A stretch of DNA of 64,000 nt from contig NZ_CP046120.1 in NCBI RefSeq assembly GCF_009707465.1, positions 62,001-126,000 of the forward strand. The letters are read 5' to 3'. Below, in pieces: positions 1-64,000 of the stretch; position 1 is the first letter of the stretch, and each line of letters begins with the position of its first letter. The position numbers were made by a program, and so were the translations under genes. The notes below the pieces were generated by a model that saw nothing but the letters and a program-made list of their open reading frames with translations, searched no databases and was not told the DNA's origin. The stretch comes from Novosphingobium sp. Gsoil 351. Lineage in GTDB: Bacteria > Pseudomonadota > Alphaproteobacteria > Sphingomonadales > Sphingomonadaceae.

Positions 1-653
1 TCGAGCCGCTCGCCGGTCATCTCGTCGCGGCTGTCGGCGAGCCAGCGGTAGGCCTGGAGCAGGATCGCAGGGCCCAGGAACTTGTCGCTGTTCCACCAGT
101 AGCTGGGGCAAGACGTGCTGCAGCAGGCGCACAGGATGCACTCGTACAACCCGTCGAGTTTCTCGCGCTGCGCCGGGGTTTGCAGCCGCTCCTTGCCCGA
201 AGGCGTGGTGCTGACCGTTTGCAGCCACGGACGGATCGAGGCATACTGGGCGTAGAAGTGGGTGAAATCGGGGACCAGGTCCTTGATGACGTCCATGTGC
301 GGCAGCGGGGTGATCCGGATGTCGCCCTTCAAGTCCTCGATCGCGGTGGTGCAGGCGAGGCCGTTACGGCCGTTCATGTTCATCGAGCACGATCCGCAAA
401 TCCCCTCGCGACACGAGCGGCGGAAGGTCAGCGTCGGGTCCTGTTCGGACTTCATCTTGATCAGCGCGTCGAGCACCATCGGCCCGCAGGTGCCCAGATC
501 GACCTCGAACGTATCATAACGCGGGTTCTCGCCGCTGTCGGGATCGTAGCGATAGACGGTGAACTTCTTCACCTTGCCGACGGCGCCATCCGCCTTGAAC
601 TGCCGGGCCTTGCCGGTGATCCGGCTGTTCTTGGGAAGAACGAATTGCGCCAT
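1..653 (-). CDS. sdhB: succinate dehydrogenase iron-sulfur subunit (C-terminus outside window)
   Basis: Iron-sulfur subunit of succinate dehydrogenase (complex II), which passes electrons from the flavoprotein SdhA to ubiquinone at the inner membrane. The reading starts [19 protein letters not shown]. It has a ferredoxin-type [2Fe-2S] cluster motif (CREGICGSC, with a further Cys after GRNGLA) and then [16 protein letters not shown], the ligands of the [4Fe-4S]/[3Fe-4S] domain. About 217 codons are visible of the usual 260 or so, and the gene runs off the left edge. sdhA is not immediately upstream: the neighbour is the DUF2891 gene, whose stop lies 65 bp before this ATG. Identity is very secure. 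Confidence 0.97.
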
Positions 654-718
654 GCCGAAAGCCCCCGCGTCGCGTGTCGAATTTCGACCTTAGCGAATGT
701 GCGTGCCGGGGCAAGCGC

Positions 719-1718
719 CTAGGACGCCAGCAGAGCGAGCAGCGCGAAGCTCGCCAGCCAGTGCTCGCCGGCATAGTCGGCGGCGAGGTGCGGCAGGGCG
801 GATTCGAGGTGGCGTGTGGCCGCGTTCTCGGCGTTCGCACGGGCTTTCCCGTCGAGATGCGGAGACAGTTCGCGCCAGCACCAGGCACGTGAAAGGTTGA
901 GACCGTCGAGGTGGGCGATCTTGCCGTCGCTACGGTCGCTGACCGTGGCGGGGGCGAACAGCGTGGCGGGTTCAGCGCGGTCGATCCGGGGGAGGAAAGC
1001 GGCGAGCCAGGAGGCTACCGCCCGCGGGGGGCAGACAGCGGGCCATGCACAGCGCCTCGGCCAGCGCGGAGGACAGGAACTCGTCGCCGCCAGGCTCCCA
1101 TGCCTGGCAATCGTGGTCGGCGGCGTACCAGTGCGCGGCGCGTTCGCGCAGCGCCGCCGCGAGCGGCTTGTCGTATGTCTCGGCCCACGGGAGCGCCAAA
1201 GCGACGGCGAAGCTGGTGTTGGCGTGCGTGCCGGTGCGAATCGGATAGGTCAGGACGTCCAGATAGCGCCGAAACCGCGCGGCGATGGCGCGGGCGAGAG
1301 GTTCGAGCCGCTCTCCCCACGGCTCGCAATGCCGGGTCGCTTCGAGATGAAGCTGGAGCAGCCAGGCCCAACCATAGGGCCGCTCGAACCCGCCCGCGGA
1401 CGAGCGATCGAGGTAGGCCAGCTCGCCTGCGAGCTTTTCCGTCGTAAACGTTGTCGCGGCGAGCGCGGCGATCTCCGCCGCCTCGGGTAGGTCCGGAAAC
1501 AGCCGCCGCAGCGTCAGCAGCGTCCACCAGCCGTGGACGCAACTGTGCCAGTCGAAGCTGCCGAAGAACACCGGATGCTGCTGGCGCGGGAAGGTCGCAT
1601 CGGCATCGCTCTCCCACACGTGGTCTAGCTTGTGCGGATACGCACGGGTCACGTGACCTAGCGGAATCCGCGCGAGGCGGGCGGCGAGACTAGCGTCCAG
1701 GGTTGGGTGTGGCGTCAT
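719..1718 (-). CDS. DUF2891 family protein, one-base frameshift
   Basis: The N-terminal frame reads MTPHPTLDASLAARLARIPL and continues through SFDWHSCVHGWW, a typical DUF2891 motif, to MARCLPP. The family continuation (SWLAAFLPRIDRAEP, then ATVSDRSDGKIAHLDGL and AADYAGEHWLASFALL) lies in another frame ending at the TAG at 719. Dropping one base from the G6 run at 1026-1031 joins the two into 332 aa, a normal length for the family. The function of DUF2891 is not established. It is last in the operon, with its ATG overlapping the DUF979 stop by 4 bp. The frameshift is more likely a base-calling error than decay, because both halves are well conserved. Confidence 0.85.
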
Positions 1719-2671
1719 CCCAAGCCCGCGAACGCATAGAGAATCGTGATGTTGGCTGCCAGCAACGCCAGCGCGGTGGGGATTTGCGCGCGGATCACTG
1801 CATAAGGGTCCTTGAGCTCGAGCAGCGCGGCCGGGACCAGATTGAAGTTCGCGGCCATCGGGGTCATCAGCGTCCCGCAGAACCCGGCCAGCATTCCTAC
1901 CGCGCCGATCGCGGCAGGATTGCCGCCATGATTCACGATCAGCAGCGGCACCCCGATCGCCGTCGCCATCACCGGAAACGCGGCAAAGGCGTTGCCCATG
2001 ATCATCGTGAACCCGGCCATGCCCAGTGCGAACACGCCCACGGTCAGCAACACGCTGCCCTCGGGGATGACGCTGCGCACGCCGGCGCCGACGATCTCGC
2101 CCACCCCGGCGACGGCGAAGACCGCGCCCAGCGCGGCGAGCAGTTGTGGCAGCACCGCCGCCCACCCGATAGCATCGAGCAGGCGGCGGCCCTCCTCGAC
2201 GGGAGCGAGCGCGGGTGGACGCAGCCAGGCGACGACGACCGCGAGCGCGAGGATCACGCCCAGGATCAGGAACACGTAAGTCTCGCGCTTGGGCTCGATC
2301 CACCCCGACGCCCCGAGCGGTGTGTAAGTCCAGGCGAGGGTTCCGGCGAGCGCGGTGAGCGGGATGACCAGCGCGGGCAGGAACAGCCGGTTGCCGAGGC
2401 GCGCTGCCGATGCCTCGCGCGCGGGTTCGCTGGACGTTACGGGTGCGCCCTTGCCGACCAGCCCGAACCCCGCCAGCGCGGCGAGACCCAGCACCACCAG
2501 CCCGTTGCCGAGATCGCCGATCCGGTCGCCGCCCAGCAGGCTCAGCGCCATCAGCCCCCAGAACGCGGCGGTGCCGAAGCGCTTGGGGTTGGCGCGGTCG
2601 GTGGCAGAGCGCAGCGCGACCGCGGCGAACAGCAGGCCGACGGGGACATAGAGCCAGGCGAGGGTGATCAT
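1715..2671 (-). CDS. DUF979 family membrane protein (putative permease subunit)
   Basis: Hydrophobic 318-aa protein with about nine or ten membrane segments. It starts [20 protein letters not shown] and includes GFTMIMGNAFAAFPVMATAI and a Gly-rich GMLAGFCGTLMTPMAANFN stretch typical of DUF979. The ATG at 2671 overlaps the DUF969 stop (ATGA), and the stop overlaps the DUF2891 start in the same way. DUF969 and DUF979 proteins occur as adjacent pairs, often beside pyroglutamyl peptidase or 5-oxoprolinase genes, so they are probably two parts of one transporter. Position behind a 5-oxoprolinase suggests 5-oxoproline (pyroglutamate) as substrate. That substrate is inferred. Confidence 0.9.
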   Translation of the reverse strand: MITLAWLYVPVGLLFAAVALRSATDRANPKRFGTAAFWGLMALSLLGGDRIGDLGNGLVVLGLAALAGFGLVGKGAPVTSSEPAREASAARLGNRLFLPALVIPLTALAGTLAWTYTPLGASGWIEPKRETYVFLILGVILALAVVVAWLRPPALAPVEEGRRLLDAIGWAAVLPQLLAALGAVFAVAGVGEIVGAGVRSVIPEGSVLLTVGVFALGMAGFTMIMGNAFAAFPVMATAIGVPLLIVNHGGNPAAIGAVGMLAGFCGTLMTPMAANFNLVPAALLELKDPYAVIRAQIPTALALLAANITILYAFAGLG

Positions 2672-3321
2672 CGCGGCACGCGCTTCGGGTCGAACCACAC
2701 CAGCCTTGCGCCGTGGACGAGGAAGGCGGCGAGCGCGCTTGGGATAGCCCACAGCGCGAGTTCGAGCGGAGCAAGCTGATATCCATCGGCGGCCAGCACC
2801 TGCTGGATCAGCACGATCGAGCCGATCGCGAAGAAGATGTCCTCACCGAAGAACAGCCCGACGTTGTCGGTCGCCGCGGCCATCGCCTTGATCCTCTCGG
2901 CCTGCGCGGGCGCCGGATCGCCTGCCGCGGCGAGCGCCATCGGCGCAACGAGCGGGCGCACGGTTTGCGCGTGGCCCGCGGTCGAATGCAGGCCGACCGC
3001 CGCGGTGAGCTGACGATAGGCCAGGTAGAGCAACAGCAGCCGTCCGGTGGTCGCGCTCCTGAACCCGCGGATCAGGTCGGCCGCGCGCTGCTGCAGGCCA
3101 AAGCGTTCGAGTAGCCCGATCACCGGCAGCACCACCCAGACAATGGCGATGATCCGGTTGTCGTTGAACGCCTTGCCGAACGCGGCAACGACGTCGACCG
3201 GGGTCATCCCGGCGAGCAGCCCGGTGGCAAGGCCTGAGGCGACCACCACCAGCATCGGGTTGAGCCGCAGCGCAAAGCCGAGGACGACGATCGGAATGCC
3301 GAGCAGGGGCAGCCAGCTCAT
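2668..3321 (-). CDS. DUF969 family membrane protein (putative permease subunit)
   Basis: 217-aa membrane protein beginning [20 protein letters not shown], with several hydrophobic segments and the conserved core [19 protein letters not shown] followed by [19 protein letters not shown]. These are hallmarks of DUF969. It is translationally coupled on both sides: its ATG overlaps the 5-oxoprolinase stop by 4 bp, and its stop overlaps the DUF979 ATG. It is probably the partner of DUF979 in one inner-membrane transporter. The transport role and substrate are inferred from gene context only. Confidence 0.9.
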
Positions 3322-6300
3322 CCCGCCACGCCCCACCCGCCGCCACCTGGGGTCTCGATTACGAACACGTCGCCGGCTTTCATGTTGGTCGAGGCGGTCG
3401 CGGGCAATCTCTCGCTCGACCCATCGACTCGCTCGACCCAATTCCGGCCCGGCGCGGCGTCGCCTCCGCCACATAGGCCGCGCGGCGGCACCTTCCGGCG
3501 ATTGGCCAGGATTTGTGCCTGCATCGGCTCGAGAAAGCGCACCCGCCGCACCACCCCGTCGCCGCCCCGGTGCAGCCCGGCGCCGCCCGATCCGCACCTA
3601 ATGGCGAATTCCTCGATGCGCACGGGCAGCCGGGTCTCGAGCACTTCGGGGTCAGTTAGGCGGCTGTTGGTCATGTGGGTCTGCACCGCGTCGGTCCCGT
3701 CATGGTCCGGCCCCGCGCCCGAACCGCCGCAGACCGTCTCGTAATATTGATGCTCGGCGTTGCCGAAGGTGAAATTGTTCATCGTCCCCTGGCTTGGCGC
3801 GAGCCGGCCTGTCGCGGCGAACAGCGCGTCGGTGACCACCTGGCTGGTCTCGACATTGCCCGCGACGACCGCGGCAGGCCATGCGGGAGACAGCATCAGG
3901 CCATCCCGAAGCACGATTTCGATTGGGCGCAGGCAGCCATCGTTCAGTGGAATCGTGTCGTCGATCAGCGTCCGGACGACATAGAGCGCGGCGGCGCGAA
4001 CGATCGCACGCGGGGCATTGAAGTTGTCGGTGAGCTGGGCGGAGGTGCCGGTGAAGTCGAATGTGGCGGCGCGCGCCTGCTTGTCGATCCGAATAGAAAC
4101 AGAGACTTGTGCGCCATTATCCATCGCATAGGTGAACTTGCCATCGTCGAGCCGCCCAAGCAGCCGCCGCACCGACTCGTCGGCGTTGGCGAGGACATGG
4201 CGCATATACGCCGCGACCACCTCCCCGCCGTAGTCGCGCGCCACCGAAGTCAACGCCTCGACCCCCCTGGTGCACGCGGCGAGTTGGGCGCGCAGATCGG
4301 AAAGGTTGCGGTCAGGACTGCGCGCCGGGTGCGGGCCAGAGGCCAGCAAAGCGCGGATTTCAGCCTCTCGGAAACGGCCTTCATCGACCAGCAGGACATT
4401 GTCGATGAGCACGCCCTCGTCATGGATGGAGCGGCTGGCGGGCGGCATCGAGCCAGGGGCGATTCCGCCGATGTCGGCGTGATGCCCACGCGCGGCGACG
4501 AAGGCGTCCGGCGTAGCGGATTCATCGTAGAACACCGGGACGATCACCGTGATGTCGGGCAGGTGGGTACCCCCCGCGTAAGGATCGTTGAGGACATAGG
4601 CATCGCCGCGCCGGATACCGCGACCGTCGGCATCATTTCCACGAGTTCTAAGAATCGTGCGAATGCTTTCTCCCATCGAGCCGAGGTGTACAGGGATGTG
4701 TGGCGCGTTGGCGATCAGCGCGCCTTCGCCGTCGAACAGTGCGCAGGAGAAATCGAGCCGTTCCTTGATGTTGACCGAGGTCGCGGTCGCCCGAAGCGCC
4801 TCGCCCATGTCTTCCGCGATCGCCATGAACAGGTTGTTGAAGATCTCCAATTGGACCGGATCGGCGGCGGTGCCGATGGCGTGGGTCCGCTCGAGCGGCG
4901 CGGTGCGGGTGAGGACCAGCGTTCCGTCGCCGGCGCGCCGCGCCTGCCAGCCGGGATCGACGACGATGGTCGAGGTGGGCTCGAAAATCAGTGCTGGGCC
5001 TGCCAATACCTCCCCGGCATGAGGAAGGGGACCGCCCGAAGCGTGGTGGTGGGGTTCAACAGTGGCGCATGACCCCTCGACCGCTCGCTGCGCAGGCGGT
5101 TCCCCTTCCCGTGCCGGGGAGGTACTCGCGGCCTCGACGATAAGCGTATCGACGATAGGTTCCTCCGCCGCCGCATAGCCAAAGCGGCGGCGGTGGAGAT
5201 CGGTGAAGCGTTCGCTCAGCGTCCCGCTCGGTTCGATCGCCAGCTCGAGCGTGCTGTCGCTGCCTGTCAGCCGCAGCCTGGCGCGGCGATCGATGATGAT
5301 CTTGGACAGGCCCTGCTCGCGCAAAGCCACGGCCGCAGCCTCTTCGAGCGTTGCCAGCGCCTCGCGGAAATCGTCGCTCAAAGGCCGCAACCAACTACGC
5401 TCGCGGATCGCCTTGACCGGCGCCAGGCCGATCCCGTGCGCCGACAGGACGCCCGCCAGCGGATGGATCAGGATTCGCTCGATCCCCAGCGCATCGGCCA
5501 CCGCGCATGCGTGCTGGCCGCCGGCACCGCCGAAGCAGGCAAGGGTGTAGCGGGTGACGTCATGGCCTCGCGCGATCGAGATCTTTCGGATCGCGTTGGC
5601 CATGTTGTCGACCGCGATCCGCAGAAATCCGCGGGCGACGGCTTTGGCGTCCATTCCGCAGGCCGCGGCGATCGCGTCCAGCCGGGCACGCGCGGCGTCC
5701 GGGTCGAGCGCGGCGTTGCCGTCCGAGCCGAACACCTGGGGGAAGCGCGCAGGCTCGATCCGCCCCAGGACGACGTTGCAATCGGTCACCGTCAGTGGCC
5801 CGCCGCGCCCGTAGCAGGCGGGGCCGGGATCGGCGCCCGCGCTCTCGGGGCCGACCCGAAAGCGCATGCCGTCGAAGCGACAGACCGAACCACCTCCTGC
5901 CGCCACGGTGTGGATCTGCATCATCGGGGCGCGCAGGCGGACCCCGGCGACGGTGCTTTCGTCGGCCCGTTCGATCGCGCCGGCATAGTGCGAAACGTCG
6001 GTCGAGGTGCCGCCCATGTCGAACCCGATCAGGCGGACGGCCTCGCGCGGAGCGAAGTGCGGCGAGGACGCCGTGATCATCCCGACCACGCCACCCGCCG
6101 GTCCCGACAGGACCGCATCTTTTCCTCGAAAAGCAGTGGCTTCGGCGAGGCCGCCGTTGGATTGCATGAAGTGGAGCGAGGTCTCCGGCGCCAGTCCGCC
6201 ACGGACCCGCTCGACATAGCGCCGCAGCACCGGCGAGAGGTAGGCGTCGACCACGGTGGTGTCGCCGCGCGGGATCAGCTTGATCAGCGGCGCGACCTCG

Positions 6301-6860
6301 TGGCTGACCGATATTTGCGCGAAGCCGATTTCGCGGGCGATGGCCGCCACCTGCTCTTCATGGTGCGGATAGCGCCAGCCGTGCACCAGAACGACGGCCA
6401 GCGCGTCGTAGCCGAAGTTTCGCAGGCGTGTCAGCCGCTCGCGGGTAGACGTCAGGTCGAGAGGTCGGACGAGTGCGCCGTCGGCACCGCGCCGCTCATC
6501 GATTTCGACCACCGTTTCATAGAGTTGTTCGGGCAATACGATGTGCCGGGCGAAGATGTCGGGCCGCGCCTGGGTACCGATCCGTAGGGCATCGCCGAAG
6601 CCCTGGGTGATCGCCAGCGCGCACTGCTCGCCCTTGCGTTCGAGCAGCGCGTTAGTGGCGACGGTGGTCCCCATCCACACCGCACCGAGCGTGCCGCCGT
6701 GCGTGGCGAGGACCCGGGCGATGCCTTCGAGCGCGGCGTCGGCGTATTGGCCCGGCGCTTCGGACAGCAGCTTGAGCACCTGTTCGCCGCCGTCCACGGT
6801 ACGTGCGACGATATCGGTGAAGGTCCCGCCGCGGTCTATCGCGAAATTCCAGATGGTCAG
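3318..6860 (-). CDS. 5-oxoprolinase / hydantoinase A-B fusion protein, probable CTG start
   Basis: ATP-dependent cytosolic enzyme that opens 5-oxoproline to glutamate (OPLAH type). It is a single 1180-aa fusion of a HyuA-like half (roughly residues 1-620) and a HyuB-like half (roughly 640-1170). The N-terminal phosphate loop reads [12 protein letters not shown], and a second nucleotide motif [12 protein letters not shown] lies near residue 280. The HyuB half has [17 protein letters not shown] and [12 protein letters not shown] and ends [13 protein letters not shown] at 6797 would delete [10 protein letters not shown]. The only upstream in-frame candidate is CTG at 6860, 4 bp after the sixA stop and preceded by GGTGGA. 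The linker between the halves is encoded by a palindromic repeat (5007-5124). A related hydantoinase activity is possible, but the fused layout favours 5-oxoprolinase. Confidence 0.9.
5007..5124. repeat. palindromic repeat element embedded in the 5-oxoprolinase coding region
   Basis: Two 30-nt arms, 5007-5036 and 5095-5124, are near-perfect inverted copies. The left arm begins TACCTCCCCGGCATGAGGAA and the right arm ends CGTGCCGGGGAGGTA. They flank a 58-nt core. Elements with CTCCCCGGCACGGGGAGG ends are common between genes in sphingomonads (family knowledge, not searched here). This one is read through in frame and encodes part of residues around 578-620, including REGEPPAQ and [16 protein letters not shown]. 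This stretch occupies the linker that normally joins the HyuA and HyuB halves. Confidence 0.8.
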
Positions 6861-6864
6861 GGTT

Positions 6865-7422
6865 TCAGTCCACCAGCTCCGGCCCGAGGCTGGGATCGAG
6901 ATCGCGCGGACGGGTCATGTGGGTGAAGCGCGCGCCGCCTTCGGCAAGATCGCTCCAGCTCGCGATGTCCATCTCCAACACCGCGAACGTCGCGGTGGGG
7001 AACTTGATCTCGACCTCATCGCGCAGCGGGCTGGAGCCGTCGTCGGGGACGAGGTCGAAGATCAGGTCCTCGAGCCCCGGGTTGTGCCCGACCATCAGCA
7101 CCGCGGCGGGATCGTCCTCGACCCCCTGGAGCAGTTCGAGCAGCGTCGCGGAGCTGGCAAGGTAGATGCGGCGGTCCCATTCTACCGGAAAGCTGCGTCC
7201 GAACGCCTTGCTCGCCAGCTCGATAGTTTCGGCCACGCGCACCGCGGGCGAGGCCAGAACGCGATCGAACCGCATGCCCGTTTCCTGGCCGAAATCGCGG
7301 ATATGCTGACCCATCAGCGTCGCGCCGCGCTCTCCGCGCTCGCTCAGCGGGCGGTCGAAATCGCGCGCCCGCGGGTCGGCCCAGCCGGACTTGGCGTGAC
7401 GGAAAAGGCCCAAGGTCTTCAC
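6865..7422 (-). CDS. sixA: SixA-type phosphohistidine phosphatase (histidine phosphatase superfamily)
   Basis: 185-aa protein starting at GTG 7422 (reads [17 protein letters not shown]). The RHAKS motif carries the catalytic His of the histidine phosphatase fold. The second-half motif [15 protein letters not shown] supplies the other conserved His. SixA proteins remove phosphate from phosphohistidine, for example on histidine phosphotransfer domains or PTS components; the target here is unknown. The GTG overlaps the helicase stop (GTGA), so translation is probably coupled. The stop lies 4 bp before the 5-oxoprolinase start. Confidence 0.9.
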
Positions 7423-10132
7423 GTGGCGCCCTCCGGCTGCGGCGAGACCCGTGAAACACCGGCAGCGACGCTTTGTAAAGCCTCGTCCAGCGTCACCCGG
7501 CGGATCGGGGTCGCGGGCGGGAACGCCGCCAGCAAGCGGCTGGGAAACGCCGCGGACAGCACCACGAAATGGCCGCGATCGTCGGCGCGGCGGATCAGGC
7601 GGCCAAAGGCCTGGGCGAGCCGGGCGCGGATGATCGCGTCGTCGTAGGCCGAACCGCCGCCAGCCGCGCGGCGGGCGCGGTGGAGGATCGAGGGCTTGGG
7701 CCACGGCACCTGCTCCATGATCACCAGCCGTAGCGAGTGGCCTGCAACGTCCACCCCGTCGCGCAAGGCATCGGTGCCAAGCAGGCTCGCCCGCGGATCG
7801 TCGCGGAAGATGTCGACGAGCGTGCCGGTGTCGATCGGATCGACGTGCTGGGCGTAGAGCGGCAGGCCGGTGCGGGCGAGGCGGTCCGCGATCCGGCCAT
7901 AGACCGCGCGCAGCCTGCGGATCGCCGTAAACAACCCGAGAACGCCCCCTCCGGCAGCCTCGATCAGCCGGCCGTAAGCGGCGGCGAGCTGGGGAATGTC
8001 GCCCTTGGGCACGTCGGTGACGATCAGCACTTCGGCCTGGGTGGCATAGTCGAACGGGCTTTCGGCCTCGATCCGCCGCGGGTCGACCCCGACGTGCGCC
8101 GCGCCGCTGCGCGCGATCGCGGTTTCCCACCCGCCGCCGCCGGTCAGCGTCGCCGAGGTCAGCATCACCCCGTGGGCGGGTTCGAGCACGACCCTGGCGA
8201 ACGGCTTGCTCGGATCGAGCCAGCGGCGGTGGAGCGCGACGTCGAATTCGCGCCCGTCGCTGCGCTCAACCGCCAGCCAATCGACGAATTCGGGGTCGCC
8301 CGGCCCTCCAAGGCGGGCGAGCAACGCGACCCACGCCGCGATCAGGTCGCAGCGCCACGCCAGGCTGCCGCGCGCGCCTTCGATCCGCGCCCGGCCGCTC
8401 GCGTCGAGCCAGTCGGGCGGTTCGGCCAGCAGCGCCTCGAGCCGCAGTCCGAGCCGGATCAGCGGGCCGCGCAAGGCCTCCAGCGCGGACTGCGCCTGCC
8501 CGGCCAGTTCGACGAACCCGCCCTCGAGCTGCGCGGCTTCGGTCTCCAGCCCATAGCCCGCCTCGTTGCCGCCGCTCTCGTCGCGGGCATAGACCGTCGC
8601 CCGCACCGCGCCGAGCAGCGCCTCGATCGGGCCATCGGCGGCGCCCTCGTTGATCCGCGCCAGCCAACCTTCGGACGGCAACGCTTCAGCCGCCTCCTTC
8701 GCCTGCTCGATCGCCCGCGCGCCATCGTCGTCATAGCTGGCGAGATCCGCGAGCCGCGCGGCCAGCCCCCGGCGGCGGCCTTTGGAGCGCCCGCCCTCGG
8801 GTCCGATCACCCATCGCCGGAGCTCCATCGCTTCGGCCCCGCTGAGCGTGGCGGCGAAGGTGGAGTCCGCGGCGTCGAACACGTGGTGGCCCTCGTCGAA
8901 CACTACCCGGGTCGGCTTGCTCCCTCCGTCCCGGCCGCGCGCGGCGTTGACCATCACCAGCGCGTGGTTGGCGATCACCAGGTCGGCCTCGGCGCTGGCG
9001 CGAACGCTGCGCTCGATGAAGCATTTGCGGTAGTGCGGGCACCCGGCATAGACGCATTCGCCGCGCTGGTCGGTCAGCGCGCGGATGCCGCGCTGGCGAA
9101 ACAGCGTGCCGAGCCAGCCGGGCAGGTCGCCGCCGATCATGTCGCCGTCGCGGCTGTAGGCGGCCCACCGCGCGACGAGCTGCGCGAGTACCGCCGGGCG
9201 CCCGCCGAACCCGCCCTGGAGCGCGTCTTCCAGGTTGAGCAGGCACAAGTAGTTCTCGCGCCCCTTGCGCACCACCACCCGAGGCTTGGCGGTTTCGCCC
9301 TGGGGGAAGGCCAGCGCGCTTTCGCGCCGGAGCTGGCGTTGCAGCGCCTTGGTGAAGGTGCTGACCCACACCCCCCTTGCGCCTTTTCGCTCCAAAGCGA
9401 GGCGGGGGCGAGGTAGCCGAGCGTCTTGCCGACCCCGGTCCCGGCTTGCGCGAGCAGCACGTTGGGCACCCGGTCGCGACCTCGCGGGGCGAACACGCTC
9501 GCGGCGGCGCGGGCGTAGTCGCGCTGACCGGGGCGCTCTTCGGCATCTCGGCCCAGCAGCCGCACGAGCCGCGCCTCGATCTCCTCGCTGCCCAATGTGA
9601 TCTGCGCGGGTTGAGGGCGCTCGGGGGCTTCCTCCCATTCTGGCAGCCGCGCGAACAGCCAGCGTTCCGCGCGTTCGGGCTTGGCGACGGCTTGGGCGAG
9701 CGGACCCGCCCAGGTCCAGCGGAGCCGCGCCAGGGATTGAAGTCCGCTCCAGGCCCCCTCGCGCTCGTCCCAGGCGGGATCGCGGCACACCGCCAGCAGC
9801 GCCCCGGCAGCGCGCTGGAGGAAGGCCGGGACCGCGCTGTCGCCGTCGGGCTCGTCCAGACCCAGCGCATGGGCCAGGCCCTTGGCGGTGGGCACCACGA
9901 ACCGCGCCGGATGGACGAAAGCGAACAGTTCGAGCAGGTCGAGCCCCGAGAGGTCGGGATACCCGAGCCGCGATGCCACCAGCGGCGCGTTGAGCAGCAG
10001 CAGCGGAGTATCCGCCGCCGCCATGATCGCCTCGCCCTTAGCCAGCCCGCGCGTGCCCCCGCCTGCGTCGCACAGCCAGGTGCCGCCGTGGCTGGCGTGG
10101 AGCGCGGGGAGGGCGAGGGGGTCGCTCACCAC
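7419..10132 (-). CDS. DinG/XPD-type iron-sulfur ATP-dependent DNA helicase, one-base frameshift
   Basis: Superfamily 2 Fe-S helicase that unwinds DNA from 5' to 3' in repair and recombination. The N-terminal frame (from GTG 10132 or GTG 10129) has Walker A AQAGTGVGKTLGYLAPA at about residues 229-243. The next family motif, VWVSTFTKALQRQL, is in another frame. One extra base in the C6 run at 9371-9376 restores continuity to 904 aa. The second part has four cluster cysteines (NYLC, then GECVYAGCPHYRKC), the Walker B motif VVFDEGHHVFD, and AFGRLIRRADDRG near the C-terminus. The roughly 220-aa N-terminal extension with a non-helicase sequence is seen in sphingomonad versions. The frameshift is probably a sequencing error. 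Confidence 0.9.
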
Positions 10133-10213
10133 CGCTCACTGCCGCTGGGGGAACGAAAAGTAAACATCGCCAGGTCGCCGGGCAGCGGTTTCATCCGCCA
10201 CCCGGCACCCGGT

Positions 10214-10669
10214 TCACTTCGTCATCGTCACTTCGGTCCACTGGCCATTGTCGATGAAGGTGCGGTATTTCTCGTACCCCGCCACCGCGGCCTCGCCCTG
10301 CTCCTTGGAGAAGCCGGCGCGAACTTCTTTCTCGATCGCCTGGTCGCGCGCCTTGTCGGGCGCAAGCGCGGCCATGCTGGTGTAGTGGACCATGATCAGC
10401 ACGCTCGGGCTGTTCTTGGCATAGCCGTTGCGGACGACGAACTTGTACGCATCGATCATCCCGCGCTTCTTGAGGATCTCGAAGAACGGAACCTGGCTCT
10501 TCTTCAATCCGACGAGGTAGTCGTCGATATGGTTGGGATCGACGTCGATTGCGTTGATGTCCCACACGCCCGACTCAGGGGTGTAATCGACATATTGCTC
10601 GGCGCTGGCGGTGGTGGCGACACAAAGCGCGAGCGCGCCCAGCACGCCCGGAACGAGGTTACGGATCAT
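10214..10669 (-). CDS. small secreted protein of unknown function
   Basis: 151-aa protein with a clear Sec signal peptide (MIRNLVPGVLGALALCVATTASA, cleavage likely after ASA), so it is probably periplasmic. A strong ribosome binding site, AGGAGGAAAA, lies just upstream of the ATG. The mature part (EQYVDYTPESGVWDINAIDV and onward) has no motif I recognise. It is rich in charged residues and ends QWTEVTMTK. It sits 81 bp upstream of the helicase gene on the same strand but is probably its own transcription unit. Function unknown. Confidence 0.75.
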   Translation of the reverse strand: MIRNLVPGVLGALALCVATTASAEQYVDYTPESGVWDINAIDVDPNHIDDYLVGLKKSQVPFFEILKKRGMIDAYKFVVRNGYAKNSPSVLIMVHYTSMAALAPDKARDQAIEKEVRAGFSKEQGEAAVAGYEKYRTFIDNGQWTEVTMTK

Positions 10670-11000
10670 AAGATTTTCCTCCTGTCGCGCCCCTCGCGGA
10701 ATGAGCGCCTTTCGGCACAAGATGGCAAGGCATTCGTGGTGCTGGTCAGCAGCCGGAGTCGTTCCGCGTCCTTGACTTGCCGGTCATCCCGAGGCCGGGG
10801 GCGGCATGACCTTCACCCCGCCGTGATGGCCGCCGCCAACGTCGCCAAGGCCTGGCCGTTCGGCGAGGCGCGCAAGCTGCACAAGCGATTCCACTGGGAA
10901 GGCGCTGAGGCTGATGTCCGTTTACGACCCCAAACGCGACATTTCCCAGTTCGTCGACCTTAGGGTATGAGCAATGAGGCTTAGTGTCGCGAGGGGTGCG
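10670..11000. other. 331-bp intergenic stretch holding a lysK relic and a small palindrome
   Basis: Divergent region between the secreted-protein gene (minus) and the small membrane-protein gene (plus). It contains a 30-bp imperfect palindrome at 10782-10811 (ends GGTCAT and ATGACC) and the degenerate copy of the lysK 5' end at 10829-10892. No intact gene or clear promoter was recognised. The purine-rich GAGGGG just before 11001 is a plausible ribosome binding site for the membrane protein. Confidence 0.6.
10829..10892 (+). pseudogene. relic of the 5' end of lysK
   Basis: This 64-nt stretch matches intact lysK at 11643-11706 with about five mismatches and no gap. It still reads AAANVAKAWPFGEARKLHKRF against AAANVSKAWPFEEARKLLKRF in the intact enzyme. 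Beyond the match, similarity fades quickly and no HIGH-motif region follows. It is a non-functional remnant, offset 814 bp from the real gene, with a small membrane-protein gene in between. A duplication followed by decay is the simplest explanation. Confidence 0.75.
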
Positions 11001-11345
11001 ATGACCAGGTTTCGAGTGGTCCTTACTGTTCTATGGTTGGTGCTGGCGATCTACACTGGTGTGGTGGTGTCCGAGCACGGCCTAAATCTGCTACCGGTCT
11101 TCTTCGGGAACATTTCGCAAGCCGCCTGGCCGGGCCAATTCAACCTCGACTTCTTCTGCTTTCTGATCCTGTCGGCGCTCTGGACGGCTTGGCGCAACAG
11201 TTACTCGGCAATGGGCCTGCTGCTCGCTCTGCTCGCGTTCTTCGGCGGCGCGGGGTTCTTGCTGCCCTATCTTCTGTATCTCAGCTTACAGACCAAGGGA
11301 AACATGCACGCTGCGCTCGTAGGACCACGTCAAGCGCAGCCTTGA
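11001..11345 (+). CDS. small membrane protein of unknown function
   Basis: 114-aa protein from ATG 11001 (MTRFRVVLTVLWLVLAIYTG), preceded by GAGGGG. Three hydrophobic segments are visible: roughly residues 4-26, 48-66 and 72-98 (GLLLALLAFFGGAGFLLPYL). The short C-terminal tail is polar. An earlier ATG at 10974 is possible but lacks a ribosome binding site. It lies between the lysK relic and intact lysK. I recognise no family. It may be an inner-membrane protein that arrived with the rearrangement that left the relic, but that is speculation. Confidence 0.65.
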   Translation: MTRFRVVLTVLWLVLAIYTGVVVSEHGLNLLPVFFGNISQAAWPGQFNLDFFCFLILSALWTAWRNSYSAMGLLLALLAFFGGAGFLLPYLLYLSLQTKGNMHAALVGPRQAQP

Positions 11346-11609
11346 ACACACGGCTGCTTCCCACCCGGTTGCGGCCCTCAGCGCTCGGATGCGTCGGCGC
11401 GAAAGCTTGACTTGTCGGATTTGGTTTGGTCGGGCGTTGGCGATGACACGCCCGACCTTCCGCCGCCTTGCCAGCACCCGTGCAACACCCCTCCCGAGCT
11501 CTGGCGAAAGGTCACATCGCGTTTTCCGATTCGGCCGGCAAGCTGCTGAAAGTGAAAGTAAAACTTTCGAAAGTCACATGTTTTCGCCGCCTTTCCAGCG
11601 GTCCGCGCG

Positions 11610-13202
11610 ATGATCCTCGCCGTGTTCGACGCATCCCTCATCGCCGCCGCCAACGTCTCCAAGGCCTGGCCGTTCGAGGAGGCGCGCAAGCTGCTCAAGC
11701 GGTTTCCGCAGGGGAAGGGCGCTCCGGTGGTGTTCGAGACCGGCTATGGCCCCAGCGGGCTGCCGCATATCGGCACTTTCCAAGAGGTGCTGCGGACCAC
11801 GCTGGTGCGCCGCGCGTACGAGGTGGTGTCTGGTGGCGCGGCGACGCGGCTGATCGCGTTCAGCGACGACATGGACGGGCTGCGCAAGGTGCCCGACAAC
11901 ATTCCCGGCGCACAGATGCTGGGCGAACACCTCGGCCGGCCGCTCAGCCGCATTCCCGATCCGTTCGGCAGGTTCGAAAGTTTCGCGCACCACAACAACG
12001 CGATGCTGCGCGAATTCCTCGACCGGTTCGGCTTCGACTACGAGTTCGTCGCGTCGAGCGACCGCTACAATTCGGGCGCCTTCGACGAGGCCCTGCGCAA
12101 TGTGCTGCGGCACTTCGACGCGATCATGGCGGTGATGCTCCCCACGCTGCGGGCCAAGCGGGCGGCGACCTATTCGCCGGTGCTGCCGGTCTCGCCGACC
12201 AGCGGCGCGGTGCTGCAGGTGCCGGTGACGGTGGTCGATGCCGAGGCCGGTGTGGTTCGCTTCGAGGATGCCGGAAAAACGGTCGAGCAGTCGATCCTCG
12301 GGGGCGCCGCGAAGCTGCAGTGGAAGGTCGACTGGGCGATGCGCTGGCTGGCGCTGGGCGTGGACTACGAGATGTACGGCAAGGACCTGACCGACAGCGG
12401 GGTTCAGTCGGGACGGATTGCGGCCGTGCTCGGCGGGCGCAAGCCCGAAGGCCTCATCTACGAGCTGTTCCTCGACGAGAACGGCGAGAAGATATCCAAG
12501 TCGAAGGGCAACGGCCTGACCATCGAACAATGGCTGACCTACGGCAGCGAGGACAGCCTGGGGCTGTACCTTTATCGCGAGCCCAAGAGCGCCAAGAGCC
12601 TGCATCCCGGCGTGATTCCGCGCGCGGTCGACGATTACTGGCAGTTTGCGGAAAAGCTGGCGACGCAGCCGATCGAGCAGCAGCTCGGCAACCCGGTGTG
12701 GCACCTGACGCACGGCCGCGGCGAGGCGGACGCGCTGCCGGTAACCTACGGCTTGCTGCTCAATCTGGTCGGCGTGCTGGGCGCCGCCGCGACGCGCGAG
12801 CAGGTGTGGTCCTATCTCGCCAACTATGTGCCCGATGCCGCGCCCGAGGCGCACCCCGCGCTCGACGCGCTGGTCGGGCGGGCGCTGGCCTACAACCGGG
12901 ATTTCGTCGCGCCGGGGCTGGTCCGGCGGGCGCCCACGGCCAACGAGGCCGCGGCGCTGCGCGCGCTCGATGCCGCGCTGTTGGGGCAGGGCGAAGGCGC
13001 ATCGGCCGAGGAGCTTCAGACTCTCATATACGAGATCGGCAAGAATCCGGCGTTCGGGATCGAAAACCTGCGCGACTGGTTCAAGGCGCTGTATGAAACC
13101 CTGCTCGGCTCCAGCCAAGGGCCGCGCATGGGCAGCTTCATCGCGCTCTACGGCGTGGCCAACACCCGCCGCCTGATCGGCGAGGCGCTGGCCCGGGAGT
13201 AA
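11610..13202 (+). CDS. lysK: lysyl-tRNA synthetase, class I
   Basis: Charges tRNA-Lys with lysine. This is the class I (archaeal-type) enzyme found in many Alphaproteobacteria instead of class II LysS. The 530-aa protein has the HIGH-type motif GLPHIGTF near residues 50-56 and the KMSKS-type motif KISKSKGNG near residue 293. The N-terminus SKAWPFEEARKLLKRFP and the block GKDLTDSGVQSGRIA are typical. The preceding 264 bp (11346-11609) hold no recognised gene and presumably carry its promoter. The DUF1003 gene begins 7 bp after its stop. Confidence 0.96.
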   Translation: MILAVFDASLIAAANVSKAWPFEEARKLLKRFPQGKGAPVVFETGYGPSGLPHIGTFQEVLRTTLVRRAYEVVSGGAATRLIAFSDDMDGLRKVPDNIPGAQMLGEHLGRPLSRIPDPFGRFESFAHHNNAMLREFLDRFGFDYEFVASSDRYNSGAFDEALRNVLRHFDAIMAVMLPTLRAKRAATYSPVLPVSPTSGAVLQVPVTVVDAEAGVVRFEDAGKTVEQSILGGAAKLQWKVDWAMRWLALGVDYEMYGKDLTDSGVQSGRIAAVLGGRKPEGLIYELFLDENGEKISKSKGNGLTIEQWLTYGSEDSLGLYLYREPKSAKSLHPGVIPRAVDDYWQFAEKLATQPIEQQLGNPVWHLTHGRGEADALPVTYGLLLNLVGVLGAAATREQVWSYLANYVPDAAPEAHPALDALVGRALAYNRDFVAPGLVRRAPTANEAAALRALDAALLGQGEGASAEELQTLIYEIGKNPAFGIENLRDWFKALYETLLGSSQGPRMGSFIALYGVANTRRLIGEALARE

Positions 13203-13209
13203 GCCGGCG

Positions 13210-13782
13210 ATGAAAAACAAGGTCGATACCAGCCCCGAGGCGTTGGCCGAGGAGCTTCTCGGGCGCCCTTACGATGAGCTCGACGAGGACGAGCAGCGCG
13301 CGCTATGTCGTGTTGCCTCAACCGAGATCGAGCTCGATCCCGACGAACTCGACGTAGTCAACGTCTCGTTCGGCGACCGCATGGCCGATCGCGTCGCCGC
13401 GGTCGGAGGCAGCTGGTGCTTCATCGTCGTCTTCCTGGTGCTGATGGCGGCATGGATGACTCTCAATGCAGTCCATTGGCGGGGTATCGCGCTGGACCCG
13501 TTCCCGTTCATCCTGCTCAACCTGTCGCTCTCCGCGCTCGCGACGCTCCAGGCTCCCATCATTCTGATGAGCCAGAACCGCCAGGCCAAGAAGGACCGTA
13601 TCTCGAACCGCCACGACTATGAGGTCAATCTGCGGACGACGGTCGAATTGCTCAGGCTGCACCGCAAGGTCGACAAGATCTTCAACAAGATGGGCAAGTT
13701 CGAACAGGAAGTGTCGCATGTGGCGACCACTGCCGAGGCGGCTGTGGAAAAGGCCATCGAAATAGCGCCCCCGGGCCAATAG
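13210..13782 (+). CDS. DUF1003 domain membrane protein
   Basis: 190-aa protein with an acidic N-terminus (PYDELDEDEQRALCRVAS), two membrane segments (about residues 69-87 and 98-120) and the DUF1003 signature between and after them (PFPFILLNLSLSALATLQAP, then IILMSQNRQAKKDR). The C-terminal third is polar and helical (RLHRKVDKIFNKMGKFEQEV). It starts 7 bp after lysK and is probably cotranscribed with it. The family has no established biochemical function. Confidence 0.9.
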   Translation: MKNKVDTSPEALAEELLGRPYDELDEDEQRALCRVASTEIELDPDELDVVNVSFGDRMADRVAAVGGSWCFIVVFLVLMAAWMTLNAVHWRGIALDPFPFILLNLSLSALATLQAPIILMSQNRQAKKDRISNRHDYEVNLRTTVELLRLHRKVDKIFNKMGKFEQEVSHVATTAEAAVEKAIEIAPPGQ

Positions 13783-13795
13783 CCCGGCGCGGCGC

Positions 13796-15637
13796 CTAGT
13801 GAGACTTTTGTCCCGCGATCCAGCGTTGGATCTTGGCCTCGAGCACCGCCATCGGCAGCGCGCCGGAACCCAGGACCTGCTCGTGGAACGCGCGCACGTC
13901 GAATTTCGCGCCCAGTTCCTTCTCGGCTTGCTGGCGCAACCGCTGGATGGTCAGCGAGCCGATCTTGTAGGCCAACGCCTGGCCGGGGATGGCGATATAG
14001 CGTTCGACCTCGGCGGTCGCATCGGTCCGGCCCATGCCAGAGTTGCTCAGCATGTATTCGATCGCCTGCTCGCGGCTCCAGCCCTTGGTGTGGAGCCCGG
14101 TATCGACAACCAGCCGCATCGCCCGCAGCATCTCGTCGTCGAGCGTGCCCCAGTGCTGCAGCGGGTCCTTGTAGAACCCCATCTCGTAGCCAAGCGTCTC
14201 GGCGTAGAGCGCCCAGCCTTCGACAAACGCGGTATTGCCGCCGAACCGCTGGAAATCGGGCAGGTTCGGGTTCTCCTGCGCCAGGCTGATCTGGAAGTGA
14301 TGCCCCGGCGCGCCCTCGTGGAGATAGAGCGTGGTGATCCCGGTGAGGAATCTGCTGGGGAGGTCGTAGGCGTTGAAATAGAACACCCCGGGCCGGCTGC
14401 CGTCTGGCGCGCCGCTCTCATAGCTTCCACCGGCCTCGTACTTCTCGGAATAGGCGGGATAGGGCCGGATCTGGAGCTTGGCCTTGGGCACGGTGGAGAA
14501 GAACCGCGGGATTTGGGCGTCGACCTTGCGCCCGACTTCGGCGAACCCTTCGCTGAGTTGGGCGCGGGTGGTCGGGTGGTATTTGGGATTGGTGCGGATT
14601 TCGTTGAAGAAATCCTTGAGCGGGCCGGCGTAGCCGAGCTCGACCTTGACCTTCGCCATCTCGCCCTGGATCCTCGCCACCTCGGACAAGCCGAGATTGT
14701 GGATCGCCGCGGGATCAAGATCGGTGCCGGTCGAGCTGGCGACGTCGAAACGATAGAGCGCGTCGCCGCCCTTCATCGCCGACAAGCCAACCTGCGCGCG
14801 CGCAGCAGGCAGGTACTCGTCGGCGAGGAACGCGCGCAGCGAGCGATAGGCGGGTAATACCTCACCCGAGATCGCGCCGAGATAGGCTGCAGTCAGGCGG
14901 CGGCGGGTGGCGGCATCAAAGGTCTTGGGGAACGCGCGCGTCGGCCCGGCGAACGGCGTCTCGGCGGCCTTTTGCGCCAGCAGCGCATCGATCTGCGCGA
15001 TCATGTTGCGGGTGGTCAGCTGCGAGGCGACCACACCGGTCGCCATGCCCTGACGAAAGCGCGCCGTTGCGGCTGCGAAGATCCTGGGCAGCAGACGGGT
15101 CCGCGCCAGATTCTCATCGTACTGCGCGACCGTGGTGAACGGCGCGCCGCCCTGGCCCGAGACGAAATCGGGATAGTCCTTGTGCAGCCCATAGAAGTGA
15201 TTGATCGGCAGGACCTGCTCGATCGGCGCCAGTTCCGGCGACAGCTCCCGCGCCTCGAGCCGCTTTTCGAAGGCGAACACATCGTAGGAAATGGCTTCGT
15301 CGGGGGTCAGGCGCGCGCGGTCGATCGCCGCAAGCCGCCGCTGGGCGTCCGCCAGCGCCGCGTGGCGGCGTTGCAGCAGTTCGTCGGTGAAGGTCAGCGC
15401 GAAATCGGTGGGCGGCGAGGATTCTCCCCGAGCCACCGCGTTGAGCGGCGAGAGCCGCTTTTCCGCCGCGGCATCGGCCGCGAACAGGTCGGCCAACATC
15501 CGCGCGTCCGCGCCCGCCACCGCGCTGGCCGGAGCGATCGGGGGCCGGGTGGCGGTTGCACAGCCCGTTGCGCCCAGCGCGAGGATCACGCTGGCCAGGG
15601 CCGGTAACAGGGGCCGAGCCCCGACAACTAAGCCCAT
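13796..15637 (-). CDS. DUF885 family protein, probable exported lipoprotein
   Basis: 613-aa protein with an N-terminal signal sequence ending ALGATGC, so probably a lipoprotein of the envelope. The DUF885 core includes YDVFAFEKRLEARELSP, PAYSEKYEAGGSYESG and the metal-binding-like motif TLYLHEGAPGHHFQ (HEGAPGHH), which resembles zincin peptidases. Members are often annotated as carboxypeptidase-like; the substrate is unknown. The ATG at 15637 overlaps the end of the upstream oxygenase gene by 10 bp, so the two are probably translated together. It converges on the DUF1003 gene with a 13-bp gap. Confidence 0.9.
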   Translation of the reverse strand: MGLVVGARPLLPALASVILALGATGCATATRPPIAPASAVAGADARMLADLFAADAAAEKRLSPLNAVARGESSPPTDFALTFTDELLQRRHAALADAQRRLAAIDRARLTPDEAISYDVFAFEKRLEARELSPELAPIEQVLPINHFYGLHKDYPDFVSGQGGAPFTTVAQYDENLARTRLLPRIFAAATARFRQGMATGVVASQLTTRNMIAQIDALLAQKAAETPFAGPTRAFPKTFDAATRRRLTAAYLGAISGEVLPAYRSLRAFLADEYLPAARAQVGLSAMKGGDALYRFDVASSTGTDLDPAAIHNLGLSEVARIQGEMAKVKVELGYAGPLKDFFNEIRTNPKYHPTTRAQLSEGFAEVGRKVDAQIPRFFSTVPKAKLQIRPYPAYSEKYEAGGSYESGAPDGSRPGVFYFNAYDLPSRFLTGITTLYLHEGAPGHHFQISLAQENPNLPDFQRFGGNTAFVEGWALYAETLGYEMGFYKDPLQHWGTLDDEMLRAMRLVVDTGLHTKGWSREQAIEYMLSNSGMGRTDATAEVERYIAIPGQALAYKIGSLTIQRLRQQAEKELGAKFDVRAFHEQVLGSGALPMAVLEAKIQRWIAGQKSH

Positions 15638-16305
15638 TTGCGCGCCCGATACCATTTGGTGATGATGTACTTGGTTCCCTTGATCACCGGCCGGCCCGCG
15701 TGGATCGTATCGGGGTTGGGCGAGCCATCGGGATTCATGTTGTTCCAGAACAGCAGCGCGCCCGGTTGCGGGGGGATGCTCAGCTCCAGTCGGGGGAACT
15801 CGGTAGCGCCGCCCTCTTCGACCCGGTTGAGGAAGGCCATCGCAGTCCAACTGCGCTGCCCACCACGCTTGCGCACGTCCTGCCAATAGGGCTGGCTGGT
15901 GTGGAAATAATCCTGATGCGGCTTGAATTCCTGGCCCGGCATGTAGCGCTGGCCCTGAACGGTCTCGGCGTTCTCCGAAGGGATGCCGAGCAAGTCGTCG
16001 ATGCGCCGCTCGATCATCCGGATGAACGGGTCCGACCGGCTGAGGTTGCCGGAATAGGATGTGCGGAAGCCGCTTTCGTACGGGTTGTCGAACAGCTTGG
16101 AAGGTTCGGCGGTCGCGTCTACCAAGATACGCAAGCGACTGCATTCGGAAGCCGTGAAGAAGTTGGCCACCGCATAGATTTCAGCAAGTTCGGTCGGAAA
16201 GCGAAAGATCGCTTCATCGGCTTCCAGCCGCGCCCGAACCTTCGCCCCGATGCGGGCGAGAGTGTCCATATCGGGGTGTTCGACCTTGGCGGCAGTCTTG
16301 CTCAT
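15628..16305 (-). CDS. 2-oxoglutarate/Fe(II)-dependent oxygenase, prolyl 4-hydroxylase-like
   Basis: 225-aa member of the prolyl 4-hydroxylase alpha-subunit-like family, which hydroxylates a substrate using 2-oxoglutarate, Fe(II) and O2. The iron ligands are the His and Asp of FKPHQDYF and the distal His of DTIHAGRPV. The following Lys in IKGTKYIITKWYRAR would bind 2-oxoglutarate. RYMPGQEFKPHQDYF and GGATEFPRLELSIPPQPGALLFW are typical of P4H enzymes. There is no signal peptide. Substrate unknown. It is followed by the DUF885 gene in an overlapping pair. Confidence 0.92.
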   Translation of the reverse strand: MSKTAAKVEHPDMDTLARIGAKVRARLEADEAIFRFPTELAEIYAVANFFTASECSRLRILVDATAEPSKLFDNPYESGFRTSYSGNLSRSDPFIRMIERRIDDLLGIPSENAETVQGQRYMPGQEFKPHQDYFHTSQPYWQDVRKRGGQRSWTAMAFLNRVEEGGATEFPRLELSIPPQPGALLFWNNMNPDGSPNPDTIHAGRPVIKGTKYIITKWYRARKWA

Positions 16306-16419
16306 GAAGCTGCGCTATTGCCGAGTTTTCGTTTGTTCGACAAGGCCATCCGGCCGCACTGGGCAGGCCGGTGCCGCCGGCTTTCGACCCAAGTCGACGG
16401 TGTGCGCATGACAATGGGT

Positions 16420-16451
16420 GGAACCCCCGCCCGTTGCGGGGCGAGGGTTCC
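16420..16451. terminator. G/C-rich hairpin downstream of the RcnB-like gene
   Basis: Arms GGAACCCCCGCCC (16420-16432) and GGGGCGAGGGTTCC (16438-16451) form a strong hairpin with a 5-nt loop. It lies in the 215-bp gap after the RcnB-like gene and before the oxygenase gene, both on the minus strand. There is no U tract on either side, so it is a weak candidate for intrinsic termination. It could instead stabilise the RNA 3' end. Confidence 0.4.
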
Positions 16452-16520
16452 GGCCGATCCACGCCGGCATGGGCATTCGGGCGGACGGCCTGAGGGAGCC
16501 CCAATCAGGCTTGAAGCGTC

Positions 16521-17519
16521 CTACCAGAAGAAGTCGTGGATCACGTCGACCACTTCGCCGCTGTAGATGTCCACCAGCAGCGCATCGTCGTAATAGCGCA
16601 CCCAGCGATACGGACCATAAGCTTCGGGCAGACGATACTGGTACGGATCGTCGATCCAGTAGTTCTGGCTATAGAACAGCGGCTGCAAGAAGAACCCGAT
16701 GTTCAGGCGGCTGTAGCGATAGCTGTTGTACGGCGAGTAATAGCGACCCACGCGATAGATATCGCGGTGCTGGTTGCGATAGCTCGACCAGTTGTAGCGA
16801 TTGTCGCGGCGCCAGTCGTTGCGGTCCCACCGGCGATGATCGCGGCTGCTGCTAGTGTAACCGCCCCGATAGCCGCCGTCGTAACCTTGACGATAGGCCT
16901 GGCTCTGGTCGCGCCGGTCACGGTAGTTGTCCGCGGTCCGTCCGTCGCGATAGCCGTTGCGATACGTTGACGCGCGATCACCTTGCCAGGCACCATAGGA
17001 CCGGGTCCGGTTGGGATCGCTGTAGGTGCGGTTGCGTTGCCCGTTCCACTGACCGTCGCCATAGCGGCGTGTGCGTTCGGTGGCCTGGGGAGCTTGAGGA
17101 ACCTGCGGGACCGCCTCGCGCCCGATCGCGGCGTCGTTGCTCCAGTTGCGGCCATAACGCTGGCCTTCGCTGCGTTGCGAACGCCAGCCACCGTCAGTGG
17201 TTGCGCGCTGCTGCTGTTGCTGGGCAGCGACCGCGCGCTCCTGCTGGCGGGCCGCGGCTCGAGCCTGCCATTCTCCTGCATCCTGCGGTGCGGCCTGCTG
17301 CTGGCGAGCCTGCCAACGGCCGCCCTGCGGCGCTTCCGCACGCGCCGCGCGCTGTTCCTGGCGCTGCTGGCGCATTTCGGCGCGCTCCACTTGGCCCCCG
17401 CCACGCCAGCGCCGTTCGCCGCCGTCGACATCTTGCGCGTGCGCTGGCAAGGCAACGAACACGCTTGCCAACCCCAGCGCGACCGTCGCGGCCGAATTCC
17501 TAAAAGACTTGCGGACCAT
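16521..17519 (-). CDS. RcnB family exported protein, Arg/Gln/Tyr-rich
   Basis: 332-aa exported protein with a signal peptide ending LPAHA, before QDVDGGERRW. A long low-complexity region rich in Arg, Gln, Asp and Tyr follows (RQQQAAPQDAGEWQARAAAR, and many YRDGR/YRNGY repeats). The C-terminal domain (residues about 270-332: LPEAYGPYRWVRYYDDALLV, then VVDVIHDFFW) matches the RcnB domain, named for a periplasmic nickel/cobalt homeostasis protein. A role in metal handling or envelope integrity is possible but unproven. The ATG at 17519 has GGAAAGG about 9 nt upstream. Confidence 0.85.
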   Translation of the reverse strand: MVRKSFRNSAATVALGLASVFVALPAHAQDVDGGERRWRGGGQVERAEMRQQRQEQRAARAEAPQGGRWQARQQQAAPQDAGEWQARAAARQQERAVAAQQQQQRATTDGGWRSQRSEGQRYGRNWSNDAAIGREAVPQVPQAPQATERTRRYGDGQWNGQRNRTYSDPNRTRSYGAWQGDRASTYRNGYRDGRTADNYRDRRDQSQAYRQGYDGGYRGGYTSSSRDHRRWDRNDWRRDNRYNWSSYRNQHRDIYRVGRYYSPYNSYRYSRLNIGFFLQPLFYSQNYWIDDPYQYRLPEAYGPYRWVRYYDDALLVDIYSGEVVDVIHDFFW

Positions 17520-17716
17520 ACCGGTCACCTTTCCGTACCAGATAGCGCCGCGACGGGGCGGCGACCCGAATCGCCTGCTACGCCCAGGTCGCTGTCGCCG
17601 TGGTGAACCGTGCGTTAGGGTTTCCGTTCAGGTTTGTCGCAGAAAGCATGAACCATTTTGCGTCTCGCGAGCGTCCACGGAATTTGGGAGAAGCCCGTCT
17701 TTATCGATTGGATTAT

Positions 17717-19390
17717 TTACCGCGTGAGCTTCTTGTACGAAAGCCTGGTCGGCCGATCAGCGGCATCGCCCCAGCGCCTCCGCTTGTCTTCTTCATAGGC
17801 TTCGAAATTGCCCTCGAACCACTCGACGTGGCTGTCGCCCTCGAACGCCAGGATGTGCGTGGCAAGCCGGTCGAGAAAGAAGCGGTCGTGGCTGATCACG
17901 ACAGCGCAACCGGCGAAGTTCTCGATCGCGTCTTCCAGCGCGCGCAGGGTTTCGACGTCGAGGTCGTTGGTCGGCTCGTCGAGCAGCAGCACGTTGCCGC
18001 CGTTCTTGAGCATCTTGGCGATGTGGACGCGGTTACGTTCACCGCCCGATAGCTGGCCGACTTTCTTCTGCTGGTCTTGGCCTTTGAAGTTGAACGCCCC
18101 GACGTAGGCCCGGGTGCTCATTTCCTGCTTGTTGACAGTCATGTAGTCGTGACCGCCCGAAACCTCCTCCCACACGTTGTTCGCGGGGTTCAGCGCGTCG
18201 CGGCTCTGATCGACGTAGCCCAGGCGCACGGTCTCGCCGATCGCAATCTCGCCGGTGTCTGGCTGTTCCTGGCCGGTGAGCAGCTTGAACAGCGTCGACT
18301 TGCCCGCGCCGTTGGGGCCGATGATCCCGACGATCCCGCCCGGCGGGAGCAGGAACGAAAGGTCTTCGAACAGCAGCTTGTCGCCATAGGCCTTGGAAAG
18401 GTTCTTGGCCTCGATCACCTTGCCGCCCAGCCGCTCGGGCACCTGGATAACGATCTGGGCCTTGTTGACGATCCGCTTCTCGCTGTTCTCGACCAACTGG
18501 TCGAAGGCTTTGATTCGCGCCTTGCTCTTGGTCTGGCGGCCCTTGGTCCCGGCGCGGATCCACTCCAGCTCGTCCTTGATGGCCTTCTGGCGCCCCTCGT
18601 CTTCGCGGCTCTCCTGTTCAAGCCGTTTGGCTTTTTTCTCTAGATAGGTCGAATAGTTGCCTTCGTAGGGGAAGTATTTCCCGCGGTCGAGCTCGAGGAT
18701 CCAGCCGACCACGTTGTCGAGGAAATAGCGGTCGTGGGTGATCATCAGCACCGCGCCGGCGTAGTCCTTGAGGTGGTTTTCGAGCCATTCGACACTTTCG
18801 GCGTCGAGGTGATTGGTCGGCTCGTCCAGGAGCAGGATGCCGGGCTTCTGGATCAGCAGGCGGGTGAGGGCGATACGGCGTTTTTCGCCGCCGGAAAGGT
18901 TGGTGACCGGCCAGTCGCCCGGTGGGCAGCGCAGTGCTTCCATCGCGATTTCGAGCTGGTTGTCGAGCGTCCATCCGTCGACTGCGTCGATCTTTTCCTG
19001 GAGCTCGCCCATCTCGGCGCCGAGCGCGTCGAAGTCCGCGCCGTCCTCGCCCATCTCGATACCGATCTGATTGAACCGGTCGACCATGTCGGCGATTTCT
19101 CGCGCGCCGTCCTTGACATTCTCGAGTACGGTCTTGCTCTCGTCGAGCTGGGGTTCCTGCTCGAGATAGCCGACGGTGATGTATTCGCCCGGCCACGCCT
19201 CGCCGGTAAAGTCGGTGTCGATCCCAGCCATGATCTTGATCAGCGTCGACTTGCCCGCGCCGTTGGGGCCGACGATCCCGATCTTGGCGCCCTGATAAAA
19301 CTGAAGCGAAATATCCTTGAGCACCGGCTTGGGCGCGCCGGGAAAGGTCTTGGTCATGTTCTTCATGACGTAGGCGTACTGGGCGGCCAT
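17717..19390 (-). CDS. ettA: energy-dependent translational throttle protein EttA (ABC-F ATPase)
   Basis: 557-aa soluble ABC-F protein with two ATPase domains and no membrane segments. It binds the ribosomal E site and links the first elongation steps to the ATP/ADP ratio. Both domains have Walker A GPNGAGKST, signature motifs (LSGGEKRRIAL and LSGGERNRVHI) and Walker B LLLDEPTNHLD / LLLDEPTNDLD. The N-terminus MAAQYAYVMKNMTKTFPG and the insert DMVDRFNQIGIEMGED match EttA rather than Uup or YheS. The two tRNA genes lie just upstream on the same strand, about 100 bp away. Confidence 0.96.
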   Translation of the reverse strand: MAAQYAYVMKNMTKTFPGAPKPVLKDISLQFYQGAKIGIVGPNGAGKSTLIKIMAGIDTDFTGEAWPGEYITVGYLEQEPQLDESKTVLENVKDGAREIADMVDRFNQIGIEMGEDGADFDALGAEMGELQEKIDAVDGWTLDNQLEIAMEALRCPPGDWPVTNLSGGEKRRIALTRLLIQKPGILLLDEPTNHLDAESVEWLENHLKDYAGAVLMITHDRYFLDNVVGWILELDRGKYFPYEGNYSTYLEKKAKRLEQESREDEGRQKAIKDELEWIRAGTKGRQTKSKARIKAFDQLVENSEKRIVNKAQIVIQVPERLGGKVIEAKNLSKAYGDKLLFEDLSFLLPPGGIVGIIGPNGAGKSTLFKLLTGQEQPDTGEIAIGETVRLGYVDQSRDALNPANNVWEEVSGGHDYMTVNKQEMSTRAYVGAFNFKGQDQQKKVGQLSGGERNRVHIAKMLKNGGNVLLLDEPTNDLDVETLRALEDAIENFAGCAVVISHDRFFLDRLATHILAFEGDSHVEWFEGNFEAYEEDKRRRWGDAADRPTRLSYKKLTR

Positions 19391-19491
19391 GGGGCGTGCG
19401 TCCTGTCAGGGTATGGCTGAAGTGCGGGATTTGGCGCGCCATGTAGGGCGAGGGGCACGGTGGGGCAAGCGCGAGGCGCGCTTTGCCGAAA

Positions 19492-19568
<77 letters not shown>

Positions 19569-19593
19569 ACGATTTCCGCGCGCGCTGCGGCGG

Positions 19594-19670
19594 TGGTGGG
19601 CCCGGCAGGACTCGAACCCGCGACCTAGCCGTTATGAGCGGCCAGCTCTAACCAACTGAGCTACAGGCCC
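19594..19670 (-). tRNA. tRNA with CAT anticodon (Met or lysidine-modified Ile2)
   Basis: 77-nt minus-strand cloverleaf with encoded CCA. The acceptor is GGGCCTG/CGGGCCC, the D arm TAGCTCAGTTGGTTAGAGC, the anticodon loop CTCATAA (CAT) and the T arm GCGGGTTCGAGTCCTGC. CAT reads AUG as tRNA-Met. If TilS converts the wobble C to lysidine it reads AUA as tRNA-Ile2. The GGGCC acceptor and the body resemble Ile2 types more than the usual elongator Met, so the identity is left open. It is not initiator-like, because position 1 pairs. Confidence 0.95.
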
Positions 19671-19715
19671 GCCGCGCGGCGCGTTAGCGGCAAGCGGGGC
19701 GGTTTGGCAAGAAAT

Positions 19716-20717
19716 CTACATTTCCGCCGCGGCGATAATCTCGCGTACGCAGGTCGGGCGCACCTTGCGGCTGGCGAGGTAGTCGAAACTGCTGCGCCAC
19801 CACGCATAGAACCGGTCGAGATCGTACTCGTCGCGCACGTACGGGGTGTGGCCGGGGCGTAGCGAAGGGCTGTGGAAGCTGAACACCAGCAGCGGCAGCC
19901 CATCGTCGAGCGCAATATCGATCGCCTTGAGCGCCTCGTCGGCGGCGACGCCTTCGGGGGTCAGCGGGATCCGCTCGAGCATGCCCAGCCGCGCCAGCAG
20001 CCCGCGCAGTCGCGGCACTCGCCACAAAGCGGGGTGGAGCGTGCGGCCTTGCTGGCGCAGCAGGCCCCAGAACACGGTGGTCAGCGGCAGTTCCAGCAAG
20101 CCATTGCGGCGGCCGATCCACCACGGGACCAGCGGGTGGTGGCGGAAGTTGGGACCCCCCTGGCTCGAGTAGTCGAACAACGCGCGCACCGAGGTGTCGA
20201 TTGCGATCCCCGCCTGGGCGAGAATCTGCGCGGTCTCCGCGCCGACCCCATAGCGTCCGGCGCGATAGATCAGCGGCGCTGCGCCGAAGTTGCGCTCGAT
20301 CGCATCGCGCAAGGCGCCGAACTTGGCGCGCTCCAGTTCGGCGGGGAGGTTGCCGGCGAAACTGTTGTGGACGGTGATCTCTTCATGGTGGGGCGGATTG
20401 ACCCACGGATGGAGCTGGACTCCGATCTCGGCGCGGCCCTGCGCCACCGCCTCGCCCAGGACTTCGGCTGTGCGCGGATCGTTGACCACCGGATAGTCGA
20501 CCAGATAGACCGGGACCACCCCATGGCCCTCGCAGAACTGTTGGAACTTTGCGAGGCGCGGGATGGAGTCGAGGCTGTGATCCGAGCGCGCGAACGGGCT
20601 CGACCAGTCGAACTCCTCCTCGGTATCGACGGTTACCAGAAAGCGCTGGCCGAAATCGGGCTTGAATCGAACCAGGTCGCCGGGGCCGGGCAGGTCGGTG
20701 ATCTGTGCCTGGCGCAC
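19716..20717 (-). CDS. polysaccharide deacetylase family protein
   Basis: 333-aa soluble protein (GTG start at 20717, reads MRQAQITDLPGPGD). The metal-dependent deacetylase fold is suggested by VTVDTEEEFDW (catalytic and metal Asp), GVQLHPWVNPPHHEE (metal His region) and VFSFHSPSLRPGHTPY near the end. Similar proteins are annotated as WalW-like polysaccharide deacetylases and occur near cell-surface polysaccharide genes; none are here. No signal peptide, so it probably acts in the cytoplasm. It starts 18 bp after the stop of the histidine kinase-like gene and may share its transcript. Confidence 0.82.
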   Translation of the reverse strand: MRQAQITDLPGPGDLVRFKPDFGQRFLVTVDTEEEFDWSSPFARSDHSLDSIPRLAKFQQFCEGHGVVPVYLVDYPVVNDPRTAEVLGEAVAQGRAEIGVQLHPWVNPPHHEEITVHNSFAGNLPAELERAKFGALRDAIERNFGAAPLIYRAGRYGVGAETAQILAQAGIAIDTSVRALFDYSSQGGPNFRHHPLVPWWIGRRNGLLELPLTTVFWGLLRQQGRTLHPALWRVPRLRGLLARLGMLERIPLTPEGVAADEALKAIDIALDDGLPLLVFSFHSPSLRPGHTPYVRDEYDLDRFYAWWRSSFDYLASRKVRPTCVREIIAAAEM

Positions 20718-20735
20718 TGCGTCCCCTGCCGAGTT

Positions 20736-22515
20736 CTAGGAACCCCCGCTCGACACGGAAGGCACTGCTTCCGCGGGACTATTGGTATCGGCCGATGCGG
20801 TCAAGGCCGGCAGGCGCAGGATCAGGCGGCCGGCTTCGCGATCGAGGGACCCGCCGCAGGCGGCGGCCTCGGCACGGGCCAGGCGCAGCGCGAAGCCTCC
20901 GCCCAGAAATCCCAGCGATCCGCTGCCGCTGGCCGGGTGAACCGAGAACAACTCTGCGTCGGTTTGCCCGGCTAGCGCCGCGGGGGAGCTCTACGCCGAG
21001 GGCGAATCCGCCGTCGAACGTGGCGAGGTTGAGCGACAGCGCTTCGCCCGGGACCGCGGCTGAGGCGAGCAGCGCGAGCAACCTCCACAGCGTCCGCTCG
21101 GCCTCTCCCGCGGCCATGCGGACCGGGGCCGGGCCAGTTTCATTGCCCGTTCCAGTGACGATGAAGCGCACGCCGCGCGCCGCTAACGCTGGGCCGAGCT
21201 GACCCAGCAGGCGATCCACCACCGCACGCAGATCGCATTGACCCGAGAGGTCGTCGCCGCGCCCGGTCTCGAATTTGACCAGGCGATCGATCTCCTCGAA
21301 CCCAGCCAGCACTGCCGCGCTGTCGGCGGCGATCGAGGCGGCTAAACTGCGATATTGATGCGGGGTCGGGCCGAAGAGCTGCTGCTGGATGAGTTCGGCG
21401 AAACCCTGGATTGCGTTGACCGGGGTGCGCAGCTCGTGAAGCAATTGGCGCAGCCGGTCGGCGGCGCTTTCGGGAGCGTCTGCGGATTCCGGCCCGGGGC
21501 GGCGCAGCAGACCCCGATAGCCGAGGAACCGACCGCCATCGGCGGCAAAGCGTGGCGCGGCGTCGATCTGCCAGGCACCCGCGATCGCTGCCGCACCGGT
21601 CAGTTCTAGCCTACCGCCGTGGACGGGGCGGCGCTGGCGCAGGGCGCGGGTCGTCGCCGCGTCGGACCTGGCCGGTGAGAGCGCGGCATTGTGGCTCAGG
21701 ACGAAGCCCGCGAGCATCGCCCCGAACGGGGCGTCGGCACCGACCAGAATGCCGCTGGCGTCGCTGGCGAAGCGGATCGCAGTGACCGCGGGCGGCGCCG
21801 GCTCCGGCCCTTCGCTCAGCGGCAAACGCAAATCGCCCTGGTCTGTGCCCGCGCTTCCCGCACCGGGTTGCGCGGTCTCGCCGAACTGGAGCGTGCCCGC
21901 CTTACGACTGCGCCGGAAGGCCTCGATCCGGCGGACGATTGCGCCGATGCCATCGGTCGCCGCCGGGGCGGGCTCGGCGAGGGCGAGAATAGATGGGTCG
22001 AGCGAAGCGAACTCCGCCGTCTCGTCCGCCGGCGCGGGCAGTCCGATCTCAATGATTCCCAGTCGGGCGAGCACCGCGCGAAGCCGTGGCCCCAAATCAT
22101 CGCGATGGCGCAAATGCCCGCGCGCCGCCAGTGGCAGTTCGATCGCCAGCGCGGTCCACTGCCAGTCGTCGAGCCGCGCAGCCCCGATCGCCGCCGCCGC
22201 GACCGCAGGCGCTTGCGAGGCGAGCCGGAGGACGAGCCCGGGGTGACGCAGCGCGGCGGGGCTGGCGCGGACCAGCGCGGCGCGCTCGTCGGCCGACAGC
22301 ACCGTCTCGAGCGCGGACAGCCGCTCGAGCGCGGCCTCGGACAGTTCGAACCCAGGCGGCGTGCGCCCGAGCAGATCGAGCAACTGGCGATATTGAGTGC
22401 GTGCCCCGGCTACGCTATCGGAGGCGGTGGCGAGCACGGTCGCGAGCCGATCGTCGACGATCACCTCGCCTGATCCGGCGCCGGGCACTTCGGGATCTGA
22501 AGCGGGCGTCGGCAA
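20736..22515 (-). CDS. histidine kinase-like protein with degenerate ATPase domain, one-base frameshift
   Basis: 592 aa once the frameshift is corrected. The N-terminal 300 or so residues have no recognised sensor domain or membrane segment. The dimerisation/phosphoacceptor box LLHELRTPVNAIQGFAELI lies near residue 370. The ATP-binding half is eroded: the N-box position reads ERTLWRLLALLASAAVPG with no Asn, and no DxGxG is visible. SGSLGFLGGGFALRLARAEA resembles the G2/F region. Removing one base from the G5 run at 20982-20986 joins LGVELP to AALAGQTDAELFSVHP. The start appears to be TTG 22515; a downstream GTG (IVDDRLATV) is possible. Confidence 0.75.
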
Positions 22516-22755
22516 GCGAGTCGATCCTGTTTCCTGGGGCCAGCGAACGCGGTCTGCCAGCCACCCGTTAGCAATTGGTCACAATCTTAACAGTTCACGG
22601 GGCCACGCGCAGGGCGGCGGCGGGGGCGTTGCAATGTGGGACGATTGCGGTATGAAACAATAAAATTAGCGTCGCCTCGCTATAAAGGTGTGGAAAATTG
22701 CCCAATTCTGTTCGGGATGCCGCCCTTTCGAGGATAATGAGGACCTCGCACGCCG

Positions 22756-23223
22756 ATGGCCAATCTAGACCGTATCGATCGCCGACTCCTGTGCGAGCTT
22801 CAGGATGAAGGACGTATTACCAACGTCGAGCTCGCCCAGCGCGTCGGCCTCACCGCGCCGCCCTGCCTGCGGCGGGTGCGTGCGCTGGAGGATGAAGGGG
22901 TCATCCGGGGCTACCACGCCGATCTAGACGCCTCCAAACTCGGCTACGCGATCACCGTCTTCGCGCTGGTCAGTTTGCGCAGCCAGGCGGAGGACGCCCT
23001 GCGCCAGTTCGAGGAACACATGCGCGGTCTTCCCGAAGTGCGCGAGTGCCACATGCTCAACGGCGAGATCGACTTCATCCTCAAGATCGTCAGCCGCGAT
23101 CTCCAGAGCTTTCAGGAGTTCCTGACCTCTAAGCTCACCCCGGCGCCGAATGTCGCCAGCGTCAAGACCTCGCTGACCATCCGCACTGCCAAGCAGTTGC
23201 CTGGCGTGCCGCTCGAGGATTGA
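22756..23223 (+). CDS. Lrp/AsnC family transcriptional regulator
   Basis: 155-aa DNA-binding regulator. The N-terminal winged helix-turn-helix (about residues 5-60) contains IDRRLLCELQDEGRITNVEL and GLTAPPCLRRVRALEDEGVI. The C-terminal RAM ligand-binding domain includes the acidic motif VRECHMLNGEIDFILKIVSRD. Such proteins sense amino acids or related metabolites and often control a neighbouring transporter or degradation gene. The next gene downstream is a TonB-dependent receptor with an inverted repeat in the gap (23311-23335), a possible target. Confidence 0.95.
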   Translation: MANLDRIDRRLLCELQDEGRITNVELAQRVGLTAPPCLRRVRALEDEGVIRGYHADLDASKLGYAITVFALVSLRSQAEDALRQFEEHMRGLPEVRECHMLNGEIDFILKIVSRDLQSFQEFLTSKLTPAPNVASVKTSLTIRTAKQLPGVPLED

Positions 23224-23310
23224 GCGTGCCGACAAGTGCCGAATCGCCGTCGTATCGGCAGGGCGGCGAACTTTTCCCTTTACTGGTAATAACCTGCACC
23301 TGAAGACCGC

Positions 23311-23335
23311 CTGTAGCGTGGCTTTCACACTACAG
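23311..23335. promoter_or_regulatory. imperfect palindrome between the Lrp gene and the TonB receptor gene
   Basis: CTGTAGCGTG at 23311-23320 and CACACTACAG at 23326-23335 are inverted copies (9 of 10 pairs) around a 5-bp spacer. The site is 110 bp upstream of the receptor start and fits the size of an operator. A perfect 12-bp palindrome, AATCGATCGATT, lies closer to the start at 23406-23417. Binding by the adjacent Lrp protein is only a hypothesis. Confidence 0.45.
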
Positions 23336-23444
23336 ATGTAGATAACCTGATGCGGATCGCACAATCCCGCTTGCGCTCGCTCTTTTGTCAGTTAGTCTCC
23401 GATTCAATCGATCGATTAAACGATCACAACATGGGAGAAGGGCA

Positions 23445-26400
23445 GTGAGGCTTCAGGCAATTCAACGTCTTGTGCGCCTTGGCGCAACCACGTCGGCTTT
23501 GGCTATATCGATGACTGGCGTGGCCTTCGCGCAGGATGCCGCCCCTCAGGCAGACACCGCCGATGCGCCGGGCGATGTGATCATCGTTACCGCTCAGCGC
23601 CAGTCGCAGAGCCTGCAGGAAGTGCCGATCGCGGTTTCGGCTTTCAGTGGCGAGGCGCTTGAGAAGCAGCAGATCAAGAACGCCAGCGATCTACAGCTGA
23701 CCCTGCCCAACGTCACTTTCACCAAGGGCAACTTCACCGGATCCAGCTTCACCATCCGCGGCATCGGCGACTTGTGCGTCGGCGTCTCGTGCGACAGCGC
23801 GACCGCAATCCACCTCGACGGCACCCCGCTGCTCGGCACCCGCCTGTTCGAAACGGAGTATTTCGATCTCCAGCGGATCGAGGTGCTGCGCGGGCCGCAG
23901 GGTACTCTGTTCGGCCGCAACGCGACTTCGGGCGTGGTCAACTTCCTGCCCAACCGGCCCGACCTCAGCGGATTCCACGCCTCTGCCGAGGGCGAGTACG
24001 GCAACTACAACTCGATCAAGGGCAAGGGGATGGTCAACGTCGCCCTGGGCGACACCATCGGCGTCCGCGTTGCGGGCTTCTACCTGAACCGCGACGGCTA
24101 TACGAAGAACGTCTTTGACGGGAAGAAATTCGACGGCCGCGATATGTATTCGGTGCGGGGTTCGCTGCGCTTCGAGCCCACCGAAAATACCACGATCGAT
24201 CTGCTGGCATCGTACTTCCACGAGAAGGACAACCGTCTGCGCATCCAGAAGCAGGTCTGCCAGCGCGATCCGACGGGCATCCTCGGCTGCCTTGCCAATC
24301 GTCGCGATTTCGGCACGACCAACGCCAACTCGACCTTCGTCGGGGTGCTGACTTCCCGAGAATTCCTTGCAACGCAGGGCATTCCGGCCAATTTCGCGCT
24401 GGGCAGCCTCTACGGTCCCGACGCCTATGCCAATTCGGTCAATCCGCGCAACGTGCGTCAGGTAAACACCGACTATGCTCCGACCTATGAGACCAATGAA
24501 GAAATGTACCAGGCGCGGATCGAGCAGCAGCTAGGCGACAAATTCAAGCTTCAGTTGACCGGATTCTATCACAAGGCCGATGTCGACTCGAGCCAGGACT
24601 ACAACCTTTCCGTCCAGAGCCGTGCCGGCTATGTCACCGCTCTCACCTCGCTCGCCGCGGTCGCACAAACCGGCATCGGATTGCCGGGATCAGCTGCTTA
24701 TTTCGCTCCGCTGGCGGCGGCGATCATCCCGAACGGTCCTGCGGGCAACTTGTGCACCTCGCTTCCCGAATTCAGCGGCACCGGAGCCTTCGGCGGCAAC
24801 AAGCTATGCTCCGCGACACCTCAGGACTTCGACCGATCCAACCAGAAGTCACGGGATTGGTCGGGTGAGGCAATCTTCACGAGCGATCTTGACGGGCCGT
24901 TCAATTTCCTCCTCGGCGGGATATATCTGGACGCCAAGCTCACCGAGAACAGTTATTTCGTGAACTCGTTCGGGATCGACTACCTGACCGGGCTTCTTGG
25001 CTCGTTCACCGGAGTGGGATCGTTCAATCCGGCGACGGGCGCCTATGCACTTCCGCCGGCTTACCTAGGCACCCCGTTTTTCCGCAACAACACCGATGTG
25101 CTGCGGGTCAAGTCCTACGGCTTGTTTGGTGAAGCCTATTATGACGTCAACGATCGCGTCAAACTAACCCTCGGTCTGCGGTACAACAACGATAAGAAGT
25201 TCGTCCGCGCCCGCTCGACCCTCGCAAGCTTCCTGGTGCCCTATAGCTCCACGGATGCCTTCTCATCGCCCTTCGTCGCCGCTTTCGATGCCGACCCAGG
25301 AATCGCTGGAAACCAGCTTTTTCAAGAACGGAACGCGAGGTTCAGCGAGTTCACCGGGCGAGCCGTGCTTGACTTCAAGATCACCGACGACAGCCTGCTC
25401 TACGCATCGTATTCGCGAGGCTACAAATCGGGCGGGATCAACCCTCCTCTCCAGCCGATCTTCGCGGTCGACGAGTCGTTCAAACCGGAATTCGTTAACG
25501 CCTTCGAAATTGGGTCGAAGAACGCTTTCGCGAACGGCAAGTTCATCTTCAACCTTACCGCTTTCTATTACCAGTACAAGCAGCTCCAGCTCAGCCGGAT
25601 CGTCGCGCGTACTTCGGTAAACGACAATGTGGACGCCAACATCTACGGACTCGAGGCCGAGGCGATCATTCGTCCGACGCGCGAGTTCACCGTGAACATC
25701 GGCGCCAGCTATCTCCACACCAAGGTCTCGCAGGACAAGTTGTTGTCGAACCCGCGGGATCCGGGTGGCGGGCGGGCCGATGCTGTGATCGTCAAGGACA
25801 TCACGAACGGCTCAAACTGCGCGGTGGCATCTAACACCGGAAACGCCGCCGGCGTAAACACCCTGGTCAACAAGACCAACGCCCTGATCAACGCAGGGAT
25901 CGTTCCCGGTCTGAAGGCGGGTGCAGGCCTGCAGAACACGACTGCATTTCCGGCGGACTCGGGTCTTGCCTCTACCGGTGCCTTCAGCGTTTGCGGAGCG
26001 CTTAGCGCCGCGGCAGCTGGGTCGTTCAACATCGCAGCATTGGGGCCTTTGGGTATCGATCCAGCCGCACTTGGCGGCGCGACAGTCCTGACGGCCGGTG
26101 TCCCGGTCAACATCAAAGGCAACAAGTTGCCGCAGGCGCCGAACTACAAGTGGTCGGTGGGGGCCCAGTACCGGATCGAAATGTCGAACGACTGGTCGCT
26201 CACCCCGCGCGCCGACTTGACCTACACTGGCGACAGCTTCGGCAATATCTTCAACGGTCGGATCAATAAGATCCAAGGCTTCGCGCAGGCGAACGCCCAG
26301 ATCCAGCTGGACGGGCCGCAGGATCGCTGGTTCGTGCGCGGATACATTCAGAACATCTTCGACAGCAACTCGACTACGGGCTTGTATGTGACCGACCAGT

Positions 26401-26474
26401 CGTCGGGCCTGTTCACCAACATCTTCACGCTGGAACCGCGCCGCTACGGTATCGCGGCGGGGGTGAAGTTCTGA
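23445..26474 (+). CDS. TonB-dependent outer-membrane receptor
   Basis: 1009-aa outer-membrane beta-barrel receptor that imports a ligand using TonB energy. The GTG at 23445 is chosen because GGGAGAAGGG precedes it and the signal peptide follows directly (LAISMTGVAFAQ). The TonB box region reads DVIIVTAQRQSQSLQEVPIAV. The plug has LQRIEVLRGPQGTLFGRNAT and GVVNFLPNRPDL. The barrel includes LGLRYNNDKKF and LYASYSRGYKSGGINP and ends RRYGIAAGVKF with the terminal Phe needed for BAM insertion. Ligand unknown. An Lrp regulator gene precedes it and a terminator follows. Confidence 0.96.
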   Translation: MRLQAIQRLVRLGATTSALAISMTGVAFAQDAAPQADTADAPGDVIIVTAQRQSQSLQEVPIAVSAFSGEALEKQQIKNASDLQLTLPNVTFTKGNFTGSSFTIRGIGDLCVGVSCDSATAIHLDGTPLLGTRLFETEYFDLQRIEVLRGPQGTLFGRNATSGVVNFLPNRPDLSGFHASAEGEYGNYNSIKGKGMVNVALGDTIGVRVAGFYLNRDGYTKNVFDGKKFDGRDMYSVRGSLRFEPTENTTIDLLASYFHEKDNRLRIQKQVCQRDPTGILGCLANRRDFGTTNANSTFVGVLTSREFLATQGIPANFALGSLYGPDAYANSVNPRNVRQVNTDYAPTYETNEEMYQARIEQQLGDKFKLQLTGFYHKADVDSSQDYNLSVQSRAGYVTALTSLAAVAQTGIGLPGSAAYFAPLAAAIIPNGPAGNLCTSLPEFSGTGAFGGNKLCSATPQDFDRSNQKSRDWSGEAIFTSDLDGPFNFLLGGIYLDAKLTENSYFVNSFGIDYLTGLLGSFTGVGSFNPATGAYALPPAYLGTPFFRNNTDVLRVKSYGLFGEAYYDVNDRVKLTLGLRYNNDKKFVRARSTLASFLVPYSSTDAFSSPFVAAFDADPGIAGNQLFQERNARFSEFTGRAVLDFKITDDSLLYASYSRGYKSGGINPPLQPIFAVDESFKPEFVNAFEIGSKNAFANGKFIFNLTAFYYQYKQLQLSRIVARTSVNDNVDANIYGLEAEAIIRPTREFTVNIGASYLHTKVSQDKLLSNPRDPGGGRADAVIVKDITNGSNCAVASNTGNAAGVNTLVNKTNALINAGIVPGLKAGAGLQNTTAFPADSGLASTGAFSVCGALSAAAAGSFNIAALGPLGIDPAALGGATVLTAGVPVNIKGNKLPQAPNYKWSVGAQYRIEMSNDWSLTPRADLTYTGDSFGNIFNGRINKIQGFAQANAQIQLDGPQDRWFVRGYIQNIFDSNSTTGLYVTDQSSGLFTNIFTLEPRRYGIAAGVKF

Positions 26475-26496
26475 CGGCCTAGGGTTCTCGATATTG

Positions 26497-26528
26497 AAAG
26501 GCCCCGGTGGAAACGCCGGGGCCTTTTT
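26497..26528 (+). terminator. Rho-independent terminator after the TonB receptor gene
   Basis: Stem GGCCCCGG (26500-26507) pairs with CCGGGGCC (26516-26523) across an 8-nt loop and is followed by TTTTT. AAA precedes the stem, so it may also act weakly for the convergent hydrolase gene, whose stop is at 26538. Confidence 0.9.
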
Positions 26529-26537
26529 CTCGTCGGC

Positions 26538-27443
26538 TCAAAGCTTGGCGTAATGCGCCAGCTGGCGCTGAAATGCGCGGTCGGCCTGGGCGGCGTCGTA
26601 TGAGGGCGAGTCCGCCACGGTCCAGCCGTGGTTGGCCGGGTAGACCTCGATCTCGCAGCTCCGCCCGGCCGCGTCGCACGCCTCGCGCAGCGTGGTCTTG
26701 GCGCCGGGTTCGCGTGCGTCGTCGTTCTGGGCGATCGCGATCAGCAGCGCGGCGCGGGTCGCGGCGATCAGCCGGTGCGGGCTGTCGGGCGCGTCGGTGA
26801 CCAGACCGCCGCCGTGCATCGAGGCGGCGACACCGATCCGATCGGGCGCAGCCGCCGCGGTGCGGATCGTTGCGCCGCCGGTCATGCAATGGCCTACGGT
26901 GCCGATCTTGCGCCTGCTGTCCACTTGCGGCTGCCTATCGAGCCAGGCGACGAACGCCTTGCCGTCGCTGGCGTAGGTCGCGGGGCTGAGCGCCTTGCCC
27001 ATCGGCGCGACCGCGGCGCGGACCGCGGGGTCGGTGAAGCTCGCGCCGGTGGGCAGCACCGGGGCCTTCGCGCTGCGGTAATAGTGGTTGACGACCAGAG
27101 CGGCGTAACCCGCGCGAGCGAGGTCGCGCGCCTTGTCCTTGAAGCTGTCTCGCAAACCGAGGATATCCGGCCAGACCAGCACCGCCGCATGGCCGCCCTT
27201 GGCGGGATAGGCGAAGAAGGCGTCGGCGGCGCCATCGGGGGTGGGAATTGTGACCGCCCGCTCGGCGATCGCCAGGCCGGACGGCGTTGGCGTGGGTGCC
27301 GCGTTCGGATCGTTGGACGCCATGCATCCCGCAAGCGCGCCGCCCGCCGCCAGTCCTGCCGCGCCCAGCCCGAAACCGCGCCGCGATACGCGCCGCATCG
27401 CCTGCCATTCGGCATCGTCGGCCAGGGTGAAATCATCGCACAT
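26538..27443 (-). CDS. dienelactone hydrolase family protein with Tat lipoprotein signal
   Basis: 301-aa alpha/beta hydrolase of the dienelactone hydrolase family. The nucleophile is Cys in [13 protein letters not shown], the acid is probably the Asp of [11 protein letters not shown], and the His is in [11 protein letters not shown]. The N-terminus carries a twin-arginine signal ([17 protein letters not shown]) ending in a lipobox-like ALAGC, so it may be exported folded and then lipid-anchored. ATG 27443 has AGGAGA upstream. It stands alone, divergent from the formaldehyde dehydrogenase gene and convergent with the TonB receptor gene. The substrate is unknown. Confidence 0.9.
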
Positions 27444-27591
27444 AACGGCGCGTCTCCTGTCGGTTACGCCCCTCCCGCGGCGGGTTGTAACGGACCCCAT
27501 GGAAGGCGCAAGCAGCGCGCTTGACGCACGGCCCCAGGCTGGGCCAAGCGATCTGCCTTTCCTTGGGAACAACCAGCAGGGAGACCCCCCG

Positions 27592-28704
27592 ATGAAGACC
27601 CGCGCCGCCGTCGCATTCGCCGCCAAGCAGCCGCTGGAGATCGTCGAACTAGACCTCGACGGCCCGAAGGCGGGCGAAGTGCTGGTCGAGATCATGGCGA
27701 CGGGGATTTGCCACACCGACGCCTACACCTTGGATGGGCTGGACAGTGAAGGCCTGTTCCCCAGCGTGCTCGGCCACGAGGGGGCGGGGATCGTCCGCGA
27801 GGTCGGGGCAGGGGTGACCAGCGTCAAGCCGGGCGACCACGTGATCCCGCTTTACACCCCCGAATGCCGCCAGTGTAAGTCGTGCCTTTCGGGCAAGACC
27901 AACCTGTGCACCGCGATCCGCGCGACCCAGGGCAAGGGGCTGATGCCCGACGGAACCAGCCGCTTCAGCTACAAGGGCGAGACGATCTTCCACTACATGG
28001 GCTGTTCGACCTTCAGCAATTTCACCGTGCTGCCCGAGATCGCGGTCGCGAAGATCCGCCAGGACGCCCCGTTCAAGACCAGCTGCTACATCGGCTGCGG
28101 GGTGACCACCGGGGTCGGCGCGGTGGTCAACACCGCCAAGGTCCAGGTCGGCGACAATGTCGTGGTGTTCGGGCTCGGCGGGATCGGGCTCAACGTGATC
28201 CAGGGTGCGCGGCTCGCGGGGGCGGGGCGCATCGTCGGGGTCGACATCAATCCCGAGCGCGAGGCTTGGGGCCGCCAGTTCGGGATGACCGACTTCCTCA
28301 ACAGCAAGGGCATGAGCCGCGACGAGACGGTGGCGGCGATCGTCGCGCTGACCGATGGCGGGGCCGACTACACCTTCGACGCCACCGGCAACACCGAGGT
28401 CATGCGCACCGCGCTCGAGGCGTGCCACCGCGGCTGGGGCACGAGCATCATTATCGGCGTGGCCGAAGCGGGCAAGGAGATCGCCACCCGGCCGTTCCAG
28501 CTCGTCACCGGGCGCAACTGGCGCGGGACCGCGTTCGGCGGCGCGAAAGGCCGCACCGACGTGCCGAAGATCGTCGACTGGTACATGGAGGGCAAGATCG
28601 CGATCGACCCGATGATTACCCACGTGCTCACCCTCGAGGAAATCAACAAAGGCTTCGATCTGATGCACTCGGGCGAGAGCATCCGCAGCGTGGTGGTCTA
28701 TTGA
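27592..28704 (+). CDS. frmA: S-(hydroxymethyl)glutathione dehydrogenase / class III alcohol dehydrogenase
   Basis: 370-aa zinc-dependent medium-chain dehydrogenase that oxidises S-hydroxymethylglutathione in formaldehyde detoxification and also acts as S-nitrosoglutathione reductase. Catalytic zinc ligands are in [10 protein letters not shown] and LGHEGAGIV. Structural zinc cysteines are in [18 protein letters not shown]. The NAD loop is [39 protein letters not shown] is diagnostic of class III enzymes. AGGGAGA precedes the ATG. The usual partner, S-formylglutathione hydrolase, is not adjacent; a VOC protein gene follows 52 bp downstream. Confidence 0.96.
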
Positions 28705-28756
28705 CCCGGTTGCGCGAGGCGATAAGTATCGATCAGAAACTTAAGGGAGAGCGCTG

Positions 28757-29134
28757 ATGTATAGCCACAACATGGTCGGATCGAACGACATCGATCGCTC
28801 GAAGAAGTTCTATGACGCGGTGTTCACCGCGATGGGCGGCCGCGCCGGGATGAAGGACGACAAGGGCCGCCTGATCTATATGAACAACGACGGATTGTTC
28901 ATGGTCACTCCCCCGATCGACGGCAAGCCCGCGACCCCGGGTAACGGCTGCACCATCGGCTTTGCGATGGACACGCCCGAGCAGGCCGAGGCCTGGCACG
29001 CCGCGGGCGTCGCCAATGGCGGCACCTCGATCGAGGATCCGCCGGGCATCCGCCAGGGCAGCTTCGGCGACCTTTATCTCGCCTATCTGCGCGACCCCGA
29101 CGGCAACAAGCTCTGCGCGCTCAAGCGGATGTAA
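28757..29134 (+). CDS. VOC (glyoxalase/bleomycin resistance) family protein
   Basis: 125-aa one-domain vicinal-oxygen-chelate protein beginning MYSHNMVGSNDIDRSKKFYD and ending YLAYLRDPDGNKLCALKRM, the typical betaalphabetabetabeta ends of the fold. The first metal-ligand position is His (SHNMVG). GGGAGAG precedes the ATG. It follows the formaldehyde dehydrogenase gene on the same strand and may be cotranscribed, hinting at a glutathione-linked or aldehyde-related job. Its 3' end overlaps the convergent fdhD gene by 14 bp. Confidence 0.88.
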   Translation: MYSHNMVGSNDIDRSKKFYDAVFTAMGGRAGMKDDKGRLIYMNNDGLFMVTPPIDGKPATPGNGCTIGFAMDTPEQAEAWHAAGVANGGTSIEDPPGIRQGSFGDLYLAYLRDPDGNKLCALKRM

Positions 29135-29942
29135 ACACGGTGTGCGGGTCCGCGGCGACGAGCATTTCGTCGGCGCGGGCCAGCGCGATCAGGGTCAGGC
29201 CGCAGGCGTTGGCGCGTTCGATCGCCAGCGCGGTCGGCGCGGAGATCGTCACCAGCAGGCGCACGCCGACCAGCGCCGCCTTTTCGACGAGTTCGAACGA
29301 GCAGCGCGAGGTCAGCAGGGCGAAGCCCGCGCCCGGCGCAAGACCCGTCCGCAGCGCGTGGCCGATCAGCTTGTCGAAGGCGTTGTGCCTGCCGACATCC
29401 TCGCGCGCGGCCAGAATGGTGCCTTCGGCGTCGGCGAACGCGGCTGCGTGAACCGCGCCGGTCAGCGCGTTTAGCGGCTGATGGTCGCGCAGCGAGGCGA
29501 GTGCCGCGAACACCGCCCGCGGCCCGATGTCCGCTGGCGCCGCAAGGGCAGGCAGTGGGCGCAGCGCCTGGTCCAGATTCTCGATCCCGCACAAGCCGCA
29601 GCTGCTCTCGCCCACGCGATGCCGCACCCGGTCGATAACCCGCTCGCGGCAATCGTCGGTAAGCCACAGGTCGAGCAGGATACCGCGAGCTTCGGGGCGC
29701 ACCTCGACCCGCTCGATCTGGTCGGCGCGGTCGATCAGCCGTTCGGACAGCGCGAAACCCCAGGCGAAATCCTCGAGATCGGCGGGAGAGGCCATCATCA
29801 CCGCATAACCGAACCCGCAGACGCTTATCGCGACCGGCACTTCGCTGGCGATGTCCCGCGTGTGCAAGCCGGCCCCCGCCGGCGACAGGCCGGTGAACCG
29901 ATGGGTTTGGGAGGCATCGATAAGGCGAGGCGGGTCGTCCAC
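29121..29942 (-). CDS. fdhD: formate dehydrogenase accessory sulfurtransferase FdhD
   Basis: Transfers sulfur from IscS-bound persulfide to the molybdenum cofactor of formate dehydrogenases. The 273-aa reading has ISVCGFGYAVMMASPADLEDFAWGF split across the N-half, the catalytic CxxC motif SSCGLCGIENLDQAL, and the C-terminal block AREDVGRHNAFDKLIGHAL. GTG 29942 is the probable start; no strong ribosome binding site is visible and a nearby TTG cannot be excluded. No formate dehydrogenase gene is present in this window. It is divergent from zwf across a 112-bp gap with an inverted repeat. Confidence 0.93.
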   Translation of the reverse strand: MDDPPRLIDASQTHRFTGLSPAGAGLHTRDIASEVPVAISVCGFGYAVMMASPADLEDFAWGFALSERLIDRADQIERVEVRPEARGILLDLWLTDDCRERVIDRVRHRVGESSCGLCGIENLDQALRPLPALAAPADIGPRAVFAALASLRDHQPLNALTGAVHAAAFADAEGTILAAREDVGRHNAFDKLIGHALRTGLAPGAGFALLTSRCSFELVEKAALVGVRLLVTISAPTALAIERANACGLTLIALARADEMLVAADPHTVFTSA

Positions 29943-29970
29943 GGCATATCCGTTGGTCGCCAAGCGCAAT

Positions 29971-30008
29971 CTTCGCAAGCTCGCGCTTGCTTTTGTGCGC
30001 TTGCGAAG
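29971..30008. promoter_or_regulatory. nested inverted repeats in the fdhD-zwf divergent region
   Basis: CTTCGCAAGC (29971-29980) and GCTTGCGAAG (29999-30008) are perfect 10-bp inverted copies. The first arm can also pair internally: GCAAGC-TCGC-GCTTGC (29975-29990), followed by TTTTGTG. The two structures exclude each other. The site is about 46 bp before the zwf ATG, so it could be an operator or a leader RNA switch. Confidence 0.5.
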
Positions 30009-30054
30009 GATAGGTGCCCGCCAGCGCCAGGCGCACCGGTTCATCGGAGATAGC

Positions 30055-31503
30055 ATGATCGCCTCGCGCTCTTCCGCCCTGCTGCTGTTTGGCGCGACCG
30101 GCGATCTGGCGCGGCGGATGCTGCTGCCCTCGCTGTTCGGGTTGCACGAGGACGGCTTGCTCAATCCCGGGCTGCGCATCGTGGGAACCGCGCGTTCGAC
30201 CCTTGACGATGCCGGCTTTCGCGAGATGGCGCGCGCCGCGCTCAGCGAATTCCTGCCCGCCGAGCGCCGCGACGACAGCAAGCTCGAAGGGTTTCTCGAG
30301 CGGCTGTCGTATCAGCCGCTGGATGCCTCGTCGCTTGATGGCTTTCCGGCGCTCGCGGACAAGGTCGGCGATACCTCGGGCGGACTGGCGATCTTCCTGT
30401 CGACCGCGCCGTTTCTGTTCGAACCAACGATCAAGGGACTGGCGGCTTCGGGCCTCGCCCATGAAGGTGTTCGGATCGGGCTGGAAAAGCCGCTCGGCAA
30501 CGATCTGGCCAGTTCGCGCCTGATCAACGACGCGGTTGCCGCCGCCTTTCCCGAGGAGCGAATCTTCCGGATCGATCACTACCTGGGCAAGGAGACCGTC
30601 CAGAACCTGCTCGCGCTGCGCTTTGCCAACGCGATGTTCGAACCGCTGTGGAATTCGGCCGGGATCGATCATTTCCAGATCACGGTGAGCGAAACTGTCG
30701 GGCTGGAGGGGCGCAAGGGCTTCTACGAGGACACCGGCGCGCTGCGAGACATGGTCCAGAACCACATGCTGCAGTTGCTCGCGCTGACCGCGATGGAGCC
30801 GCCCGCCGATTACGACGCGACCTCGATCCGCGACGAGAAGGTCAAGGTGCTGCGTGCGCTGCGTGCGGTGAAGCCGGGCGAGATGGTGCGCGGCCAGTAC
30901 GCCGCGGGCGCGGTCGGCGGCAAGACCGTCGGCGGGTTCGCGGAGGATCTGGGCGAGGCGAGCGACGCCGAGACGTTCGTGGCGCTCAAGGCCCATGTCG
31001 AGAACTGGCGCTGGCAGGGCGTCCCGTTCTACTTGCGCACCGGCAAGCGCCTGGCCGAGCGGCGCAGCGAGATCGTCGTCCAGTTCAAGTGCGTGCCCCA
31101 CAACATCTTCGCCGAGCGGGGCGGCAAGCTCATCGCCAACCGCCTGGTGATCCGGCTCCAGCCAGAGGAATACGTTCGGCTCCAGCTCATGGCCAAGGAG
31201 CCGGGGCTCGATCGCAACGGCATCGTCCTGCGCGAGGTTCCGCTCGATCTGTCGCTGACCGCCGCCTTTGCCAAGGCGCGGCGGCGGATCGCCTACGAGC
31301 GGTTGTTGCTCGATCTGATCGAGGGCGAGCAGACGCTGTTCGTTCGTCGCGACGAGGTCGAGGCGCAATGGCGCTGGGTGGATGCCATTCGCGAGGCCTG
31401 GGCCGAGGCGGCGGGCGAAGTGAAGGCCTATGCCGCGGGAACATGGGGGCCGAACGCGGCGATCGCGCTGACCGAGCGCGACGGGCGCAGTTGGAACGAT
31501 TGA
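30055..31503 (+). CDS. zwf: glucose-6-phosphate 1-dehydrogenase
   Basis: 482-aa enzyme that oxidises glucose 6-phosphate to 6-phosphogluconolactone, feeding the Entner-Doudoroff and pentose phosphate routes and supplying NADPH. The nucleotide loop is LLLFGATGDLARRMLLPSL. The active-site signature RIDHYLGKETVQN lies near residue 172. GVPFYLRTGKRLAERRSEI and the C-terminal WGPNAA are typical. CGGAGA lies about 10 nt before the ATG. eda follows 16 bp downstream; edd and glk, which usually sit in this sphingomonad operon, are absent. Confidence 0.97.
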   Translation: MIASRSSALLLFGATGDLARRMLLPSLFGLHEDGLLNPGLRIVGTARSTLDDAGFREMARAALSEFLPAERRDDSKLEGFLERLSYQPLDASSLDGFPALADKVGDTSGGLAIFLSTAPFLFEPTIKGLAASGLAHEGVRIGLEKPLGNDLASSRLINDAVAAAFPEERIFRIDHYLGKETVQNLLALRFANAMFEPLWNSAGIDHFQITVSETVGLEGRKGFYEDTGALRDMVQNHMLQLLALTAMEPPADYDATSIRDEKVKVLRALRAVKPGEMVRGQYAAGAVGGKTVGGFAEDLGEASDAETFVALKAHVENWRWQGVPFYLRTGKRLAERRSEIVVQFKCVPHNIFAERGGKLIANRLVIRLQPEEYVRLQLMAKEPGLDRNGIVLREVPLDLSLTAAFAKARRRIAYERLLLDLIEGEQTLFVRRDEVEAQWRWVDAIREAWAEAAGEVKAYAAGTWGPNAAIALTERDGRSWND

Positions 31504-31519
31504 GGGGCGGGGCCGAGCG

Positions 31520-32137
31520 ATGAGCAGCGACATCGAAACCGTGATGCGCACCGCGCCGGTGATCCCGGTGCTGGTGATCGACGATCTCGCCCATGCCGAA
31601 CCGGTCGCGCGGGCGCTGGTCGCGGGCGGATTGCGCGTGCTCGAGGTGACCTTGCGCACGCCCTGCGCGCTCGACGCGATCCGCGCGATGCGCAGCGTCG
31701 AGGGCGCGATCGTCGGGGCGGGGACGGTGACCAACCCCGACGAGCTCGCCGCCTCGCTCGATGCGGGAGCGGAATTCATCGTTTCGCCGGGGCTGACCGA
31801 GCGGCTGGGCGAGGCGGCGGTCAACGCCGGCGTCCCCTACCTTCCGGGCATCGCCAACGCGGGCGACATCATGCTTGGGCTCGACCTGGGCCTTACCCAC
31901 TTCAAGTTCTTCCCGGCGATGGCGAGCGGCGGCTTGCCCGCCTTGAAGGCGCTCGCCGCGCCCTTCTACCAGTGCCGGTTCTGCCCGACCGGCGGAATTT
32001 CCGAAGCCACCGCGCCCGAATGGCTGGCGTTCGAGCCGGTGCTGTGCGTCGGAGGGAGCTGGGTGGTGCCCAAGGGCCCGCCCGATCCCGCGGCGATCGA
32101 GGCGGCGGCGCGGGCGGCGAGCGCGTTCGGGCGGTGA
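31520..32137 (+). CDS. eda: 2-dehydro-3-deoxy-phosphogluconate aldolase (KDPG aldolase)
   Basis: 205-aa class I aldolase that splits KDPG into pyruvate and glyceraldehyde 3-phosphate in the Entner-Doudoroff pathway. The catalytic Glu lies in RVLEVTLRTPCALDAI and the Schiff-base Lys in LTHFKFFPAMASGG. VGAGTVTNPDEL, CPTGGISEATAPEWL and CVGGSWVVPKGPPD are family blocks. It sits directly behind zwf in what looks like a two-gene operon. The dehydratase gene edd is not in this window. Confidence 0.97.
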   Translation: MSSDIETVMRTAPVIPVLVIDDLAHAEPVARALVAGGLRVLEVTLRTPCALDAIRAMRSVEGAIVGAGTVTNPDELAASLDAGAEFIVSPGLTERLGEAAVNAGVPYLPGIANAGDIMLGLDLGLTHFKFFPAMASGGLPALKALAAPFYQCRFCPTGGISEATAPEWLAFEPVLCVGGSWVVPKGPPDPAAIEAAARAASAFGR

Positions 32138-32157
32138 TCGGCCAGCACTTCATTCAA

Positions 32158-32263
32158 ACCCGTCGCCCCTGTGAAGACCGGGGCCCAACCAGGTTCTCCA
32201 TCTGCGACGACGGTGCCGGAATGAGAGTCCGGTTGGGTCGCGGCCTTCGCCGGGGCGACGGGT
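32158..32263. repeat. 106-bp intergenic inverted-repeat element between eda and ppc
   Basis: The 33-nt arms at 32158-32190 (begins ACCCGTCGCCCCTGTGAAGA) and 32231-32263 (ends CGCCGGGGCGACGGGT) are inverted copies with a few mismatches, around a 40-nt core. It can fold as one long hairpin and fills most of the 149-bp gap. It resembles dispersed intergenic palindromes of sphingomonads, but its copy number cannot be judged from this window. Confidence 0.7.
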
Positions 32264-32286
32264 GAATTGAAGGGCAACCGTAGGTA

Positions 32287-35049
32287 ATGAAAACTGCCGC
32301 CGATCTCCTCGAACGTCTCCAGAGCCTCCACGCGCGCACCGCGGAAACCCCGCTGTTCAACCCGGTGTTCCAACTCAGCCTCGACCTCTCGCGCGAGCTC
32401 GAGGGCGGGGCGCTTGACCTGTCAGGGGTCGAGGCGATGGTCGCCGAGTTGGAGTGCGGGGCGCTCAAGGCGCGCGCGGCCAGGCTGCGCGAACTGATCC
32501 AGCCGGTCGATCCGGGCGAGAACCTGGCGCGGTTCGGCGTGCTGGCGAGCGACACCGATCTTGCCTCGTTCCGCGTCCGCTGGGAGCGCCCGTTGCTCCA
32601 TGCGGTGTTCACCGCCCACCCGACGTTCCTGCTCGCCCCGGTCCAGGCCGATGCGGTCGCGCATGGCGCCTCCGGAGATGGCGAGATCGACGATGCAGTG
32701 TGCGTGCTGCCCGGCGATGAACCGGCGATCACGCTCGAGTTCGAACATGCCGAAGCCAGCGCCGCGATCGCCCGAGCGGGCGCGGCGCGCGACCGGCTCA
32801 ACGCCGCGCTGTTCGAAACGGCGCGTGAGCGCTGGCCAGAGGCGTGGCACGATTTCACGCCGCTGCCGTTCCGCTTTGCGACCTGGGTTGGCTACGACAT
32901 GGACGGGCGCACCGACATCGCCTGGTCGACCAGCGTCGGCTTCCGCCTCGGCGAAAAGGCCGACCGGCTGGCGCGTTACGCCGAATCGTTGGCGGCGATC
33001 GACCCGGCACATCCCGACCTGGACCTGCTCCGCCGCGCCGCCGCGCATGCCGCACACCACTCCGCCGCCTTCCTCGGCGACCTGTCCGACCCGGCGCGCC
33101 TCAGCGACGTCGCCAACGCGCTGACCGCGCCCGACCCCGACAAGCTGCTGTCCCTCACCCCCCTGATCGCGAGGCTGGAGGCCGAAGCGCGCACCGCTCC
33201 CGCCGCTCGCGCGATCGCGCTCAAGGTGCTGTCCGCGGCGATGCGCGCCGACGGGCTGGGGATCGGCTGGATCCATTTCCGGGTCAACGCCGCACAGCTC
33301 CACAACGCCATCCGCCGCCGGATAGACCCCGAAGGCGTGCTCGATCTGGGCAGCAAGGGCGCGCTGGCGCGGTTGCGCGACCTGCTGGGCAAGGTCCGCC
33401 CGGTCGATTCCAACTTCGCCGCCTTGGCGATCGAGAATGCCACCGCGCTGCGCCAGTTTCTAGCGATGGCGCAGATCCTGCGCCACATCGACGCCGATGC
33501 CCCGATCCGGATGCTGATCGCCGAATGCGAGCAGCCGACCACGGTGCTCGCCGCGCTCTATTTCGCGCGGCTGTTCGGGATCGAGGACAAGGTCGATGTC
33601 TCGCCGCTGTTCGAAACCGAAAGCGCGCTCGAGCACGGGGGGCGGTTCCTCGATTCGCTGCTGTGCGAGCCCGCTTACCAGGCCTACGCCCGCCAGCGCG
33701 GCCGGGTGGCGATCCAGACCGGGTTTTCGGACGCCGGGCGCTTCGTCGGACAGATCCCCGCGGCGCTGGCGATCGAGCGCCTGCAAGGGCGCCTGGCGCA
33801 GGCGATGGACGCCAACGGCCTAACCGATGTCGCCGCGCTGATCTTCGATACCCATGGCGAGAGCATGGGCCGCGGCGCGCATCCCGCCAGTTTCGCCGAT
33901 CGCCTGTCGTGGCCGCTGGGCGAATGGGCGCGGCGCAAGTTCGAGCGCGCCGGGGTGACGCTCGAGCCCGAGGTCAGCTTCCAGGGCGGCGACGGCTATC
34001 TGTTCTTCCGCTCGCCGGAACTGGCGTTGGCCACGCTGGTGCGCATCGCCGAAGTCGAGTGCACACCGCTGCCGATGGAGCGCGACCCGTTCTACATCCG
34101 CACCGACCTCAGCCTCGATTTCTATCGCAACATCCGCGGTTTCCAGCGCGAGCAGCTCGAATCGCAGACGTATGTCCGTGCGGTGACCGCATTCGGGCTG
34201 GGCTTGCTCAAGACCACCGGCAGCCGTGTCTCGCGCCGGGCGGGGGCGCAGGGGCCGGGGAGTCTGCGCCAGATCCGCGCGATCCCGCACAACGCCATCC
34301 TCCAGCAGCTCGGCTACCCGGTCAACGTGATCGGCGGGGCCGGGACCGCCGCGGGCGAGGAGGCCGAGGCGCTGGCCGATCTGCTCGCCAGCAGCCCGCG
34401 CGGGAGGCAACTGGTCCGGCTGCTGCGCGCCGCCAACGGCCTCGCCAGCATCAAGACCGTCGCCGCGTTCGGGGAACTGTTCAACTCGGCCTATTGGGCG
34501 AGCCGCCCCTATCGCGGAACCGAGACCGGGCTCGAAAAGGGCTGTCTGGCGCTCGCCGAGTACCTGATCAAGGACGACCGTCCCGGGGTGTTTCGTCGCT
34601 TCGCTTCGCGGCTGCGAGTGGACTGGATGAAGCTGCATCGCCTGCTCTCACTGCTGCCACGGGAGAGCGACTGGGAGGGTCTCGAAGCGACGCGGCGCTC
34701 GATCGGGCTGCTCCAGGCGCTGCGCCTGGCTCTGCTCCAGCACATGTTCCTGCGCGTGGTCCAGGTGCCCGCGTTCGCCCGCTCGAACGACGTAAGTCGC
34801 GATGATGTCTTGGAAATGGTGCTTTCGCTGCGCATCGACGAGGCGCTGGGGCAGCTGCGCCGCGCCTATCCGGTCGCCGAACCGCGCCTCGACGATTTCG
34901 CGGTGGACGAACCGACCGGCTATCCCGATGTTCCTGGCGAAGGCTACGCCGGCGTCCGCGCCCGTTTCATCGATCCGATCGAGCGCGCCCACGCGCTGAA
35001 CCTGCGGATCGCGACCGCCATCGCCAACCACTTCGGAGCACACGGTTGA
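32287..35049 (+). CDS. phosphoenolpyruvate carboxylase family protein, divergent catalytic motifs
   Basis: 920-aa protein related along its length to phosphoenolpyruvate carboxylase, which makes oxaloacetate from PEP and bicarbonate. FTAHPTF (His near residue 111) keeps the first catalytic His. The VGGDRDGNP motif is replaced by VGYDMDGRTD (201-210), and HGRGGxxGRGG by THGESMGRGAHP (522-533), which loses one active-site Arg. The QGE motif reads SFQGGDGYLFF (Gln 566), and the classical C-terminal MRNTG is absent. Alphaproteobacterial homologues are annotated as PEP carboxylase, but activity of this form should not be assumed. It is preceded by the 32158-32263 repeat. Confidence 0.8.
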   Translation: MKTAADLLERLQSLHARTAETPLFNPVFQLSLDLSRELEGGALDLSGVEAMVAELECGALKARAARLRELIQPVDPGENLARFGVLASDTDLASFRVRWERPLLHAVFTAHPTFLLAPVQADAVAHGASGDGEIDDAVCVLPGDEPAITLEFEHAEASAAIARAGAARDRLNAALFETARERWPEAWHDFTPLPFRFATWVGYDMDGRTDIAWSTSVGFRLGEKADRLARYAESLAAIDPAHPDLDLLRRAAAHAAHHSAAFLGDLSDPARLSDVANALTAPDPDKLLSLTPLIARLEAEARTAPAARAIALKVLSAAMRADGLGIGWIHFRVNAAQLHNAIRRRIDPEGVLDLGSKGALARLRDLLGKVRPVDSNFAALAIENATALRQFLAMAQILRHIDADAPIRMLIAECEQPTTVLAALYFARLFGIEDKVDVSPLFETESALEHGGRFLDSLLCEPAYQAYARQRGRVAIQTGFSDAGRFVGQIPAALAIERLQGRLAQAMDANGLTDVAALIFDTHGESMGRGAHPASFADRLSWPLGEWARRKFERAGVTLEPEVSFQGGDGYLFFRSPELALATLVRIAEVECTPLPMERDPFYIRTDLSLDFYRNIRGFQREQLESQTYVRAVTAFGLGLLKTTGSRVSRRAGAQGPGSLRQIRAIPHNAILQQLGYPVNVIGGAGTAAGEEAEALADLLASSPRGRQLVRLLRAANGLASIKTVAAFGELFNSAYWASRPYRGTETGLEKGCLALAEYLIKDDRPGVFRRFASRLRVDWMKLHRLLSLLPRESDWEGLEATRRSIGLLQALRLALLQHMFLRVVQVPAFARSNDVSRDDVLEMVLSLRIDEALGQLRRAYPVAEPRLDDFAVDEPTGYPDVPGEGYAGVRARFIDPIERAHALNLRIATAIANHFGAHG

Positions 35050-35107
35050 ATTGAGGGGCGAAGTCGGCTAAACCCGTTTCATCTGAAACCATATTGATGA
35101 GACCGCC

Positions 35108-36208
35108 ATGGCCGACCTGTTCGAAAATCCGCTGGGCCTCGATGGTTTCGAATTCGTCGAATTCTGTGCTCCGGAGAAGGGCCTGCTCGAACCGGTGTTC
35201 GAACGGATGGGGTTCACCCAGATCGCGCGTCATCGCTCGAAGGACGTCCAGTTGTGGCGCCAGGGCGGGATCAACCTGATCGCCAACTACGAGCCGCGCA
35301 GCCCCGCGGCCTATTTCGCCGCCGAGCATGGACCTTCGGCCTGCGGCATGGCGTGGCGGGTGCGCGATGCGGCCCGCGCCTACGAGGTGGCGATCGAGCG
35401 CGGGGCGGAACCGGTCGAGGTTCGGACCGGTCCGATGGAACTGCGCCTGCCTGCGATCCGCGGGATCGGCGGGTCGATCATCTACCTGATCGACCGGTAC
35501 GATAGCGGCAGGGACGGGGACCTCAGCATCTACGATATCGATTTCGTCTATCTGCCTGGCGTCGATCGCCACCCGGTCGGCACTGGGATGAAGGTGATCG
35601 ATCACCTCACCCACAACGTCTATGGGGGGCGCATGGCCCACTGGGCGTCGTTCTACGAGCGCATCGCCGGGTTCCGGGAAATCCGCTATTTCGATATCAA
35701 GGGCGAGTATACCGGCCTCACCAGCAAGGCGATGACCGCGCCCGACGGCAAGATCCGCATTCCGCTCAACGAAGAAGGCGCGGGCGGGGGCGGTCAGATC
35801 GAGGAATACCTGCGCGCCTACAACGGCGAGGGCATCCAGCACATCGCCTTTTCGTGCGAGGATCTGCCGGTCGCGTGGGACAAGCTCGCCGCGCTCGGCA
35901 CCCCGTTCGCCCCAGCGCCACCCGATACCTATTACGAGATGCTCGACGAACGCCTGCCCGGTCACGGAGAGCCTGTGGGTGAGTTGAAGCGTCGCGGCAT
36001 CCTGCTCGACGGATCGACCGAAAACGACGATCCGCGGCTCTTGTTGCAGATTTTCTCGCAGACCCAGATCGGTCCGGTGTTCTTCGAATTCATCGAGCGC
36101 AAGAAGGACGAGGGCTTCGGCGAGGGCAATTTCACCGCGCTGTTCAAGTCGATCGAAGCGGATCAGGTGCGCCGGGGTGCGCTTAAGGTCGGGGAGACGG
36201 CGGTATGA
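35108..36208 (+). CDS. hpd: 4-hydroxyphenylpyruvate dioxygenase
   Basis: 366-aa Fe(II) enzyme that converts 4-hydroxyphenylpyruvate to homogentisate in tyrosine breakdown. It has two VOC-type domains. Iron ligands are the His of [10 protein letters not shown], the His of [14 protein letters not shown] and the Glu of [20 protein letters not shown], all present. The C-terminal [14 protein letters not shown] is diagnostic. Its stop overlaps the ATG of the next gene (ATGA), so it is coupled to the VOC protein. Homogentisate dioxygenase is not in the window. Confidence 0.97.
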
Positions 36209-36753
36209 CCGCACATCCCGTGAAACTTGGTGGAATCCACCATGCCGCTTATCGCTGCAAGGACGCGGGCGAGACCGTCGAATGGTATCGCCGCGTCCTA
36301 GGAATGGACTACACGACCGCCTTTGCCGAGGATCACGTCCCCTCGACCGGCGAATACGATCCTTACATGCACGTCTTTCTCGAAGCCGGGAACGGCAACG
36401 TGATCGCGTTCTTCGAGTTGCCCAACCAGCCCGCAATGGGCCGCGACGAGGCTACACCGGCGTGGGTCCAGCACCTAGCGTTCCGGGTGCCGAGCGTCGA
36501 CGCGCTGTTGGCGGCCAAGGCGCATATCGAGGGCGAGGGGGTCGAGGTGCTGGGCCCCACCCACCACGGCATCTTCAAGTCGATCTACTTCTTCGATCCC
36601 AACGGCCACAGGATCGAACTCGCCGCCGACATCGGCACGCCCGAGCAGTACGCCGAGCTCAAGCGGGTCGCGCAGCCGATGTTGGACGAATGGAGCCAGA
36701 CCAAGAAGGCCCCGCGGCACGCCGACTGGCTGCACGAGGCGGCGAACGAGTAG
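36205..36753 (+). CDS. VOC family protein coupled to hpd
   Basis: 182-aa single-domain vicinal-oxygen-chelate protein. Likely metal ligands are the His of [11 protein letters not shown], the His of [11 protein letters not shown] and the Glu of [14 protein letters not shown]. The ATG overlaps the hpd stop by 4 bp, so a role in tyrosine or aromatic catabolism is likely, perhaps a dioxygenase, isomerase or lyase step. The exact reaction cannot be read from sequence. It ends about 84 bp before the convergent tRNA-Phe gene. Confidence 0.88.
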
Positions 36754-36836
36754 GAAGCAAAAGCCATTCCTGCTCGTGTCGAGCGATTCGGGGTATGTCT
36801 AGGCTGGAGCGTAGTAGCCAGCCGCTTCGGCGGCAG

Positions 36837-36912
36837 TGGTGCCCGGGGACGGAGTCGAACCGCCGACACCGTGATTTTCAGTCACGTGCTCTACCAACTG
36901 AGCTACCCGGGC
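36837..36912 (-). tRNA. tRNA-Phe (anticodon GAA)
   Basis: 76-nt minus-strand cloverleaf with CCA encoded. The acceptor is GCCCGGG/CCCGGGC plus A and CCA, the D arm TAGCTCAGTTGGTAGAGC, the anticodon stem-loop CGTGA-CTGAAAA-TCACG (GAA), and the T arm GGCGGTTCGACTCCGTC. It lies 83 bp downstream of yacG on the same strand. Confidence 0.98.
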
Positions 36913-36995
36913 GTCGCTGCGGCGGCGGCCAAAAAGGACCGGCGAGCGGTTGGAGCGACGCCTATGACGATGCCGCGCTGGGCTGTCCAGCCCCT

Positions 36996-37178
36996 TTAGA
37001 AGCCTTCTTCGCCATCGAGCTGGCCATTGTCGGGATCGATCGCGGGACCGGGCAGCACATACCCATCGTCGAGCCAGCGCACCAGATCGCGGTCGCGGCA
37101 GCGGGTCGAGCAAAACGGACTGTGCTCCTCGGAACGCGGCTTGCCGCAGACTGGGCATTTGCGGACGGGACGGTTCAT
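36996..37178 (-). CDS. yacG: DNA gyrase inhibitor YacG (small zinc protein)
   Basis: 60-aa zinc-binding protein; YacG binds GyrB and blocks gyrase. Four cysteines form the zinc site: CPVC (residues 8-11) and CSTRC (23-27), followed by RDRDLVRWLDDGYVLPG, the family signature. It is too short for most gene callers but fully convincing. Its ATG overlaps the stop of the RNase E/G-like gene (ATGA), the last step of the infA-maf-RNase-yacG operon. Confidence 0.93.
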   Translation of the reverse strand: MNRPVRKCPVCGKPRSEEHSPFCSTRCRDRDLVRWLDDGYVLPGPAIDPDNGQLDGEEGF

Positions 37179-38128
37179 GACGGCACCGCCTGGGCGAATG
37201 CGGCGTAGGGCGCAAGCGTGTCGTCCGTCCGCCAGACGACGGAACGACCGGTTCGCCGGACGAGTTCGGCTTCCCACTCGGGATGGAACGCCGCCCGCAC
37301 GCGCGACGGCCCGATGAGCATAAGTTTGCCGGGCTCGCTCACACGTTCGGCCCGGCGCAGCAGCAAGCGAGCAGTCGCGTCGGGCCAACGCCGCATGATC
37401 CGGTCGATCAGCGATGGACCCTCGAGCCTGGCGACCAGATGGACTAGCCCGAACCCGTTCATCGCCGTGCGCTCGTGCGGCCAATCGCCCAGCGCATCGT
37501 CGAGCGCGGCGTCGATCGCCTTGCGTTCGTGGCGCGCGGCGAGCGTCGGGAAATCGATGGCGATCGAGCCGGACAGATCGAAGCGCCGGATCGCCCGGGC
37601 GACCGCCGGAACCGCAGCAAGGGCGAGCGCGAAAGGCTGAAGGTCTCCATCTATGTCGATGACGGTCATCGCCGCGGTCGGTTCCACGGTCAGGCGTCCT
37701 CCGGCGAATTCGATAGTGCCGCTGGTGGCCTCCGACCAAACTTCGTCCCAGCCATCGAAATGACGCACAATGCGCGCGCCCAGCCTCTGGGCAAGCGATG
37801 GCGCCGGGCATGGCGGTCGTTCGGTCGGGCGTGCCAGCGCGAACTTGCTCCGGCTCCGCTCGGCATTGGCAGCCCGCCTGACCTCAAGGCGCAGCGCCGC
37901 GCCTTCGCTGGCCTCGCGCGGAAGCCCGTCGACCAGCGCCAACTCTCCGTTGGCGAAACGCGCCGATCCGCGATTGGCCCCGGCGGTTCGCGCGATCAGC
38001 ACCGCATCCTCGACCTGTCCGGCAACCAGCCCGCCCGGCCAATCGATCCGTGCCGCGACGATCTCGCCTGCCTCGAATAGCGCGGCGCGGTGCTCGCCGA
38101 TGCCTTCCTCGACCAGCCATTCAGCCAT
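37175..38128 (-). CDS. short ribonuclease E/G family protein
   Basis: 317-aa protein related to RNase E/G, far shorter than RNase G (about 490 aa) or RNase E. The N-terminus MAEWLVEEGIGEHRAALFEA resembles the start of the S1-like domain. MTVIDIDGDLQPFALALAAV matches the catalytic strand TVIDVNSG in position, with one Asp retained. The C-terminal part (LMLIGPSRVRAAFHPEWEAE) has no zinc-link CPxC motif. It lies between maf and yacG, overlapping maf by 8 bp and yacG by 4 bp. Whether it still cuts RNA is uncertain. Confidence 0.82.
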   Translation of the reverse strand: MAEWLVEEGIGEHRAALFEAGEIVAARIDWPGGLVAGQVEDAVLIARTAGANRGSARFANGELALVDGLPREASEGAALRLEVRRAANAERSRSKFALARPTERPPCPAPSLAQRLGARIVRHFDGWDEVWSEATSGTIEFAGGRLTVEPTAAMTVIDIDGDLQPFALALAAVPAVARAIRRFDLSGSIAIDFPTLAARHERKAIDAALDDALGDWPHERTAMNGFGLVHLVARLEGPSLIDRIMRRWPDATARLLLRRAERVSEPGKLMLIGPSRVRAAFHPEWEAELVRRTGRSVVWRTDDTLAPYAAFAQAVPS

Positions 38129-38702
38129 GGAGCAGCCCGGCGGCCAGCAGCAGCTTGCGGGTCTCGTAAAGGGGCAGGCCCATCACCCCCGAATGACTGC
38201 CCTGAAGCCACAGGCAGAAGCTTTCGGCCATGCCCTGGATCGCATAGCCACCAGCCTTGCCCCGCCATTCGCCACCCGCAATGTAGGCGTCGATTTCGCC
38301 ATCCGAGAGCCGTTTGAAGCGCAGCGCGGTTTCATTCAGCGCTTCGCGAACGGTCCCGTCAGGCGAGGCCAGGGCGACCGCCGAGAAGACCCGGTGGCGG
38401 CGTCCCGAAATACGCTTCAGACACGCGCGCGCGGTCGCTTCGTCCTCGGCCTTCGGCAGGATTCGGCGACCGACGCCGACGACAGTGTCACCGGCGATGA
38501 CGAACGCACCGTGAGCGATGACGGCGACGGCGCGAGCCTTTTCGCCCGCGACGCGGATCGCGTGGGCACGCGGCAATTCGCCCGGGCGCGGCGTTTCGTC
38601 GATGTCGGCGGCCAGGACGCGCGAGGGCACGATCCCCAGCCGGGCGATCAGTTCGATCCGCCGGGGACTGGCCGAAGCTAAAACGAGTTCAGGTGCGCTC
38701 AC
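38121..38702 (-). CDS. maf: Maf family nucleoside triphosphate pyrophosphatase
   Basis: 193-aa house-cleaning pyrophosphatase that hydrolyses non-canonical or surplus nucleoside triphosphates; the family is also linked to septum control. The N-terminus LVLASASPRRIELIARLG is the Maf signature. GDTVVGVGRRILPKAEDE and EWRGKAGGYAIQGMAESF are conserved catalytic blocks. The GTG start at 38702 has GAGGTG about 7 nt upstream. It follows infA by 9 bp and overlaps the RNase gene. Confidence 0.95.
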   Translation of the reverse strand: MSAPELVLASASPRRIELIARLGIVPSRVLAADIDETPRPGELPRAHAIRVAGEKARAVAVIAHGAFVIAGDTVVGVGRRILPKAEDEATARACLKRISGRRHRVFSAVALASPDGTVREALNETALRFKRLSDGEIDAYIAGGEWRGKAGGYAIQGMAESFCLWLQGSHSGVMGLPLYETRKLLLAAGLLHG

Positions 38703-38711
38703 GCGCGCACC

Positions 38712-38957
38712 TCAGTTCATCCCGGGGCCGCCGCGGCCGGGCATGAAGCGATAGGTGATCCGGCCCTTGGTCAGATCGTAGGGGGTCAGCTCGACCAGCA
38801 CCTCGTCGCCGACCAGCACGCGGATGCGGTTCTTGCGCATCTTGCCTGCGGTGTGACCGAGGATCTCGTGATCGTTCTCGAGGCGGACGCGAAACATGGC
38901 ATTCGGCAGCAGCTCGACGACCGTGCCCCGCATCTCGAGAAGTTCTTCTTTCGCCAT
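38712..38957 (-). CDS. infA: translation initiation factor IF-1
   Basis: 81-aa S1/OB-fold protein that binds the ribosomal A site during initiation. It reads [20 protein letters not shown] and contains [20 protein letters not shown] and [12 protein letters not shown]. It is about nine residues longer than the usual 72, with a Gly-rich tail (PGRGGPGMN). It is first gene of the infA-maf-RNase-yacG operon. The 208-bp gap between it and the divergent TonB receptor gene holds the promoters. Confidence 0.98.
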
Positions 38958-39165
38958 AGGCGGTTAAATCGATCCCTGGTGGGCCCGGAAGTGGGCCGGG
39001 CGCGCCTTAGCCGCAAGCGCCGGAAAAGGGAAGCCTGCGAGCTTCCGCGACAAATTGTTACGGATTGCGGCTTGTTCCGGGGGAACGCGGCAGCCAGCTA
39101 AGCGCTTGGCGGGGAATGCTGATTGGCTCCGACTTGGGCCAAAGACGAACGAAAGGGCCGCATCG

Positions 39166-41696
39166 ATGAACCCCGCACCGGCGGCCTCGCTCGCCTCCAT
39201 GGCTTTCGCCATGCTATCGACAGCCGCCAGCGCTCAGGACGCCGCGCCGGTCGCGCAGGCACCCGCCGCGCCCGTCGGCGACGCGGTGCCGGACGATAGC
39301 GCCACCGATCCAGGCAACGAGATCGTGGTGATCGGCAGCCGCGTCGCGGGGCAGGTCGAAACCGCCAAGCCGCCGATCAAGGAACTCGATGAGGAAGACG
39401 TAGCCTCTTACGGCGCTGGCAGCCTCGACGAGCTGCTGACGTTTCTGGCGCCCGAAACCGGATCGGGCCGCGGGCGCGGCGCGGGACGGCCGGTGATCCT
39501 GCTCAACGGCCAGCGTATCGCCGGCTTCCGCGAACTGCGCGATTTTCCCCCGAAGCGATCAAGCGGGTGCAGATCCTGCCCGAGGAAGTCGCACTGCAAT
39601 ACGGCTATCCGCCAAACCAGCGGGTGGTGAACTTCATCCTCAAGGAAAACTACGCGGCCACGACGATCCAGGTCGAAGCCGGGCTGCCGGGCAGCGGCGG
39701 CTATTCGACCAACGAGCAGAGCGCCTCGCTCCTCAAGCTTGCGGGCAAGTCGCGGCTCAACGCCACGGTGCGCTTCAAGGACGCCAGTCCGCTGAGCGAG
39801 GCCGAGCGCGGGATCATCCAGCCCTCGCTGACGGGCGCGAAGCTTGTGGGCGATCCCGATCCCGCGGCATTCCGCACGCTGTTGCCCGATACCAAGTCGG
39901 TCGAGTTCAACGGCACTTGGGCCCGGCCGCTTGCTGGGGGATCGCTTAGCATCAACGCCAACCTGGAAAAGGACTATACCCGCTCTCGGTTCGGCCTCAA
40001 CTCAGTGACGCTGAACGATGCCAGCGGTCCGACCGTGCGCAACTTCCTGTTCCCCGATGCGCTGACGCGGCGCGGCGAAACCGCCACCGCCTCGCTCGGC
40101 GCGGGCTACAACCGCCAATTGGGGTCATGGCGGCTGACCGCCACTGCCGACTACAGCCACGTCGACAGCACCAGCCGCACCGACAACCGTGCCGATGCGC
40201 GTTCGCTCCAGGCGCTGGTCGATGCGGGGCAGTTGAGCGTTGCCGGCGCGCTGCCGACCGGGGCGATCCTGCTCAGCCCCGATACCGTCGCCAGCAGCCG
40301 GACCGATACCGCGACCAGCCTGCTCACGCTGGTCGGGCGGCCGTTTCACTTGCCCGCGGGCGATGCCTCGCTGACGGTCAAGACCGGGTTCGACTACACC
40401 GCGCTGGAAAGCACCAGCACGCGCACCGTCGGCCAGACCAACCTCGATCGCAGCAATCTGTCGGCGGGCGTGAACCTCGACCTGCCCCTGACGAGCCGCC
40501 GCAACGAGGTGCTCAGCGCGATCGGCGACCTTTCGCTCAATCTCAACGCGGGGGTGGATCGCCTCTCCGACTTCGGCACGCTGACAGATTATGGTGCGGG
40601 GCTGACCTGGTCGCCCACCGAAAAGCTTTCGCTCCAGGCGACCTACATCGCCAAGAACGCCGCGCCGGGGCTGGCCGATCTCGGCGGTCCGGTGATCGTC
40701 ACCCCCAACGTGCCGGTCTACGATTTTACCCGCGGCGAGACCGTCTTGGCGACGGTCACCAGCGGCGGTAATCCCGACCTGGTCAAGGAACGCCAGCGCG
40801 ACTGGAAATTCGGGGTGACCTGGCAGTTGCCGTTTCTCGAGCGCTCGAACTTCGTCGCCGAGTATTTTCGCAACAATTCGCGCAACACCACCAACGGATT
40901 CCCCCTGCTGACCCCCGCAATCGAGACCGCGTTCCCGGGCCGGGTGGTTCGCGACGCGAGCGGGCGGCTCGTCTCGATCGACCGGCGTCCAGTGACTTTC
41001 GCCGAGGAGACCGGCGAGCGGTTGCGCTATGGCTTCAACCTGTCCGGCAGCTTCGGTAAGGCCGATCCCAACGCCGGCAGCGACAGTCCATTCGCGGCGC
41101 TGCGCGGAGCGGGCGGGGGTGGCGGGCGGCCCGACGGCGCCGGCGCTCAGCGAGCCCGACGCGGTGGTGGTGGCAGTGGCGGCCGGTTCGGCGGGCCGGG
41201 CGGGGGCGATGGCAAGGGCCGCTGGAACCTGTCGATCTACCACACGATCCGCTTCGACCAGAGCGTCCGGATCGGCGCGGCAGGACCGACGCTCGATCTG
41301 CTCGGCGGCGACGCCACGGGCAGCAGCCCGGTCGCGCGCCACGGAGTCGAACTGGAAGGCGGAGGCTTCTATCGCGGATTCGGCTTGCGCGCTTCGGCCA
41401 GTTATACCGGGGGTGCGAACATCGCCGGCAACTCGCTGACCGGTGCTAGCCAGCTCTCCTTCGCCCCGATCGCGACATTCGACTTGCGCCTGTTCGCGGA
41501 TCTCGGGCGGATGCCCAAAGTGGTCGAGGCCGTGCCCTTCTTCGCCCACAGCCGCCTGTCGTTGCGGGTCGACAATCTGTTCGATGCACAGCAGCGTGTG
41601 ACCGACGGTAACGGCTTGGTCCCGCTAAGCTATCAGCCGGGGTTCCTCGATCCCAAGGGTCGCTTCTTCGAAGTCAGCTTCAGAAAGCAGTTCTAG
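39166..41696 (+). CDS. TonB-dependent receptor, one-base frameshift
   Basis: 843 aa once corrected. The signal peptide ends LSTAASAQ and the TonB box region reads NEIVVIGSRVAGQ. The plug segment GRPVILLNGQRIAGFRELRD runs into the C5 run at 39547-39551. One extra base there continues into the downstream frame, ILPEEVALQYGYPPNQRVVN. A Gly/Arg-rich segment (RGAGGGGGRPDGAG, then RRGGGGSGGRFGGP) at about residues 643-685 precedes the last strands. It ends FFEVSFRKQF. It belongs to a sphingomonad-type receptor family of unknown ligand. Upstream, AAAGGG precedes ATG 39166. Confidence 0.88.
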
Positions 41697-41699
41697 CGG

Positions 41700-42074
41700 T
41701 CACTTCGCCCGGTTGAACGCCACCGCCGCTTTGATCAGCGCCTTGAACGCGGCGCCATCGGGCTCGTCGTCCGGTCCGAAATCGATCGCGCGGCGGGTGC
41801 CGCCATCGAGGCTGGCGTTGAACAGGCTTGCCGGATCCTCAAGCTTCGCGCCGTGGGCGAAGGTCAGCTTGACCTTGTCCTTATAGGTTTCGCCGGTGCA
41901 GACGATGCCGTCCGCTTCCCACACGGGCACACCCGCCGGGTTGGACGGTTTGCGCCATTTGACGGATTCGACGATGGCCGAATCGGCCTGCAGGATCAGG
42001 CGGCGGAGGCGGTCGAGCTTTTCGACCCGCCAATCGCGCGCCGAGGCAACGGGCCCGCTCAGTGCAACGCCCAT
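41700..42074 (-). CDS. DUF1801 domain protein
   Basis: 124-aa small soluble protein of the DUF1801 (YdhG-like) fold: LRRLILQADSAIVESVKWRK, then PVWEADGIVCTGETYKDKVK and LTFAHGAKLEDP. ATG 42074 lies inside the end of the upstream hydrolase gene (16-bp overlap), so it is third in the wax ester synthase operon. The family has a fold similar to frataxin and no defined activity. Confidence 0.88.
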   Translation of the reverse strand: MGVALSGPVASARDWRVEKLDRLRRLILQADSAIVESVKWRKPSNPAGVPVWEADGIVCTGETYKDKVKLTFAHGAKLEDPASLFNASLDGGTRRAIDFGPDDEPDGAAFKALIKAAVAFNRAK

Positions 42075-42838
42075 TTGTCCGGGAACGCCCAGGCGGCGAA
42101 GCCCTTGGCCTCGAACGGGGCCCATTCCCCTTCGTTCTGCGCGAGCCGATCGGCGATGACCCACATCACGGTGGGATTGACCCCAAGGCCGATGTGACTG
42201 GCCAGGACTTCGACGTTCTCGCGTCCCGCACCCTCGGGCTGGATCGACCCGCGCCATTGGACCACGCCGTCGCTCTTGGTGAAGATCGAGGTCGATGGCA
42301 TCGGCGGCGGGGTATCCAGATCGGTGAACCGGCCGTTACGCTGGACTTCCGGGACCGGCCCATTGAGCGCTTCGAAAATCCGTCCGACCTTTGAGATGCC
42401 GCGGTCGCCGGTCAGCGGGCTGCCGAGCGAAATCACCTGGCGGACCGCATCGGGGTGCAGCTTGGCGAGTTCGCGCGCGAGCAGGCCGCCCAGGCTCCAG
42501 CCGACGATCGAAACCTTGCGCCCGGTGCGCTTGTGCAGCGCGTTGAGGCAGGCCCCCATCGCCTTGACCCGCGTCTCGGTGATCTGGACGTTGCGCCCCA
42601 GATCCCAGCCCACCGCGTCGTAGCCAAGCCCGATCAGCAGGTTGCGCAGCGGGAAGGTCGAGGTGTCTGAAGCGAGAAAGCCCGGCAGGACCAGCACTGG
42701 ATGCCCATCACCATGTGGGAGAAACGAGAGCATCGGACGCAGCGCAAGGAAGCTGGCGAATTCGAACACGGCACGCGGCGCTTCGGTAAAAGCAAGCCAA
42801 TCGGACGGCGGACGGTGGGCGGTTGCGGCAGTGCTCAT
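42059..42838 (-). CDS. alpha/beta hydrolase
   Basis: 259-aa alpha/beta hydrolase. The oxyanion region is HPVLVLPGFLASDTSTFPLR and the nucleophile Ser is in SIVGWSLGGLLARELAK. The likely acid and His are Asp around DGVVQWRGS and His in LASHIGLGVNP. HGDGHPVLVLPGF resembles triacylglycerol lipase-like or PHA-linked hydrolases. ATG 42838 overlaps the wax ester synthase stop by 4 bp, which ties it to neutral lipid metabolism, perhaps as a lipase or acyl hydrolase. Its substrate is unknown. Confidence 0.88.
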   Translation of the reverse strand: MSTAATAHRPPSDWLAFTEAPRAVFEFASFLALRPMLSFLPHGDGHPVLVLPGFLASDTSTFPLRNLLIGLGYDAVGWDLGRNVQITETRVKAMGACLNALHKRTGRKVSIVGWSLGGLLARELAKLHPDAVRQVISLGSPLTGDRGISKVGRIFEALNGPVPEVQRNGRFTDLDTPPPMPSTSIFTKSDGVVQWRGSIQPEGAGRENVEVLASHIGLGVNPTVMWVIADRLAQNEGEWAPFEAKGFAAWAFPDKWALH

Positions 42839-44394
42839 GCGGTTTTCTTGCTTCCGGGCTTTGTGGTTTTCGCGGGCTTGGTAGTCGGCGAACGTCTGCC
42901 CGCCGATTTGGTGCCACGTTTGGCCGCCGTTGCCGACGGCTTGGGTTTGGGCGCTGGCTTCTCGACCGGCGGAGGCAGGGCTTTGGCAGCTGCCAGCAGC
43001 TCCTCGAAGCTCTCGACCAGGCAGCCGATGTAAAACTGCGGATCAGGGAGAAGATCGCGGTCGGCGGTGAAGCTGATCGTCGCTTCGTCGACATAGCTCT
43101 GCACCACGTGGGCCAGGCCAAGCCCGTCGTTGAGGCAGATCAGGCCCATCATGCTTTCCAGCCGCGCGCCCGCCGAATACAACGGGACGGGCGGGCCGGG
43201 GACGTTGGTGACGACGGTGTTGAACGGCGGGGTCATCCGGTTGGCGAGGCCCAGGCGGGTGTAAAGCTGAGCCCCCAGCGCCATGAACAACGCCGGGCTG
43301 GCCTTGCTCATCTCGGTCATGTTGCGCGCGCCGATCGCCTCGGTCATCGCCTTGGAGTTGCGGGTCTTGTCGTGGACGTAGGCGAGCCGTTCTGCCGGGT
43401 CTTCGATCTGCGTTCCCAGTTGCACGATCATGGCGGCAACCTGGTTGCCCATGTCGCCCTTTTCCTCCCCCGAACGGACGGAGATCGGGGCCATCGCAGT
43501 CATCGACTTTTCGGGCAGGTCGTCCTTGCTCAGCAGATAGCGGCGCAGCCCCCCGCCGATGATCGCCAGAAACACGTCGTTGAGCTTGCACCCCGGCGCC
43601 AGCGCGCGGATCGCCTTGATGTCGTTGAGCGGAAAGCTGTGGCCCTCGACCACCCGGTGCGCGCTGATCGTGGTGTTGAACCGCGATTTGGGTGCGATCA
43701 TTTCGCCGCCCATCTCGAAATTCTTGCCCATTACACCTTGGAGGAGCCGATAAAGCCCCGGCGTGCTGCGCGCGGCGACATTGAGCTGCTGGAACGGATT
43801 CTTGATCGCGTTGAGCCAGGCGCGGGCGAGCAGTTCGCCCGTGCCGGGGATTTTTTCGGGCTTCCACTCGTCGGGCCGGTTGGGCGGGGCGGTATGGGGT
43901 TCCAGGGTGTGGAGCGCCTCCATCAGGTCGATCCCCGACATCCCGTCGATCGCCGCGTGATGAACCTTGGTGACCATCGCGAAGCTGCCCGGCGCAATGC
44001 CCAGGATGTTGCCCAGCCCCTCGATCACCGTGAATTCCCACGGCGGGCGGGTGAGATCGAGCGGTCGCGAGAAGATCCGCGCGGCCTGGATGCACAACTG
44101 GCGCCAGTCGCCCGGCTGGGGCAGCGCGACGTGGCGGACATGGAATTCGAGGTCGAAATCCTCGTCCTCGATCCAATAGGGATAGTCGAGGTCGAACGGC
44201 ACCCGAACCATTCGCTGGCGTACCGTCTTGGACAGTTGCAGCCGCGTTTCGTAGAACGCCAAGATGTCCTTGAAGCGAACAAACCCGCCGGGCGCGGTCG
44301 CGGGGTTATAGATCAGCAACGAGCCGATATGCATCGGCGACGTGCGCGTCTCGAGCGCGACGAACGAATGGTCCATCCCCTGGAGCTGGCGCAA
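42835..44394 (-). CDS. wax ester synthase / diacylglycerol O-acyltransferase (WS/DGAT)
   Basis: About 519 aa. It transfers fatty acyl-CoA to alcohols or diacylglycerol, making storage wax esters or triacylglycerol at the membrane. The catalytic motif HHxxxDG is KVHHAAIDGMSG. FNTTISAHRVV, PLNDIKAIRALAPGCKLNDV and TNVPGPPVPLYSAGA are WS/DGAT blocks. The start chosen is TTG 44394 (RQLQGMDHSFVALET) with GGGAGAG upstream; ATG 44376 is the alternative. The last 42 or so residues are a Lys/Pro/Ala/Thr tail (KPKPSATAAKRGTKSAGRR) not usual in the family. It is first gene of an operon with the hydrolase and DUF1801 genes. Confidence 0.92.
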   Translation of the reverse strand: MRQLQGMDHSFVALETRTSPMHIGSLLIYNPATAPGGFVRFKDILAFYETRLQLSKTVRQRMVRVPFDLDYPYWIEDEDFDLEFHVRHVALPQPGDWRQLCIQAARIFSRPLDLTRPPWEFTVIEGLGNILGIAPGSFAMVTKVHHAAIDGMSGIDLMEALHTLEPHTAPPNRPDEWKPEKIPGTGELLARAWLNAIKNPFQQLNVAARSTPGLYRLLQGVMGKNFEMGGEMIAPKSRFNTTISAHRVVEGHSFPLNDIKAIRALAPGCKLNDVFLAIIGGGLRRYLLSKDDLPEKSMTAMAPISVRSGEEKGDMGNQVAAMIVQLGTQIEDPAERLAYVHDKTRNSKAMTEAIGARNMTEMSKASPALFMALGAQLYTRLGLANRMTPPFNTVVTNVPGPPVPLYSAGARLESMMGLICLNDGLGLAHVVQSYVDEATISFTADRDLLPDPQFYIGCLVESFEELLAAAKALPPPVEKPAPKPKPSATAAKRGTKSAGRRSPTTKPAKTTKPGSKKTA

Positions 44395-44710
44395 AGGCAA
44401 TCTCTCCCGCACGAGGCCCGCTCGTGCGGGTCTGCCGGAACAGGCTAGCAGATGCGGAGTCGCGGTCAATCGGGTTGGTCATGTGGCGCGCCAGTGTCCA
44501 CCGGCAAGGCTTTCGGGCTGGGGCGGCGGCTGCGAAATCGCTTTCCCACACGGGGTCGTTTTTGCCAAAGCGGGCTCATGCACGGCCGTCGCCATTGTCT
44601 CTTCCACCCCGCTTTCTGTCGCGATCGGGGAGCCGAGAGATTTTCGCTTGGACAGTGGTCCAAGTGGTCCACGACAGGCCCGGTTGATTGCGGCGCGGTG
44701 GCTGCCGCCC
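44395..44710. other. 316-bp divergent intergenic region with shared upstream motif
   Basis: It separates the wax ester synthase gene (minus) from uvrC (plus) and so should contain both promoters. The only distinctive content is the 27-bp GTGGTCCA-repeat motif at 44648-44674, 37 bp before uvrC. No gene, hairpin terminator or LexA-type box (GAAC-N7-GTAC) was recognised. Confidence 0.6.
44648..44674 (+). promoter_or_regulatory. tandem GTGGTCCA motif upstream of uvrC
   Basis: A 27-bp stretch whose core is GTGGTCCAAGTGGTCCA, two direct copies of GTGGTCCA one base apart, preceded by TTGGACA. The same stretch with one mismatch occurs upstream of the SDR gene at 59186-59212, in the same orientation relative to the gene. 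TTGGAC could serve as a -35 element. Otherwise the repeat is a candidate activator or repressor site. Confidence 0.55.
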
Positions 44711-46648
44711 ATGGCTAAAGCCGATCGTCCGGATCTTCCCACCTCGTCCGCGCGCTTCAACGAGGAGCGCGCGACCTATGCAGTGCAAGGCGAAGGGACG
44801 CCCGATCTCGACGCCGGGATCGCCGCGATCCGCGAGGTGGTGCGCACCCTGCGGCCCAAGCCCGGGGTCTATCGCATGCACGATGCGCGCGGCGACGTGC
44901 TTTACGTCGGCAAGGCGCGGGTGCTCAAGAACCGGGTCGCGAACTATACCCAGGTCGACCGGCTCTCGACCCGGTTGCGGCGGATGGTCAGCCAGACCCG
45001 CAGCCTCACGATCGTCACCACCAATTCTGAGGCCGAGGCGCTGCTGCTCGAGGCGCAGCTGATCAAGCGCTACCGTCCCCCGTACAACGTGCTGTTACGC
45101 GACGACAAAAGCTTCCCGTTCATCCTTCTGCGCACCGACCACGCATTTCCGCGGATTTCGAAACACCGCGGCGCGCGGCGGGCGAAGGGCAACTACTATG
45201 GCCCGTTCGCCAGCGCGGGCAGCGTCAACACCACGATCAACGCGCTGCAGAAGCTGTTCCTGTTGCGATCGTGCACCGACGGCTTCTTCAGCCGCCGCGA
45301 CCGGCCCTGCCTGCTCTATCAGATCAAGCGCTGTTCGGCGCCGTGCGTCGGGCGGATCGACGAGGCGGGCTATGCCGAACTGGTCGCCGAGGCGCGGGAC
45401 TTCCTCGGCGGCAAATCCGGCGCGGTGCAGAAGAAGATGGAAGGCCAGATGGCCGAGGCGGCCGCCGCACTCGACTATGAGCGTGCGGCGATGCTGCGCG
45501 ACCGGCTGCGTGCGGCGACCTTCATCCAGGGCAGCCAGGCGATCAACGCCGAGGGCCTGGGAAACGCCGACATCTTTGCGCTGGCGGGGAGTGGCGGGCA
45601 CATCGGAATCCAGGCGTTCTTCATCCGCGGCGGCCAAAACTGGGGCCATCGTGCGTTCTTCCCCGCGCACACCGAAGGGCTGAGCGAGGAGGACGTGCTG
45701 ACCAGCTTCCTCGCCCAGTTCTATGAAGAGGTCCCGCCGCCCCGTTGCATTCTGGTCGATCGGGTCTTGCCCGAGGCGGAACTGCTGGGCGAAGCACTGG
45801 CGTCGAGCGCGGGCGGGAAAGTCGAAATCTCGATGCCCCAACGCGGCGACCGCAAGCGGATGATTGAGCAGGCCCGGCGCAACGCGGTCGAGGCGCTGGA
45901 ACGCCGCCAGGCCGAAAGCGGAACCAAAGCGAAGCTTAACCGCGAGCTGGCCGAATTCCTCGAACTCGCCGAACCGCCTCGTCGGATCGAGGTCTACGAC
46001 AACAGCCACATTCAGGGCAGCCAGGCGCTGGGCGCGATGATCGTCGCGGGGCCGGAAGGGTTTCTCAAGGGCCAGTACCGCAAATGGAACATCAAGACCG
46101 CCCAGACCGACGACGACGTGGGCATGATGCGCGAGGTTCTTGGGCGGCGCTTCGCCCGGGCCCAGTTCGAGGATTCAGATCGCGAAGGCGGGATGTGGCC
46201 GGACCTGGTGCTGCTCGACGGCGGCAAGGGCCAAATGTCCGCGGCCAAGGAGATCCTCGAGGAAATGGGCGTCGAGGATGTGCCCTTAATCGCCATCGCC
46301 AAGGGGCCGCACCACGGGCGCGAGGGGCGCGAGGTGTTTCATTTTCCCGATGGGCGCGAGAAGCTGCTGCCGGTCAATTCGCCGCTGCTGTTCCATCTCC
46401 AGCGGCTGCGCGATGAAGTCCATCGCTTCGCTATCGGTGCGCATCGTGAAAAGCGCAGCAGGGCGATCACGGCGTCGCCACTCGACGAGATTCCGGGGAT
46501 CGGGCCGGCAAGGAAGCGCGCGCTGCTGCTTCATTTCGGCACCGCGGGCAAGGTGCGCGCGGCTGCCCTGGGCGATCTCCAGCGTGCGCCGGGTGTCAGC
46601 GCCACGGTTGCGCAGGCGGTTTACGACTTTTACCATCCTTCGGGGTAG
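44711..46648 (+). CDS. uvrC: excinuclease ABC subunit C
   Basis: 645-aa dual-incision nuclease of nucleotide excision repair, working with UvrA and UvrB in the cytosol. The N-terminal GIY-YIG domain reads PGVYRMHDARGDVLYVGKAR. A Cys-rich segment (CLLYQIKRCSAPCVGRI) and the UVR motif (AALDYERAAMLRDRLRA) follow. The RNase H-like half has IEVYDNSHIQGSQALGAM with its catalytic Asp, and the C-terminus has helix-hairpin-helix DEIPGIGPARKRALLLHFG. ATG 44711 is used; longer in-frame extension upstream is unsupported. Confidence 0.97.
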   Translation: MAKADRPDLPTSSARFNEERATYAVQGEGTPDLDAGIAAIREVVRTLRPKPGVYRMHDARGDVLYVGKARVLKNRVANYTQVDRLSTRLRRMVSQTRSLTIVTTNSEAEALLLEAQLIKRYRPPYNVLLRDDKSFPFILLRTDHAFPRISKHRGARRAKGNYYGPFASAGSVNTTINALQKLFLLRSCTDGFFSRRDRPCLLYQIKRCSAPCVGRIDEAGYAELVAEARDFLGGKSGAVQKKMEGQMAEAAAALDYERAAMLRDRLRAATFIQGSQAINAEGLGNADIFALAGSGGHIGIQAFFIRGGQNWGHRAFFPAHTEGLSEEDVLTSFLAQFYEEVPPPRCILVDRVLPEAELLGEALASSAGGKVEISMPQRGDRKRMIEQARRNAVEALERRQAESGTKAKLNRELAEFLELAEPPRRIEVYDNSHIQGSQALGAMIVAGPEGFLKGQYRKWNIKTAQTDDDVGMMREVLGRRFARAQFEDSDREGGMWPDLVLLDGGKGQMSAAKEILEEMGVEDVPLIAIAKGPHHGREGREVFHFPDGREKLLPVNSPLLFHLQRLRDEVHRFAIGAHREKRSRAITASPLDEIPGIGPARKRALLLHFGTAGKVRAAALGDLQRAPGVSATVAQAVYDFYHPSG

Positions 46649-46686
46649 CATTTGGCCTTCGGGATGGGTTCACGCCGGGGGAAGCG

Positions 46687-47101
46687 ATGATCGGCAGAAT
46701 GTTCATTGCGCTGATGCTGGCCGCGACGCCGCTTCCCGCCGCTGCGCAGCCGGTCGCGGTGCGGCTGATCTGGGACGGCAACGATTCGATCGGCGGGGTG
46801 CTGGTCAACCGCGTTCGCGGCCTGATTGCGGCATCGGGCGACAAGCGCGAGGTGGTCCAGTCCGCGGCGGGATTGGCGGTCATCGTCCAGACGATCGACC
46901 CGGCCGCGGAGTTCGCGCGAGGTTCGGGGGAAGTCCGAATTCACGGTCTATTCGTTGGTGATCAACGTGCGCAAGGACGGCGTGCCGGACGCCTTCGGCA
47001 GCGCCTCGCTCGGCTACTGCGCGCTCACCGACGTCGCGAGCTGCTCGCGCGAAATCGTCGATGCAATCGATGAGGAAATCGCCAAGCGGGGGCTGCGGTA
47101 A
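46687..47101 (+). CDS. small secreted protein of unknown function, one-base frameshift
   Basis: 137 aa once corrected. A signal peptide is clear (MIGRMFIALMLAATPLPAAA, cleaved before QPVAVRL). The first frame continues to DPAAEFARGSG. Dropping one base from the G5 run at 46926-46930 continues as KSEFTVYSLVINVRKDGVPD and ends VDAIDEEIAKRGLR. One Cys pair (YCALTDVASC) is visible. I recognise no family. It lies 38 bp after uvrC, possibly a separate unit, and its end is 1 bp from the convergent DUF2332 gene. Confidence 0.65.
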
Positions 47102-47102
47102 G

Positions 47103-48212
47103 TCAGTTCGGCCATTGGCTCGGCAGCGGCTCGGCGAAATGTTCGAGCCAGGCGCCGTGGGCGTGCGCCACACCCAGTTGGACGCGCTGCTCGCCGCCCG
47201 GCCAGTACCGCACCGTCAGTTCGTGATGGTGGACGGTGCGGTTTGCTTCGAGCGCGATCCACGCCAGCGGTCGTTCCGCGGTCGCCCTTGCGCCCGCCGC
47301 CGCCATCGCCGCCGAGACTCGCGCCTGTTGGTCGGCCGGGACGTATTGCCACACGATCGAGTGCATCAGGACCCGGGTGGTGCCGGCCGCCTGGGGCACC
47401 GCCAGCGCCTGTTCGACGAATTCGGCGGCGTTCTGCCGGACTATATCCGGCTTTCGCTGCGTCGCGGCGGAGATTGCCGCGTCCATCCTGGCAAAGCGGA
47501 CGCGATGTTCGGGCCAGATATACGCCTTGAGCCGGAGCGCCTGCGCAGGATCGGTGAGGTCGACCGGCGCGACATCGCAGCCCCTGAGCGATTCGAAGGC
47601 GATCGGGCGATCGGGTGGCGGCGGACCGCGCCATTCGGGCTCGAACGCCAGGACGCCCGCATCGGGTCCGATTGCCACTCCACCCAGATCGTAGCGATAG
47701 CGGTCGATCATCAGGTTGATTCCCGCGCTCGATCCGATCTCGAGGCACTCGAACCGGGGCGGCAGGCCCCGCTCCGCGAGCCACAGCAGCGCGATGATGA
47801 AGTTGGACGAGCGCCCGGCCTCGTTGGTCTGCGGCGGGCCGTCGAGCCACGGGAGCAGATCGGCCTCGCGCCGGGCCAGTACTTCCCCGATCACCGCGAG
47901 GTCGTCCGCATCCTCGCCGCGATAGATCGCGCTCAGCGCCGGTTCCTCGCCCCGCAGGTGCAGCGCATGGAGCCCCCCGGCAACGCGCAACGGCAGGGCA
48001 TCGGCCAGCGGGGCGCCGGTCCAGGCGCGAACCCGGTTCAGCAGTTCGCCCGGGGCATCGCCCGCGAGCAGTTCGTCCACCGCCTCGACGATCCGCGCGG
48101 TGATCGGTGCGTCGTTGGCGCGGCAATAGAGCGCCTGGTTGTGGAATGCATCGGCGACGGTGCTGCCCCCGGCTGCGTACAGCGTCTGTGGGCGATAGCG
48201 GTGTTCGGTCAT
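47103..48212 (-). CDS. DUF2332 family protein
   Basis: 369-aa soluble protein of DUF2332. Conserved blocks are ALYCRANDAPITARI near the N-terminus, ECLEIGSSAGINLMIDRY (Gly-rich, methyltransferase-like), RMDAAISAATQRKPD, LMHSIVWQYVPADQQ, and a C-terminal AHPHG-type block seen here as GVAHAHGAWLEH. The overall pattern suggests an S-adenosylmethionine-binding fold, but activity is unknown. It is divergent from hisG across 66 bp. Confidence 0.88.
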   Translation of the reverse strand: MTEHRYRPQTLYAAGGSTVADAFHNQALYCRANDAPITARIVEAVDELLAGDAPGELLNRVRAWTGAPLADALPLRVAGGLHALHLRGEEPALSAIYRGEDADDLAVIGEVLARREADLLPWLDGPPQTNEAGRSSNFIIALLWLAERGLPPRFECLEIGSSAGINLMIDRYRYDLGGVAIGPDAGVLAFEPEWRGPPPPDRPIAFESLRGCDVAPVDLTDPAQALRLKAYIWPEHRVRFARMDAAISAATQRKPDIVRQNAAEFVEQALAVPQAAGTTRVLMHSIVWQYVPADQQARVSAAMAAAGARATAERPLAWIALEANRTVHHHELTVRYWPGGEQRVQLGVAHAHGAWLEHFAEPLPSQWPN

Positions 48213-48278
48213 GCTCGGGTCCTCCCGGTCGTCCCAGTGGTTGCTCTGCGCCGCACCGCGACGTAAGGGCCGCGGGCC

Positions 48279-48944
48279 ATGCCGACCCCGCTCACTTTCG
48301 CCGTTCCTAAGGGCCGCATCCTCGACGAGGCGCTGCCCGTGATGGCGCGTGCCGGGGTCGTGCCCGAAGCCGCTTTCCACGACAAGAAGAACCGCGCGCT
48401 GTCGTTCGCCTGCGCCGGGAACGAATGGTGCGAGGACATGCGGATCATTCGCGTCCGCGCCTTCGATGTCGCGACGTTCGTGGCCCACGGCGCGGCGCAG
48501 GCTGGGATAGTCGGGTCCGACGTGATCGACGAGTTCGCCTATGCCGATCTTTACGCTCCGGTCGATCTCGACATCGGCCACTGCCGCCTGTCGGTCGCCG
48601 AACCGCGCGATGCGGAGGGCCTGGCGAGCGCCAGTCACGCCCGCGTCGCGACCAAATATCCCAATCTCACAAGGCGGTACTTCGAAAGCCAAGGCATTCA
48701 GGCCGAGTGCGTGAAGCTCAACGGGGCGATGGAACTCGCGCCATCGCTGGGGCTGGCGGGGCGGATCGTCGATCTGGTCTCGACCGGCAAGACGCTGGCG
48801 GAAAACGGCCTCGTCGAAACCCGCGTGATCACGCCGGTCTCGGCGCGGTTGATCGTCAACCGCGCTGCGCTCAAGACGGACCCCCGGCTCGGCGCGCTGA
48901 TCGATGCGTTCCGCGCGCTGGCCTCGGTTCGGCAAGCGGCCTGA
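48279..48944 (+). CDS. hisG: ATP phosphoribosyltransferase, short form
   Basis: 221-aa enzyme for the first step of histidine synthesis, joining ATP and PRPP. It reads [20 protein letters not shown] and contains [20 protein letters not shown] and the PRPP loop [15 protein letters not shown]. The length marks the short HisG form, which lacks the ACT domain and needs HisZ as regulatory partner; hisZ is not in this window. The stop overlaps the hisD ATG (TGATG), so it is the first gene of a coupled hisG-hisD-nusB-thiL operon. Confidence 0.97.
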
Positions 48945-50230
48945 TGCGCCGTCTGGACACGCGCGATCCGGGGTTCGCCGCGGCGTTCGACCGCTTGGTT
49001 CGCGACCGCCGCGAGAGCGACCGCGAGGTTGCGGGCGACGTTGCGAACATCCTCAACGACGTTCGGCTGCGGGGCGACGAAGCCGTTGCCGATTACACAG
49101 AGCGGTTCGACCGGCAGGTGCTGGGCGAAGACTGGCGCATCTCCGCCGGCGTTTGCCGTGAGGCTTTCGAGGGGCTCGATCCGGCATTGCGCGCCGCGCT
49201 CGAACTCGCGGCGGCGCGTATTCGCAGTTACCATCGTGAACAGTTGCCAGTGGACCGCGACAGCATCGACGCCGAGGGCGTCCGCCTCGGCGCTCGCTGG
49301 AATGCGGTCGATGCGGCGGGTCTCTACGTTCCCGGCGGGCGCGCCGCGTACCCGTCGTCGCTGCTGATGAACGCGATCCCGGCAAAGGTCGCGGGAGTCG
49401 AGCGGCTGGCTGTCGTCACCCCGACGCCGCGCGGCGTGGTCAACCCGCTGGTGCTGGCGGCCGCCTATCTTGCCGGGGTCGACGAAGTGTGGCGGATCGG
49501 CGGCGCGCAGGCGATCGCGGCGCTGGCCTATGGCACCGCGCGGATTGCGCCGGTGGACGTCATCACCGGACCCGGCAACGCCTGGGTCGCCGAAGCCAAG
49601 CGCCAGTTGTTCGGGGTCGTGGGGATCGACATGGTCGCCGGACCCTCCGAGATCCTAGTAATCGCCGATGGCCTCAACGATCCTGAATGGATCGCCGCCG
49701 ACCTGCTCAGCCAGGCCGAGCACGATCCTGCCGCGCAATCGATCCTGATCACCGACGACATGGGGTTCGCGGACCAGGTGGCGGATGTGGTCGGCGTAGA
49801 ACTGGCGCTGCTGCCGACTGCGCGGGTAGCGAAGGAAAGCTGGGAGACGCATGGCACCATCATCGTCGTCGCCAGCCTCGATGAAGCCCCCGCGCTCGCC
49901 AATCGCCTCGCCGCCGAACATATCGAGCTGGCGGTGGCCGATCCGGAACCGCTGTTCGCGAAAATCCGCCACGCCGGCAGCGTGTTCCTGGGGCGCAACA
50001 CGCCCGAGGCGATCGGCGATTACGTCGCCGGGCCGAACCACGTTCTGCCCACCGGGCGCCGCGCGCGCTTCTCGTCGGGGCTGTCGGTGCTCGATTTCAT
50101 GAAGCGCACCAGTTTCATCGCGATGGGAGACGGAGCGCTCGAGAAGATCGGTCCCGCCGCCATCGCTCTGGCCGAAGCCGAGGGCCTCTCCGCGCACGCG
50201 CGCTCGATCGAAGTGAGGCTGGGCATATGA
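48944..50230 (+). CDS. hisD: histidinol dehydrogenase
   Basis: 428-aa zinc enzyme that oxidises L-histidinol to L-histidine with NAD, the last two steps of histidine synthesis. AAGLYVPGGRAAYPSSLLMN, ITGPGNAWVAEAKRQLFG, GIDMVAGPSEILVIAD and LLSQAEHDPAAQSILIT are signature blocks; the His and Glu ligands lie in the last and in the AAEHIELAVADPEP region. The ATG is taken from the TGATG overlap with hisG. Its TGA overlaps the nusB ATG. Confidence 0.97.
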   Translation: MRRLDTRDPGFAAAFDRLVRDRRESDREVAGDVANILNDVRLRGDEAVADYTERFDRQVLGEDWRISAGVCREAFEGLDPALRAALELAAARIRSYHREQLPVDRDSIDAEGVRLGARWNAVDAAGLYVPGGRAAYPSSLLMNAIPAKVAGVERLAVVTPTPRGVVNPLVLAAAYLAGVDEVWRIGGAQAIAALAYGTARIAPVDVITGPGNAWVAEAKRQLFGVVGIDMVAGPSEILVIADGLNDPEWIAADLLSQAEHDPAAQSILITDDMGFADQVADVVGVELALLPTARVAKESWETHGTIIVVASLDEAPALANRLAAEHIELAVADPEPLFAKIRHAGSVFLGRNTPEAIGDYVAGPNHVLPTGRRARFSSGLSVLDFMKRTSFIAMGDGALEKIGPAAIALAEAEGLSAHARSIEVRLGI

Positions 50231-50673
50231 AAGCGACATCCAAGGCGCGCTCGGCGGCGCGGCTGGCGGCGGTCCAGGCGCTTTACCAGCTCGAGATGGA
50301 GCAAACCGCGCTCGCGCGGCTGCTCGACGAGTTCCACCAGCACCGTCTCGGTGCGGAAATCGAGGATGAACAGTATCTCGACGCCGACACCGCGTTCTTC
50401 GACGATGTCGTACGCGGCACCCATGCCCGGCGCGAGGAGATCGACGGGTTGATAACGGCGCGCCTCGCCTCGGGCTGGACACTCGCGCGGATCGACAAGA
50501 CGATGCTGCAGATCTTGCGTGCCGGAACCTACGAACTGCTGTCGCGCGGCGATGTGCCGACCGCCGCTGTTATCAGCGAATACCTCGACGTCGCCCACGC
50601 GTTCTTCGATGCGCGCGAGGCCAAGTTTGTCAACGGGGTGCTGGATGCCGTGGCCAAGGGTGTCCGCAAGTGA
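50227..50673 (+). CDS. nusB: transcription antitermination factor NusB
   Basis: 148-aa all-helical RNA-binding protein that works with NusE (S10) on boxA in rRNA antitermination. It reads KARSAARLAAVQALYQLEME and contains LARIDKTMLQILRAGTYELL and AVISEYLDVAHAFFDAREAK, then FVNGVLDAVAK, all typical. It is coupled to hisD (ATGA) and is followed by thiL after 1 bp, a conserved alphaproteobacterial neighbourhood. Confidence 0.97.
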   Translation: MKATSKARSAARLAAVQALYQLEMEQTALARLLDEFHQHRLGAEIEDEQYLDADTAFFDDVVRGTHARREEIDGLITARLASGWTLARIDKTMLQILRAGTYELLSRGDVPTAAVISEYLDVAHAFFDAREAKFVNGVLDAVAKGVRK

Positions 50674-50674
50674 A

Positions 50675-51574
50675 ATGAGCGGCGAGGCGGCCTTCATCGC
50701 CGCCCTGCGAGCTTTTGCCACGCATCCCGCGGCGCGCGGCCTAGCCGACGATTGCGCGGTCCTCGAGGTGGGCGGCGAGACGCTGGTCCTGACACACGAT
50801 ATGATGGTGGAAGGCGTGCACTGGCTTCCCGGCCAGGATCCCGCGAATGTCGCGTGGAAACTGGTCGCCACCAACTTATCCGATCTGGCGGCCAAAGGTG
50901 CAGAACCGATCGGGGTGCTGCTCGGTTACAGCCTGGGAGCCGACGATCTGCGCTTCATCGACGGGCTGCGCGAGGTGCTGGAGGCTTTTTCCGTCCCCCT
51001 GCTGGGCGGCGACTCCGTTGGCGGCGGGGCGGTGCAGGCGCATGGGCTCACGGCGATCGGGCGCGCCACCCACCGCCCGGTTCCGTCGCGCAGCGGGGCC
51101 CGGGCGGGGGACGGACTGTGGCTTACCGGCGAGATCGGTGCGGCGATGCTCGGCTTCGATGCGGTGCGCGGGGGACTCGATGAACATGTTGGCGCACGCG
51201 CCTTTGCCCGGCCCGTCCCATTGCTGGCGGAAGGCAGGGCGCTTGCCCCCCTGGTAACCGCGATGATGGATGTGTCCGACGGGTTGCTGCTTGATGCCTC
51301 GCGGATCGCCGCGGCCTCGAAGGTAACACTCGCCGTCAAGACAGCGGCGGTCCCACTTGCGCAGGGTGTCGAGGCCACGGGGCGAGCTGACGAAGCGCTC
51401 CGCTGGGGTGACGATTATGAGCTGCTGTTTACGCTACCCGCCGGGACCGAGCCACCCGTACCGGCGCATCGTATCGGCGATGTGGTGCACGCAGGGCAGT
51501 TCCCGGTTCTGCTCGATGGTGCACCGCCCGATCCGTCGCAACCGCTCGGCTATCTCCACGGTTCATCCCGGTAA
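50675..51574 (+). CDS. thiL: thiamine-monophosphate kinase
   Basis: 299-aa enzyme that phosphorylates thiamine monophosphate to thiamine pyrophosphate with ATP. LADDCAVLEVGGETLVLTHD has the metal Asp pair. EGVHWLPGQDPANVAWKLVA, NLSDLAAKGAEPIGVLLGYS and AMMDVSDGLLLDASRIA are family motifs. WGDDYELLFTLP closes the kinase core. The ATG at 50675 lies 1 bp after the nusB stop. No TPP riboswitch is seen, as expected for a gene inside an operon. Confidence 0.96.
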   Translation: MSGEAAFIAALRAFATHPAARGLADDCAVLEVGGETLVLTHDMMVEGVHWLPGQDPANVAWKLVATNLSDLAAKGAEPIGVLLGYSLGADDLRFIDGLREVLEAFSVPLLGGDSVGGGAVQAHGLTAIGRATHRPVPSRSGARAGDGLWLTGEIGAAMLGFDAVRGGLDEHVGARAFARPVPLLAEGRALAPLVTAMMDVSDGLLLDASRIAAASKVTLAVKTAAVPLAQGVEATGRADEALRWGDDYELLFTLPAGTEPPVPAHRIGDVVHAGQFPVLLDGAPPDPSQPLGYLHGSSR

Positions 51575-51688
51575 GGGCTTGCGCCCTCTCGAATCCTTCG
51601 TATAGCGACGCCGTCCACGGCCCTGCGCAAGCGGGGCCGCGTGTTATGCGCATACCGAGATTTGGGTCGAAATAGGGGGAGCAGCGCC

Positions 51689-53809
<2,121 letters not shown>

Positions 53810-53837
53810 ACCTTCGGAGCAGCTGAATACCTTCAAG

Positions 53838-53870
53838 AACCCCGTCCGGCTTAGACCGGGCGGGGTTTTT
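53838..53870 (+). terminator. Rho-independent terminator after hppA
   Basis: Stem arms AACCCCGTCCGG (53838-53849) and CCGGGCGGGGTT (53856-53867) close a short loop and are followed by a run of T. One internal mismatch is present. It lies 28 bp after the hppA stop. Confidence 0.9.
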
Positions 53871-53924
53871 CACGGCTGACCGCCGTTAACCGAACTTTCG
53901 CCCAGCAGCGCTAGACCCGGCCCC

Positions 53925-55108
53925 ATGGGCGTCGAACTTTTCCTCGAGCGCCGCGAGTTGTCGCGGCATTCGCCAGCTCCCGCGCGCGCCGTCGCCGCGG
54001 GAGACAGCGTGTTCGTGTCCGCCAGCTGGAAGAGTTGGGCCGACGCGGCGGCCATCGAACGCTGGGATGCACTGGCGCTCAGCGCCGCTGAGCCCAATCC
54101 GTTTTTCGAAAGCTGGTACTTGCTCCCCGCGCTACGCCGGTTCGACAAGGCAGGCAAAGTCGAGATCCTGCGTTTCGAGCGCGCCGGGCAACTGGTCGGA
54201 CTCATGCCGATCGAGCGCAGTTGGCGTTATCAGCGTTGGCCGCTGCCACATTTGAGGACATGGCTCCACCCCAACTGCTTCGCCGCCGCACCGCTGGTAG
54301 CCAAAGGCAGCGAGCGTTCGTTCTGGGCGGCGTTTCTTGTCTGGGCCGACGCCAATGGTGGACCCGCTCTGTTTGCGCATCTGCCCGAATTGCCGATCGA
54401 CGGCCATCTTGCCGCCGCCTTGCGCGTCGAAGCCGCCGGGCAGGGCCGCCGGATCGAGCTGGTCCATCATGCAGAGCGCGCGCTGCTCGATTCCGATCTT
54501 GGCCCCCCGACTATCTCGAACAAGCGGTGCGGGGCAAGAGACGCAAGGAACTGCGGCGCCAGCACGCCCGGCTGTCGGAGCAGGGCAAGCTCAAGCTTGA
54601 TCGCCATGATGACGACCGTTGCCTGGCGACGTGGATTGACCATTTTCTGGCACTCGAAGCGTCGGGCTGGAAAGGCGCGGCAGGCTCGGCATTGGCCGTG
54701 CACGACGCTACCGCGGGACTGTTTCGCGATGCCTTGCGCGGCGCGGCGGAACGCGGCCGCCTCCAACGCTTGAGCCTGACGCTGGACGCCCGTCCGATCG
54801 CGATGCTCGCAAACTTCATCACCCCGCCAGGCGCGTTTTCGTACAAGACCGCGTTCGACGAACGTTTTGGGCGCTTCTCCCCGGGTGTGCTGCTCCAGCT
54901 GGAAAACCTCGCGCTGCTCGAGAACGAGGCGATCGCCTGGTGCGACAGTTGCGCCGCTGCCGAGCATCCGATGATCGACGGGTTGTGGACCGAACGTCGC
55001 GCGATTGGCCGCTATAGCGTGGCGATCGGGGGCGCGGCGAAGCGCTCGGCTTTCGATCGCCTGGTTGGTGCGGAACTGTCACGCTCACCGCGCGGGATCG
55101 CCGCCTGA
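53925..55108 (+). CDS. BioF2-like (CelD/FemAB-type) acetyltransferase domain protein, one-base frameshift
   Basis: 394 aa once corrected. The GNAT-like fold of the Acetyltransf_6 (BioF2-like) type is shown by NPFFESWYLLPALRRFD, GKRRKELRRQHARLSEQGKL, LEASGWKGAAGSALAV and ITPPGAFSYKTAFDERFGRF, the last being the conserved substrate-side block. Adding one base to the C6 run at 54503-54508 joins ALLDSDLGPP to DYLEQAVRGK. Relatives act in cellulose, capsule or exopolysaccharide loci; no such genes are nearby. It is preceded by the hppA terminator, so it is its own unit. Confidence 0.82.
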
Positions 55109-55122
55109 TCCTTCCCACCGAG

Positions 55123-55185
55123 CGCTGATGTCGAGCGAAATCGAGACACCTGCGCAGCACGCCTCGACTTCGCTCGACATCAGCG
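55123..55185. repeat. inverted repeat between the acetyltransferase gene and tesB
   Basis: The 23-nt arms CGCTGATGTCGAGCGAAATC... (55123-55145) and ...TTCGCTCGACATCAGCG (55163-55185) pair with one mismatch around a 17-nt loop, starting 14 bp after the acetyltransferase stop. There is no T run, so it is not a standard terminator. GTCGAGCGAA-type palindromes recur between genes in sphingomonads. Confidence 0.65.
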
Positions 55186-55209
55186 GATGTGGTTTCTAAT
55201 TGCCTGGGC

Positions 55210-56109
55210 ATGAGCGAAGCCGACGCACCCGCCCCCGAACATCTGGTCCGCTGGCTGGTCAAGCTGCTCGACGTCAAGCCGGGCGTGGCCCCCGATAGCT
55301 ATGTCGGGCGACGCAAGCGCGGCGGCGTGGGCCGTGTGTTCGGCGGCCAGGTGATCGCCCAGGCGCTCGCCGCGGCGGAGCGGACGGTGCTTCAGGATCG
55401 CGAGGCGCATTCGCTCCACGCCTACTTCCTGCGCGGCGGCAGCGAAGATCACGAGATCGAATTTGCGGTCGCGCGCGATCTCGACGGGGGCAGCTTCTCA
55501 AACCGCCGGGTGGTCGCCAGCCAGCAGGGGCGCCCGATCCTCAACCTCACGGCGTCGTTCCATCGGCGTGAGGAGGGGGTCAGCCATCAGGACGAGATGC
55601 CCGATGTCCATCCGCCCGAGGACTTGCCGAGCGAGCGCGAACTGCGGCTCAAATATGCCTCCGAATTCGCCAAGGATCGGCAGGCCGCGATGCTCGCGCC
55701 GCGTCCGATCGAACTGCGCCCCGCGGAAAAGCGCCATTGGATGGGCGGAGAGCCGGGGCTGCCACTTGCGAATACGTGGTTCCGCGCGGTAGCGCCGCTG
55801 CCTAACGATCCGCGCATCCACCGCGCGGTGCTCGCCTACGCCAGCGACATGACCTTGCTCGGCACGTGCACGATGCCGCATGGGCTGTCGTGGGCGCGGG
55901 GCAACGTGATGGGGGTCAGCCTCGATCACGCGGTGTGGTTTCATGACGACGTCCGCGCCGACCAGTGGCTGCTCTACGCCACCGACAGCACCTGGGCGGG
56001 CCGAGGCCGGGGGATGAACCGTGGCCGAATCTTCACGCGCGACGGGCGGCTCGTCGCCAGCACCGCGCAGGAAGGTCTGATCCGGGTGCTCGACAAGCCC
56101 CGAAGCTAG
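55210..56109 (+). CDS. tesB: acyl-CoA thioesterase II
   Basis: 299-aa double hot-dog thioesterase that hydrolyses medium and long acyl-CoA to free fatty acid and CoA. FGGQVIAQALAAAERTV, HSLHAYFLRGG and ASFHRREEGVSHQDEMP lie in the first half. LAYASDMTLLGTCTMPHG and GVSLDHAVWFHDDVRADQWL carry the catalytic Asp/Thr/Gln region in the second. MNRGRIFTRDGRLVASTAQE is diagnostic. ATG 55210 is preferred; GTG 55189 is an alternative. Its stop overlaps the convergent LtrA gene by 4 bp. Confidence 0.95.
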   Translation: MSEADAPAPEHLVRWLVKLLDVKPGVAPDSYVGRRKRGGVGRVFGGQVIAQALAAAERTVLQDREAHSLHAYFLRGGSEDHEIEFAVARDLDGGSFSNRRVVASQQGRPILNLTASFHRREEGVSHQDEMPDVHPPEDLPSERELRLKYASEFAKDRQAAMLAPRPIELRPAEKRHWMGGEPGLPLANTWFRAVAPLPNDPRIHRAVLAYASDMTLLGTCTMPHGLSWARGNVMGVSLDHAVWFHDDVRADQWLLYATDSTWAGRGRGMNRGRIFTRDGRLVASTAQEGLIRVLDKPRS

Positions 56110-57434
56110 GCCTTCGCTGCCGCCTTGGCCTCCCGCCGCGCCCGGCCGCGATCCATGCGGCGGCGCAGTACACGGCCAAGCCACCAGCCGCGCGCCTCCA
56201 TCCGCTCGATCCATCCGCCGTGGAAGCTGCCCCACTCCCACAGGGCGATCGTCGCCAGGGCGATCGTGCTGGCCGCGGCCAGCGCCAGGCGCGGCGGGGA
56301 GGTGGCGAGACCCCATACCGCGATGGCCAGCGTCAATCCCAGCCCGATGCCATGCGACAGCGGATACCACGGGCTGCCGCTCGAGATCCGCTTGAACGCC
56401 ATGTTGCCCCCAACGAACAGCGCCATTCCACCCGCGACGAGCGCGACGAAATCGGGGTGAACGGGGTCGAATGGGTGGGCGAGGGTCAATTCATCGACCA
56501 CCGCGAGGAGGACGATGCCCGCGACGATCGGTAAATGCCAATAGGTGAACGCCTGCCGCGCGATCAGGCCGGGCACTTCGTGATGCTCGATATGCCAGGC
56601 CCCGCGCCGCGCGCCGATGTCGAAGTATATCCACCACATTGCGAACGAACCGAGGAAGGCGTTGACGAAGGCGGCATCGATACCGCGCATCGGCTCCGCC
56701 CCCGCGTAGGTCGCGCCGGTGATGATCAGCCCTTCGCCCAGCGCCACGATGATGAACAGGCCGCAGCGTTCGGCCATGTGACTGCCGGAAATCTCCCAGT
56801 CCTGAGGGCGCGAACGGCCAAGCCAGGGAAACCAGAAGAGCGCCAGCGGCCCGGCATATTCGATCGCCAGCGCGGCGGTCCACCAGGCCATGCGGAGTAG
56901 CGACTGATCGGTCAGCAATCCGCCTATCCACGGGATCGCGGATACGCCGAACCACAGCGATGCACGCAGCATGTTGAAGCCGCTGCCGCGCTTCCATTCG
57001 CCCAGGGCGTACGAAGTGTAGGCGGTACGGCCGATCTGTACGGTCAAATAGGCCGACACGAACTGCCACGCATAGGCGCCGAACGCTCCCGGCAGCGCGC
57101 AGGCCATGACCAGGCTGGCGAGCATCACCGCGCCGATCAGAAACCGGTTGGCGGGGCGATCGGGATCGATCCAGTTGGTCGCCCAGGTGGTGTACATCCA
57201 TGCCCACCACACCGCGAAAAACAGGATGATGGTCTGTGCCGCCCCCAGCCAGTCCAGATGCTGGAGCAGGAAGTGCGATAGCTGGGTGATCGCGAACACG
57301 AACACGAGGTCGAAGAACAGCTCGAGATTGCTGACCGAGGCATGGCCGCCGCCATGGTTGCGCAGTAGCGAGCGCCGCGACTGTTCGCGCGCACCGGCGA
57401 GTGCCGCGCCGATGCCCGACGGCGCCTCAGCCAT
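56106..57434 (-). CDS. low temperature requirement A (LtrA) family membrane protein
   Basis: 442-aa integral membrane protein with about twelve membrane segments. The family signature VSNLELFFDLVFVFAITQLS is at the N-terminus, followed by WWAWMYTTWATNWIDPD, then MAERCGLFIIVALGEGLIIT. FAMWWIYFDIGAR and EVPGLIARQAFTYWHLPIV are also typical. LtrA is known only as a Listeria gene needed for growth in the cold; the biochemical role is unresolved. The ATG overlaps the epoxide hydrolase gene by 8 bp, making it third in the SDR operon. Confidence 0.93.
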   Translation of the reverse strand: MAEAPSGIGAALAGAREQSRRSLLRNHGGGHASVSNLELFFDLVFVFAITQLSHFLLQHLDWLGAAQTIILFFAVWWAWMYTTWATNWIDPDRPANRFLIGAVMLASLVMACALPGAFGAYAWQFVSAYLTVQIGRTAYTSYALGEWKRGSGFNMLRASLWFGVSAIPWIGGLLTDQSLLRMAWWTAALAIEYAGPLALFWFPWLGRSRPQDWEISGSHMAERCGLFIIVALGEGLIITGATYAGAEPMRGIDAAFVNAFLGSFAMWWIYFDIGARRGAWHIEHHEVPGLIARQAFTYWHLPIVAGIVLLAVVDELTLAHPFDPVHPDFVALVAGGMALFVGGNMAFKRISSGSPWYPLSHGIGLGLTLAIAVWGLATSPPRLALAAASTIALATIALWEWGSFHGGWIERMEARGWWLGRVLRRRMDRGRARREAKAAAKA

Positions 57435-58362
57435 CTGCCGCGGTGCGGGAAAGGAACGCATCCATCGCCGCGTTGACCGCGGCGGGCGCCTCCCACGGCA
57501 CGAAGTGTCCGCAATCGGGGACCTTCACGACGGTCAGGTCGGTGACCAATTCTTCCATGCCCGCAAGGTTTTCAGGCGGCAGCGCCAAGTCGTCCATCGC
57601 CCAGACGACAAGTGTCGGAATAGTGAGCGGAGGCATCGGCCTCTCGGCGTACCCAGCCGGCAGCGCGAAGGGCGCATCCATGGGCGGCACCTCCATCGGG
57701 GAGGCGCGATACCAATTGAGCATGCCGATGGCAGCCTCGCGGTCCTGCCAGTCGGACAAGAGCGCCGCGCGCTCGTCGGGTTCCATCGGATCGTCGCCGC
57801 CGACCATCCGATCGCCGAAGGCCTTGAGCAGCATCGCGCCGAGCCCGCCCGCGTGAACCAGCGCATCGTTTGCGGGATCGCGAAAGGCCCGGAAATACTG
57901 GCTCGATTCGCGCTGACGCGGGTTGAGCCATAGTAGCTTGGAAAAGATTGTGGGATGCGGCGCGTTGGCGATAACCGCACGATTGACCCGCCCGCTCGCC
58001 TGCCCGGTGAGCGCCACCCCCCAGGCGATCGCCCCGCCCCAGTCGTGACCGACGATGGTGAAGCTGCCCACACCGAGCGCGTCGGCGAGTTGGAAAACGT
58101 CGCCGATCAGCTTGTCGGGGGTGTAGGCGGAGACCTCTTGCGGCTTCGATGAGCCGCGATAGCCGCGCTGGTCGGGCGCGATGCAGCGGAACCTGTCGGA
58201 AAAATGCGCGATCTGGTGGCGCCAGGTGCGGTGCGATTCGGGGAACCCGTGGAGGAAGATCAGGACCGGCGCATCGCGCCCGCCCACAGACTTTGGCCCC
58301 ACATCGACGACATCAAGTTCGATCCCGCCGGCGAGGGCGACGCGGGTCTGCTCCACGATCAA
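57427..58362 (-). CDS. epoxide hydrolase-like alpha/beta hydrolase
   Basis: 311-aa soluble alpha/beta hydrolase of the epoxide hydrolase type, which opens epoxides to diols. The oxyanion motif HGFPESHRTWRHQIAHF and the nucleophile Asp in TIVGHDWGGAIAWGVAL are present. VVWAMDDLALPPENL supplies the acid and VKVPDCGHFVPWEAP the His. The cap-domain segment EPDERAALLSDWQDREAAI and WYRASP has the Tyr expected in epoxide hydrolases. It is translationally coupled to the SDR gene upstream (ATGA) and the LtrA gene downstream. Confidence 0.92.
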   Translation of the reverse strand: MIVEQTRVALAGGIELDVVDVGPKSVGGRDAPVLIFLHGFPESHRTWRHQIAHFSDRFRCIAPDQRGYRGSSKPQEVSAYTPDKLIGDVFQLADALGVGSFTIVGHDWGGAIAWGVALTGQASGRVNRAVIANAPHPTIFSKLLWLNPRQRESSQYFRAFRDPANDALVHAGGLGAMLLKAFGDRMVGGDDPMEPDERAALLSDWQDREAAIGMLNWYRASPMEVPPMDAPFALPAGYAERPMPPLTIPTLVVWAMDDLALPPENLAGMEELVTDLTVVKVPDCGHFVPWEAPAAVNAAMDAFLSRTAADG

Positions 58363-59165
58363 TGCTCAGCCTTGAGCTGCTGCGCATAGCCGCGTGCCAT
58401 CAACGCGGCGACCTGGTCGAACAGCGCATCGGGGGTCCGAGTGAGCTCGCCCATCTGCTTTTCGGCGCCGTGCGCGACGACGATCTCGCGCTGTCCGGCG
58501 GCGATCGCATCGAGCATTTCCACAGCGGCTGCCGTAGGATCGATGCCCTTTTCGATCGCAGGGTCGCTGAACCCACGCTCCGACCCGTCGGAGGTCAGCG
58601 CGTTGCGCGAAACGTTGGTGCGGATCGATCCCGGAGCGATTCCGTGGACCTGAATTCCGTGAACCGAAAGCTCGGCCCGAAGCGCATCGGCATAGCCGAG
58701 CAGCCCGAACTTGGCCGCGCTGTAGGCGCTGCGCATGGGCACCCCAACTTTGCCCGCGATGCTGGAGATGAACGCCAGCCGACCCGACTTGCGATCCACC
58801 ATCCGTGGCAGCAGTGCCTGGGTCAGAGCGATCGGGGCGAGCAGATCGACCGCGACGATCCGCTCGTACACCGCGAACTCGGTTTCCTCGGCGAGCGAAC
58901 GTTGCGAGATTCCGGCATTGTTGATCAACAGGTCGATCCCGGCAGCCCAATCCCAAGCCCTCGCGACAAGCCCGGGGAGCGCGTCGTAGTCGGTTGTCTC
59001 GAACGGCAGGACCAACGTCTCGCCACACTCCGAGGCGACCCGATCGAGCTCGGCGATATTGCGGCCGGACAGAATGACTCTCGCACCGCGCTTGCTGGAT
59101 TCCTTGGCCAACGCTTCGCCGATTCCGCTCGAAGCGCCGGTGATCCACACGGTTTGTTCGTTCAT
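58359..59165 (-). CDS. short-chain dehydrogenase/reductase
   Basis: 268-aa Rossmann-fold oxidoreductase. The NAD(P) loop is VWITGASSGIGEALAKES, the structural motif LLINNAGISQRSL, and the catalytic triad Ser in LAFISSIAGKVGVPM with SAYSAAKFG (YxxxK). The Arg of SGRNIAEL suggests NADP preference. It is first gene of an operon with the epoxide hydrolase and LtrA genes. A 27-bp motif shared with uvrC lies 21 bp before its ATG. Substrate unknown; lipid-type substrates are common for this subgroup. Confidence 0.92.
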   Translation of the reverse strand: MNEQTVWITGASSGIGEALAKESSKRGARVILSGRNIAELDRVASECGETLVLPFETTDYDALPGLVARAWDWAAGIDLLINNAGISQRSLAEETEFAVYERIVAVDLLAPIALTQALLPRMVDRKSGRLAFISSIAGKVGVPMRSAYSAAKFGLLGYADALRAELSVHGIQVHGIAPGSIRTNVSRNALTSDGSERGFSDPAIEKGIDPTAAAVEMLDAIAAGQREIVVAHGAEKQMGELTRTPDALFDQVAALMARGYAQQLKAEH

Positions 59166-59185
59166 GGGGGATTGCCGCCTGCGTT

Positions 59186-59212
59186 TCGTGGACCACTTGG
59201 ACCACTGTTCAA
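59186..59212 (-). promoter_or_regulatory. tandem GTGGTCCA motif upstream of the SDR gene
   Basis: On the minus strand the site has TTGAACA followed by GTGGTCCAAGTGGTCCA, identical at 26 of 27 positions to 44648-44674 upstream of uvrC. It lies 21 bp before the SDR start, in the same orientation relative to the gene. The rest of the 223-bp gap to the pirin gene holds no recognised gene. Confidence 0.55.
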
Positions 59213-59388
59213 GGGAAAAAGTTTTTGGGATATTATGCGCCCGTCCAAGCGGGGGGTAGCCGTTGTGGTCGTGACGTTGGTGAGGCTGGGGTTGGCGCGC
59301 ATGCCACTTCGTATTGCCAAGCCGGCACCCTGTAGGACAGGCCAAATTTCAATTCGATCGTTGGCCGACCTGGCGGGCGGACCGGTGG

Positions 59389-60270
59389 TCATGGGTAGCT
59401 CACCGTGCTGGGGACCTGGGGCAGGGGGATGAACTCTTCGCTGTCACCGGGAACGACGCCCAAGCGACCCTCGCGCCAGTCGTCCTTGGCCTGGTTGATC
59501 CGCTCGCGCGAGGACGAGACGAAGTTCCACCAGACATGGCGCGGGGTCGTGAAGGCTTCGCCGCCGAGCAGCATGAGGCGGGCTCCGGTGGCCGATGCAA
59601 GCGTCAGTGCCGCACCGGGGGCAAGGACGGCGAGTTCGTACAGCACCAGGTCGGTCCCGCCGATGCTCGCTTCGCCGCCCACCAGCATGACCGCGCGCTC
59701 GTCGGCCTCCGCATCGATGGGGATCGATCCGCTCGGTCCCAGCACGATTTCGGCATATATGGTTTCCGCGTGGCAGGTGGTCGGCGCGCGCTGGCCCCAC
59801 AGTTCGCCCATGATCACCCGCGCGCTGGCCCCGCCCGCCTCGATCAGCGGCAGATCGGTCTGCGCTTCGAACGCCGGGTCTATTTCCTCGCGCCCGTCGG
59901 GCAACGCCAGCCAAGTCTGCATGCCGTACATCGTCGGGCCAATCGCGCGCTCCGCTTGCGGGCTACGCTCGGAATGGACGATGCCCCGTCCCGCGGTCAT
60001 CAGGTTGACCTGGCCCGGCCGAATCGTGGCGTAAGTGCCCAGGCTGTCGCGATGGTCGATTGCGCCCTCGAACAGCCAGGTTACGGTGGCGAGATTGATG
60101 TGCGGGTGCGGACGCACATCCATCGCCTGGCCGATCTCCAGCTTCGCCGGGCCGAATTCATCGACGAAGATGAACGGCCCGACCATCGTCCGCGCCTTGC
60201 CCGGAAGCACCCGGCGGACCTTGAATCCACCCAGATCGTGGGTGACGGGTGTGATGGACTGGACGATCAT
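59389..60270 (-). CDS. pirin family protein
   Basis: 293-aa double-cupin protein. Metal-binding residues of the first cupin are the His of DVRPHPHINLATVTWLFEG and the His of NLMTAGRGIVHSER. The N-terminus KVRRVLPGKARTMVGPFIF and the block PDGREEIDPAFEAQ are typical. Bacterial pirins include quercetin 2,3-dioxygenases and metabolic regulators; which applies is not clear. The gene starts 8 bp after the NUDIX gene, so BolA, NUDIX and pirin form one operon. Confidence 0.94.
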   Translation of the reverse strand: MIVQSITPVTHDLGGFKVRRVLPGKARTMVGPFIFVDEFGPAKLEIGQAMDVRPHPHINLATVTWLFEGAIDHRDSLGTYATIRPGQVNLMTAGRGIVHSERSPQAERAIGPTMYGMQTWLALPDGREEIDPAFEAQTDLPLIEAGGASARVIMGELWGQRAPTTCHAETIYAEIVLGPSGSIPIDAEADERAVMLVGGEASIGGTDLVLYELAVLAPGAALTLASATGARLMLLGGEAFTTPRHVWWNFVSSSRERINQAKDDWREGRLGVVPGDSEEFIPLPQVPSTVSYP

Positions 60271-60278
60271 GCCATCGC

Positions 60279-60713
60279 CTAGCGATTGAGCAGATTGAGG
60301 ATTTCGGGAGGGAAGATCGGCTCGTCCCAGTCGCGCAATTCGGCGCGGGTGAACCAGCGATGCTGCTGCATGATCTGGCGCTCCAGTTCGGTGTGGCCAT
60401 CCGTGGCGATCTCGCCTGCGGGGACGCGAATGCGGAAATAGCGTTCGTCGGCCGTGACGGGCTCGCCAGTTGCGGTGATGAAATGATTCCTTCGCGCAGC
60501 GATAACCGGACCGAGGTCCGCGACCAGCCCGGTTTCCTCTGCCAGTTCGCGCCGGGCGGCGTCCTCGAAGCTTTCGCCCGGATCGCACTCGCCCCCCGCC
60601 GTCGCCCAGAACGCGCGGCGTCCGGCAAAGGTGAAGCGGAACAGCAGCAGCCGCTCATACTCGTCAATCACCAGCAGCCGCGCGGCGCGGCGGATGCGGC
60701 GCGGGGCGGTCAT
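60279..60713 (-). CDS. NUDIX hydrolase
   Basis: 144-aa hydrolase of nucleoside diphosphates linked to another group. The Nudix box is complete: GGECDPGESFEDAARRELAE with EETGL following. FAGRRAFWATAGG before the box and YFRIRVPAGEIATDG after it fit the fold. Substrate unknown. The ATG overlaps the BolA gene stop (ATGA), and the gene is followed by pirin. Confidence 0.94.
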   Translation of the reverse strand: MTAPRRIRRAARLLVIDEYERLLLFRFTFAGRRAFWATAGGECDPGESFEDAARRELAEETGLVADLGPVIAARRNHFITATGEPVTADERYFRIRVPAGEIATDGHTELERQIMQQHRWFTRAELRDWDEPIFPPEILNLLNR

Positions 60714-60982
60714 TCGCCGGGCGCTCGGGCCCTGATCGCCAGCGCATGGACCCGTTGGCCGGGAAGGTCGCCGAGGGCGCGGTTGATCATGCGCTGGCGT
60801 TCGAGCCGCGAGACGCCGACAAACGCGGCGCTCTCGATCTCGACGGTGAAATGCGATTCGCCGCTGCCGTCGTCGCCGGCATGGCCGTGGTGGCGGGCGC
60901 TGTCGTTGGTTACCACCAGCGCCGTCGGCGCGAAGGCGGTTTGGAGCAGGCGTCCCATTTCGTGCGCGATCGGGGTTTTCAT
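60710..60982 (-). CDS. BolA family protein
   Basis: 90-aa class II KH-like protein. BolA proteins pair with monothiol glutaredoxins in iron-sulfur cluster handling or act as DNA-binding stress regulators. The cluster-ligand region has GESHFTVEIESAAFVGVSRL with the conserved His, then RQRMINRALGDL. The HHGHAGDDGSGESHF stretch is typical of the BolA1/IbaG side. It is first gene of an operon with NUDIX and pirin, divergent from the J-domain gene. Confidence 0.93.
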   Translation of the reverse strand: MKTPIAHEMGRLLQTAFAPTALVVTNDSARHHGHAGDDGSGESHFTVEIESAAFVGVSRLERQRMINRALGDLPGQRVHALAIRARAPGE

Positions 60983-61011
60983 ATCTTCCCTTCTAGCGCC
61001 TTGATGCCCAT

Positions 61012-61590
61012 GTGGAAGCGGTGAGGCTCAACAAGTTCCACGGCCGTGTCGATGGCAGCAACCGCCCCTGCGCCGCGCCAGGCTGCGACGAGGCAGGCGA
61101 GTTCCGCGCTCCCGGGGAACGCCGGCCAGGCTTCGACGGGCCGGGCGATTATCGCTGGTTCTGCCTCGGCCACGTGCGCGCGTTCAATTCGAGCTACGAC
61201 TGGTTCGAGGGGATGAGCGCCGAGGAAATCCTTATGGCCCAGCATCCCGTGGCGGGGTGGGAGCGCGAGACTCGCGCGTTCAGCGCCGCAGCCGGAATCG
61301 ACCAGGCCCCGCGCTGGGCGGATTTCACCGACCCGCTCGAAGCGATCTCGGGGCGGGCCCGGGCAAGGCGGCCGGTGGCGCGCGCCGATGGACGGGTGCT
61401 GACTGCGGAGCAGCGCCGCGCACTGGAGTTGCTGGCGCTCAGCCACGACGCCGACCGCACCGCCCTGCGCCGCCGCTACACCGAACTGGTCCGCAAGTAT
61501 CATCCCGACCGCAACGGTGGCGACCGCAGCTTCGAGGCGCGCCTGCAGCAGGTGGTCGAGGCGTATCAGGCGCTCAGGAAGATTCTTTAG
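61012..61590 (+). CDS. J-domain (DnaJ-like) co-chaperone protein
   Basis: 192-aa protein with a C-terminal J domain (about residues 125-190): DADRTALRRRYTELVRKYHP with HPDRNGG, so the HPD motif that stimulates DnaK is present. The N-terminal part has paired Cys (CAAPGCDEAGEFRAPG and WFCLGHVRAFNSSYDWF), perhaps a small zinc site. GTG 61012 or GTG 61021 (reads MRLNKFHGR) may be the start. This layout with a terminal J domain is common in Alphaproteobacteria. Its 3' end overlaps the convergent membrane protein gene by 17 bp. Confidence 0.9.
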   Translation: MEAVRLNKFHGRVDGSNRPCAAPGCDEAGEFRAPGERRPGFDGPGDYRWFCLGHVRAFNSSYDWFEGMSAEEILMAQHPVAGWERETRAFSAAAGIDQAPRWADFTDPLEAISGRARARRPVARADGRVLTAEQRRALELLALSHDADRTALRRRYTELVRKYHPDRNGGDRSFEARLQQVVEAYQALRKIL

Positions 61591-62023
61591 GCCGGCCGAG
61601 AAGCAGCGCCATCGGAATGCCGACGAATGCAACGTGCGGAAACAGACCGAGGGCGAGTTTGATCCTGTCGGGATTGGGGAAGGGCGCACCGAACCGCGCG
61701 GGCAAGACGATGCCGTACATCACGCCATAAAGCGCCAGCCCGTAAAGCGTCCCCGCCAGCCACGGGTTGGCGTCGCCCAGCGGCGACCGCCTGAAAAGCA
61801 CAGCTGCAACAGCAGTCATCGCCGCCATGATTGCGAAATGCACAGCAACTCCGGCAAACACGCCAGCGATACTCCAGCTTTGCGCCGCTGCGCCGAACGG
61901 CCCCGAGGCGACTCCGCGCCAGACGTCGCCGACGCCTCCACCGCGGGCGAGCGAAAGGATGCTTGCATAGAGCGCGTCGAGCGTTCCGCACAAAAGCCAT
62001 GCCTTCAGGAACGGCTGGTGCAT
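61574..62023 (-). CDS. small membrane protein of unknown function
   Basis: 149-aa protein with four hydrophobic segments (about residues 8-24, 44-74, 88-112 and 122-144). It starts MHQPFLKAWLLCGTLDALYA and ends ALLLGRPKESS. GLALYGVMYGIVLPARFG suggests a small integral membrane family, unnamed here. ATG 62023 is 5 bp after the SRPBCC gene stop, so the two are probably cotranscribed. Confidence 0.75.
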   Translation of the reverse strand: MHQPFLKAWLLCGTLDALYASILSLARGGGVGDVWRGVASGPFGAAAQSWSIAGVFAGVAVHFAIMAAMTAVAAVLFRRSPLGDANPWLAGTLYGLALYGVMYGIVLPARFGAPFPNPDRIKLALGLFPHVAFVGIPMALLLGRPKESS

Positions 62024-62028
62024 CGGCT

Positions 62029-62478
62029 TTATCGGTTCTCGCACAGGGCCACGAGCTGATCGGCGCATGCGCCCCAGCCGTGCTCAAAGCCCATCTCGGC
62101 GTGACGCTGCATCGAATCTTCAGTCCAGTGGCGGGCGACCGCGGTATAGCGGGTGCCCTCCCCCTCGGGCTCGATGGTCCAGATGCCGATCATGAAGGGC
62201 CCCGCGGGCTCGAGATCGCCGACAATCGCATCGGTGAAGGCGAAGCGGCGTCCTTCGTCCCAGGCGAGAACGGTGCCGGGATGAGGATGGACCTCGCCAT
62301 CGGGTCCGTACATCGTGCAGGTCGAAACGCCCCCGGGCCTGCGTTCGAGCGTGGCGAATTCCGCGCGCCACGGCTTGGGGCACCACCACTCCTCTATGCG
62401 GTTGGTCATGATGTCCCAGACTTGCGCGGGTGGGGCGGCTATCGTGCGGGTGATGGTAAGTTCGTGGTGGTCGCTCAC
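62029..62478 (-). CDS. SRPBCC / AHSA1 family protein
   Basis: 149-aa START-like ligand-binding protein (AHSA1 domain). LTITRTIAAPPAQVWDIMTN is the typical first strand and helix, and EEWWCPKPWRAEFATLERRP and HWTEDSMQRHAEMGFEHGWG the family end. The GTG start at 62478 has GAGGAG about 7 nt upstream. Such proteins often sit with VOC and GST genes, as here. Its ligand is unknown. Confidence 0.9.
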   Translation of the reverse strand: MSDHHELTITRTIAAPPAQVWDIMTNRIEEWWCPKPWRAEFATLERRPGGVSTCTMYGPDGEVHPHPGTVLAWDEGRRFAFTDAIVGDLEPAGPFMIGIWTIEPEGEGTRYTAVARHWTEDSMQRHAEMGFEHGWGACADQLVALCENR

Positions 62479-62488
62479 GGCAGTCTCC

Positions 62489-63139
62489 TCAATCGCGATC
62501 GGGTGCGCCGAGCGGGAAGTAGGCTCGGTAGGGGCGGGCCTCGTCGACGCAGCGCTTGACCGGGGGCAGGGCGAGCAGGTGCGCGCGCCAGGCGCGCAGG
62601 CGATCCAGCTCTGGCGGAATCCGATGGACCCAATCGGCATAGAATAGCGAAGGCGCTGCCGCGCACTCGACGAGTGTGATCGTGTCGCCCGGTGGGTTGT
62701 CGCCCAGCCAGCGGTCGATCCAGCGATAGGACCGATCCAGCCGGTCGTGAACGCGCGAGGCCACCGCGGGATCGGGATCCTCCGGTGATCGGAGGTGTTC
62801 GGCAACGATTTCCTGCATCACATCCATCACCGACAGGTCGAAGACCCGGTCGATCATCCGCATCTCCACCGCAGCCTCGGGATCGGCCGGAAGCAACTGG
62901 GCGGGGCCGGCATGGCGCAGGTGAAGATAATCGATGATCGCGGTGGCCTCGAACACCGTCCGCGAGCCATCGACCAGAACCGGAAAGCGCCCCAGCGGAC
63001 TGGCCTGGGCGACGAACGCGGAGTTATCCGGATGATCGGGATCGACCATCCGAAACTCGAACGGCGTGGCGTTGGCGTAAAGCGCGATCAGCGCCTTCCA
63101 GGTGTAGGACGAGAACGGATGACCATAGAGCGCCAGCAT
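62489..63139 (-). CDS. glutathione S-transferase family protein
   Basis: 216-aa two-domain GST. The thioredoxin-like N-domain reads LALYGHPFSSYTWKALIALY and has the cis-Pro and glutathione-binding motif GRFPVLVDGSRTVFEATAII. The all-helical C-domain contains YRWIDRWLGDNPPGDTITLV. Ser in the catalytic loop (PFSSYTWK) is likely. ATG 63139 follows a possible GTG at 63142. It is upstream of the SRPBCC gene by 10 bp. Confidence 0.92.
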   Translation of the reverse strand: MLALYGHPFSSYTWKALIALYANATPFEFRMVDPDHPDNSAFVAQASPLGRFPVLVDGSRTVFEATAIIDYLHLRHAGPAQLLPADPEAAVEMRMIDRVFDLSVMDVMQEIVAEHLRSPEDPDPAVASRVHDRLDRSYRWIDRWLGDNPPGDTITLVECAAAPSLFYADWVHRIPPELDRLRAWRAHLLALPPVKRCVDEARPYRAYFPLGAPDRD

Positions 63140-63244
63140 CACCAGGTCCCCTCTCGCATACGCCGCTGCCGATCGGCTTCGCGCGCGCTCGTGCCCGCCC
63201 GCTGGACGGCTCCGTCAAGCGAAAGGAAGACCGAACCGCGGACC

Positions 63245-63730
63245 TTACGCATCGGCATTCACCGCGGCCTCGATCGCCGCGACATCGATCTTCTTCATCG
63301 GCATCATCGCTTCGAACGCGCGTTTGGCCACGTCGCCGCCCTGGGCCATCGCCCGGGTCAGCACCCGCGGCGTGATTTGCCAGTTGAGCCCCCACTTGTC
63401 TTTGCACCAGCCGCACTGACTTTCGGCGCCGCCGTTGCCGACGATGGCGTTCCAGTAGCGGTCGGTCTCGGCCTGATCGTCGGTCGCAATCTGGAACGAA
63501 AACGCTTCGGTCTGGGGAAACATCGGGCCGCCGTTGAGACCGATGCAGGGAATGCCGAGAACGCTGAACTCGACGGTCAGGACATCGCCCTTGTGGCCGT
63601 CGGGATAGTCGCCCGGCGCGCGGTGGACCGCGGTGACATGTGTATCGGGAAAGGTCGCGGCATAGAAGTTGGCGGCTTCCTCGGCGGTGCCGTCGTACCA
63701 CAAACAGACGAGATTCTTGGGCGTGGTCAT
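63245..63730 (-). CDS. VOC / PhnB-like family protein
   Basis: 161-aa protein of the 3-demethylubiquinone-like VOC (PhnB) family: KNLVCLWYDGTAEEAANFYA at the N-terminus and ESQCGWCKDKWGLNWQITPR near the middle are signature blocks. RAFEAMMPMKKIDVAAIEAA ends it. The family is often annotated as methyltransferase, but it has no methyltransferase fold; its role is unknown. It overlaps the truncated GST gene (ATGA). Confidence 0.92.
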   Translation of the reverse strand: MTTPKNLVCLWYDGTAEEAANFYAATFPDTHVTAVHRAPGDYPDGHKGDVLTVEFSVLGIPCIGLNGGPMFPQTEAFSFQIATDDQAETDRYWNAIVGNGGAESQCGWCKDKWGLNWQITPRVLTRAMAQGGDVAKRAFEAMMPMKKIDVAAIEAAVNADA

Positions 63731-64000
63731 TTCTGGGATTCCTCGATCAGTTTATTGTCGATGGCCTTGGCCGCTTTGTAGCCATCGCGCTCACGGAGCC
63801 GCTCGGCGTAGGCTTCGAATGCCGGTAGCGATGGCATCGTGCCGAACGCGAGGCCCCAGTCGACCTGGCTGCCGACATAGACGTCGGCCATCGTAAAGCG
63901 CTCACCGCAGACCCAGTCGCCGGCGCCGAGATGCTCCTCGAGGGTGGCCAGAACCCGGTCGAAGCTGCCGAACCCGACCATCATCTCGCGCTCCTTGGGG
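63727..64000 (-). CDS. glutathione S-transferase, C-terminal part (runs off window)
   Basis: About 91 codons at the right edge. The sequence VLATLEEHLGAGDWVCGERF and TMADVYVGSQVDWGLAFGT is the all-helical C-terminal domain of a GST. The N-terminal thioredoxin-like half lies outside the window. It ends KAIDNKLIEESQK and overlaps the PhnB-like gene by 4 bp, so the two are coupled. Confidence 0.85.
   Translation of the reverse strand, partial: PKEREMMVGFGSFDRVLATLEEHLGAGDWVCGERFTMADVYVGSQVDWGLAFGTMPSLPAFEAYAERLRERDGYKAAKAIDNKLIEESQK

Follow-up and report, generated by a model that had tools for sequence, protein, structure and literature searches.

Sphingomonads have a dispersed, REP/BIME-like head-to-head palindrome, and a copy of it lies in frame inside a conserved 5-oxoprolinase/hydantoinase (OPLAH-like) gene in the 64-kb stretch of DNA analysed here (hereafter the window). 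The reading that we prefer, at a probability of about 0.72, is that this REP-like dimer, when translated, gives the enzyme a disordered linker joining its two halves, and that the linker has been a permissive docking site across the lineage, overwritten from each genome's own stock of REP families, with gene conversion as the most likely means.

The palindrome within the OPLAH-like gene

The gene, its domains and the element are located in the window as follows.

3318..6797, minus strand: 5-oxoprolinase/hydantoinase (OPLAH-like) gene, from the open frame and Pfam; the start is uncertain, a GTG giving 1159 aa and the database copy having 1180 aa
5409..6269, minus strand: Hydantoinase_A domain (Pfam), residues 177-463 of the 1159-aa frame
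3330..4862, minus strand: Hydantoinase_B domain (Pfam), residues 646-1156 of the 1159-aa frame
5007..5124, read on the minus strand as 39 residues: REP/BIME-like palindromic element (head-to-head dimer), from the inverted repeat, fold, homologous copies and peptide
5007..5036: left arm as drawn in the initial annotation, with the end TACCTCCCCGG
5095..5124: right arm as drawn in the initial annotation, with the end CCGGGGAGGTA

A repeat search placed the arms at 5002-5036 and 5095-5129, each 35 nt long, 80% complementary and spaced by 58 nt, and an ungapped count gave five mismatches between the 30-nt arms 5007-5036 and 5095-5124, in agreement with their initial description as inverted copies with few mismatches. 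Folded as RNA, 5000-5130 has a minimum free energy of -87.5 kcal/mol, whereas shuffled sequences averaged -56.3 (z = -7.2), and none of 200 shuffles folded as well. The inverted-repeat score of the element was 17.5, well above most of the 532 segments of 240 nt across the 64 kb (median 8.25, 99th percentile 13.3), with higher scores at two places (near 32.2 kb and 55.1 kb). The 25-nt arm pattern, allowing up to three mismatches, was matched twice in the window, both times inside the element (expected number 0.00). Copies of the family end in (T/A)CCTCCCC...GGGGAGG(A/T). Rfam returned MIR1437 and mir-1178 far below their gathering scores, and these were taken as chance hits on a long hairpin.

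Two further inverted repeats were observed in the window. That at 32160-32260 has a score of 21.0, above that of the element studied here, carries GTCGCCCC and GGGGCGAC near its ends, and looks like a different palindromic repeat; that at 55118-55187 (CGCTGATGTCGAGCGAA.. / ..TTCGCTCGACATCAGCG) has a score of 20.5.

The OPLAH-like frame comprises 1198 aa from stop to stop and 1159 aa from the GTG start. The open frame of 1180 aa described initially is that of the database copy (P0001), with the minus strand of the gene now added. Pfam analysis revealed Hydant_A_N, Hydantoinase_A and Hydantoinase_B domains, the nucleotide coordinates of the latter two being worked out from the 1159-aa frame. The element encodes residues 580-618 of P0001, equivalent to 559-597 of the 1159-aa frame, between Hydantoinase_A and Hydantoinase_B, which bears out its proposed role as the segment joining the HyuA-like and HyuB-like halves. 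Three of the six reading frames across the element contain a stop, and the frame in use is open. GC content by codon position is 0.85/0.64/0.62 in the element and 0.71/0.51/0.81 in the remainder of the gene, as expected for a sequence that has not evolved as part of the OPLAH-like gene.

An AlphaFold model of the protein has a mean pLDDT of 88.3, and its sole segment of at least three residues under 50, residues 586-609, falls within the element peptide; an earlier structure model (A2, 27 close sequences; mean pLDDT 53) was set aside. Comparison with the orthologue in genome G184 gave dN of 0.095, dS of 0.75 and dN/dS of about 0.13, with similar values for the first and second halves of the codons, and by this measure the OPLAH-like gene is under purifying selection. 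Judging from the open frame and the selection on the gene, the element is probably translated, as a linker predicted to be disordered between the HyuA-like and HyuB-like halves.

Dispersed copies and other host proteins

A search of the 3.82-Mb genome of the window with the element returned 23 match rows at E<=10 and five at E<=1e-3; two of these five are the element itself, on both strands, and the other three fall at two further places. The copy at 2079579-2079694 is 73% identical over about 115 nt (54.5 bits), and the second place, 1764991-1765045, gives a shorter match; both are head-to-head dimers on reading, and the genome has three full places, 5007-5124 included. Matches at E<=1e-3 were present in 17 of 61 genomes (own included), all of the window's genus, and half-copies of about 46-52 nt matched on their own. 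Using the linker of locus L108 (MAG contig JACDCV010000053.1) as the query, matches were obtained in all six chosen genomes, with 7 to 57 rows each, a tally that covers both strands and the locus of the query itself. In each of genomes G219, G220, G221 and G019 the match rows number 26 to 57, the two strands being tallied separately. The element is present elsewhere in its own genome and in other genomes of this sphingomonad genus, and the case that it occurs nowhere else, considered in the initial annotation, falls away. A chance or assembly origin of the symmetry has a close to negligible probability, with homologous copies in many genomes, 0 matches in shuffles and nothing in its favour.

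Host genes were surveyed in 42 loci holding 38 elements of at least 80 nt, hand-picked as the best and longest matches; nine of the 38 are in-frame parts of conserved genes, flanked on either side by native sequence, and a tenth probably is too, proportions that describe this non-random selection and not a genomic fraction. The Pfam scan covered 20 ORFs. The host proteins are listed below.

OPLAH (L247, L265): element in frame
ImuB-like protein with IMS and DUF6504 domains (L248, L254): element in frame, Pfam domains on both sides
Methylmalonyl-CoA mutase (L249): element in frame between the mutase and B12 domains
TruB (L253, L268): element in frame between the N and C domains
ABC-F protein (L258): element in frame, Pfam domains on both sides
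MurD-like protein (L260): element in frame, seems to split the N-terminal domain

In the MurD-like protein, the Pfam N-terminal domain is found only from its position 47, directly after the element, and we read the part preceding the element as native. The frame in which the element is read goes by gene: SSP in OPLAH; PPR in the ImuB-like protein, the mutase and the ABC-F protein; and LLP-type in TruB and the MurD-like protein. It is constant for TruB and for the ImuB-like protein, in two species each.

The 2.08-Mb copy in the window's own genome (L024:2072-2234, approximately G000:C1 2079571-2079733, outside the window) is in frame in an ORF with an Smr domain, and probably forms part of the Smr-domain protein; its translation is less sure, because the database copy of this gene (P0140, 122 aa) starts after the element. 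Homologues of the Smr-domain protein carry repeat-like peptides of several kinds in the same linker. Among 120 rows (17 without the N-terminus), repeat-like peptide patterns were found in 53 and 9 of the 103 with an N-terminus, by a heuristic that uses the peptide only; the 41 with neither pattern mix some repeat-derived-looking linkers with many plain-looking ones.

Linker states and repeat families among OPLAH relatives

Linkers were cut from 150 aligned OPLAH rows (database proteins and genomic loci), 12 of which were assigned by hand, for example P0120 as plain. REP-like linkers, including a few half or degraded elements, were found in 104 of the 150 rows, plain linkers of about 21 residues in 20, and longer non-REP linkers in 26. 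Near-duplicates are present among these rows (for example L107/L300, L108/L301 and P0052/L292), and a second count, leaving out rows at least 97% alike outside the linker, gave 92 REP-like, 18 plain and 26 longer non-REP linkers of 136. The REP linkers are mostly 38-55 residues long, and most keep only a few non-REP residues beside the element.

The closest genome relative found, G184, is 85% identical in protein and has a short plain linker with no palindrome, so homologues that lack the element do exist and do not all share an equally long, unrelated linker. OPLAH of the Sphingomonas type, at about 61% identity, has a canonical linker with '..VPLYLREGLAEGF.ADGP'. The initial proposal that the element replaces the canonical linker holds for the sequence as it stands. 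The strand before GPALI is also missing in the plain linkers of about 21 residues (20 of 150 rows), and its absence is therefore not attributable to the element alone. A check for target-site duplication revealed terminal repeats, G184 as the nearest plain genome relative being too distant for a nucleotide-level reading.

Dimer linkers were read at the DNA level in ten cases (the window, L107, L108, L117, L217, L292, L293, L294, L295 and L299), and the reading frame of the element is identical in all ten (S-S/T-S-P...). Eight of them have inverted-repeat scores of 17.5-26.5; L294 (12.0) and L299 (10.5) are REP-like by sequence, yet fall within or close to the range of linkers that lack a dimer (6.5-11.0). 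A half element was seen at the DNA level in L296, and P0088, P0093, P0095 and P0110 have monomer or degraded copies by peptide, those of P0095 and P0110 being halved. The repeat-bearing linker of L117 (Sphingomonas deserti) keeps a canonical-like 'QRDGLAAGDTVRGPALII' end.

Several further observations were made on these rows. The OPLAH of L293 (G654:C163) has two repeat matches, 27585-27682 and 26997-27104, together with an in-frame TAG stop. In both P0052 and P0074 the loop that follows 'VIVPVFY' (alignment A1, approximately columns 815-850) holds a further repeat-like insert, and P0074 has another at its C-terminus. P0037, a sphingomonad-like OPLAH, comes from a 668-kb contig of a MAG labelled 'Bacillota bacterium', a label that is probably wrong for this bin.

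At the DNA level the hairpin heads vary among relatives, examples being CCTCCCCGGAACGGGGAGG, CCTCCCCGGCGGTTGCCGGGGAGG, CCTCCCCGAGCTTGCTCGGGGAGG and CCTCCCCCGCAGGGGGAGG. Eight head classes were set by regular expression, with most assignments made from the peptides of metagenomic proteins. Trees were built with FastTree, leaving out fragments shorter than 1000 aa in the first tree and, later, shorter than 1100 aa (database proteins) or 1000 aa (loci), as well as L035 and L046 (unreadable) and six late loci. Loci L029, L038 and L040, whose translations appear to come from the wrong strand, were not used. In the first tree, 38 of 123 inner forks had support under 80. The minimum number of head-family changes, counted irrespective of support, was 38 both for the 104 REP rows and for the 92 that are non-redundant; leaving out the looser classes gave 30 for the remaining 79 rows. 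On an earlier tree with 96 REP rows, 37 changes were needed, compared with a mean of 43.4 and a minimum of 38 after shuffling, so the head classes keep just a weak trace of ancestry. In a tree-independent comparison, both members fell into the same class in 13 of 13 pairs at >=95% identity and in 46% of the 28 pairs at 90-95%; pairs that are 91-92% identical outside the linker have different classes.

The linkers of four genomes were then compared with the repeats of the same genome and with orthologous linkers. For L292 (a 100% match to P0052 of S. lutea), the best other copy in its own genome scored 130 bits and the best listed orthologous linker 59 bits, orthologues beyond the matches listed scoring at most about 43 bits. 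The best donor candidate for L292 lies about 2.4 kb downstream, and G655 has a counterpart at the same place, though its OPLAH linker is of another family. For L299 the own-genome copy scored 105 bits and orthologues at most 53.6. The L108 linker gave 123 bits with the orthologous linker of G219, above the 110 bits of its best own-genome copy, and the L217 linker (G491) had no other copy in its own genome at E<=1e-4, its best match being an orthologous linker (76 bits). Two of the four genomes thus favour replacement from their own repeat pool, one favours inheritance by a small margin, and one, which has no pool, looks inherited. The window element, outside these four, scored 54.5 bits with its best own-genome copy and 50.9 bits with the L108 linker. 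Given L108, L217 and this weak own-genome likeness, conversion is not universal, and for the window itself it is a candidate mechanism.

Parsimony on the presence and absence of the element in a clade of 135 rows gave a minimum of 16 changes with a REP-free ancestor, and a single gain needs 18 losses. Presence and absence appear compatible with a single ancestral gain and with repeated gains alike, and parsimony does not favour one gain.

Origin of the linker repeats and relation to known systems

In the mechanism that we propose, a REP-like dimer would have entered the OPLAH linker in frame. A disordered linker, with the HyuA and HyuB halves folding on either side of it, would have tolerated the insertion, which is presumably neutral for the enzyme. 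Many descendants would then have kept an element at the site while its sequence was replaced again and again by resident REPs of other families, most probably when repeats recombined with one another (gene conversion). At times the element would have been halved (L296; P0095 and P0110 by peptide), cut to a plain linker, or lost. The common frame and place could alternatively stem from site-specific reinsertion.

Different REP families may instead have inserted independently at the same nucleotide of the OPLAH linker, carried by a mobilising enzyme with a target preference, with only the in-frame, stop-free insertions surviving and old copies decaying to plain linkers. A search for Y1 transposases in six genomes found none in G219 or G220 and five Y1_Tnp loci in the other four, none flanked by a significant match to the element (best E 0.008 over 20 nt). 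This argues against such a hotspot, as do the few non-REP residues left beside the element in most REP linkers and the shared frame of the ten DNA-level dimers, which would require nucleotide-exact targeting. The REP-free ancestor with 16 changes obtained by parsimony for the 135-row clade would fit independent insertion, and so would the L117 element, whose linker has retained its canonical-like second half, and the existence of monomers and degraded copies (L296; P0088, P0093, P0095 and P0110 by peptide); we regard this explanation as possible but doubtful. The Y1 transposase gene of the window's own genome adjoins a perfect 28-nt inverted repeat, ATAGCCAGTATCCTCGGGAAAGTGAGAC, that is unlike the element (L287:1883-1955, approximately G000:C1:1290103-1290175), and L288 has a like arrangement of a Y1 gene and an inverted repeat.

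It is improbable that the linkers are neutral relics of one ancient in-frame REP insertion, inherited and drifting, with the family differences produced by divergence and misclassification: the DNA heads differ in kind, beyond substitutions, and for L292 and L299 the copies within their own genomes score far above orthologues. The G491 element, with no other copy in its own genome and an orthologue as its best match, is what a relic would look like, as are the L108 linker, where the orthologue outscores the own-genome copy, and the window itself, where the family has nearly gone from the genome and the arms have diverged (80%). A useful mRNA hairpin or peptide, for example one that slows translation between the halves or sets subunit geometry, would account for how often the site is occupied (104 of 150 rows), the very stable fold and the 38-55 residues of most REP linkers. 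With peptide and hairpin heads that change freely, close relatives that have plain linkers of about 21 residues, and a window palindrome that is eroding, such recruitment seems very improbable. Extending the preferred reading, a docking site overwritten by resident REPs, to other proteins, we would put at even odds that the linkers of several of them (OPLAH, Smr-domain, probably TruB and ImuB-like) are, in a clade of sphingomonads, long-lived REP docks under concerted evolution, rewritten time and again from the genome's non-coding repeats, where the peptide would track the resident repeat family and not ancestry.

The CCTC-like ends of the element may be set beside the GTAG and CGTC tags of known REPs; the ends (T/A)CCTCCCC...GGGGAGG(A/T) appear unlike the CGTC consensus. 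E. lithoralis and S. alaskensis, which appear below, are taken here as sphingomonads. Intragenic GTAG/CGTC REPs and REP dimers encode tens of residues in conserved genes (Di Nocera et al. 2013, PMC3733652). Sections of the same source place CGTC REPs in S. wittichii and S. chlorophenolicum, REPs in the tRNA pseudouridine synthase B (TruB) genes of S. maltophilia, E. lithoralis and S. alaskensis, and different REPs at about the same site of recB in X. campestris and X. oryzae, and these sections make no mention of OPLAH (PMC3733652). REPINs and BIMEs are described, in part of a further source, as two inverted REPs forming one unit with many copies per genome (PMC3116915). The element resembles REPs and BIMEs in its short palindromic stem-loop units, head-to-head dimers and multiple copies per genome, the window's genome having only its three full places. 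It differs from REPINs in that no RAYT (Y1 transposase) gene is flanked by the element family and in that it often lies in coding frames. REPs and BIMEs are mainly extragenic, and among the 38 hand-picked best matches the in-frame elements number nine, a tenth probably, the remaining 28 being partly classified. Terminal inverted repeats, a MITE-like trait, are present. Higgins et al. reportedly asked in 1988 whether REPs evolve by gene conversion; the proposed recipient here is a protein-coding linker.

Rickettsia palindromic elements (RPEs), as presented in sections of two sources, are palindromes of about 105-146 bp, in several families, that occur between genes and in frame in protein genes (PMC2229807, PMC3733652). 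The parallel with them drawn initially is sustained by a dispersed sphingomonad palindrome in frame in conserved ORFs, with further copies outside genes. Unlike the RPEs, the elements described here have sphingomonad hosts, are likened to them by behaviour and not by sequence, and have been followed at one site over 150 rows with a changing family. In a search of the open-access literature, no listed title or abstract described a REP-like element within 5-oxoprolinase/hydantoinase, or REP family turnover at a coding site. Intragenic REPs and RPEs have been described before; what appears to be new is a coding site that REPs occupy while their family turns over fast.

Translated repeats will mislead alignments and domain annotation, and stretches rich in S, P, G and R in sphingomonad proteins may be translated repeats. 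More than 100 OPLAH sequences form a natural series, with empty, filled, halved and swapped states, of a conserved enzyme that owes part of its chain to a selfish or neutral DNA repeat. Two old questions become testable with this series, namely whether REPs move and evolve by insertion or by gene conversion, and how non-coding repeats give rise to new segments of proteins.
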